Shown: in pieces, positions 1 through 35,096 of the stretch | Layout of the letters: every line of letters begins with the position of its first letter | How positions within the stretch are numbered: position 1 is the stretch's first letter | Assembly (NCBI GenBank): GCA_018650465.1 | Contig: JABIFY010000098.1 | Span: forward strand, 1 to 35,096 | Length of the DNA stretch: 35,096 nucleotides | Source of the DNA: Alphaproteobacteria bacterium | GTDB taxonomy: Bacteria; Pseudomonadota; Alphaproteobacteria; UBA2966 | Direction: 5' to 3' | The notes under the pieces: generated by a model | The model's input: the letters and a program-made list of their open reading frames with translations, nothing else | The model's database searches: none | Told to the model about the DNA's origin: nothing | Program-made: the position numbers and the translations under genes

Positions 1-1055
1 ATGGCCTGAAGGCCAGCGATCAGACCGTCCCCTGTGGTACTAAAATCGCCCATGATGATATGACCGGATTGCTCGCCGCCTAGGTTGTAGCCACTGCGGC
101 GCATTTCCTCGACCACATATCGATCACCCACATTGGTGCGCACAAGGTCGAGGCCACGCCCGTTCAGATATCTTTCAAGTCCAAGGTTGGACATGGAGGT
201 CGCGACAATACCATTGCCGGTCAGCCGCCCCCGTTCCTGCCACGATGTGGCGATCATGGCCATCAGTTGATCACCATCGACCAGGCGGCCTTTTTCATCG
301 GCCATCACCAAACGATCGGCATCACCGTCCAGGGCAATACCCAGGTCTGCACCATGGGCCACGACCTGTTCGCACATGGTGGCCGGACTGGTGGAGCCGC
401 AATCCTGATTGATGTTGAAGCCGTCTGGCGTCGTGCCCACCTTGATGACTTCCGCGCCCAGTTCCCACAACACTGTGGGGGCCACTTTATAGGCAGCACC
501 ATTGGCGCAATCGATGACGATTTTCAGGCCATCCAGCGTCAGCGATTTGCGGAAGGTGTTTTTGGCGAATTCGATATAGCGCCCTTCCGCATCATCCAGT
601 CGAGAGGCCCGACCGAGGTCCCGTGACGAGGCCAGACCTTCGGACATATCAGAATCCATGCGGCGTTCAATTTCCAGTTCGGTTTCGTCCGACAGCTTAT
701 AGCCGTCGGGGCCAAACAGTTTGATGCCATTGTCAAAATAGGGATTGTGGGAAGCTGAAATAACCACACCCAGATCGGCCCGCAAGCTGCGCGTTAACAT
801 GGCCACGGCTGGTGTCGGCATGGGCCCCACCAGGATGACGTCCATCCCGACAGAAACAAATCCAGCGGTCAAAGCCGGTTCCAGCATATAGCCCGACAGC
901 CTGGTATCTTTGCCGATAACCACGCGGTGGCGGTGATCGCCGCGGACAAACTGCAAACCGGCGGCCGTGCCGACCCGCATAGCCACATCCGCGGTCATGG
1001 CCCCACTGTTGGCGGTGCCACGTATGCCGTCGGTGCCAAAATATTTTCGTGTCAT
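1..1055 (-). CDS. glmM: Phosphoglucosamine mutase GlmM (3' end cut by window edge)
   Basis: Interconverts glucosamine-6-phosphate and glucosamine-1-phosphate in the cytoplasm, on the route to UDP-GlcNAc for peptidoglycan and lipopolysaccharide. The start ([16 protein letters not shown]) is typical of GlmM. The active-site loop ISASHNP places the phosphorylated serine at residue 102, the same number as in E. coli GlmM. The metal-binding loop DGDADR and the sugar-binding segment GGEQSGHI both follow in order. About 351 codons are present out of the usual 445-450, so only the C-terminal phosphate-binding domain is missing, off the left edge. It lies 121 bp downstream of folP in the same direction, the usual alphaproteobacterial order. 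The reading frame is open throughout. Function is considered secure. Confidence 0.96.
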
Positions 1056-1074
1056 CCTGATCTGTCTTTCGGAA

Positions 1075-1102
1075 TGGCAGATTTGTTTTCAGACATCTGC
1101 CA
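1075..1102. repeat. 8-bp inverted repeat between folP and glmM
   Basis: TGGCAGAT (1075-1082) and ATCTGCCA (1095-1102) form a perfect inverted repeat with a 12-nt spacer. It lies about 20 bp upstream of the glmM start. There is no T-tract on either side, so it is not a convincing terminator. It could be a structure in the glmM leader or a protein-binding site. Confidence 0.4.
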
Positions 1103-1176
1103 AGGTTGTTTCCGTTCTTATACGTGATTTTTTGATCGACGCGAATCACATTGTCTGACAGATTCTTTCAACTTAA

Positions 1177-2271
1177 CTAACAATGAAGGGACCGCCAAAC
1201 GGCAATGGCCTGAACCGTTTGGGCCACATCATGCACCCGCAAGACCTGGACGCCCTGGCTCAGGGCGTAATTGACGGCTGTGATTGATCCGGCGAGGCGA
1301 TCTTCACTGGCTTCCCCGGCTGAGACACCGGCGATAAAACTCTTGCGTGATGCCCCCAGAACCACGGCACAGCCAAGACTGTGGTAAAGTGCTATATCGC
1401 CCAATACACGAGCACTTTGTTCTGCGGTTTTGGAAAACCCGATGCCAGGATCGACCAAAATGTGCTTGGCAGAAATGCCAGCGTCCTCACAGGCCTTGAT
1501 CCGCCCTGCCAGCCAGTCCCAGGTTTCCAGCGAGACATCCGTATAATCCGTGTCACGTTGCATGACGGTCGGATCCGCCGGGCCATGCATCAGGATCACA
1601 GGCGCATTGGCCTGGGCAACAGCTTCAAGGCAGCCGTCCCCGGTCAGGGCGTGCACATCATTGGCCAACCCGGCTCCTTGCTCAAGACAGCGAGACAGGA
1701 CTCCTGCTCGACGACTATCGATGGAAATCACGGCAGCATCAGTCAGGCCCTCGACAACAGGCAGGACGCGAGCCAGTTCTTCGTTCTCGGGCACCGGTGC
1801 AGCCCCTGGCCGGGTGGATTCGCCCCCCACATCAACAATATGCGCTCCGGCCTCATGCAAAGCCCGTCCTCTGGCGATTGCCGACGCCGCATCGGCATCC
1901 AGCCCGCCATCATGGAAACTGTCCGGGGTCACATTCAGGATCCCCATCACACGCGGTTGGGAAAAATCCAGGCCCGCAATATTGGTACGTGCCGAGGTGA
2001 TCTGCTTCAGCAAATGCGCGACATCAGCATCGCGGTTTTCCGCTGCCGCCCAATCCTGGATATTTGCTATCGATGCGGTTGCCCGATGCGTCCTGCCATC
2101 CACACGCACCGCGACTTCCAGGGCGTTAAAGACCAACGGGCCACCCGCCAGGGGCAAGGCCTCAGGCGGTGCCACATTGGCCGGCATGACACCCAGGGGT
2201 TTGAGATACAGTTTTGCAGATGCAGAAAAGCCCCGCGGCAAGGCGGGGCTTTTCATGTTTTTGTCAGACAT
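1177..2271 (-). CDS. folP: Dihydropteroate synthase FolP with N-terminal extension
   Basis: Condenses 6-hydroxymethyl-dihydropterin pyrophosphate with p-aminobenzoate to dihydropteroate; it is the sulfonamide target. The TIM-barrel signatures are clear: ILNVTPDSFHDGG (111-123), GGESTRPGA, the ND of strand 4, DPGIGFSKT, and GASRKSF near the C-terminus. At 364 residues it is about 90-100 residues longer than E. coli FolP. The extra N-terminal segment (LYLKPLGV...LAGGPLVF) looks folded rather than random, and I believe related alphaproteobacteria share it. Two starts are possible, ATG at 2271 or ATG at 2256, and neither has a good ribosome-binding site. The ftsH stop is only 21 bp upstream, so translational coupling is plausible. 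A strong hairpin overlaps codons 6-15 (separate entry). Confidence 0.94.
   Translation of the reverse strand: MSDKNMKSPALPRGFSASAKLYLKPLGVMPANVAPPEALPLAGGPLVFNALEVAVRVDGRTHRATASIANIQDWAAAENRDADVAHLLKQITSARTNIAGLDFSQPRVMGILNVTPDSFHDGGLDADAASAIARGRALHEAGAHIVDVGGESTRPGAAPVPENEELARVLPVVEGLTDAAVISIDSRRAGVLSRCLEQGAGLANDVHALTGDGCLEAVAQANAPVILMHGPADPTVMQRDTDYTDVSLETWDWLAGRIKACEDAGISAKHILVDPGIGFSKTAEQSARVLGDIALYHSLGCAVVLGASRKSFIAGVSAGEASEDRLAGSITAVNYALSQGVQVLRVHDVAQTVQAIAVWRSLHC
2226..2253 (-). terminator. Terminator-like hairpin inside the first codons of folP
   Basis: An 11-bp perfect stem: AAAAGCCCCGC and GCGGGGCTTTT around a 6-nt loop, at 2226-2236 and 2243-2253. On the minus strand it begins about 40 nt past the ftsH stop and has the A-run, GC stem, T-run form of an intrinsic terminator, though the T-run is only four bases. 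It falls inside the predicted folP coding sequence, right after the start codon. It may terminate ftsH transcripts partially and so attenuate folP and glmM. Confidence 0.6.
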
Positions 2272-2292
2272 GGATTAACGACCGGGGGTAAA

Positions 2293-4215
2293 TCAGGACC
2301 CTTGTGGTTCCGGCTCCATACCACCCGGTGTATCCTTGTCAGTTGAGTTCGGCACGGCAGAAGATGACGGCGCGTTGCCAGAAGGTTCATCATCTGGCGG
2401 CGTTGAACGATCAATGGCCTGGCCGTGCATCAGACCAGCGATTTCATCGCCGGTAAGGGTTTCATATTCCAACAGTGCCTTGGCCACGGTGTGTAGTCCG
2501 TCGATACCCTCTTTCAAAATCTTTTCAGCCCTGTCGTAACATTCTTCGACCAGACGACGGACTTCATCGTCAATCATTTGGGCTGTGTTCTCGGACATGT
2601 TCTGGGTGCGGGCGACGGAATGACCGAGGAAAACTTCCTCTTCGTTCTCGCCATAGGCCAGTGGGCCCAGTTTGTCAGACATGCCAAAGCGGGTCACCAT
2701 GGCGCGCGCCATCTTGGTGGCCTGCTCAATATCGGACGAGGCACCAGAAGTAACTTTCTCTTCTCCAAAGATAACTTCTTCAGCGATGCGACCGCCCATG
2801 GCAACGGCAATATCGGCCAATAGTTTTTCCCGGCTGAGCGACAAACGATCACGTTCCGGCAGGCGCATAACCATGCCAAGTGCGCGACCACGTGGAATGA
2901 TGGTTGCTTTGTGCACCGGATCAGAGGCCGGGCATTCGATAGCAACAACCGCATGACCTGCTTCATGATAGGCCGTGAGCTTCTTTTCATCGTCCGACAT
3001 CACCATGGAGCGCCGCTCGGTGCCCATCATGACTTTGTCCTTGGCGTCCTCGAATTCTGCCGCGGTTACAACGCGCTTGCCTTTACGGGCAGCCAGCAAG
3101 GCCGCTTCGTTGACCAGGTTGGCCAGATCAGCACCGGAAAAACCAGGGGTGCCGCGGGCGATGGTGCGGATATCGATACCCGGGCCCATGGCGATGGTGC
3201 GCATATGGACTTTAAGGATTTTCTCGCGACCCAGAATGTCAGGGTTCGGCACGACGACCTGGCGGTCGAAACGACCCGGACGCAACAGGGCCGGATCAAG
3301 CACATCAGGACGGTTGGTGGCGGCCACAAGAATGACACCTTCATTGGTCTCAAAACCATCCATCTCAACCAGCAACTGGTTCAGGGTCTGCTCACGTTCA
3401 TCATTGCCGCCGCCCAGGCCAGCACCACGATGGCGGCCGACAGCGTCAATTTCGTCGATGAAAATAATGCAAGGTGAATTTTTCTTGCCCTGTTCGAACA
3501 TGTCACGCACGCGACTGGCACCGACGCCGACAAACATTTCCACAAAGTCTGAACCGGAGATCGAAAAGAACGGCACATTGGCTTCACCGGCAATGGCGCG
3601 CGCCAACAGGGTTTTACCTGTACCCGGGGGGCCCACCAGCAGTGCACCCTTGGGGATTTTACCGCCCAGGCGCTGGAACTTCTGTGGCTCTTTCAGGAAT
3701 TCAACAATTTCTTCCAGTTCTTCCTTGGCTTCGTCGATTCCGGCGACGTCATCAAAGGTGACCTTGCCAGACCGTTCCGTCAGCAAACGTGCTTTGGACT
3801 TGCCAAAACCCATGGCCTTGCCACCGCCGCCCTGCATCTGGCGCATGAAGAAAATCCATACCCCGATCAGCAGCAACATGGGGAACCAGGAAATAAAGAT
3901 GCTTTGCAGGATCGAACCTTCATCCTTGGGAGCGGCCGAAATCCGGATACCTTGTTTGGTCAGCTTGTCGATCAGGCCCGGATCAAAGGGCGCATAGGTC
4001 GAGAAGGCCCGGCCATCGGTGTAGTGACCGTTAATGACGTCCCCCTGGATGGTGACGTCCTTGATTTCGCGACTGTCGACCTGGGCCAGAAAATCAGAAA
4101 AGGCGAGGCTATCGACTGGCCCGCGGGAAGATGGTCCCTGAAACAAGTTAAAGACCGCCACCAGCAAGACACCAATGATGATCCACAGGACCAGGTTTTT
4201 ACCCATATTATTCAC
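2293..4215 (-). CDS. ftsH: ATP-dependent zinc metalloprotease FtsH
   Basis: Membrane-anchored AAA+ protease that degrades misassembled membrane proteins and short-lived regulators. Seen in order, numbered from the chosen start: TM helix 1 (about 7-25), a periplasmic domain, TM helix 2 (about 104-124), Walker A GPPGTGKT (195-202), Walker B IIFIDEID, the second region of homology with the arginine fingers, and the zinc site HEAGH (417-421). The C-terminus is a Pro/Ser/Glu-rich tail. I chose the GTG at 4215, giving MNNMGKNL and 640 residues: it has a GGAG about 11 nt upstream, and MNN(F/L/M)G(R/K)N is a usual alphaproteobacterial FtsH start. A longer frame from 4272 adds 19 non-conserved residues. 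It lies 107 bp after tilS. Confidence 0.97.
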
Positions 4216-4322
4216 GTTATTACGTTCTCCAAAGAAACGATTTCCCGCAATGTTCACCACTGTTTCGCCCAAAACATCTTGTCTCAGGGCAAATCACGTT
4301 CACAAATTCCGGGATCAGAAAT

Positions 4323-5735
4323 TCAAGACTTAATAAATAAGGTCTTTTGCGGCGGAAACAACGGAAAAGACTCATGTTTTGGCCAATTTCTTGGCGAAAA
4401 TGTCACAGAAAAGCTGATTCTCGACGAATCAGGCCCTGTAACCGGCCCCATTGGTATCCAGGGTTGGGCCAACAGGACATTATCCCGCCATAATGCCGGA
4501 AAGGCATAACGGGCCGAAAGCGGCATATCAGCGAGGCCGGATTTGATTTTCATCGCCTCTTTTCCCTGGCAAACAGCCAGCCAGCCCGCCGCCCCCAGAG
4601 GCCCGACAACAAGGTCATTTCGCAAGTTTTTGGGCACAGACTTCAGTTCGACAACAAACCGACGGTCCCACAACATCTCCTGGCCTGGTTTGATGGCCAG
4701 AACAGGTAAATTCCGATTCTCGCGGAATATCCGGATTTTGTGATCTGTGACCCTGATCTGACAGCCTGCCAAAGTCTGGCGGGAACGATCTGAGTTACCC
4801 TTGAGGTTTTCAAAAAGCCGCATCAGCCGTTCAAACCTCGGCGCATAGGTGCCACCGCCCACGGTCATCAGACAGCGCGCCAACAATCGCAGGCCAGGTT
4901 CCTCCGTCGCGGCACAAAAGGAGACGCGATCCAGTTCCGCATACCCCAGGGCATTGAAGGTCAGCAGATTATTCGCCAGTTGTTGCGTCTGTTCCTCCAG
5001 GGCTTCACGGGCACGGGCCATATGATTTGCGGTTTGTGCGAGGCGCGCGGGGCTCAGGCCAATCGGGGCCAGTTCAGCCAACAGGTTTCGAACCTTGATG
5101 CGATCAAAGTCAGTATTCTGATTGCTGGGGTCTTCGATCCAGTCTTGTTTATGGACGCGACAGGTTGCCCGCAGACGCGCGGACGGCACAGACAACAAAG
5201 GCCGCAACAGACGAATACCCTGAACTTCGCGCACACCTGCCATGGCTGCCAGGCCATCCACGCCGCTCCCCCTGATCAAGCGCAACAATACGGTTTCGGC
5301 TTGATCATCCTGATGATGGGCCAGCAATAAATCCGACACCTTGTTCTTTTTGCACCAGGCCAGCAGCAAATCATATCTTGCCTCGCGGGCCGCTGCCTGG
5401 ATGTTGGTCGCGGGTTTATCCCCCTTCCACTTCAGCATCTTGTGACGGATACCGATCTGCTTCAGGGCAGCGCCGACCTTCTTTGCTTCTGTCGCCGATC
5501 CCCGGCGCAAGCCATGGTCAACCGTCAGGGCATGAAGTGGAATTTTTCGACGCCTGGCCCATTGGGCAGCCATCAGCGTCAACGCCATAGAATCGGCCCC
5601 ACCCGAAACGGCTACTGCCAAACGGTCAGGCTTGTAAGGCCTGTTATCCGATGTCAGCCCTTTCAGCAAACGGGAAAATTCCGCCACTCCCACTGGCCGC
5701 ACATCTTTGTCCGAAGACTGTCCGGATTTTGTCAC
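4323..5735 (-). CDS. tilS: tRNA(Ile)-lysidine synthetase TilS
   Basis: Attaches lysine to C34 of tRNA-Ile(CAU) using ATP, converting it from a methionine-like to an AUA-reading isoleucine tRNA. The N-type ATP pyrophosphatase P-loop is SGGADS (44-49). Further family marks are VDHGLR, the ARYDLL segment, LLLAHHQDDQAETVLLRL and GIRLLRPLL. DWIEDPSN and the basic RIKVRNLL follow. At 470 residues it is of ordinary length, with the weakly conserved C-terminal substrate-binding domain present. It sits between cpoB (50 bp upstream) and ftsH, as in many alphaproteobacteria. No defect seen. Confidence 0.95.
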   Translation of the reverse strand: MTKSGQSSDKDVRPVGVAEFSRLLKGLTSDNRPYKPDRLAVAVSGGADSMALTLMAAQWARRRKIPLHALTVDHGLRRGSATEAKKVGAALKQIGIRHKMLKWKGDKPATNIQAAAREARYDLLLAWCKKNKVSDLLLAHHQDDQAETVLLRLIRGSGVDGLAAMAGVREVQGIRLLRPLLSVPSARLRATCRVHKQDWIEDPSNQNTDFDRIKVRNLLAELAPIGLSPARLAQTANHMARAREALEEQTQQLANNLLTFNALGYAELDRVSFCAATEEPGLRLLARCLMTVGGGTYAPRFERLMRLFENLKGNSDRSRQTLAGCQIRVTDHKIRIFRENRNLPVLAIKPGQEMLWDRRFVVELKSVPKNLRNDLVVGPLGAAGWLAVCQGKEAMKIKSGLADMPLSARYAFPALWRDNVLLAQPWIPMGPVTGPDSSRISFSVTFSPRNWPKHESFPLFPPQKTLFIKS

Positions 5736-5785
5736 AGTGTTGTCGATCCAGTATTGTCGATCATAGGCTTGTCGTCATGACGGAA

Positions 5786-6820
5786 TTACTGGCAGCCCAG
5801 CTCCGTCCTGTCGAGCATGGCCCGTTGGCGTATGGTTTGATCTGCCGGTGTGTTGAACTTGGCTAACAATTCATCAAAGCTGGCACAGGCATCATCTTTT
5901 TGTTCCATGCGGGCCAGGGACTTGCCAAGTTTGTAAATATTATCCCGCGCCTTAATGCCTGTCGGCGCCTTGCTGTAAGCCTCAAAAAAGGTGGCCGCGG
6001 CACGGGTGTAATCGCGGCGACTGAAATAGCTTTCGCCCAGCCAGTATCGCGCATTGTCGGCCAGTGGGTCTTCGGCATGCGCCACCAGGAATTCCTTCAG
6101 GGCAACCTCGGCATCTGCCATTTTCAGGCGGCGCAACAAACCATAGGCGAAGTCATAACGTGCCCGCACGGTGCCATCGGGTAATACACCCAATGGCTTG
6201 ACCGCTGCAGCCGGAGCCGGTTGCGTGACAGTAGCGGTCTGCTGACCAGCACCGTTTGCATCGGCCACGGGTACAGTGCCCAAAACCTGTGTGCCAGCCG
6301 CCGCGTCTCCGACAACGGTCGTGACAACAGTTGTCGCAGGCTGAGTTCCTGCGGCGGACGTATCCGCTGTTGCAGGCGCGGACATTTGCTCGCCAGAAAG
6401 TTTTCGTTCAATGGCGCTGAGACGGAAATCAATATCAGCAATTAACTTGTCCAGCCTGTTGCCGATCACATTAACCTGGTGTTCTGCCGTTTCGATGGGC
6501 CCGGTCATGGAACGCATTTGTTCTTCCAAACCAGAGAGCCTGACTTCCAGATCAGCAGAGCGGGCTGATTCCGCCGGCGATGGCGCTGGTGCTTGTTGTA
6601 GCGTTGCGGCAGACCTGGGTGGCGGTGCTTCACCTTTGTAGATAACACGCTGTAAATCGTTCAGCACCTGATCGATCTGGCGCAAACGTTCTGCCACATC
6701 ATTGGCACTTTGTGCTTGCACAGAAGTCATCGGCACAGCCACGAAGGTCAACACCACAGTCAACACCAGGGCCAATAACACAGGGCCTGAAAAGGCAGGG
6801 GGAGATTTATGCGCGAACAA
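5786..6820 (-). CDS. cpoB: Cell division coordinator CpoB (YbgF), Tol-Pal associated
   Basis: Periplasmic protein that, in E. coli, links Tol-Pal constriction to PBP1B-dependent septal peptidoglycan synthesis. An N-terminal signal peptide (hydrophobic run about 14-30, probable cleavage after TSVQA) is followed by an N-terminal coiled-coil-prone region (RLRQIDQVLNDLQ, later LEVRLSGLEEQM). A low-complexity Ala/Thr/Val/Gln linker comes next, then a C-terminal TPR domain from about residue 217 (YDFAYGLL, ARYWLGESYFSRRDY, KLGKSLARM). The start appears to be TTG at 6820, with AGGA 9 nt upstream; no ATG is available upstream in frame. At 344 residues it is longer than E. coli CpoB because of the linker. 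The usual upstream partners tolQRAB-pal are absent; fnr precedes it instead. Confidence 0.9.
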   Translation of the reverse strand: MFAHKSPPAFSGPVLLALVLTVVLTFVAVPMTSVQAQSANDVAERLRQIDQVLNDLQRVIYKGEAPPPRSAATLQQAPAPSPAESARSADLEVRLSGLEEQMRSMTGPIETAEHQVNVIGNRLDKLIADIDFRLSAIERKLSGEQMSAPATADTSAAGTQPATTVVTTVVGDAAAGTQVLGTVPVADANGAGQQTATVTQPAPAAAVKPLGVLPDGTVRARYDFAYGLLRRLKMADAEVALKEFLVAHAEDPLADNARYWLGESYFSRRDYTRAAATFFEAYSKAPTGIKARDNIYKLGKSLARMEQKDDACASFDELLAKFNTPADQTIRQRAMLDRTELGCQ

Positions 6821-6982
6821 AATAATGTTTCCTGTCGAGAATCTTAAGGGGACGATTTAGCTGTTTCACCCAGGTAAAGATAGAGAAAAGCCAAGGTGGA
6901 GATAAAGAAAACACGAAGAATCGGGCAAGAACAAGGCATAGGTTCGAGTAAAACAATTCCGGGCTCAACCAAAACGTTCCAA

Positions 6983-8023
6983 TTATTTCCCCGAGACGCC
7001 GCGGGTAGTGGAATATTCGAAATGATAAACCTGATCTGGTCGGATATGGTCGCGGATGGCATGGGCGGCGCTGGCCCCTTCGGCAAAGCCGGTCAGGATC
7101 AGTTTCAGCTTGCCGGGATAATCGACGATATCGCCGATGGCAAAGATGCCCTCGGTACTGGTTTTACAGGTGGCCGGATCGATCGAGATATGCTTGCCGT
7201 CCAGTTCCAGCCCCCAGTCAGCAATCGGACCCAGCTCCATAGCCAGACCAAAAAAGGCCAGCAAACTTTGTGCTTCCAGACGCCGGATCTCACCATCCAG
7301 GGTGGCCACATTGACCGCCGTCATCACACCGTCGTTGCCCTCAAGGCTGCTTAGTTGATAAGGCACCACCAATTCGATTTTGCCAGCTGCCGCCAGTTCT
7401 TCCATCTGGCGCACGCTTTCCGGTGCGGCGCGGAATTTTGGTCGGCGATGCACGACATATACGTTTGACGCCACGTCAGCCAGGGACAAGGCCCAGTCCA
7501 CGGCACTGTCGCCGCCACCGGCAATGACGACGGACTTGCCTCGCAGGTCTTCTTTGCGGCTGACCATATATTGCACGCCACCGCCGCCTTCAAAGGCCTC
7601 GATGCCGTCCATGGGTGGGCGATTGGGGCCAAAGGCACCGGCCCCGGCGGCAATGATCACAGCCGCAGCCGTGATTTCTTCACCTTCACTGTTGCCCACA
7701 CGCCAGCCATCGCCAGTCATCTTTTCCAGTTTTGTGACCTGGGCACCCAGATGATAAACCGGATCAAAGGGAGCGGCTTGTTCCTGCAGTTTGGCAATCA
7801 AATCCACCGCATCAATGCTGGGATGGCCAGGAATATCGTAGATGGGTTTCTCTGGATACAAGGCCGTGCATTGGCCACCGGCGGCATCCAGCACATCAAA
7901 CACATGACAGCGCATATCCAGCATGCCGGCCTCAAAAACAGCAAACAGGCCACAGGGGCCAGCGCCAATGATGGCGATATCTGTGTCGAATTCGGCGTCG
8001 TTGGATGTTGTCAAATCTGTCAT
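6983..8023 (-). CDS. Ferredoxin--NADP(+) reductase, thioredoxin-reductase-like type
   Basis: FAD/NADPH flavoprotein of the TrxR-like FNR family, moving electrons between NADPH and ferredoxin or flavodoxin in the cytoplasm. The FAD-binding motif GAGPCG is at 20-25 and GGQCTALYPEKPIYDIPG follows, a signature of this family. The NADPH motif is IAGGGDSAVDWA (about 168-179), where true thioredoxin reductases carry the redox CxxC pair just before; that pair is missing, so it is not TrxB. The FAD-contacting IFAIGDI is near the end, then the family's C-terminal extension (YHFEYSTTRG). Length 346 is typical. It reads toward cpoB with a 162-bp gap and is divergent from tsaE across 145 bp. Confidence 0.88.
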   Translation of the reverse strand: MTDLTTSNDAEFDTDIAIIGAGPCGLFAVFEAGMLDMRCHVFDVLDAAGGQCTALYPEKPIYDIPGHPSIDAVDLIAKLQEQAAPFDPVYHLGAQVTKLEKMTGDGWRVGNSEGEEITAAAVIIAAGAGAFGPNRPPMDGIEAFEGGGGVQYMVSRKEDLRGKSVVIAGGGDSAVDWALSLADVASNVYVVHRRPKFRAAPESVRQMEELAAAGKIELVVPYQLSSLEGNDGVMTAVNVATLDGEIRRLEAQSLLAFFGLAMELGPIADWGLELDGKHISIDPATCKTSTEGIFAIGDIVDYPGKLKLILTGFAEGASAAHAIRDHIRPDQVYHFEYSTTRGVSGK

Positions 8024-8168
8024 AACTGTACTCTGGATAAGGTCTGTCAGCTTAATATAACAGTTCTGCCTGTCACGGGGAAAGAGAGATGAAGCTTTAA
8101 CCCTGCAAACTGCCCTCCCGGATGACGAGCCACTTGCACCATGGGTGTCGTATCGTTACAAAATTTAT

Positions 8169-8672
8169 ATGCCTGACAATGATCCATCCGCCCAAATCCT
8201 GAGCATCGATCTCGTCGATGAAGATGCCACCATAAGTCTGGCGACGCGGCTATGTGGCCAATTACAACAAGGTGACGTTGTGGCCTTGTCCGGTGATCTG
8301 GGTGCGGGCAAGACGGCCTTTGCCCGTGCATTTATTCAGGCCCTGGGCAAAATCCAGGGCACGCCCATTGACGAAGTGCCCAGCCCGACTTTTACCATTG
8401 TGCAAATTTACGACGAACTGGATCCACCTGTCTGGCATGTGGACCTCTATCGTCTTGAAGACCGGGCCGAAGCATTTGAGCTGGGCCTGGAGGAAGCCTT
8501 TGAAGATGGCATAACCCTGATCGAATGGCCGGATCGTCTTGCGGATACCCTGCCGGTTGATCATCTCGCCCTGACGTTTCAGATGGGCCCGACAGAAGGC
8601 ACGCGTACGGCCTTGTTCAGCGGGCACGGTACATGGGCGAAAAAACTAACGTCGCTGGAAATCGGCACATGA
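8169..8672 (+). CDS. tsaE: tRNA threonylcarbamoyladenosine biosynthesis ATPase TsaE
   Basis: Small ATPase that works with TsaB and TsaD to make t6A at position 37 of ANN-decoding tRNAs. The P-loop is GDLGAGKT (42-49 from the chosen start), followed by the family marks PSPTFTIVQIY and HVDLYRLED, then the conserved LIEWPDRL. I chose ATG at 8169 (167 aa). A GTG at 8145 would add eight residues (MSYRYKIY). Neither start has a clear ribosome-binding site, so the start is uncertain. The stop overlaps the next gene's start as ATGA, which suggests translational coupling with amgK. Confidence 0.93.
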   Translation: MPDNDPSAQILSIDLVDEDATISLATRLCGQLQQGDVVALSGDLGAGKTAFARAFIQALGKIQGTPIDEVPSPTFTIVQIYDELDPPVWHVDLYRLEDRAEAFELGLEEAFEDGITLIEWPDRLADTLPVDHLALTFQMGPTEGTRTALFSGHGTWAKKLTSLEIGT

Positions 8673-9673
8673 TCGACTTCACAGATTTTTTCAGCTTGAA
8701 TGATTTGATCCACGTACCTGGTGAAGAGCGAGACGCAGCCCGCGAGGCATTATTGCATGACGCCGGTTGGATGTCGGCAACCTTGAAGCCCCTGGCCGGT
8801 GATGCCTCTGCCCGGTCCTATCAGCGCCTGGCGCAAAATGGCGAGACGGCCGTGTTGATGGATGCGCCGCCGCCACAGGAAGACGTGCGCCCCTTTGTCA
8901 GGATGGCTCAGTGGCTACGCCAACATGGGTTCTCGGCCCCTGAACTTTATGCCGTTGACGACACGGCTGGTTTTATATTGTTGGAAGACCTGGGCGACGA
9001 TCTGTACAGCAGTGTTCTGTCGAGCGGGGCCGATGAAGGATTGCTCTATGATGCGGCGGTAGACGTGCTGGCTGATTATCAGCGCGCCGCGCCACCTGCC
9101 GGGTTTGCACTTTATGATGATGAATTTTTGTTGTTGGAAGTCAGCTACTTTCTCGATTGGTACGTTGCAGAACATCTTAACCAAACCGTGTCAGACGACC
9201 AACGCGCAGATTTCATGGGTTTGTGGCGCGACCTGCTGACGGATATGACGCCCGGCCCAGCGGTACTGGTGCTGCGCGATTACCATGCGGACAATCTGAT
9301 CTGGTTGCCCGACCGCAACGGTTTAGCGAAGGTTGGCTTGCTTGATTTTCAGGGCGCGCTGATCGGATCAGTTGCCTATGACCTCGCTTCTCTGGCGCGA
9401 GATGTACGCCGGGATGTTTCGGATGACATGGTCGAGCGCATGATCAAACGATATTTGTCAGTCACGACGTTGGGTGGTTTTGACGAGGAAAGTTTTCGCA
9501 CGGCCTTTGCCATTGCGGCGGTTCAACGCAATACCAAGATCGCCGGGCTGTTTGTGCGCCTGGCCTTACGCGATGGTAAACGGCAATATCTGGATTACCT
9601 CCCGCGTCTGATCGCCATGTTGCAAAAAGACCTGGCCCATCCTCGCCTGGCTGCGCTTCGGTCGATGGTATAA
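8669..9673 (+). CDS. amgK: Anomeric N-acetylmuramate/N-acetylglucosamine kinase AmgK-like
   Basis: Aminoglycoside-phosphotransferase-fold kinase. In Pseudomonas and relatives AmgK phosphorylates recycled MurNAc at C1, feeding MurU and bypassing de novo UDP-MurNAc synthesis. Visible: PLAGDASARSYQRL (41-54) at the nucleotide-binding lobe, FILLEDLGDD, the catalytic loop LRDYHADN with Asp208, and the metal-binding LLDFQGA with Asp226. The start at 8669 overlaps the tsaE stop (ATGA) and has GGAAA just upstream. A longer frame from 8633 lies inside tsaE and is unlikely. The next gene is the matching uridylyltransferase 3 bp away, which supports the substrate assignment. Function inferred from family and pairing. 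Confidence 0.88.
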   Translation: MIDFTDFFSLNDLIHVPGEERDAAREALLHDAGWMSATLKPLAGDASARSYQRLAQNGETAVLMDAPPPQEDVRPFVRMAQWLRQHGFSAPELYAVDDTAGFILLEDLGDDLYSSVLSSGADEGLLYDAAVDVLADYQRAAPPAGFALYDDEFLLLEVSYFLDWYVAEHLNQTVSDDQRADFMGLWRDLLTDMTPGPAVLVLRDYHADNLIWLPDRNGLAKVGLLDFQGALIGSVAYDLASLARDVRRDVSDDMVERMIKRYLSVTTLGGFDEESFRTAFAIAAVQRNTKIAGLFVRLALRDGKRQYLDYLPRLIAMLQKDLAHPRLAALRSMV

Positions 9674-9676
9674 CTC

Positions 9677-10444
9677 ATGCTTAAACCAAGCCAAAAAATA
9701 TCAAATACGGCCATGGTGCTGGCCGCCGGCAAGGGCTTGCGCATGCGACCGCTCACCAACCGGCGACCCAAACCCCTGGTGGCGGTTGCCGGGCGCAGTC
9801 TGATTGATCGCGCCCTGGATCGGGTGAAGGATGCCGGCATCAGCAAAGTTGTCGTCAACCTGCATTACCGGGGCGAGATGCTGCGCCGTCACCTGGATAA
9901 ACGACAAGGTCTGGATTGCCTCTATTCCGATGAAAGCAAGTCTTTGCTGGAAACCGGCGGTGGTGTCAAAAAGGCCCTGAAAAAACTTGTAGATAGTGGC
10001 CCACGGCCCAAACCGTTCCTTGTGCTGAATAGCGATGCCTTGTGGCTGGATGGCTTTGGCAAGGGGGTTGCCAGTGATAATGCTCTGGCACGTCTGGCCG
10101 CAGCCTGGGATGGCCGACGCATGGATGCCCTGTTGCTGATGCAGCCAACCTCAAAAGCCCTTGGCCACAAAGGTACCGGTGATTATCGCCTGCAACGCGA
10201 TGCTCGCCTGATGCGCGTACCAGGGGGACCGGCGCCTTATGTTTTTACAGGCATCCAGATTTTGCACCCACGCCTTTTTGAACAAAGCCCACGCGGTGCC
10301 TTTTCGCTTGTCCACTTGTATGACAAAGCACAAAAAGCCGGACGCTTGTTCGGCCTGAAACACACCGGCGTCTGGATGGACGTCGGCACGCCCGCAGGTG
10401 TGACCATGGCGGAAGATGAACTAAAAGCATTGGGTCGATTGTGA
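9677..10444 (+). CDS. murU: N-acetylmuramate alpha-1-phosphate uridylyltransferase MurU-like
   Basis: Sugar-1-phosphate nucleotidyltransferase that would convert MurNAc-1-phosphate and UTP to UDP-MurNAc. The N-terminal signature AAGKGLRMRPLT (16-27) followed by RRPKPL is intact. Further in are LVLNSDALWLDG with the metal-binding Asp, and a C-terminal WMDVGTP typical of the group. At 255 residues it is slightly longer than Pseudomonas MurU, and it lacks the C-terminal acyltransferase domain of GlmU. It begins 3 bp after amgK. A mannose-1-phosphate guanylyltransferase-type role cannot be excluded from sequence alone, but the amgK pairing makes MurU most likely. Confidence 0.87.
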   Translation: MLKPSQKISNTAMVLAAGKGLRMRPLTNRRPKPLVAVAGRSLIDRALDRVKDAGISKVVVNLHYRGEMLRRHLDKRQGLDCLYSDESKSLLETGGGVKKALKKLVDSGPRPKPFLVLNSDALWLDGFGKGVASDNALARLAAAWDGRRMDALLLMQPTSKALGHKGTGDYRLQRDARLMRVPGGPAPYVFTGIQILHPRLFEQSPRGAFSLVHLYDKAQKAGRLFGLKHTGVWMDVGTPAGVTMAEDELKALGRL

Positions 10445-13400
10445 TGAATAACATCTTCACCATCGCGCCTTCACGGGCTTTTGTGGATGCCCTGGCAGTG
10501 GGTATATTGGCGCAATATGGGGACGACCCGCTGACCCTGTCGCGTGTCACAGTGTTGCTGCCGACCCGTCGTGCCTGTCGATCTTTACGCGAAGCATTTC
10601 TGCGCACTGGCGATGGCGTGCCCATGTTGCTGCCCGATATCCGCCCCATTGGTGATGTGGAAGAAGATCAAATTCTGCTGACAGCCAACGAAGCCTCAAG
10701 CCTTGAAGGCGGGTTTGATTCAGGCCAGGGCCTGGGCCAGAAAATTCTGGATTTGCCTGAGGCCATTCCCGGTTTGCGCCGCGAATTATTATTGGTGCAG
10801 CTGATCCTGCGCTTCAATCAAAGTCGACAGTCGGAAACCGGGGCGACCGCTGGTAGTCTGGATGCGGCACAGGCGGCGCACCTGGCGCGGGACCTGGCGT
10901 CCTTGATTGATCAGGTGCAAACCGAAGGTCTGGATTTTGCCAATCTTGTGGATATCGTGCCGGAAAGCCTGGCCACACACTGGCAGCTAACGCTGGATTT
11001 TCTCGCCATTGTCACCGACTTCTGGCCAAAAATTCTCGCCGAAGAAGATTTCATTGATCCAGCTGAGCGACGCAATCTTTTGCTGGAACTTCAGGCTGAG
11101 GCCTGGTCAGCTCATCCGCCCGATCATCCGGTTATCGCGGCGGGCTCAACCGGCTCTATTCCGGCCACGGCGCGGCTGTTGAAAACTGTCGCGCGTATGC
11201 CGCAGGGCATGGTTGTCTTGCCTGGTCTTGATCGGGACATGTCGGATGACGCATGGGCCGCAGCAAAAGAAGATGCCACCCACCCGCAATATGGCATGGC
11301 GCAATTGCTGGAAGTTTTTGCCACCCAACGCCCCGATGTGGCGGATTGGGGCAACGGATCAGAACCTGTCGCCAGCGCCCGCAGTCGCTTGCTGAACCAG
11401 GCCCTGTTGCCCGCCGAACAAACGGCACGCTGGCGCGAAGGTGTGCCGGTCACAGCTGACGCCCTGGAAGGCTTGGCCCGGCTGGATTGCAGTGGACCAG
11501 AAGAAGAGGCCCGTGCCATCGCCCTGATGATGCGCGGTGTGCTGGAAGAACCTGAGCGTCGCGCGGCCCTGGTCACACCGGACCGGGCCCTGGCCCGTCG
11601 GGTGGCCGCAGAATTGGCGCGCTGGGATATCGAAATTGATGACAGTGCGGGCCAGCCCCTGGCGCAAACAAGGACCGGTGTATTTTTACGCCTTACCGCG
11701 ACCTTGCTGGTGTCGAACCTGGCCCCGGTTGATTTATTGGCGACCCTGAAACATCCGCTGGCCTGTGGCGGCTTGAGTGCCGGAGACTTCCGCAGCAAGG
11801 TCCGTTTGCTGGAACGCCTGGCCTTGCGCGGCCCGCGCCTGGGCGGTGGCTTTGCAGGTCTGAAAGAAAAATTGGCCAGGAAAGAAAAGCGGGCGCAAAA
11901 GGAAGAAGGTCTGGTTCTGTTACCTTGGCTGGATCAGTTGGCCGAGATGCAGGCGGAATTCGCGGACCTGATTTCAAAGCCCGGCGCCGCCATGAGTGAT
12001 CTGTTGGCGGCTCATATCAAATTTGCCGAGGCGTTGGCTGCCGATGATAAGCAGCCCGGCGTGGCGCGCATATGGGCCGGGGATGATGGCGAAGCGGCTG
12101 CCGGTTTCATTGATGAACTAAACGCTGCCGGGGATGTACTGCCGCATGTGCCGGGCCATTTATATCCGGCCTTGCTGGAAGGTCTGATGGGCGGGCGCAT
12201 GGTGCGACCCCGTTTTGGTCTGCACGGTCGCCTGGCTATTTTGGGTTTGCTGGAAGCCCGATTGCAACATGCGGACCTGACGATCCTTGGCGGACTGAAC
12301 GAAGGCACCTGGCCGCCCATGGTCGACACCGGGCCGTGGTTGTCCAGGCCCATGCGCCGTGATTTTGGTTTGCCTCAGCCGGAACGGCGTATCGGCTTGA
12401 CGGCCCACGATTTTGTTCAGGCCGCAGCTGGCGCTGAAGTGGTTTTGACCCGTTCTGCCAAAGTGGATGGCGCACCAACTGTGCCTGCCCGATGGTTGCT
12501 GCGGTTGCAGGCTTTGCTGGACGGGGCCAAAATTTCCTGGCCCGCAAATGCTGATAGCAATGTAGACTACCTTGTCTGGGCGCAAGCTCTGGATGATCCG
12601 GGCCATGCGCCCCGTCCCGTGTCAGCGCCAGTACCGCGCCCACCCGTCGCGGCGCGCCCGCGTGAATTGGCGGTGACGGACATCGAAAGCTGGATCCGCG
12701 ATCCCTACGCGATTTTTGCCAAAAAGATTTTGCGGCTCAGGGCCCTGGACGACATCGATGCAGATCCGGGCGCGGCGGAACGTGGCACCTTTATTCATGA
12801 TGCCCTGGACAGGTTTGTTCGCGAGACTTCCTGGCCGCCTGACAAAGCTGCCTACGAACGTTTGCTGGCTGTTGGTGCCGAAGAATTTGGTGAAACCCTG
12901 GCGGAACCCGGTGTCTGGGCCTTCTGGTGGCCGCGTTTTCAGCGCGCTGCCCGCTGGTTTGTCGATACCCTCGCCGCCTATGCCGAGGCCGGATACGACC
13001 GGCCTCTGGCGACGGAGGTTACCGGCGAGCTGGAGATGCCCGCCCCCTTCGCGCCGTTCACCCTGAAGGCCACAGCAGATCGCATTGATCGTGATGCCAC
13101 AGGTGATCTGGTTTTGATCGATTACAAAACCGGGGCCGCCCCTACCAGCAAACAGGTACTGGCTGGCTATTCGCCTCAGTTGCCGCTGGAGGGCCTGATT
13201 GCCCAAGCCGGAAAATTTGAAGGTGTGGCGCCAGCTTCTGTTGTCGGCATGGAATACTGGAAAATTTCCGGACGTGATCCGGCGGGTGAAATTGTACCTG
13301 TGAAGGCCGAAGCGCCCGAAGTTCTGGCCGTCGCCCGCAAACGTCTGGATGATCTGGTTGCCGTCTTTGATCAAGCGAGTACGCCTTATCGGTCTGTGCC

Positions 13401-13500
13401 GCGCCCAGGCCCGGATTGGGCCCCGCGTTTTTCCGATTATGAATTATTGGCCCGCCTCGGCGAATGGACACCGCAAGAAGACGAGGAGGCTGGCGAATGA
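10444..13500 (+). CDS. addB: Double-strand break repair protein AddB (alphaproteobacterial type)
   Basis: Subunit of the AddAB helicase-nuclease that resects DNA double-strand ends and loads RecA after Chi recognition. The N-terminal half has the degenerate UvrD-like helicase fold: LLPTRRACRSLREAFL is seen, but no Walker A, so ATPase activity is not expected. The C-terminal PD-(D/E)XK nuclease shows RGTFIHDALDRF (about 778) and LVLIDYKTG (about 887). The iron-sulfur cysteines of Bacillus AddB are absent: the first position reads IRDPYAIF and the C-terminus has no Cys. The ATG at 10444 overlaps the murU stop; a GTG at 10441 is possible. 1018 residues, in the normal range for the alphaproteobacterial form. 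Confidence 0.95.
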   Translation: MNNIFTIAPSRAFVDALAVGILAQYGDDPLTLSRVTVLLPTRRACRSLREAFLRTGDGVPMLLPDIRPIGDVEEDQILLTANEASSLEGGFDSGQGLGQKILDLPEAIPGLRRELLLVQLILRFNQSRQSETGATAGSLDAAQAAHLARDLASLIDQVQTEGLDFANLVDIVPESLATHWQLTLDFLAIVTDFWPKILAEEDFIDPAERRNLLLELQAEAWSAHPPDHPVIAAGSTGSIPATARLLKTVARMPQGMVVLPGLDRDMSDDAWAAAKEDATHPQYGMAQLLEVFATQRPDVADWGNGSEPVASARSRLLNQALLPAEQTARWREGVPVTADALEGLARLDCSGPEEEARAIALMMRGVLEEPERRAALVTPDRALARRVAAELARWDIEIDDSAGQPLAQTRTGVFLRLTATLLVSNLAPVDLLATLKHPLACGGLSAGDFRSKVRLLERLALRGPRLGGGFAGLKEKLARKEKRAQKEEGLVLLPWLDQLAEMQAEFADLISKPGAAMSDLLAAHIKFAEALAADDKQPGVARIWAGDDGEAAAGFIDELNAAGDVLPHVPGHLYPALLEGLMGGRMVRPRFGLHGRLAILGLLEARLQHADLTILGGLNEGTWPPMVDTGPWLSRPMRRDFGLPQPERRIGLTAHDFVQAAAGAEVVLTRSAKVDGAPTVPARWLLRLQALLDGAKISWPANADSNVDYLVWAQALDDPGHAPRPVSAPVPRPPVAARPRELAVTDIESWIRDPYAIFAKKILRLRALDDIDADPGAAERGTFIHDALDRFVRETSWPPDKAAYERLLAVGAEEFGETLAEPGVWAFWWPRFQRAARWFVDTLAAYAEAGYDRPLATEVTGELEMPAPFAPFTLKATADRIDRDATGDLVLIDYKTGAAPTSKQVLAGYSPQLPLEGLIAQAGKFEGVAPASVVGMEYWKISGRDPAGEIVPVKAEAPEVLAVARKRLDDLVAVFDQASTPYRSVPRPGPDWAPRFSDYELLARLGEWTPQEDEEAGE

Positions 13501-16500
13501 CAGAGATTTCAGGTGGGCCCGTTGATCCAACCGTCGCCCAGCGCGTCGCTTCAAACCCGGAAGTCTCATCCTGGGTCAGTGCCTCTGCCGGCACCGGCAA
13601 GACACGGGTTCTGACCGACCGGGTCTTGCGTCTGATGTTATCGGGGGCGGCCCCTGGGAAAATTCTTTGCCTTACGTTCACCAAGGCCGCTGCGGCAGAA
13701 ATGGCGAACCGTTTGAACGATCGCCTGGCAGCCTGGGCCATGATGGATGACGCCGCCCTGTCGACCAGCCTGTTTGATCTTTCAGGCCAAAAACCAGACG
13801 GAGAAATCCGGGCCGTGGCGCGCGGTCTTTTTGCCCGCGTTCTGGATGTGCCGGGCGGCCTCAAGATTCAAACCATCCACGCCTTTTGCCAATCCTTGCT
13901 GGGACGCTTTCCCCTGGAAGCAGGTCTCGCCCCGCACTTCAAAGTCATGGACGAACGCACCGCCGCCGAAATGCAGCGCGAAGCCCGCGATGCCATGTTG
14001 CGTGATGCCCGTCACGACCCGTCCCTCGCCGATGCCCTGATGTTGGTGACAGCGCAAACAAATGAAGATGATTTTGGCAAACTTCTCTCAAGCCTCGCCA
14101 GTGAACGACGACGCCTCGGCCAGCTCTTTTCGCAAAGCGGTGGTCTTGACGGTGCGGTCGACCGGGTGCGCCAGCATCTGGGATTGCAGCCAGCTGATTC
14201 TCATGACGCCATTTTACAAAAAGCGGGCGATAATAATGAATTTGATCTGGCCGCCTTAACCCAGGCTACCGATGCCCTCAAACAAGGATCGAAAACCGAC
14301 GTGGCGCGGGCAGAAATATTGTGTGCCTGGTTGAAAAATTCAGACACACGGGCCGTGAATTTTGAGGATTATTCCACCGTCTTTGTGACACAGAAGCGAC
14401 AATTAAGGGCCAGAATGGCCACAAAAAATACCCAAAAAGCTCTACCTGAAATCGACGATATTATGATTGCCGAAGGCGAACGCATCATCTTTGTGCTGGA
14501 GCATCTGACAGCCATCGCCATCGCCGAAGCCACCGCAGCCCTGCTCGCCCTGGGATCTGCCATGCTGGCGGCCTACGAGCAGATCAAGCGCCAGAATGTG
14601 CGTCTGGATTATGATGATCTGGTGCTCTTGACCCGTGATTTGCTTGCTGCCAATGATGCCGCCGCCTGGGTTTTATACAAGCTTGATGAAGGCCTGGACC
14701 ATGTTCTGGTAGATGAAGCCCAGGATACCAACCCCGACCAGTGGGCGGTGATCGCGGCCCTGGTGTCGGAATTTTTTGTCGGCGACGGTGCCCGCCAAAT
14801 TAACCGCACCATGTTTGCCGTTGGTGATGTCAAACAATCCATATATGGCTTCCAGCGTGCTGATCCGGCGAATTTTGTCACCTGGCAAAGCCGCTTTGGC
14901 GAGACCGTGCGTGAAGTTGACCGGCTCTGGCGACCGGTTGATCTGGCTGTCTCTTTTCGCTCCGCCCAGGCTGTACTGGATGTGGTCGACGATGTGTTTG
15001 GATCAGAAGAAACCCGAAACGGTTTGGTGTTTGGCGAGGGCGAAGTGAAGCACTTTTCCCATCGCAACGGACAGGCAGGCCGGGTCGAGGTTTGGCCCGC
15101 AGTCCAGCCACCCGACCAGGGCGATGACGAAGACGAATGGACCCTGCCGATCAAACAATACCAGGTCCTCAGCGCCAGTCACCGCCTGGCCCTGGATATT
15201 GCGGATCGCATCAAGAACTGGATCGACACTGGTGAAATACTGGAAAGCCGCGGTCGTAGCTTACGCCCCGGCGATGTGATGGTGTTGGTGCAGCGCCGCA
15301 CAGATTTTGTTACTGATCTGGTATCTGCCCTGAAAACACGTGGTGTGGCTGTGGCCGGGACCGACCGCATGGTGCTGGCCGATCAGTTGCCGGTCAAGGA
15401 CCTGATGGCCCTGGCCCGGTTTGTTCTGCTGCCGGAAGACGGTCTAACCTGTGCCGAAGTGCTGAAAGGCCCGTTTTGCAATCTGGATGATGATGATCTT
15501 TTCACCCTTGCCTATGAACGCAAGGGTACGCTGTGGCGGGCCCTGCAAACCAGATCCGGTGAAAACCCGACCTGGTATTCAGCGGCTGAATTCATGGCGA
15601 CACTGCTGGGTCAGGCAGATTTTGTGCCGCCTTATGAATTCTTTGCGCATCTTTTGGGCGCCATGGGCGGGCGGAAATGCCTGCTGGCGCGTTTGGGTAG
15701 TGAAATAAATGACCCGGTAGATGAATTCCTCGCCCTGGCGCAAACTTACGAGCAAAACCGGGTGCCTTCCCTGCAGGGCTTTTTACATTGGCTGGCCGCC
15801 GGTGAAAGTGAAGTAAAACGCGACCCAGAATTGCAGCGCGACGAAGTCCGGGTGATGACCGTGCACGGGGCCAAGGGCTTGCAGGCACCCGTGGTGATAT
15901 TGCCAGACACAATCCGGGTGCCGCGCAAGGACGACCCTTTGATGTGGGCCCAGGCTGAACTTGATAAAACTGAGCTTGATAAAGTTGAACCTGGTAAAAG
16001 CGATCTGCACCTGTTGCTATGGCCAGGCAAGGCCGGGGCCAACGAGCCGATCAGCAAGGATTTGCGGGAAGCTGCCCGCGAGCGCCGCAATCAGGAATAT
16101 CGCCGTTTGTTGTATGTGGCGCTGACGAGGGCCGAGGACCGGTTATATATCGGCGGCTGGGATACAAAGGTCAAACGCCAGGACGGCTGCTGGTATGATC
16201 TTGTTTCGAAAGCGATACAGGTACGCGGTCAAGCTGTTGATGATGGCGAAGATGCAGTCTGGTTCCATGCTGGTACGCAAAGCCAAAAGCCGGATCGTCA
16301 AGAGGATGTTAAACCGGCAGCTAGCCTGCCAGCGCCCCTGCCGGACTGGGCTCGTAAATCTGCACCGCCTGAACCGACGCCGCCGCGCCCCCTTGCCCCC
16401 AGTCGCCCGGAGGGTGAGGAGCCACCCGTGCGCTCACCACTGGCGGGCGAAGATATGAGCCGCTTCCAGCGTGGCCGCTTGATCCACCGTTTGTTGCAGA

Positions 16501-16958
16501 CACTGCCGGATTTACCTGAAGACACACGGGCTGCAGCGGCCGGGCGGTTTTTGGCAAACCCGGCGCACCGTCTTGAGCCTGAAGCCCGCGACTTGATCGC
16601 CGCAGAAGCACTGAATATTCTGCAACACCCTGAATTTGCAGCTATATTTGGACCCAACAGTCGCGCCGAAGTTTCCATTGCAGGTGTTTTGGGCGAAAAT
16701 GTCATTTCAGGCCAGGTCGATCGCTTGCTGGTGGAAGAAGATCAAATTCTGGTGATCGACTATAAAACCAACCGCCCGCCGCCCACCTCGGAAGCCACTG
16801 TTTCGCCGGTATATTTACGCCAGATGGCCGTCTATCGTGCGGCTTTGCGACAGATTTATCCCGGTCGTACTGTGCGCTGTGGCTTGCTGTGGACCGATGT
16901 CGGACGGCTGATGGCTTTGTCAGATTCAGCCCTTGATGAATATACGCCGGATACCTAA
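13497..16958 (+). CDS. addA: Double-strand break repair helicase AddA (alphaproteobacterial type)
   Basis: Motor and nuclease subunit of AddAB: a 3'-5' superfamily 1A helicase with a C-terminal RecB-family nuclease. Walker A is ASAGTGKT (about 29-36), then LTFTKAAAAEM. The Walker B-like LVDEAQDTN is near 404, followed by VGDVKQSIYGFQRA. VMTVHGAKGLQAPVV and YVALTRAEDRLY are motifs V and VI. The nuclease has GRLIHRLL (about 992) and ILVIDYKTN (about 1085). The ATG at 13497 overlaps the addB stop as ATGA and has GGAGG about 10 nt upstream. A frame beginning at 13464 lies inside addB and is not the start. 1153 residues. A small pentapeptide repeat insert lies near residue 821 (separate entry). 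Confidence 0.96.
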   Translation: MTEISGGPVDPTVAQRVASNPEVSSWVSASAGTGKTRVLTDRVLRLMLSGAAPGKILCLTFTKAAAAEMANRLNDRLAAWAMMDDAALSTSLFDLSGQKPDGEIRAVARGLFARVLDVPGGLKIQTIHAFCQSLLGRFPLEAGLAPHFKVMDERTAAEMQREARDAMLRDARHDPSLADALMLVTAQTNEDDFGKLLSSLASERRRLGQLFSQSGGLDGAVDRVRQHLGLQPADSHDAILQKAGDNNEFDLAALTQATDALKQGSKTDVARAEILCAWLKNSDTRAVNFEDYSTVFVTQKRQLRARMATKNTQKALPEIDDIMIAEGERIIFVLEHLTAIAIAEATAALLALGSAMLAAYEQIKRQNVRLDYDDLVLLTRDLLAANDAAAWVLYKLDEGLDHVLVDEAQDTNPDQWAVIAALVSEFFVGDGARQINRTMFAVGDVKQSIYGFQRADPANFVTWQSRFGETVREVDRLWRPVDLAVSFRSAQAVLDVVDDVFGSEETRNGLVFGEGEVKHFSHRNGQAGRVEVWPAVQPPDQGDDEDEWTLPIKQYQVLSASHRLALDIADRIKNWIDTGEILESRGRSLRPGDVMVLVQRRTDFVTDLVSALKTRGVAVAGTDRMVLADQLPVKDLMALARFVLLPEDGLTCAEVLKGPFCNLDDDDLFTLAYERKGTLWRALQTRSGENPTWYSAAEFMATLLGQADFVPPYEFFAHLLGAMGGRKCLLARLGSEINDPVDEFLALAQTYEQNRVPSLQGFLHWLAAGESEVKRDPELQRDEVRVMTVHGAKGLQAPVVILPDTIRVPRKDDPLMWAQAELDKTELDKVEPGKSDLHLLLWPGKAGANEPISKDLREAARERRNQEYRRLLYVALTRAEDRLYIGGWDTKVKRQDGCWYDLVSKAIQVRGQAVDDGEDAVWFHAGTQSQKPDRQEDVKPAASLPAPLPDWARKSAPPEPTPPRPLAPSRPEGEEPPVRSPLAGEDMSRFQRGRLIHRLLQTLPDLPEDTRAAAAGRFLANPAHRLEPEARDLIAAEALNILQHPEFAAIFGPNSRAEVSIAGVLGENVISGQVDRLLVEEDQILVIDYKTNRPPPTSEATVSPVYLRQMAVYRAALRQIYPGRTVRCGLLWTDVGRLMALSDSALDEYTPDT
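15957..16001 (+). repeat. Three 15-bp tandem units inside addA
   Basis: Three in-frame 15-bp units encode ELDKT, ELDKV and EPGKS at AddA residues 821-835. They lie between helicase motifs V (VMTVHGAKGLQ) and VI (YVALTRAEDRLY). Units 1 and 2 differ at two or three bases and unit 3 is more diverged. This looks like local slippage expansion in a surface loop, in frame and apparently tolerated. Confidence 0.75.
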
Positions 16959-17080
16959 ATATTCATGATGCAATCAATCAGATTGCTTGACGACCCCCGA
17001 CCACATTCGTACAGTCAGCAACATGAGGCCAGCGATACGTCGGCCCAAATCAATCCAGATAAATGAGAGACAGGTTCCAA

Positions 17081-17404
17081 ATGAGTACCATCACCCACGT
17101 AAGCGACGACACCTTTGAAAGTGAAGTCCTGCAGTCTTCAAAGCCTGTACTTGTTGATTATTGGGCTGAATGGTGCGGCCCCTGCAAGCAGATCGCCCCG
17201 GCCCTGGAAGAAATTTCAGGCGAGCTTGGCGACCGCGTGACCATTGCCAAACTGAATATTGATGACCATCCCGTCACGCCAACCAAGTTTGGTGTACGCG
17301 GCATCCCGACCTTGATGTTGTTCAAGGACGGCCAGGTCGCAGCGACCAAAGTTGGTGCGCTGCCCAAGAACAAACTTCAGGAATGGATTGAATCCGTCAT
17401 CTGA
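17081..17404 (+). CDS. trxA: Thioredoxin TrxA
   Basis: Cytoplasmic dithiol-disulfide oxidoreductase that donates electrons to ribonucleotide reductase, methionine sulfoxide reductase and others. The active site AEWCGPCKQIAP is intact, with the buried Asp in VLVDYWAEW and the cis-proline in GIPTLMLFKDG. Length is 107, normal for E. coli-type TrxA. I chose ATG at 17081 (MSTITHVSD); an upstream in-frame ATG at 17063 would add six residues without similarity to known thioredoxins. It is 122 bp after addA, so it may have its own promoter, and it is followed by an intrinsic terminator. Confidence 0.97.
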   Translation: MSTITHVSDDTFESEVLQSSKPVLVDYWAEWCGPCKQIAPALEEISGELGDRVTIAKLNIDDHPVTPTKFGVRGIPTLMLFKDGQVAATKVGALPKNKLQEWIESVI

Positions 17405-17426
17405 TTTTTGGGTTTATCAAACGACA

Positions 17427-17460
17427 AACCCCGCAGGAAACTGCGGGGTTTTGTTGTTTT
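17427..17460 (+). terminator. Intrinsic terminator after trxA
   Basis: A perfect 10-bp GC-rich stem AACCCCGCAG / CTGCGGGGTT with a GAAA tetraloop (17427-17450), followed by the T-rich TTGTTGTTTT. It is placed 22 bp after the trxA stop. It lies between converging trxA and folC. The minus-strand side has a weaker T-run, so it may also slow transcription from folC. Confidence 0.93.
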
Positions 17461-17478
17461 GGATCTTTGCTTTTTAAT

Positions 17479-18909
17479 CTATCCCGAAAACTCACCCGGT
17501 TCCTTGACCAGGTTTTGTTCATGAGCCAGCACACTGCCCGCGAGATACAGTGATCCGCAGATCAACACTCGTGGGGCCGGATCGTGCGCAGACAAGCCAC
17601 AAATACTTTCCAGGGCATCGATAACTGAAAGCGTTGGCTGGCTGTTCAAACCGGCGGCTTGTGCCTGGTCTGATATGTCTTGTGCGGCAAGGGCATTCTC
17701 TTCGCCGGGAATTGTCAGGCCATAAAGGCCTTCTATGCGGCCCTTGAAGGGAGCCATGAAACCGCTGACGTCCTTGACGTTTAACATGCCGCAGACAAGC
17801 CATGTGGGCCGTGGAGATTGGCTCTGCCATTCGTCCAGGGTTGCCGCCAAAACCTCAGCCGAGGCTGCATTATGCCCGCCGTCAAGCCAAAGCTCGGCCC
17901 CCTCCGGCAGATGCTGTGCGGCGCGGCTATGTTTCAGGTCCTGCAAACGGCCCGGCCATGTGGTCGCCGCCAGGCCAGCAGCGATGGCGTCCTCATCTAC
18001 ATCAAAACCTGGCAAGTTTTTGAGAACAGCCACGGCCAACCCGGCATTGCCGATCTGATGGGGGCCCGGCAGTGCGGGTTTCGGGCAGGATTGCTTTCTG
18101 CCCGCAACAGTTACCGTCATGCCCTCAGCCGTCGCTTCAGCTTGCCAGCCACTTTGTCCATATTGCAGCAAGGGAGCACCGATTTCTGTGGCGCGCGCGG
18201 AAATCTGCTTCCTCGCGATGGGCGTTTGTTCAGCAACAATGCAAGGTACATCTTGTTTGAGAATGCCGGCCTTTTCGTCTGCAATGCCGGCCAGCTTCTC
18301 TCCCAGGAACTGGGTGTGGTCAATGGAAATGGGTGTCAGGACGGTCAGGGCCGGTTTGTCGATAACGTTGGTGGCATCGAGCCTGCCGCCGAGGCCAACT
18401 TCCAGCAAAACAATGTCAGCGGGATAACGTGAAAAGGCCAGGAAGGCGCAGGCTGTGGTGATTTCAAAAAAGGTAATGGGGGCCTCGCCATTGGCCGCCT
18501 CACATTCTGTCAACAAAGCCGCCAATTCGGATTCTGGGATTGCTTTGGCGCTTCCGCCTGTCTCCAAACCTGCCAGCTGAATACGCTCGTTAAAACGGAC
18601 CAGATGCGGTGATGTGTAAACATGCACACCGTATCCGGCGGCTTCCAGCATAGCTTTCAGATAGGCAGTGGTTGATCCCTTGCCGTTGGTACCGGCCACA
18701 TGAATAACCGGCGGCAGCTTTGTTTCCGGATGGTCCAGGCGTTCCAGCAAGCGCTCCATGCGCCCCAGGGAAAGATCAATGCGCCTGGGGTGCAGACGTT
18801 TGACGCGATCAAGAATTTGATCGCTGGATCGCAACGTTACGACGTCCGACGTGGTCGAGACGTTAGCTGTCTGTTTCGACGGGGGCGGCGTCTGAGGCAT
18901 CGTCGGCAT
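17479..18909 (-). CDS. folC: Bifunctional dihydrofolate synthase / folylpolyglutamate synthase FolC
   Basis: Adds glutamate to dihydropteroate and then to tetrahydrofolates, so it works downstream of FolP in this same window. A Mur-ligase-fold ATPase: P-loop [10 protein letters not shown] (71-80), the [12 protein letters not shown] loop, [18 protein letters not shown], and [23 protein letters not shown] marks the C-terminal domain. As called from ATG 18909 (476 aa) it overlaps accD by 47 bp and the first 27 or so residues are not conserved. A TTG at 18834 gives a non-overlapping start just before the conserved [13 protein letters not shown] and may be the true one. Last gene of the minus-strand series. 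Confidence 0.94.
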
Positions 18910-19828
18910 CGGTTTTTTCTTCAGAAGGGGCGTCCACTGCAGGCGGTAAAGCTGCCAGGCTTTTTATGATGCGGCTTTCATCGCGGTTCATCATCATATC
19001 CACAATGCGGCTTAAGGTGTCCCGCAGTTCATGACGGTGAACAACCATATCAATCATGCCATGTTCCAGCAGATATTCGGCCCGTTGAAATCCGTCCGGC
19101 AATTTTTCGCGAATGGTATCCTGGATCACCCGCTGACCGGCAAATCCGATCAGGGCACCCGGTTCGGCAATGTGAATATCGCCGATCATGGCGTAGGAGG
19201 CCGTCACCCCGCCCGTGGTTGGATCGGTTAGCACGACGATATAGGGAAGTCCCGCTTCCTGGACCATTTCAACAGCGATCGTCGTGCGCGGCATTTGCAT
19301 CAGGGATAAAATTCCCTCCTGCATGCGGGCACCACCGGCGGCGGCAAAGATGATCAGCGGTTTGCTATCGGCAACGGCGCGTTCCGCACCGGCCAGCATA
19401 GCCTCACCCGCAGCCAGACCCATGGAGCCACCCATAAAGGCAAAATTCTGCACGCAGGTGATGATGCCCAGACCGTTCATGGTGCCACTGGCAACCACCA
19501 TGGCTTCGTCTTCGCTGGTCTTGGCGCGGGCATCTTTCAGACGATCAGTATATTTTTTCACATCGCGGAATTTTAGCGGATCCGCAGGCACGTCCGGCAC
19601 GGCAATACGTTCAATCGTGCCGTCATCCAACAGCTGTTCCAGGCGTTGGCGGGCGTTCAGGCGCATATGGTGGTCGCAATGCGGGCAAACCCGCATGGCA
19701 GCATCCAGGTCACGATGAAAAATCATCTGGCCGCAGGATGGGCACTTTTCCCACAGGGTTTCACGATCATCCTGCTTGCGGACAAGGGCCCTGATTTTGG
19801 GGCGAACAAAATTGGTAAGCCAGTTCAT
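18863..19828 (-). CDS. accD: Acetyl-CoA carboxylase carboxyltransferase subunit beta AccD
   Basis: Zinc-binding half of the carboxyltransferase that moves the carboxyl group from biotin-BCCP to acetyl-CoA, forming malonyl-CoA for fatty acid synthesis. The four-cysteine zinc ribbon is CPSC (29-32) and CPHC (48-51). The crotonase-fold core has [22 protein letters not shown] and [14 protein letters not shown]. The Asp/Glu/Ala-rich C-terminal tail (from about 297) is variable in the family. It starts 23 bp after trpA; linkage of trp genes with accD-folC is common in proteobacteria. 321 residues. Confidence 0.97.
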
Positions 19829-19851
19829 GCGCTACTTATTCCATAAATTTA

Positions 19852-20700
19852 TCAATTATGCGCGCTGTGCACGCCTTCTGCCAGACTGCGCCCCAAAGCA
19901 ACGACCTTGTCGACCAGGTCCGATTTGGCCTGGTTCTGATTATCGAGGTTTTCTTCTACCACGGCAATCAAGGCCGAGCCCACAACAGCACCATCAGCCG
20001 TTGCGGCGATGGCTTTGGCCTGTTCCGGCGTGCGAATACCAAAGCCAACCACAACTGGCAAGTCAGTATGGCGCTTGATGCGCGCCACAGCTTGTTCCAC
20101 AGCGTCGGCTTCTGGTGCAGCGCCACCGGTGATGCCCGCGATGGACACATAATAGACAAAGCCGGATGTGTTGGCGAGCACGGCGGGCAAGCGCTTGTCA
20201 TCTGTCGTCGGTGTGGCCAGGCGAATAAAACTGAGACCGGCTTCAAGTGCCGGCAAACAGAGTTCGCTGTCTTCTTCCGGCGGCAGGTCAACGATGATCA
20301 GGCCATCAACGCCAGCGGCCTTAGCATCTGCCAAAAACGTATCAACACCGTAATAGTGAATGGGATTATAGTAGCCCATCAGAATGATGGGTGTGTCTGT
20401 ATCATCGGCGCGGAAATCGCTGACCAGCGTCAAAGTCGATTTCAGGCTGGCACCCGCGGCTAGCGCCCGCAAACCTGCCGCCTGAATGGAAGGGCCGTCC
20501 GCCATGGGGTCAGTGAAAGGCATGCCCAGTTCAAGCACGTCAACGCCTGCTGCCACCAGGCCCTTGGCAATTTTCAGCGAGGTTTGTTGGTCCGGGTCGC
20601 CTGCCATGATAAAGGAAACAAAAGCCGCACGGCCCTCAGCCTTACATGCTGCAAAGCGCGCATCGAGGCGAGCAGTATCGCCGACTTTGGGCGTGCTCAT
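19852..20700 (-). CDS. trpA: Tryptophan synthase alpha subunit TrpA
   Basis: Cleaves indole-3-glycerol phosphate to indole and glyceraldehyde-3-phosphate; indole is channelled to TrpB. The catalytic pair corresponding to E. coli Glu49 and Asp60 is seen as Glu57 (LELGMPF) and Asp68 ([10 protein letters not shown]). Phosphate-binding glycines are at GFGIRTPEQ and GAVVGSALI. Length 282 is slightly above E. coli (268). The start overlaps the trpB stop as ATGA (4 bp), so the two subunits are probably translationally coupled. Confidence 0.97.
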
Positions 20701-21914
20701 ATTTCAACTCCCAACGCGTCTGCCACCGTAAAGATATCCTTGTCGCCGCGACCACACATATTCATCACCAGAATATGGTCACGCGGCAGGTCAGGTGCAA
20801 TCTTCATGACGTGGGCCAGGGCGTGGGCGGGTTCCAGGGCCGGGATGATGCCTTCGATACGGCTGCACAACTGGAAGGCTTCCAGGGCTTCTGTATCGGT
20901 AACGGAAACATAATCAACGCGCCCCAGGTCATGCAGCCAGGAATGCTCCGGGCCAATGCCGGGGTAATCAAGTCCGGCTGATATGGAATGGGCTTCGATG
21001 ATCTGGCCATCGTCGTCCTGCAGCAAATATGTCCGGTTGCCATGCAGGACACCGGGCTGGCCGCCGGTCAGGGATGCGGCGTGCTTGTCAGTGTCAACAC
21101 CGTGCCCGCCGGCTTCAACGCCGACAATTTTGACCGTTTCGTCATCCAAAAAGGGATGGAACAAACCGATGGCATTTGAACCACCACCGATACAAGCCAC
21201 AAGGGTGTCGGGCAAACGTCCCTCGGCCTTATGCATTTGTTCTTTTGTTTCGTTGCCGATGACAGACTGAAAATCACGCACCAGGGCCGGATAGGGATGC
21301 GGCCCAGCCGCTGTACCAATAATATAGAAAGTGTCTTCAACATTGGTGACCCAGTCCCGCAACGCCTCATTCATGGCGTCCTTCAGGGTTGAAGACCCGG
21401 ACGTTACCGGAATGACCTCGGCCCCCAGCAGACGCATGCGAAAGACGTTGGGTTGTTGGCGTTCAATATCCACAGCACCCATGTAAACCGTACAGGGCAG
21501 ACCAAAGCGGGCGGCGACTGTCGCGGTCGCCACGCCATGTTGACCAGCCCCGGTTTCGGCAATGATGCGGGTTTTTTTCATGCGGCGGGCCAGCAAAATC
21601 TGGCCCATACAATTGTTGATTTTGTGCGCGCCGGTGTGGTTCAACTCATCGCGCTTGAAATAGATTTTGGCCCCGCCCAGGTGATCGCTTAGTCGTTCAG
21701 CATGATACAAGGGGCTGGGACGCCCCACATAATGTTCCAGGAAATAATCCAGTTCCTGCTGAAAGGACGGGTCAACCTTGGCCGCTTCCCAGGCTTCTTC
21801 CAGTTCAAGGATCAGGGGCATTAGAGTTTCAGCAACGAAACGACCACCATAAATGCCAAAATGTCCGCTTTCGTCAGGTCCGGCGCGATAGGTATTGGGC
21901 TTGTCCAAAATCAT
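20697..21914 (-). CDS. trpB: Tryptophan synthase beta subunit TrpB
   Basis: PLP enzyme that joins indole and serine to tryptophan. The PLP lysine is Lys98 in HTGAHKINN, preceded by FKRDELN. The PLP-phosphate loop reads [13 protein letters not shown] and the monovalent-cation region and C-terminal GRGDKD are in place. At 405 residues it is the normal TrpB1 length. It begins 17 bp after trpF. The ribosome-binding site is weak (GAAAG), consistent with coupled translation from upstream genes. Confidence 0.98.
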
Positions 21915-21931
21915 AACTTTCGTATCTACAG

Positions 21932-22582
21932 TTATCCTGCTGCTTTGACGGCTGTCAAAAAAGCACGAATGCGTTCGGGGTCCTTCCTGCCGGGTTCAAA
22001 CTCGACCCCGGACGATACATCGACGGCGGGTGCTGAGGTTATGGCTATGGCCTCAGCGACATTCTCCGCGTCCAGTCCGCCAGACAACATCCATGGGACC
22101 GACCAACCAAGACCCTGTAAAAGGGTCCAGTCAAAACTGATGGCATTGCCACCTGGCAGCGCGCCAGCCATGGTTTTAGGTGCTTTGGCATCAAACAGCA
22201 ACCAGTCCACGCAAGGCTGATAATCAGCGGCTGTGGCGATGTCGTCAGCCGTTTCAACCTTGATGGCCTTGATCACCGGTTTGTTGAAGGTATCGCGAAT
22301 GGTTTTCACCCGTTCCGGGCTCTCAGCGCCATGTAGCTGTAGCATATCCAGTGGCACGGATTTGAGCACAGCGGCAATCGTCAAATCATCGGCATCGACA
22401 AACAGTCCCACTTTTTGCACCAGTGGCGGGACCATTTCAACCAACATTGTTGCGACCTCAGTCGTCACGGCACGAGGGGACGGTGGATAAAATACAAAGC
22501 CCACCATGTCCGCACCCTCCGCTACTGCATGGACCAGAGTATTGGCGCTGGAAAGGCCACAAATTTTTGTCTGAACAGGCAT
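21932..22582 (-). CDS. trpF: Phosphoribosylanthranilate isomerase TrpF
   Basis: Amadori isomerisation in tryptophan synthesis, converting PRA to CdRP. TIM barrel with the general base Cys8 in KICGL and general acid Asp131 in LLFDAK. Phosphate-binding segments [10 protein letters not shown] and VDVSSGVE are present. 216 residues. It stands alone, not fused to TrpC, and is 2 bp after pyrF. TrpC, TrpD and TrpE are not in the window, which is usual for the split trp arrangement in alphaproteobacteria. Confidence 0.97.
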
Positions 22583-22584
22583 GG

Positions 22585-23325
22585 TTATGCTTGCCTGATG
22601 TTGGAAAGACTGTCAGCGATGGCGCTTGCCGCTGCCGCCGGATCAGGGTTTTGGGTAATGGGGCGACCGATGACAAGATGGCTGGCACCGGCCTGCATGG
22701 CTTCTTCCGGGGTCATCACGCGCTTTTGGTCTCCGGCATCTGTGCCGAAAGGGCGAATGCCAGGTACCACCAGAACAAAGTCCGGCCCCAGGTCCTGGCG
22801 CAAAATCTCAATTTCAAGAGGCGAACAAACAATGCCGTCAGCGCCATTTTGTTGCGCCAGGGCCGCCAGACGGCGAACCTGGTCTGTTGGTGAAGCCGCC
22901 ACCCCAACCGCCTTCAGGTCTGCCTGATCAAGGCTTGTCAGGACGGTGACGGCAATAATCAAGGGCCGATCCAGACCAGTTTCTTGTGCCCCAACAGTCG
23001 CCGCATCCGCAGCGGCCTGGATCATGGCTGGACCGCCACTGGCATGGATTGTCATCATGTAGGGCTTCATTGCGCAGGCTATCCGAACAGCACCGGCGAC
23101 GGTGTTTGGTATGTCATGAAACTTGAGATCGAGAAAAAGTGGCACACCGGCAGCATCGCGTGTTTGGTGAATGCCTGCCGGGCCGTGCGCTGTAAAAAAT
23201 TCCTTGCCCAGTTTGATCCCACCAGCCGCACCGCCCAGGTTCACGACCAGCTCTTGCGCGGCTGTCAGGTCGGGGGTGTCGATGGCGCAGAAGATCGGGT
23301 TTGCGATGGCAGACAGGCTGTTCAT
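22585..23325 (-). CDS. pyrF: Orotidine 5'-phosphate decarboxylase PyrF
   Basis: Last step of UMP synthesis, decarboxylating OMP. The catalytic array DxKxxD is Asp66-Lys68-Asp71 (FLDLKFHDIPNTV), with the upstream lysine in GIKLGKEFF. VVPGIRP and GASHLVIGRPIT are the phosphate-binding loops. I chose ATG at 23325 (MNSLSAIANP, 246 aa), 1 bp after the upstream stop and preceded by AGGA at about 10 nt. A start at 23361 would add twelve unconserved residues inside the upstream gene. Confidence 0.96.
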   Translation of the reverse strand: MNSLSAIANPIFCAIDTPDLTAAQELVVNLGGAAGGIKLGKEFFTAHGPAGIHQTRDAAGVPLFLDLKFHDIPNTVAGAVRIACAMKPYMMTIHASGGPAMIQAAADAATVGAQETGLDRPLIIAVTVLTSLDQADLKAVGVAASPTDQVRRLAALAQQNGADGIVCSPLEIEILRQDLGPDFVLVVPGIRPFGTDAGDQKRVMTPEEAMQAGASHLVIGRPITQNPDPAAAASAIADSLSNIRQA

Positions 23326-23326
23326 T

Positions 23327-24280
23327 TTACGTATCCTGTAACTCTGGCAGGCGTTCCGCAATTAATTCGGCGGCGGCGAGGTCTTCAATAGCGGTGCCGA
23401 CGGATTTGAACAAGGTTATTTCCTCATCATGTTTACGACCAGGATGCATGCCTTGCGTAAGCTCGGCCAGATCAGCCTTGATATCTGTCTCCTGAATGAC
23501 ACCAGCGGACAGCGGTTGCACCAGATCACCACCCTCCTGCAAGGCACCTGCTCTTGTATCAACGAACAAGGTGCAGCGTTTGACCGTGGCATCATCAGTT
23601 TCGCGCATGTCCGGGCGAAAAGCGCCGACCAGGTCAACATGAGCTCCTGGTTTCAGCAAATCACCCTGCACCAGGGGATCGACGGATAGAGTGGCACATG
23701 AAATCACATCAGCAGATGGCAAGGCTGAAGCCAGGTTTGATACCCGTTGGGCTTCCAAGCCGCTATCTCTTAAACCTTCCACGATGGCATCAGCATGATC
23801 ATCATTCCGGTTCCACACTGAAACCCGTTTGATTGGCCGCACCGCTGCGTGGGCCCGGATCAAATGCGGGGCCAGAGCACCGGCACCCACCATCAAAAGT
23901 TCGGAGGCATCTTCGCGGGCAAGATAACTGGCCGCCAGGGCTGAGGCGCAGGCTGTGCGACGAACTGTCAGGGCGGCCCCATTGATCATGGCCATGGCCA
24001 CGCCGTTCTCGCCATTGATTAACAGTACCTGGCCGCTGATAGCCGGCAAACCGCGCTCACCATTGTCGGGAAAGACGCTGAGCAGTTTGACAACAATGTG
24101 CCCGCCCTTGCGCCAGGCTGGCATCAACAGCAAGGTGGCATCGCGCTGATGCTCCTTTTCCATGGAATAATGTTGTCGTAGCGGCACTTCAGCACCGTCG
24201 ACAAAGGCCTGGCGGAGTTTTTCGACCAACGCGCGGTAGTCGAGGGCTTCATGAACGGCTTCAGCATCGATTGTTTGCAT
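23327..24280 (-). CDS. Ornithine cyclodeaminase / mu-crystallin family protein
   Basis: NAD(P)-dependent family that includes ornithine cyclodeaminase, alanine dehydrogenases, ketimine and pyrroline-2-carboxylate reductases. Seen: the N-terminal substrate-binding region (LRQHYSM, VVKLLSVFPDN, GLPAISGQVLL), the Rossmann motif MVGAGALAPHLIRAHA, and the characteristic VGAFRPDMRE near residue 225. Length 317 is typical. Substrate cannot be decided: the family changes specificity easily, and reductase activity on cyclic imines is as likely as true cyclodeaminase. It sits between lapA (5 bp) and pyrF (1 bp) and is probably cotranscribed, although it is not a known partner of either. Confidence 0.85.
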   Translation of the reverse strand: MQTIDAEAVHEALDYRALVEKLRQAFVDGAEVPLRQHYSMEKEHQRDATLLLMPAWRKGGHIVVKLLSVFPDNGERGLPAISGQVLLINGENGVAMAMINGAALTVRRTACASALAASYLAREDASELLMVGAGALAPHLIRAHAAVRPIKRVSVWNRNDDHADAIVEGLRDSGLEAQRVSNLASALPSADVISCATLSVDPLVQGDLLKPGAHVDLVGAFRPDMRETDDATVKRCTLFVDTRAGALQEGGDLVQPLSAGVIQETDIKADLAELTQGMHPGRKHDEEITLFKSVGTAIEDLAAAELIAERLPELQDT

Positions 24281-24285
24281 AGGGA

Positions 24286-24654
24286 TCAGTCTGCCTGCCG
24301 GGTGATTGCTGCGGGTTTTTGCTCGGGGCCTGCGTTATCTTCTGGTACTTCTCCGGGCTCGCCCACTGGCGCCGCCAGACGAGATCGCAAGCTGTCAATC
24401 TCACCGTCCTGCAACTTGGCATTTTTCCGCAATCGGCGTACTTCACGGCGCTTACCGCCACCCGCAGCCCAGGCGGAAATTCCACCAGTCAATAAGCCAG
24501 CCAACACTGCCGCCATTAAAGCCGCATAGAGGGGTATGTCAAAAGCAACGGGCAGCGGGTCCAGGTCAATGCGGACAAGGGTTCGATTGGCAACAGCAAA
24601 AGCAGCAACAACCGCGATTACCGGAAGCAGAAATATCCACCAGAGCAGCTTCAT
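24286..24654 (-). CDS. LapA-domain inner membrane protein
   Basis: Small membrane protein of the LapA (DUF1049) family. In E. coli LapA/YciS acts with LapB in lipopolysaccharide assembly control; the alphaproteobacterial relative is presumed similar, which is inference. Two transmembrane segments are seen (about 5-23 and 40-62), with the family's ANRTLVRIDLDPL between them, followed by a charged cytosolic helix (KRREVRRLRKNAKLQ) and a Pro/Glu-rich tail. I chose ATG at 24654 (MKLLWW, 122 aa); an upstream in-frame start at 24723 gives a non-membrane leader that is unlikely. It is downstream of ihfB, a usual neighbour. Confidence 0.82.
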   Translation of the reverse strand: MKLLWWIFLLPVIAVVAAFAVANRTLVRIDLDPLPVAFDIPLYAALMAAVLAGLLTGGISAWAAGGGKRREVRRLRKNAKLQDGEIDSLRSRLAAPVGEPGEVPEDNAGPEQKPAAITRQAD

Positions 24655-24810
24655 GATTGCCGGACTTTCCCAAATTGACGTTGCAAGGACATGGTTTGCA
24701 GCCTTGCCGGGACAGCAAATCAATGTTCATCGAATATTTAAGCGAATCCGATATTATCGGAATCACCTCAGCTTTTGTCGAAATTGCTGTGCAGAGAGTA
24801 ATGGTTTCAG

Positions 24811-24834
24811 ACGTTTCAAAGAAACTTGAAACGT
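24811..24834. promoter_or_regulatory. Perfect 9-bp dyad between ihfB and lapA
   Basis: ACGTTTCAA (24811-24819) and TTGAAACGT (24826-24834) are perfect inverted arms with a 6-bp spacer. There is no T-run on the minus strand, so this does not look like the ihfB terminator. The form (24-bp symmetric site in an AT-rich intergenic region) is operator-like. No known regulator was recognised. Confidence 0.5.
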
Positions 24835-24916
24835 TTTAAGGGATAAAGCCATATCAAAGCCGCGCTGACAATAGCACAGGCATTTCAGAATTGAGGTTTA
24901 AGCCAAGCGTAAAACC

Positions 24917-25237
24917 TCAGCTGTCACCCGAGGCTTCGCTTGCCGGGCCGGCATTTCCATCAGGGTTGAGACGCTCACGCAATTCCTTGCCGGTCTTGAA
25001 AAACGGAATGTGCTTTTCCCCGACCTGAACAGCTTGGCCGGTACGTGGATTGCGCGCAACCCGAGGCGCGCGTTGTTTGACTGAGAAAGCACCAAAGCCG
25101 CGCAACTCAACCCTGTCACCACGCGAAAGCGCCGAAGAAATTTCTTCGAATATCGTTGTGACAATACGTTCAACGTCGCGTTGGTAGAGATGCGGGTTTT
25201 TTTCCGCTAACCGTGCGACCAATTCCGACTTAACCAT
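24917..25237 (-). CDS. ihfB: Integration host factor subunit beta
   Basis: DNA-bending protein that pairs with IhfA; it organises promoters, recombination sites and the nucleoid. The fold and signature match the family: [39 protein letters not shown] with the intercalating proline, and a C-terminal [15 protein letters not shown]. At 106 residues it is about twelve longer than E. coli IHF-beta, because of an acidic Gly/Ala/Ser tail. The ATG is preceded by GGGGG at a normal distance. It lies 171 bp after sppA and 262 bp before lapA. Confidence 0.96.
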
Positions 25238-25408
25238 TATCCGGCCCCCTGATGCCGATTTGATTATTTTTCCCGGGCGTCCCTTGATCCAAATCTTGTT
25301 GGGTCAAACTTTCAAGAACGTCCAGATTTTCAACTTACTGGTTGCGACCAGCTTTGTCGTTGGCAATCCTGTCCGCAAAACCAGATGTGCGAAAACAAGT
25401 AAAAAGTA

Positions 25409-26341
25409 TCAGAACAAGCCAGCAGGTTGCCAAAGCGTAAGCAGCCCGTCAAGTGTAAGTCTTTCAGAAAGCAATGTTTTTCCAGATGAAGTCAACAATC
25501 TAGCCAGCAATCCTTTATCTCTGACTTTGATATCAACGTCAAACATTGGCAGATTTCCGGACACGCCATGATTGGTTTTCAGCCACCTTCGGGCGTCGGC
25601 CATACCGCCAAGCTCGTCAATCAACCGAGCATCCAGGGCTTGTCTGCCTGTGAACAAACGACCGTCCGAAGCCAGTTGCACTTCTTCAGCTGACAATTTT
25701 CGTCGATCCGATACCAACTGCACAAACCATTGATGTGTATCGTCGATCAGGTTTTGTGTGGCATCTCTCGCTTCTGCTGTCATGGGTTCAGTTGTCGAGG
25801 GCTGCCCTTTCAAGGGGCCGCTGGCCAGGGTTTCTGCCTTGACGCCAATTTTTTCCAGCAGACCACTCATTTCAGCGGTTTGCAGAATGACACCAATTGA
25901 TCCTGTCAACGATGTTTCGCGGGCGTAGATCCGATCCGCAGCAAGGGCGGTCATATAGCCACCCGATGTGCCGATGGTTCGGATCAGCGCCACAACAGGC
26001 TTGCTGCTGGCCACGTTGCGCAGCGCGTAATAAAGAGTTTCGCCGCCTACAGCTGTGCCGCCAGGGCTATCGATGCGCACGATCAAGGCTTTGGCAGACT
26101 TGCTTTTGGCGATGTCATCCAAGGCTTCCAGGCGGTTCTGGTCATCCAGAATCAAACCGCCCACCTCCATGGTAGCAACATGATCGCCATCACCCGCCAA
26201 TTGTGATGGAACCAGATCGGTATAGGTCGCAATACCGGCGTAGGCCAACGCGGCAAAGGCCGCGATTGCTGTAAGTCGCCAGGCAATCAACTGGCGTTTC
26301 AGGCGTCGTCGATCGACGATCGCATCTGCATCAAGTGACAT
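25409..26341 (-). CDS. sppA: Signal peptide peptidase SppA (short form)
   Basis: Membrane-anchored serine protease that clears cleaved signal peptides in the periplasm. One N-terminal transmembrane anchor (about 21-40) precedes a single S49 domain: VRIDSPGG, the nucleophile Ser126 in GTSGGYMTA, GSIGVI, and the general base Lys178 in GPLKGQPS. At 310 residues this is the half-length, single-domain form that would assemble as a higher oligomer, not the 618-residue E. coli form. The neighbourhood rpsA-sppA-ihfB is usual in alphaproteobacteria. A likely own promoter lies upstream. Confidence 0.94.
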   Translation of the reverse strand: MSLDADAIVDRRRLKRQLIAWRLTAIAAFAALAYAGIATYTDLVPSQLAGDGDHVATMEVGGLILDDQNRLEALDDIAKSKSAKALIVRIDSPGGTAVGGETLYYALRNVASSKPVVALIRTIGTSGGYMTALAADRIYARETSLTGSIGVILQTAEMSGLLEKIGVKAETLASGPLKGQPSTTEPMTAEARDATQNLIDDTHQWFVQLVSDRRKLSAEEVQLASDGRLFTGRQALDARLIDELGGMADARRWLKTNHGVSGNLPMFDVDIKVRDKGLLARLLTSSGKTLLSERLTLDGLLTLWQPAGLF

Positions 26342-26392
26342 GGCTCAGACCTCCTGTGCTGTGTTTTCAGACCAACCAACCGCACAAAATCA

Positions 26393-26424
26393 GGGACTAT
26401 AGGTCCCAAAAGTTTATTGTAGCA
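26393..26424 (-). promoter_or_regulatory. Probable sppA promoter with extended -10 and 5' hairpin
   Basis: On the minus strand an extended -10, TGC followed by TACAAT (26416-26424), lies about 75 bp upstream of the sppA start in AT-rich DNA. A TTGACT (26443-26448) is 21 bp upstream, too far for a standard -35, so the extended -10 would carry the promoter. Just after the expected transcription start is a 5-bp perfect hairpin GGGAC/GTCCC (26393-26407), which would cap the mRNA. Confidence 0.4.
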
Positions 26425-26530
26425 AATTTTTGGTTAAAAAAAAGTCAATAATTAAAAGGCATTAGGATGTGATCTTTTCGACTTGATTCAATAAAGACCG
26501 GTAAATGATTCAATCAGGCGGCTAAATATC

Positions 26531-26565
26531 AAAAAACCCGACAGTCTGTCTCCAGATTGCCGGGT
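26531..26565 (-). terminator. Intrinsic terminator after rpsA
   Basis: On the minus strand an 8-bp stem ACCCGGCA / TGTCGGGT (one G-U pair) is topped by a second 4-bp stem TCTG/CAGA closing a GAGA tetraloop. It is followed directly by six T residues (26531-26536). It lies 32 bp past the rpsA stop and separates rpsA from sppA. Confidence 0.93.
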
Positions 26566-26596
26566 AATTTTGCTTGAAAAAGCTGTATCAGACGAT

Positions 26597-28429
26597 TTAT
26601 TTGGCGTCGTCTTCAGCAACTTCCTCAGCTGGAGCTTCTTCCGCTACCGGTGCTTCTTCAGCAACAGCTTCAGCCGGAGCTTCTTCCGCTACCGGTGCTT
26701 CTTCTGCAGCAGCTTCAGCCGGAGCGTCGTCGTCGCCCTGAGCTTTGCTCATGGCTGCACCCAGGATGTCGCCGAGGCTGGCACCTGAATCGGAACTGCC
26801 ATACTGAGCCATCGCTTCTTTTTCTTCAGCGATTTCCAGAGACTTGACCGACAGGGAAACACGACGTGAATCGCGGTCGATGTTGCTGACCTTGGCGTCT
26901 ACCTTGTCACCAACAGCGAAACGATCCGGACGTTGTTCGGAACGCTCGCGTGACAGGTCACCCTTGCGGATGAAGCCGTTCATGCCTTCGCCGAAGCTGA
27001 CATTCAGGCCGTTGACAACGATTTCGGTGACCGTACAGGTCACAATCGAGCCACGCTTGATGTCAGTGGAAGAGGCAAACGGATCTTCAGAGAGCTGCTT
27101 GATGCCCAGTGAGATACGCTCACGGTCTGTATCGACGTCCAGCACAACGGCTTTGACCATGTCACCCTTGGTGTAGGTTGAAATGGCTTCTTCGCCAGGT
27201 GCGTTCCAATCGAGGTCCGAAAGGTGAACCATGCCATCGACGTTGCCGTCGAGGCCAATGAACAGACCGAACTCGGTGATGCTCTTGATTTCGCCTTCGA
27301 TTTCGGTGCCCGAAGGATGGGTCTGGGCGAAATCTTCCCACGGATTTTCAGCACACTGCTTCAGACCAAGGCTGATGCGGCGTTTCTGTGGGTCGACATC
27401 CAGAACCATGACTTCGATTTCCTGGCTGGTAGAAACGATTTTGCCAGGGTGCACGTTCTTTTTCGTCCATGACATCTCGGAGACGTGGACCAGACCTTCA
27501 ACACCAGGCTCAAGCTCAACAAATGCGCCGTAGTCAGTGATGTTGGTGACACGACCCTTGATCTTGCTGCTGATTGGGTATTTGGCTTCTGCACCATCCC
27601 ATGGATCGGCTTCCAGCTGCTTCATGCCGAGGCTGATGCGCTGGGTTTCAGGGTTCACGCGAATGACCTGAACCTTAACGGTTTCGCCAATTGAAACAGC
27701 TTCGGATGGGTGGTTCACGCGACGCCATGCCATGTCTGTGACGTGCAACAGGCCGTCAATGCCACCCAGATCAACGAATGCACCGTAATCGGTAACGTTC
27801 TTGACGACACCTTCAAGGACCTGGCCTTCGCTCAGGTTACCGATCAGCTCGGAACGAGCTTCGGCACGGGTTTCTTCCAGAACGGCACGACGGGAAACAA
27901 CGATGTTACCGCGCATGCGATCCATTTTCAGGATCTGGAATGGTTGCGGTGTGCCCATCAGCGGAGTGATATCGCGCACGGGGCGCACATCGACCTGGCT
28001 GCCTGGCAAGAAGGCTACAGCGCCGTCCAGGTCGACCGTGAAGCCACCCTTGACGCGACCGAAGATAACGCCTTGAGCGCGTTCGTTCTTCTCGTAGGCT
28101 TTTTCCAGATTTTCCCAGGCTTCCTCGCGGCGCGCCTTGTCACGACTGATGACAGCTTCGCCTGCGGCGTTTTCCATACGTTCGAGGAAAACTTCAACCG
28201 TGTCGCCGGACTTCAGCTCAGGGGCCTGGCCAGCTTCAAAAAATTCTTTAAGGGGGACGCGACCTTCGGCCTTCAGGCCTACGTCAATGATCACCAGATC
28301 ATTTTCGATCGCGACAATGGTACCGCGAACAACGGAACCAACGAGGTCATCGGACGTACCGTATGATTCCTCAAGCAGTGCAGCAAAATCTTCTTCCCCG
28401 GCGGGGACTGCGGATGTGATATCAGACAT
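26597..28429 (-). CDS. rpsA: 30S ribosomal protein S1
   Basis: Binds mRNA and helps load it on the 30S subunit. Repeated S1 OB-fold domains are clear: GSVVRGTIVAI (domain 1), GVIFGRVKGGFTVDLDGAVAFLPGSQV (domain 2), then GVVKNVTDYGAFVDLGGIDGLLHV, GRVTNITDYGAFVELEPGVEGLVHVSE, GEIKSITEFGLFIGLDGNVDGMVHLSDLDW and a last divergent one (VTCTVTEIVVNGLNVSF). That makes six, the usual number. At 610 residues it exceeds the ordinary alphaproteobacterial length by a C-terminal Ala/Glu/Pro tail of about 45 residues built from a recent duplication (separate entry). A strong CAGGAGAG ribosome-binding site lies just before the ATG. It is 220 bp after cmk. Confidence 0.98.
   Translation of the reverse strand: MSDITSAVPAGEEDFAALLEESYGTSDDLVGSVVRGTIVAIENDLVIIDVGLKAEGRVPLKEFFEAGQAPELKSGDTVEVFLERMENAAGEAVISRDKARREEAWENLEKAYEKNERAQGVIFGRVKGGFTVDLDGAVAFLPGSQVDVRPVRDITPLMGTPQPFQILKMDRMRGNIVVSRRAVLEETRAEARSELIGNLSEGQVLEGVVKNVTDYGAFVDLGGIDGLLHVTDMAWRRVNHPSEAVSIGETVKVQVIRVNPETQRISLGMKQLEADPWDGAEAKYPISSKIKGRVTNITDYGAFVELEPGVEGLVHVSEMSWTKKNVHPGKIVSTSQEIEVMVLDVDPQKRRISLGLKQCAENPWEDFAQTHPSGTEIEGEIKSITEFGLFIGLDGNVDGMVHLSDLDWNAPGEEAISTYTKGDMVKAVVLDVDTDRERISLGIKQLSEDPFASSTDIKRGSIVTCTVTEIVVNGLNVSFGEGMNGFIRKGDLSRERSEQRPDRFAVGDKVDAKVSNIDRDSRRVSLSVKSLEIAEEKEAMAQYGSSDSGASLGDILGAAMSKAQGDDDAPAEAAAEEAPVAEEAPAEAVAEEAPVAEEAPAEEVAEDDAK
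26631..26720 (-). repeat. Two 45-bp tandem copies in the rpsA C-terminal tail
   Basis: Units 26631-26675 and 26676-26720 differ at only 2 of 45 positions. They encode 15-residue repeats of the APAEAxAEEAPVAEE type in the acidic tail. A shorter, degenerate third copy follows toward the stop. The low divergence suggests a recent in-frame duplication. Confidence 0.88.
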
Positions 28430-28579
28430 TTTCTCTCCTGGAGTGGTGCCAACACCAAAACGACGACCATAAGCCCAAAGTTCCCTTTGTCGGAAACAGG
28501 GTCAGGTTCGCAAATCAACAATTTTCAAATGATTCGTTCTGGATCAGCGCGCCCTGGGTTCACGGTTAACACCGACAAT

Positions 28580-28649
28580 GCAGATATGGAATTGATCCCA
28601 GAATATCTGCGGCATTTTCGACCGCCCGGAAACAGGCCTTGGTTTCCGG
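28580..28649 (-). promoter_or_regulatory. Two stem-loops between cmk and rpsA (S1 leader region)
   Basis: Immediately after the cmk stop, on the minus strand, lie two perfect 8-bp inverted repeats. The first is CCGGAAAC / GTTTCCGG (28626-28649, 8-nt loop). The second is GCAGATAT / ATATCTGC (28580-28610, 15-nt loop). Neither is followed by a T-run, so they are not standard terminators. They could be processing or stabilising elements, or part of a structured rpsA leader like the autoregulated leader of E. coli rpsA. Confidence 0.5.
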
Positions 28650-29282
28650 TTACATTTTGTTCGATACATACTGTTTTGCAGCATCGAATGCAGCGTCTAT
28701 AGCTAAATTTGACGTATCAAGCAAGTGCGCATCGTCTGCGGCCTTCATGGGGGCCGTAGCGCGGGCAGCATCGCGGGCGTCACGTTGCTGCATTTCGGCC
28801 AGCACAACAGCCTCAACGACGGAGCTATCTTTGGCAGATAACTCAAGCCAGCGTCGATGTGCGCGAACCTCATCGCTGGCTGTCACAAATATTTTTGCAT
28901 CTGCATCGGGACAGACCACAGTACCAATATCGCGGCCATCAAGAACTGCACCGGAAAAACCGTCGGGTGGATTGTTGGCAAAATTCCGCTGGTAATCCAG
29001 CAGGGCAGCCCGGACTTCGGGGATGGCGCTGACTTTTGAGGCCATCTCGCCGGATGCTTCGTCCCGAAGGGCCGGGTTCTCCCGGTCTTCAAGCGTTATA
29101 CTGCGGGCTTCGGCGGCGACGGCTTGGGCATCACCGAGTTCGGTCCCGTTGCGGATCACGCGCAATCCCGTCGCCCGATACAGGGCTCCAGTGTCAAGAA
29201 ATGCCAGATTAAACTCTGCCGCCAGCTTTCGGGCCAAGGTCCCCTTGCCGGCAGCGGCTGGTCCATCAATGGCAATAATCAT
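28650..29282 (-). CDS. cmk: Cytidylate kinase
   Basis: Phosphorylates CMP and dCMP with ATP. The P-loop is GPAAAGKGT (7-15), followed by the family's FLDTGALYRA, then GRDIGTVVCPDADAKIFVTAS with the CMP-contacting residues and RRWLEL in the lid. Length 210 is normal. The ATG overlaps the aroA stop as ATGA, so the aroA-cmk-rpsA arrangement is preserved as in many proteobacteria. No anomaly. Confidence 0.97.
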   Translation of the reverse strand: MIIAIDGPAAAGKGTLARKLAAEFNLAFLDTGALYRATGLRVIRNGTELGDAQAVAAEARSITLEDRENPALRDEASGEMASKVSAIPEVRAALLDYQRNFANNPPDGFSGAVLDGRDIGTVVCPDADAKIFVTASDEVRAHRRWLELSAKDSSVVEAVVLAEMQQRDARDAARATAPMKAADDAHLLDTSNLAIDAAFDAAKQYVSNKM

Positions 29283-30613
29283 GAGGCTTTCCTCTCCACA
29301 TTAGAAATATCGGCACCCAGGCCGTTAAACAGATCAGCAAATCCAGGGAAGCTGGTGTCGATAGGGCTGCCGTCATCAACTGTAACAGGCTGATCCGACA
29401 CCAGGCCCAGAACCAGAAAGGACATGGCTATGCGATGATCCAGATGGGTTGCGACGGTGGCTCCGCCTGGAGCGGATGTGCCCCCGTCAATAATCAAACC
29501 ATCAGGCTGCTCAGCCACTTTGATGCCGCAGGCCTTAAGACCTTCAGCCATTACGGCGAGACGATCACTTTCCTTCACCCTGAGTTCAGCGAGACCTTTC
29601 ATGACCGTTTGGCCCGTTGCAAAAGCGGCGGCGATACAAAGAACCGGATATTCGTCAATCATGGAAGGCGCCCTGTCAGCGGGAACTTCGATGCCGTGCA
29701 ATTGACTGCTACGAACCCTGATATCGGCGACGGGTTCACCACCATTATTTCGCTCATCGAGGTACTCAAGATTTGCACCCATTTCCCTTAAAGTAACAAA
29801 AAGTCCATCTCGCAATGTGTTCAGGCAAACATTTCGGACAGTGACGTCACTGTCCGGGCAGAGCAGCGCTGCGACAACAACAAAGGCGGCCTGGGACGGA
29901 TCACCCGGCACATCCACCGGTGCGGCTTTCAATTCCGGTTGGCCCTTCACTGTGATGATATGTTCGCCCTTGCCCCCGGTTTCCGAGTGAATGTCGCCGC
30001 CAAAATAAGTCACCATGCGTTCCGTGTGATCGCGCGTGCGTTCCTTTTCGATGACTGCGGTCTCACCAGGTGCTGCAAGACCCGCAAGCAGTATGGCAGA
30101 CTTGACCTGCGCCGAAGGCACGGGAAGTGTGTAGCGTATTGGCAAGAGTTTTTCCGGCCCTTGCACGCTGAGGGGCAACAAATCATCATCCCTTGCATCA
30201 AACTGAATGCCCAGTTGTTTTAGCGGCGTCATAACCCGTGCCATTGGGCGACTGGACAGGGAGGCATCGCCGGTGAAATGAACCTTGATCGGCTGCTGAG
30301 CGGCGACACCCATCAAAAGCCGGACGGCTGTGCCGGAATTACCGAGATCGACCGCTGTGGCCGGTTCCATCAGCCCGCCAATACCTCGACCTTCAACCAG
30401 ACAGACACCGTCTTGCGTTGTGATGCCCGCCCCCATGGCAACAAGGGCGGAAGCTGTGTCCTGCACGTCTTCGCCTTGCGACAAACCGGTAATACGGGTT
30501 TCGCCAATGGACATGGCACCAAATATCAGCGCGCGATGGGAAATGGATTTATCGCCAGGAACAATAACAGTGCCGGTAAGAGGTGAGGTGTTGCGGGATG
30601 TAAGCGGGTGCAC
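29279..30613 (-). CDS. aroA: 3-phosphoshikimate 1-carboxyvinyltransferase (EPSP synthase)
   Basis: Sixth step of the shikimate pathway, joining PEP and shikimate-3-phosphate; the glyphosate target. The N-terminal PGDKSISHRALI has the catalytic Lys22. DLGNSGTAVRLLMG (PEP/inhibitor-binding region), SSQ.HG, APSMIDEYPVLCIAAAFA, LRVKESDRLAVM and DHRIAMSFLVLGL follow in order. The GNSGTA segment with Ala after Thr suggests a class II-like, possibly more glyphosate-tolerant type; this is inference. The start is GTG at 30613 with a weak TGGA upstream. 444 residues. First gene of the minus-strand series, divergent from the FYDLN gene. Confidence 0.96.
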   Translation of the reverse strand: MHPLTSRNTSPLTGTVIVPGDKSISHRALIFGAMSIGETRITGLSQGEDVQDTASALVAMGAGITTQDGVCLVEGRGIGGLMEPATAVDLGNSGTAVRLLMGVAAQQPIKVHFTGDASLSSRPMARVMTPLKQLGIQFDARDDDLLPLSVQGPEKLLPIRYTLPVPSAQVKSAILLAGLAAPGETAVIEKERTRDHTERMVTYFGGDIHSETGGKGEHIITVKGQPELKAAPVDVPGDPSQAAFVVVAALLCPDSDVTVRNVCLNTLRDGLFVTLREMGANLEYLDERNNGGEPVADIRVRSSQLHGIEVPADRAPSMIDEYPVLCIAAAFATGQTVMKGLAELRVKESDRLAVMAEGLKACGIKVAEQPDGLIIDGGTSAPGGATVATHLDHRIAMSFLVLGLVSDQPVTVDDGSPIDTSFPGFADLFNGLGADISNVERKAS

Positions 30614-30942
30614 AGATATATCCAGGTTAGATCGGCCAGCAGGCCATGAAAAACTTTAAACGAGTTGCAAATTTTCTAGCACACCATTTCATGAACGGCG
30701 AATCCAGAACCTGAGGAAAAAGCCAGATTTTCAGACTGAATCGGGTTTTCACAGAAATAAGTGGCGAATTTCCCGGTTAATGGGCGATTTGATCACAAAA
30801 CGTTTTGACTCACGCAAGTGATCGTGTCAAACGGTCGCTTCAGGTTTGCCTGGCTGCTGTAAAAAGCACTTTGGCAGCCAAAGCGATTCTGGCTTGAACG
30901 GAATCGCTCTAATGTTTTTTGATCAGTCGGAGGTAGAGGCAC
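30614..30942 (+). promoter_or_regulatory. Divergent intergenic region with three stacked inverted repeats
   Basis: This 329-bp region between aroA and the FYDLN gene has no gene. It holds three inverted repeats in a row. IR1 is CGTTTtGAC / GTCAAACG (30801-30833) with an inner TCAC-GCAA-GTGA. IR2 is TGGCTGC / GCAGCCA (30851-30880). IR3 is AGCGATTC / GAATCGCT (30882-30908), followed six bases later by TTTTTT (30915-30920). The stretch AAGCGA (30881-30886) can pair either inside IR3 or with TCGCTT (30835-30840) to extend IR2, an attenuator-like choice. A GGAGG ribosome-binding site follows at about 30930. I see no confident -35/-10 pair for either direction. Confidence 0.45.
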
Positions 30943-31317
30943 GTGGCGAAACCGGAGTGGGGAACAAAAAGGGAGTGCGCTGAATGCGCCACCCGTTTTT
31001 ACGATCTGAATCGCGAACCGATTCTTTGCCCGAGTTGCGAGGCTAAATTTGTCATCGAAGTCGCAAAACCCTCACCCAAGTCCAGGGCCAAGCCCTCTAA
31101 GGTGACTAAACCGGTACCGGTTAAAAGTGAAGAGACTGAAGAGACTGAAGACGATGAAGCCGCCTTGTTGAAAACAGCAGGCATCGAAGAAGACAGCAGC
31201 GACGATGACGGCGAAGAAGATGGCGTTGTCGGCGACGTCTTTGTCGAAGATGACGACGACGAGGATGACGTGTCTAATGTGTTGGATACGCCTGTATCTA
31301 CACCGACCGTTGAATAG
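30943..31317 (+). CDS. FYDLN acid domain protein (TIGR02300-type)
   Basis: Function unknown; a family I know from Alphaproteobacteria only. The start is GTG with GGAGG about 8 nt upstream. The N-terminal 35 residues carry the name-giving RFYDLNREP (18-26) between two cysteine pairs, C12-x2-C15 and C29-x2-C32, together a probable zinc ribbon. The remainder is low complexity: a Lys/Pro/Ser-rich basic segment (about 41-62) and then a highly acidic Asp/Glu region (64-112). The charge split suggests a nucleic-acid or protein-binding adaptor, but this is inference. 124 residues. It is upstream of tRNA-Ala on the same strand. Confidence 0.88.
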   Translation: MAKPEWGTKRECAECATRFYDLNREPILCPSCEAKFVIEVAKPSPKSRAKPSKVTKPVPVKSEETEETEDDEAALLKTAGIEEDSSDDDGEEDGVVGDVFVEDDDDEDDVSNVLDTPVSTPTVE

Positions 31318-31342
31318 AATTAACTAATAAGTTCTGGTTCCA

Positions 31343-31368
31343 GGCCTTTCTGGCTACTCCAGAAAGCC
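31343..31368 (+). terminator. Possible terminator after the FYDLN gene
   Basis: GGCCTTTCTGG / CCAGAAAGCC forms a 10-bp stem with one bulged C and a 5-nt loop. It starts 25 bp after the stop. The following DNA is AT-rich (ATTTATTTT from about 31379) but has no immediate T-run, so termination strength is uncertain. Confidence 0.5.
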
Positions 31369-31418
31369 GGAAAACAGAATTTATTTTAAAATAATTGCCC
31401 TTTCCTGAGGGTTGCCTC

Positions 31419-31447
31419 TTGATTTCCTGAGGCGCTGGAGGCATTAA
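31419..31447 (+). promoter_or_regulatory. Weak candidate promoter for tRNA-Ala
   Basis: TTGATT (31419-31424) and CATTAA (31442-31447) are separated by exactly 17 bp, about 45 bp upstream of the tRNA. The -10 is poor. A direct repeat TTTCCTGAGG (31401-31410 and 31423-31432) and a hairpin TGGAGG / CCTCCA (31436-31453) overlap it. Confidence 0.28.
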
Positions 31448-31491
31448 CCTCCAAGCTCACACCAACCCAAAGGTGTCGCGGCAAAATATTC

Positions 31492-31567
<76 letters not shown>

Positions 31568-31578
31568 AATATTCAGAA

Positions 31579-31616
31579 AGCCGGAATTTCATTATTCATG
31601 AATTTCCGGCTTTTTT
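31579..31616 (+). terminator. Intrinsic terminator after tRNA-Ala
   Basis: A 14-bp stem (31579-31592 and 31598-31611) beginning AGCCGGAA, with one T-T mismatch and a 5-nt loop, ends in TTTTTT. It is 12 bp past the tRNA. It lies between converging tRNA-Ala and the flagellin-like gene and may also act weakly on the latter. Confidence 0.93.
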
Positions 31617-31675
31617 GATTCCTGATTCAATCAGAATATTCAGGGCAATTCCGGTCTTAAGGGAAACTCTCTGGT

Positions 31676-32560
31676 TCAGGCCTTGTTCCCGTCGCTAAAC
31701 GATTGGCTGATGCTCTGCATACCGTTCCTGACGACGCCAACAAGGGCAAACCCATCTACATTGGCGATGGCCAGGGCGGTGGCTCCGAGACGCTGACGGA
31801 TGTCGATGGCCCGCAATTCTGCATTTTGCAAGGTAATTTCCGGGTCGATCAATTCTGCAACACCGTTGGGGATATGGCCGGTCACTGTTTTGGCCGTATC
31901 CAGAGCGCTGCTGACTTTGTCAGCTGTTGTCTGCAGGGTCTTGAGGCGGCTGTCAAATGTTGTCAGGGCAGTGGCCAACAAAGTAGCACTGGCGGTTGCT
32001 TCACTCGTCAGGGTGACACTAACGTGGCTAATCCCCAGGCCTTGCGCGGATAAATCCTCCGACGCAATTCTGATTTTGTCGCCTTGGGTATCCTTGATCA
32101 CAAAGTTGGGCGGATTTTCATCGATAAAGTTCAGGCCGTTGACTTCGCCGAAGGAAACCTGTCCGGCAAGACGTTCGCGCAAGGTTTCGAAGCGGGTTAT
32201 CAGGTCGTCCCTGGCTTCCTGATCGATGTTGGTGGCTTTCGCCTGAAGTGCTATGGCAGCCATTTCAACAATCGTATCGCGTAAGCCTTCGGCGGCCGTC
32301 AGGCCAGCTTGCAAAGAAGTATCGGTGCCAAACAACACGGTTCGTCGGGCGACCAGACCGGCATCCTTGCCCAAAGCGATTTCAACTTGATCGAGCGTCG
32401 TCTTGGTTGTTTCATTTTCGGAAACCGCAAATCGCAGATCGTTTTCAGCGCGCAGGCGGTCGCTCTCCACGATCCCACTGCGGGCGTTGAGTGTCTGAAA
32501 GCCGATCATAGCGGCATCGCTGATCAAACTGACCAATTTCAGGCTCCGAATTTGTTTCAC
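31676..32560 (-). CDS. Orphan, diverged flagellin-like protein
   Basis: I align this by eye to short alphaproteobacterial flagellins such as Caulobacter FljK. The middle AGLTAAEGLRDTIVEMAAIA...FETLRERL...VNGLNFID matches the D1 helix region. LSAQGLGI matches the short central segment. The C-terminus ELIDPEITLQNAELRAIDIR followed by QRLGATALAIAN matches flagellin D0/D1. The N-terminus (MIGFQTLNARSGIVESDRL) is far more diverged and lacks the usual RISTG and KDNAA motifs; the end QSISQSFSDGNKA also replaces the usual LSLF. The start is GTG at 32560, the first possible after an in-frame TGA, with no clear ribosome-binding site. 294 residues. No flagellar gene is nearby. It may be a specialised filament or cap subunit, a secreted paralogue, or a decaying copy; the frame is open. 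Confidence 0.72.
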   Translation of the reverse strand: MKQIRSLKLVSLISDAAMIGFQTLNARSGIVESDRLRAENDLRFAVSENETTKTTLDQVEIALGKDAGLVARRTVLFGTDTSLQAGLTAAEGLRDTIVEMAAIALQAKATNIDQEARDDLITRFETLRERLAGQVSFGEVNGLNFIDENPPNFVIKDTQGDKIRIASEDLSAQGLGISHVSVTLTSEATASATLLATALTTFDSRLKTLQTTADKVSSALDTAKTVTGHIPNGVAELIDPEITLQNAELRAIDIRQRLGATALAIANVDGFALVGVVRNGMQSISQSFSDGNKA

Positions 32561-32594
32561 ACCTGCACATCACGTCCAGGCGTGTCTCAACCAC

Positions 32595-32668
32595 GCGCAT
32601 TTTGTCCGTGTCCTTTGCAGGCACACAAAAATGCGCGCGAAAACATACGCCAAAATGCGGGCGCATTT
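32595..32668. promoter_or_regulatory. Cluster of four AAAATGCGC-type half-sites upstream of the flagellin-like gene
   Basis: GCGCATTTT (32595-32603), AAAATGCGC (32628-32636), AAAATGCG (32652-32659) and GCGCATTT (32661-32668). The first two are perfect inverted 9-mers. The last two form a tight dyad, AAATGCG-GG-CGCATTT. All lie 35-108 bp before the GTG of the flagellin-like gene. This suggests a regulator-binding array. No regulator was recognised. Confidence 0.5.
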
Positions 32669-32779
32669 CGAACAGCCTTCTGCGGATATTTATTCAGAGC
32701 ATACTGCTTCTTGCAGCCTGGATTACTCACCAGACCTGAACCGAACTCACATGCTGTGGCGCGTCTGACGAAGCGAAAT

Positions 32780-32821
32780 CTGCTGGCATAAAGCCATTTT
32801 CTGCTGGCATAAAGCCATTTT
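32780..32821. repeat. Perfect 21-bp tandem duplication
   Basis: CTGCTGGCATAAAGCCATTTT occurs twice head-to-tail (32780-32800 and 32801-32821) with no difference. Each unit contains a small hairpin TGGC-ATAAA-GCCA. It lies in non-coding DNA. Confidence 0.95.
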
Positions 32822-33048
32822 CAGATCACAAATCAGCCGCTCGGCGATACTTCGCCCTCGGTTCTTATGCTTAATATAGTCTTAATTTATGATTTTGGCC
32901 ACTATTTTGATTCGTGGTGAATCGAGGCGACCCCGGTTGGATGGAATCGCCTCAGCCTGGAGCAATTTCAAAGAAAATGCTCTGGTTTGTTGGCATAGAC
33001 CCTGGGCTTGGGCCAATCCTCGTTTCCGTGAAGCCCGGAAATGTTATA

Positions 33049-34560
33049 TCAGACGGTACTGGCCGATATGCCCAGCAAGGCCCGACGGCGCAGCCACTGG
33101 CTGGGACGGTACCGCGGGTCACCTGTCAGGCCATAAAATGCATCCAGCAAGGCCAGAACAATCTCAGCCCCCATGGCATCTGTCAGGGCCAGGGGGCCAA
33201 TAGGATAGTTCAGACCCAGTGTCATGGCGGTATCAATATCTTCCGGCCCTGCGACACCGGTCTGGGCCATCTCACAACCCAGATTGGCAATCATGGCGCG
33301 GATACGGGGGGCAATAAAACCAAAGCTGTCGTTGATCGCCGTCACCTTGATGCCGGTTTCTGCGAGGCGGGCTGAAACGGCATCACGTGCTGCCATATCG
33401 GCGCCGGGTGTCGTCATGATGGTGATTCGCTTGTCGTAGGGTGTCAGTATGTCGACGGCGACCAAGCGGCTGTGATCAGCATTCAGACGTACAGCCGCTG
33501 ACGTGCAATCTTCACCGATCGGGGCGCAGACAATAGGGCTTTCCCCATCATCTGAGGTCAATACCTGGGCACCCGCTTGGACAAACAACTCCTTCAGTTC
33601 CTCGTCTTCCTCAATCATGACAACATTTGCGGCGGATGGAACGTTAGTGGTGTGGTCTGCCGCCTCGCCGCCTCCGCCTTGCGTGCCGTCGCTGTCATAG
33701 GTGTAAAAGCCTGCCCCGGTCTTTCGGCCCAATAATCCGGCAGCCTGCATGGCTTCGTGGACAGGTGAGGTGGCCAGGCGCTGGTCCCCGAAATAGCCAT
33801 TAAAGATAATTTGGCTGACGGGGAAATTAACATCGATGCCCGTCAGATCCGCCAGTTCAAGGGGACCCATACGGAAGTTACAACAGTCGCGCATCACCGC
33901 ATCGATTTGTGCAGGTGAGGCGACGCCTTCATGCAGCAGGCGCATGGCTTCGGTCGTATAAGCGCGCCCACCCAGATTAACCAGGAAGCCAGGCCCATCC
34001 TTGGCAATAACCGGTGTGCGGCCCATAAATTTACCGATGGCAATCAAGGTCTCAGCCGTTTTATCACTGGTGTGCGGTGCGCGAATGACCTCGACCAGAC
34101 GCATCAGCGGCACCGGATTGAAGAAATGCAGCCCGGCAATGCGGTCTTTGTTTTCACAGGCCGCAGCAATAGAGGCAATGCGAATGGAGGAAGTGTTGGA
34201 GGCGATAATCGCGTCAGAAGCCACAACTTTTTCAAGGGCCGTGAAAACTTCCTGCTTAATGGCGATATTTTCAACAATAGCTTCAACAACCAGATTGCAG
34301 GGGGCCAGCCCTTCCAGCGTATCAACAACACTGAGCCTGGATTTGGCAGCTTCTGCATCGGCGGCTTCCATGCGGCCCTTGTCGACACTGCGGTCCAGCA
34401 TGCCATGAATAAACTCTTCTGCCTTGGCGGCGGCACCATCGGCCGCGTCAAACAACAAGGCCTTCATGCCGCCTGTAATGGAAACCTGGGCAATGCCACG
34501 GCCCATGGCACCTGCGCCGACGACGCCTATGGTTAAGTCTGCTGCGTTCAGGTTGCTCAT
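33049..34560 (-). CDS. 3-hydroxyacyl-CoA dehydrogenase (PaaH/PaaC-like, two C-terminal domains)
   Basis: NAD-dependent oxidation of 3-hydroxyacyl-CoA to 3-ketoacyl-CoA in fatty-acid or phenylacetate breakdown. The Rossmann motif GVVGAGAMGRGIAQ (12-25) is followed by VVEAIVEN, SNTSS and the catalytic His145 in GLHFFNPVPLMRLVEVI. The first 3HCDH C-terminal domain holds DGPGFLVNLGGRAYTTEAMRL and GPLELADLTG. A second one near 410-500 holds DSFGFIAPRIRAMIAN and YPIGPLALTDAMG. No enoyl-CoA hydratase domain is present. This ~500-residue form resembles PaaH/PaaC. I chose ATG at 34560 (503 aa) with AAGGA upstream; the longer frame from 34665 adds a non-conserved leader. It stands alone, without thiolase or hydratase partners in the window. 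Confidence 0.92.
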   Translation of the reverse strand: MSNLNAADLTIGVVGAGAMGRGIAQVSITGGMKALLFDAADGAAAKAEEFIHGMLDRSVDKGRMEAADAEAAKSRLSVVDTLEGLAPCNLVVEAIVENIAIKQEVFTALEKVVASDAIIASNTSSIRIASIAAACENKDRIAGLHFFNPVPLMRLVEVIRAPHTSDKTAETLIAIGKFMGRTPVIAKDGPGFLVNLGGRAYTTEAMRLLHEGVASPAQIDAVMRDCCNFRMGPLELADLTGIDVNFPVSQIIFNGYFGDQRLATSPVHEAMQAAGLLGRKTGAGFYTYDSDGTQGGGGEAADHTTNVPSAANVVMIEEDEELKELFVQAGAQVLTSDDGESPIVCAPIGEDCTSAAVRLNADHSRLVAVDILTPYDKRITIMTTPGADMAARDAVSARLAETGIKVTAINDSFGFIAPRIRAMIANLGCEMAQTGVAGPEDIDTAMTLGLNYPIGPLALTDAMGAEIVLALLDAFYGLTGDPRYRPSQWLRRRALLGISASTV

Positions 34561-34852
34561 GTTTGGGGGAATCCTTGGTTGCGAACAAAAAATGCTGCTC
34601 TTCTTTTGTCTGCCAGCGGCAGGAAAATCAAGCGATTCACCGCCAGCAGGCCAAAAATACTTCACTGTCGTGCGGTCTTGATTCTGTTCGCAAAGTGACT
34701 AAGTATCAGGACAGCGGTGCCTTTGGGGCCGCAAGGCTGCCAGAAATGCGAAGATCAGTGCCCGATCGGGGCTGGCGTTCGAAAATCGGTGGTTTAATTT
34801 ATTTGGCTGGCTTGTACAGCTGTTTCGTCGCACTCGCGGTTGTTAATTTTAT
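34561..34852. other. Divergent intergenic region before the small heat-shock gene
   Basis: No gene was recognised between the dehydrogenase start and the hsp20 leader. A perfect 10-bp palindrome CCCGATCGGG lies at 34761-34770. I find no convincing sigma-32 promoter of the alphaproteobacterial form; a CTTG at 34677 has only a poor -10 partner. Confidence 0.45.
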
Positions 34853-34876
34853 CGCCCTTGCTCAAAGGAGGAGGCG
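34853..34876 (+). promoter_or_regulatory. ROSE-like RNA thermometer hairpin over the hsp20 ribosome-binding site
   Basis: The leader can fold so that UUGCU (34858-34862... paired from 34853) lies opposite the ribosome-binding site AGGAGGAGG. Pairs: 53-76, 54-75, 55-74, 56-73, bulged A at 72, 57-71, U-G 58-70, 59-69, a G-G mismatch 60-68, 61-67, 62-66, loop CAA (all plus 34800). A UUGCU facing AGGA with a central G-G is the hallmark of ROSE thermometers in front of alphaproteobacterial small heat-shock genes. The start codon is 6 nt further on. Confidence 0.68.
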
Positions 34877-34882
34877 CACAAG

Positions 34883-35096
34883 ATGTCCCGGGTTTCCCTG
34901 TTTAACAGTCCCCTGCTATTAGGCTTCGAACAGATCGAGCGCACGCTTGATCGCGTCGCCAAATCCGGCGGAGAGGGCTATCCCCCTTATAATATTGAGC
35001 AAATTGGCGAAAGCGGCATTCGAATCAGCGTCGCGGTTGCCGGCTTTTCTCTTGATGATTTGCAGGTCACGGTCGAAGAAAATCAATTGGTCATTC
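34883..35096 (+). CDS. Small heat-shock protein, Hsp20/IbpA family (5' part only)
   Basis: ATP-independent holdase chaperone that binds unfolding proteins under heat stress. The first 71 codons are present before the right edge. The N-terminus SLFNSPLLLGFEQIERTLDRV and the following YPPYNIEQIGESGIRISVAVAGFSLDDLQVTVEENQLVI match the IbpA/HspA-type start of the alpha-crystallin domain. The ATG has a very strong AAAGGAGGAGG upstream which lies in the hairpin described separately. That a small heat-shock gene follows such a hairpin supports both calls. The domain's conserved C-terminal half and the IxI motif lie outside the window. Confidence 0.9.
   Translation, partial: MSRVSLFNSPLLLGFEQIERTLDRVAKSGGEGYPPYNIEQIGESGIRISVAVAGFSLDDLQVTVEENQLVI

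Follow-up and report, generated by a model that had tools for sequence, protein, structure and literature searches.

A probable ROSE-like RNA thermometer with a genus-specific repeat insertion upstream of an alphaproteobacterial hsp20 gene

The window, which is the whole 35,096-nt stretch of contig JABIFY010000098.1 analysed here, ends in the start of an hsp20 gene, and we consider it likely that the leader of this gene is a ROSE-like RNA thermometer which falls below the Rfam ROSE cut-offs and carries a genus-specific repeat insertion. In small heat-shock genes of Alphaproteobacteria a thermometer is to be expected. As we envisage it, a sigma-32-type promoter would give rise to a leader of ~170 nt with two stable domains, hairpins I and II, followed by hairpin III, in which CUUGCUC is paired with GGAGGAGG and the register decides between a G-G mismatch and a bulged G. 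At low temperature the ribosome-binding site would be hidden, and on heating the imperfect hairpin III would open and Hsp20 would be made, such that the leader itself would sense temperature. Between hairpins II and III the leader has been lengthened in this genus by a 24-nt unit with a second anti-SD-like strand, a unit that is tandemly amplified in the sister genome and at the second copy of the gene in this genome. The coordinates of the features are collected in Table 1.

Table 1. Features of the hsp20 leader in the window (positions of the 35,096-nt stretch)
Feature	Position	Strand	Description
Sigma-32-like promoter	34677..34706	+	CTTGAT 34677-34682, 16-nt spacer, CTAAGTAT 34699-34706; consensus match only
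Hairpin I	34714..34732	+	GCGGU(G)CC..GGGGCCGC, bulged G; MFE from 34712 at 20, 37 and 42 °C
Hairpin II	34755..34775	+	UCAGU(G)CC..GGGGCUGG, bulged G; MFE, R1 match, sister-genome counterpart
Insert region, hairpin II to anti-SD strand	34776..34856	+	81 nt, ~70 nt beyond relatives
24-nt repeat unit	34833..34856	+	CTCGCGGTTGTTAATTTTATCGCC; wrap-around alignment to C111 unit
Hairpin III (SD hairpin)	34853..34878	+	anti-SD CUUGCUC 34857-34863 opposite GGAGGAGG 34867-34874; thermosensing by analogy
hsp20 gene start	34883..35095	+	71 codons up to contig end, ATG at 34883

The gene is cut at codon 71 (35096), and no contig matching its remainder was found in the genome. The fragment in the window matches PF00011 at E = 0.0041, under the Pfam cut-off, and its assignment to Hsp20 comes from a full-length second copy on contig C111 of the same genome, an Hsp20/alpha-crystallin protein by Pfam (PF00011, E = 4.5e-17) which is 90% identical to the fragment across 71 residues. 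At the nucleotide level the two copies agree in 191 of 213 bases, and the sister genome (G001) agrees with the window copy in 180 and with the C111 copy in 177 of the 213. Tandem paralogy, or the presence of strain variants within one assembly, may account for the two copies. A third hsp20 of this genome, IbpA-like (L003, G000:C24), has upstream of 48204 a leader, TTTGCTTCAAAGGAG, similar to the classical ROSE core, in which Rfam gives no ROSE at E ≤ 1.

From 170 related hsp20 loci in the genome collection, the best 80 were taken as relatives of the gene; as controls we used 299 other open reading frames, called mechanically from the same loci, which have an SD and a length of 120 codons or more. 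Of the 80 hsp20 relatives, 76 have the motif T[TC]GCT no more than 45 nt before the start vs. 11 of the 299 control frames, and the fuller arrangement CT[TC]GCT..GGAG precedes the start in 68/80 vs. 0/299. The energy of SD sequestration, by contrast, does not set the leader apart. When SD and coding start were kept fixed and the rest was dinucleotide-shuffled (n = 300 for each of three starts), 34867-34873 was hidden at least equally well at 30 °C in 118 shuffles from start 34845, 142 from 34820 and 108 from 34777; further, 34780-34900 is less stable than most shuffles (182/200 fold at least as well, z = +1.23). Since shuffled leaders hide the SD equally well, sequestration energy was rejected as proof of a thermometer: the motif is conserved beyond chance, whereas the sequestration energy alone is not beyond chance. 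The shuffles also speak for a reading in which there is no regulation at all and a purine-rich SD pairs by chance with the adjacent pyrimidine-rich strand, but this reading is already contradicted by the conservation of the motif and of hairpins I and II, and we hold it to be very unlikely.

The conservation extends to the leader as a whole. In relatives the element consists of a sigma-32-like promoter, two GC-rich hairpins and then the SD hairpin, and an alignment of 31 leaders (A1), none of them from the window's genus, gave the consensus GGCGGUGCC..GGGCCGCC for hairpin I, GGGUGCC..GGGCCC for hairpin II and CUCGCUC..GAGGAG for hairpin III, each with one bulged G. Under this three-hairpin structure, which was placed by hand from conserved columns of A1 so that its pair counts lean towards it, 91.3% of the cells are standard pairs, falling to 40-56% when the partners are slid, and 8 of 21 pairs are changed on both sides (shuffled mean 3.7; 3/500 shuffles as high). 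The covariation score is 0.175 vs. 0.131 in shuffled alignments, a value reached by 0/500 shuffles. Two-sided changes fall on 5/8 pairs of hairpin I, 2/7 of hairpin II and 1/6 of hairpin III, in which the SD strand is nearly invariant, and RNAalifold on A1 returned the SD hairpin plus one questionable helix joining I and II, and nothing else. The covariation that the preliminary description had looked to as a check is a property of the whole leader, with the SD hairpin contributing a single pair. The same description had named a lack of covariation combined with an open SD as grounds for abandoning a thermometer; because the leader covaries as a whole, that combination is not what we find.

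A covariance model built from A1 (R1) was applied to 66 of the 77 loci remaining after A1, leaving out L037 of the sister genome and 10 near-duplicates (mostly Thalassospira). It matched 44 of the 66 at E ≤ 0.01 and missed 22, and by coordinates all 44 matches end at the hsp20 start codon or at most 2 nt from its end. None of the 66 loci duplicates a leader within R1, and L019 and L072 among the 44 are one identical leader. Moreover, when R1 was run with strict filters on 190 genomes of the class, 37 were matched, the window's own genome not being included at E ≤ 0.01; all 30 loci fetched from these 37 genomes lie directly upstream of an hsp20 of this type, two of them being rows of A1.

In the window, R1 matches 34699-34791, which holds hairpins I and II, with 16.7 bits (E = 0.017 in 43 kb), and it matches the end of contig C108 of G001, the only other genome of the genus compared, with E = 0.016. 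Hairpin I of the window lies within this match and is homologous to hairpin I of A1; the stem of hairpin II departs in both of its strands from that of the relatives, GGGU(G)CC..GGGCCC, yet it is still paired. Because 81 nt divide it from hairpin II, the SD hairpin is matched only separately and weakly (8.0 bits), and R1 does not bridge the insert. The putative promoter is arranged in the same way in the sister genome (CTTGAT-16-CTAAATAT), and CTTGA is found within 230 nt of the start in 67 of 79 relatives (one of the 80 has too short upstream DNA), a few being clearly misplaced, e.g. in L083 and L114. A sigma-70 promoter was sought for the window leader and none was found. If the sigma-32-like promoter is the one used, the transcript would be expected to begin near 34711-34714 and to include this stretch as leader. 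The preliminary description, which saw no strong upstream ROSE hairpins and supposed a minimal form, has to be revised on both points: hairpins I and II are present by MFE and by R1, and together with the sigma-32-like promoter they stand shifted upstream by the insert. Hairpin II and the anti-SD strand are 8-20 nt apart in A1 (31 leaders, median 10), and the window leader is therefore a lengthened rather than a minimal ROSE.

The stretch directly before the ATG (34853-34882) reads CGCCCTTGCTCAAAGGAGGAGGCGCACAAG, and several folds are predicted for it, depending on the start chosen. In the MFE from start 34845 at 20 °C (last two digits of 348xx), C53-G76, G54-C75, C55-G74 and C56-G73 are followed by a bulged A72, then by C57-G71, U58-G70, U59-A69, a G60-G68 mismatch, C61-G67 and U62-A66, closing on the loop CAA. 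This local fold sets CUUGCUC, a strand of the UUGCU type, opposite GGAGGAGG, and it contains the 3-nt loop, the G-G mismatch and the bulge that had been described before; alternative registers, as suspected at that time, are likewise possible. When the transcript is started at 34777 or 34820, a different fold is the MFE at all three temperatures (20, 37 and 42 °C): 34829-34835 takes up the 3' half of the SD, and CCUU 34856-34859 is joined to AAGG. With start 34712, this repeat-strand fold is the MFE at 20 °C and gives way to the local hairpin at 37 and 42 °C. The SD reads GGAGGAGG, and therefore a second register of the local strand, shifted by three bases, is possible. This third arrangement (C63-G68, U62-A69, C61-G70, bulged G60, U59-G71, U58-A72, C57-G73) sets CUU-G-CUC against GAGGAG and is the register conserved in relatives.

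From start 34712, the local strand takes 0.52 of the SD pairing at 20 °C and 0.67 at 42 °C. In the relatives (the 71 of the 80 with both motifs and enough DNA), it takes a median of 0.66 at 30 °C, with 47/71 above 0.5. The modelled probability of 34867-34872 being fully open is at most 1e-4 at 37 °C (four starts tried), and the folding model changes only gradually from 20 to 50 °C, with no sharp opening. In the cell, the leader would presumably fold along similar lines.

According to PMC3669281 and PMC4166951, the main hallmark of ROSE-like thermometers, which have two to four stem-loops, is a U(U/C)GCU strand that faces the SD in the 3' hairpin; PMC4166951 also cites a 2005 survey with more than 40 ROSE candidates. 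In the window leader, CUUGCUC and GGAGGAGG are imperfectly paired (G-G mismatch or bulged G) and the motif is conserved, and hairpins I and II, present by MFE and R1 homology (E = 0.017), bring the number of stem-loops into that range. The Rfam ROSE models, which the preliminary description proposed as a check, did not match the window leader, and relaxing the threshold to E ≤ 10 brought up no ROSE in 34600-35096. With gathering scores of 45 bits for RF00435 (ROSE) and 43 bits for RF02523 (ROSE_3), neither model exceeded its cut-off in any of 61 genomes, the window's own included. Of 33 sub-threshold RF00435 matches, 23 lie beside an hsp20 of another type and none before an hsp20 of this type (coordinates compared by eye). 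For RF02523, the four weak matches in the window's own genome are all outside the window, and two leaders of this type are matched below threshold, in G009 (29.4 bits, E = 4.4e-4) and in G030 (25.9 bits, E = 0.003), the best and third-best RF02523 matches of the 61 genomes in a search that also weakly matches 12/14 control genomes. We read these two matches as a sign that the leaders may be akin to ROSE_3. The reading of the RF02523 match at L023 (E = 0.36) as chance was dropped; it lies on the leader of the L023 hsp20, on the strand of that gene, and lends weak support. A FourU thermometer was also rejected, the four uridines opposite the SD not being found and the main partner strands being CUUGCUC and CGCACUC. 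Since it stays below the Rfam cut-offs, the leader is filed as ROSE-like and as a member of neither RF00435 nor RF02523. What stands of the original proposal of a ROSE-like thermometer before a small heat-shock gene is the strand opposite the SD, the Hsp20 identity and the conserved leader; the minimal form does not.

With the ROSE of rhizobia and gammaproteobacteria (Bradyrhizobium hspA ROSE1, E. coli ibpA; RF00435, RF02523) the leader shares its place in the 5' UTR of a small heat-shock gene and a series of hairpins of which the final one masks the SD with U(U/C)GCU, as described in PMC3669281, and the hairpins and UUGCUC..GGAGGA of the Rfam ROSE consensus look similar. It differs in falling under the Rfam cut-offs and in an additional ~70 nt that include a repeat unit, and the relatives differ in their core, CUC-G-CUC/GAGGAG with a bulged G. 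The ROSE-like element of Pseudomonas ibpA also has a U(U/C)GCU anti-SD strand, and its SD hairpin is sufficient for thermoregulation, as PMC3669281 also reports; its UTR, however, has ~60 nt and two hairpins, whereas the window has three hairpins in what would be a leader of ~170 nt. Cumulatively, the relatives appear to represent a widely conserved ROSE-like subtype (CUCGCUC..GAGGAG plus two bulged-G hairpins), which is below the cut-offs in 61/61 genomes and would therefore be left unannotated by the Rfam route, and which R1 recovers.

The insert is related to a 24-nt tandem repeat. Five exact units, CTCGCAGTTGTTGGTTTTATCGCT, run up to the contig end on the minus strand of G000:C111:79661-79806 (L002), upstream of the second hsp20 copy of the window's genome. 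In wrap-around alignment, 34776-34866 scores 40 against this unit (shuffled maximum 25; 0/200) and 25 against the unit of G001 (2/200 shuffles); the portion 34776-34836 alone is not significant against either (38/200 and 66/200 shuffles), and the window thus holds a single recognisable unit, 34833-34856. The units of G001 are found at two contig ends, that of C108 (L125), where they follow the promoter and hairpins I and II, and that of C4 (L004, L037), where they precede the SD and hsp20. The G001 array is therefore in the insert position, if these ends belong together, and shares this position with a spacer. None of the other leaders scanned, same-family loci included, had a 24-nt array. Among L002-L032, it is present in L002 and L004 of this genus alone, other repeats being at other places, and among the 80 leaders the repeats overlapping the last 45 nt are the L037 array and weak two-copy repeats in L059, L060 and L084, the nearest to an array elsewhere being that of L059, a weak 2.2-copy repeat of 11 nt (score 34) that touches the anti-SD strand.

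These arrays invite the idea of a multi-register thermometer tunable by copy number, in which the anti-SD strands of the units compete for the SD, and either basal expression or the temperature of switching depends on how long the array is. The second anti-SD-like strand of the window (CGCACUC, 34829-34835) can pair with GAGGCG at 34871-34876; from start 34712, the share of SD pairing taken by the unit's CGCxCUC falls from 0.21 at 20 °C to 0.05 at 42 °C, and for two of the four starts the MFE at 20, 37 and 42 °C has the unit strand as partner of the SD. Moreover, the units of the two genomes are unlike in sequence and have the same length of 24 nt. Precedents exist in the meningococcus. PMC4999090 describes two 6-nt anti-RBS copies in fHbp, with thermoregulation reduced by changing either copy and nearly abolished by changing both, and PMC4166951 describes an 8-nt deletion upstream of css (capsule) which raises expression. 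In fHbp, though, the duplicated strands fall within the coding sequence of an unrelated gene, whereas the window copy is upstream and the sister genome and the second copy have an upstream tandem array, and css, in which a short change of leader length likewise alters expression, differs in that 8 nt are concerned and in not being a heat-shock gene. Those 8 nt are one copy of a tandem repeat, and the css thermometer is not known to have a ROSE core.

Against tuning by copy number, arrays occur in two genomes only, and the modelled SD-opening energy goes up with the first unit, by 1.25 (C111) and 0.8 (G001) kcal/mol at 37 °C and by 1.9 and 1.1 kcal/mol at 45 °C, respectively, but hardly with more (7.29-7.53 for G001 and 7.45-7.57 for C111 with 2-10 units at 37 °C); at 20 °C, the C111 array even lowers it. 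Array copy number as a strong tuner is thus not supported by the folding model. We regard a copy-number-tunable thermometer as unlikely, and hold it equally doubtful that an anti-SD strand captured in a 24-nt repeat lets array length, through slippage, retune heat-shock translation within the genus. Under the preferred reading of a ROSE-like thermometer, the insert is probably a mostly neutral spacer that adds an alternative SD partner. An anti-SD tandem repeat within the switch in one genus would nevertheless offer a natural test of repeat-number tuning. In the literature searched, with most subscription papers outside its scope, no description of the ROSE-like subtype or of the array was found.

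Two further roles were weighed for the array. Its units could be extra binding sites for Hsp20, with self-repression on its own mRNA as the main control: E. coli IbpA represses its own translation via the 5' UTR, and conservation of self-repression in alphaproteobacterial IbpA is suggested by the authors (PMC10474464). Such control could operate together with a thermometer, and as the main control we think it highly improbable. Alternatively, the array could encode a hydrophobic leader peptide (LAVVGFIA/LAFIGLFA repeats) overlapping the hsp20 start, given that 24 nt equal 8 codons and that one frame of the window is open through the unit and beyond the hsp20 start; in G001, however, this frame has a stop just upstream of the array and no ATG, GTG or TTG after that stop in the known part, and 4/5 differences between the two array units alter the residue. 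We consider a leader peptide extremely unlikely, and retain the ROSE-like thermometer.

Two observations concern the window outside the leader. On the minus strand, 31676-32560 holds an open reading frame of 294 aa, flagellin-like by eye and with no Pfam match at E ≤ 0.001, which adjoins a tRNA at 31492-31564. Further, genes for an APH-like kinase, a nucleotidyl transferase, a PD-(D/E)XK nuclease and a UvrD-helicase/nuclease lie in a row at 8633-16958, and presumably represent amgK-murU-addB-addA.
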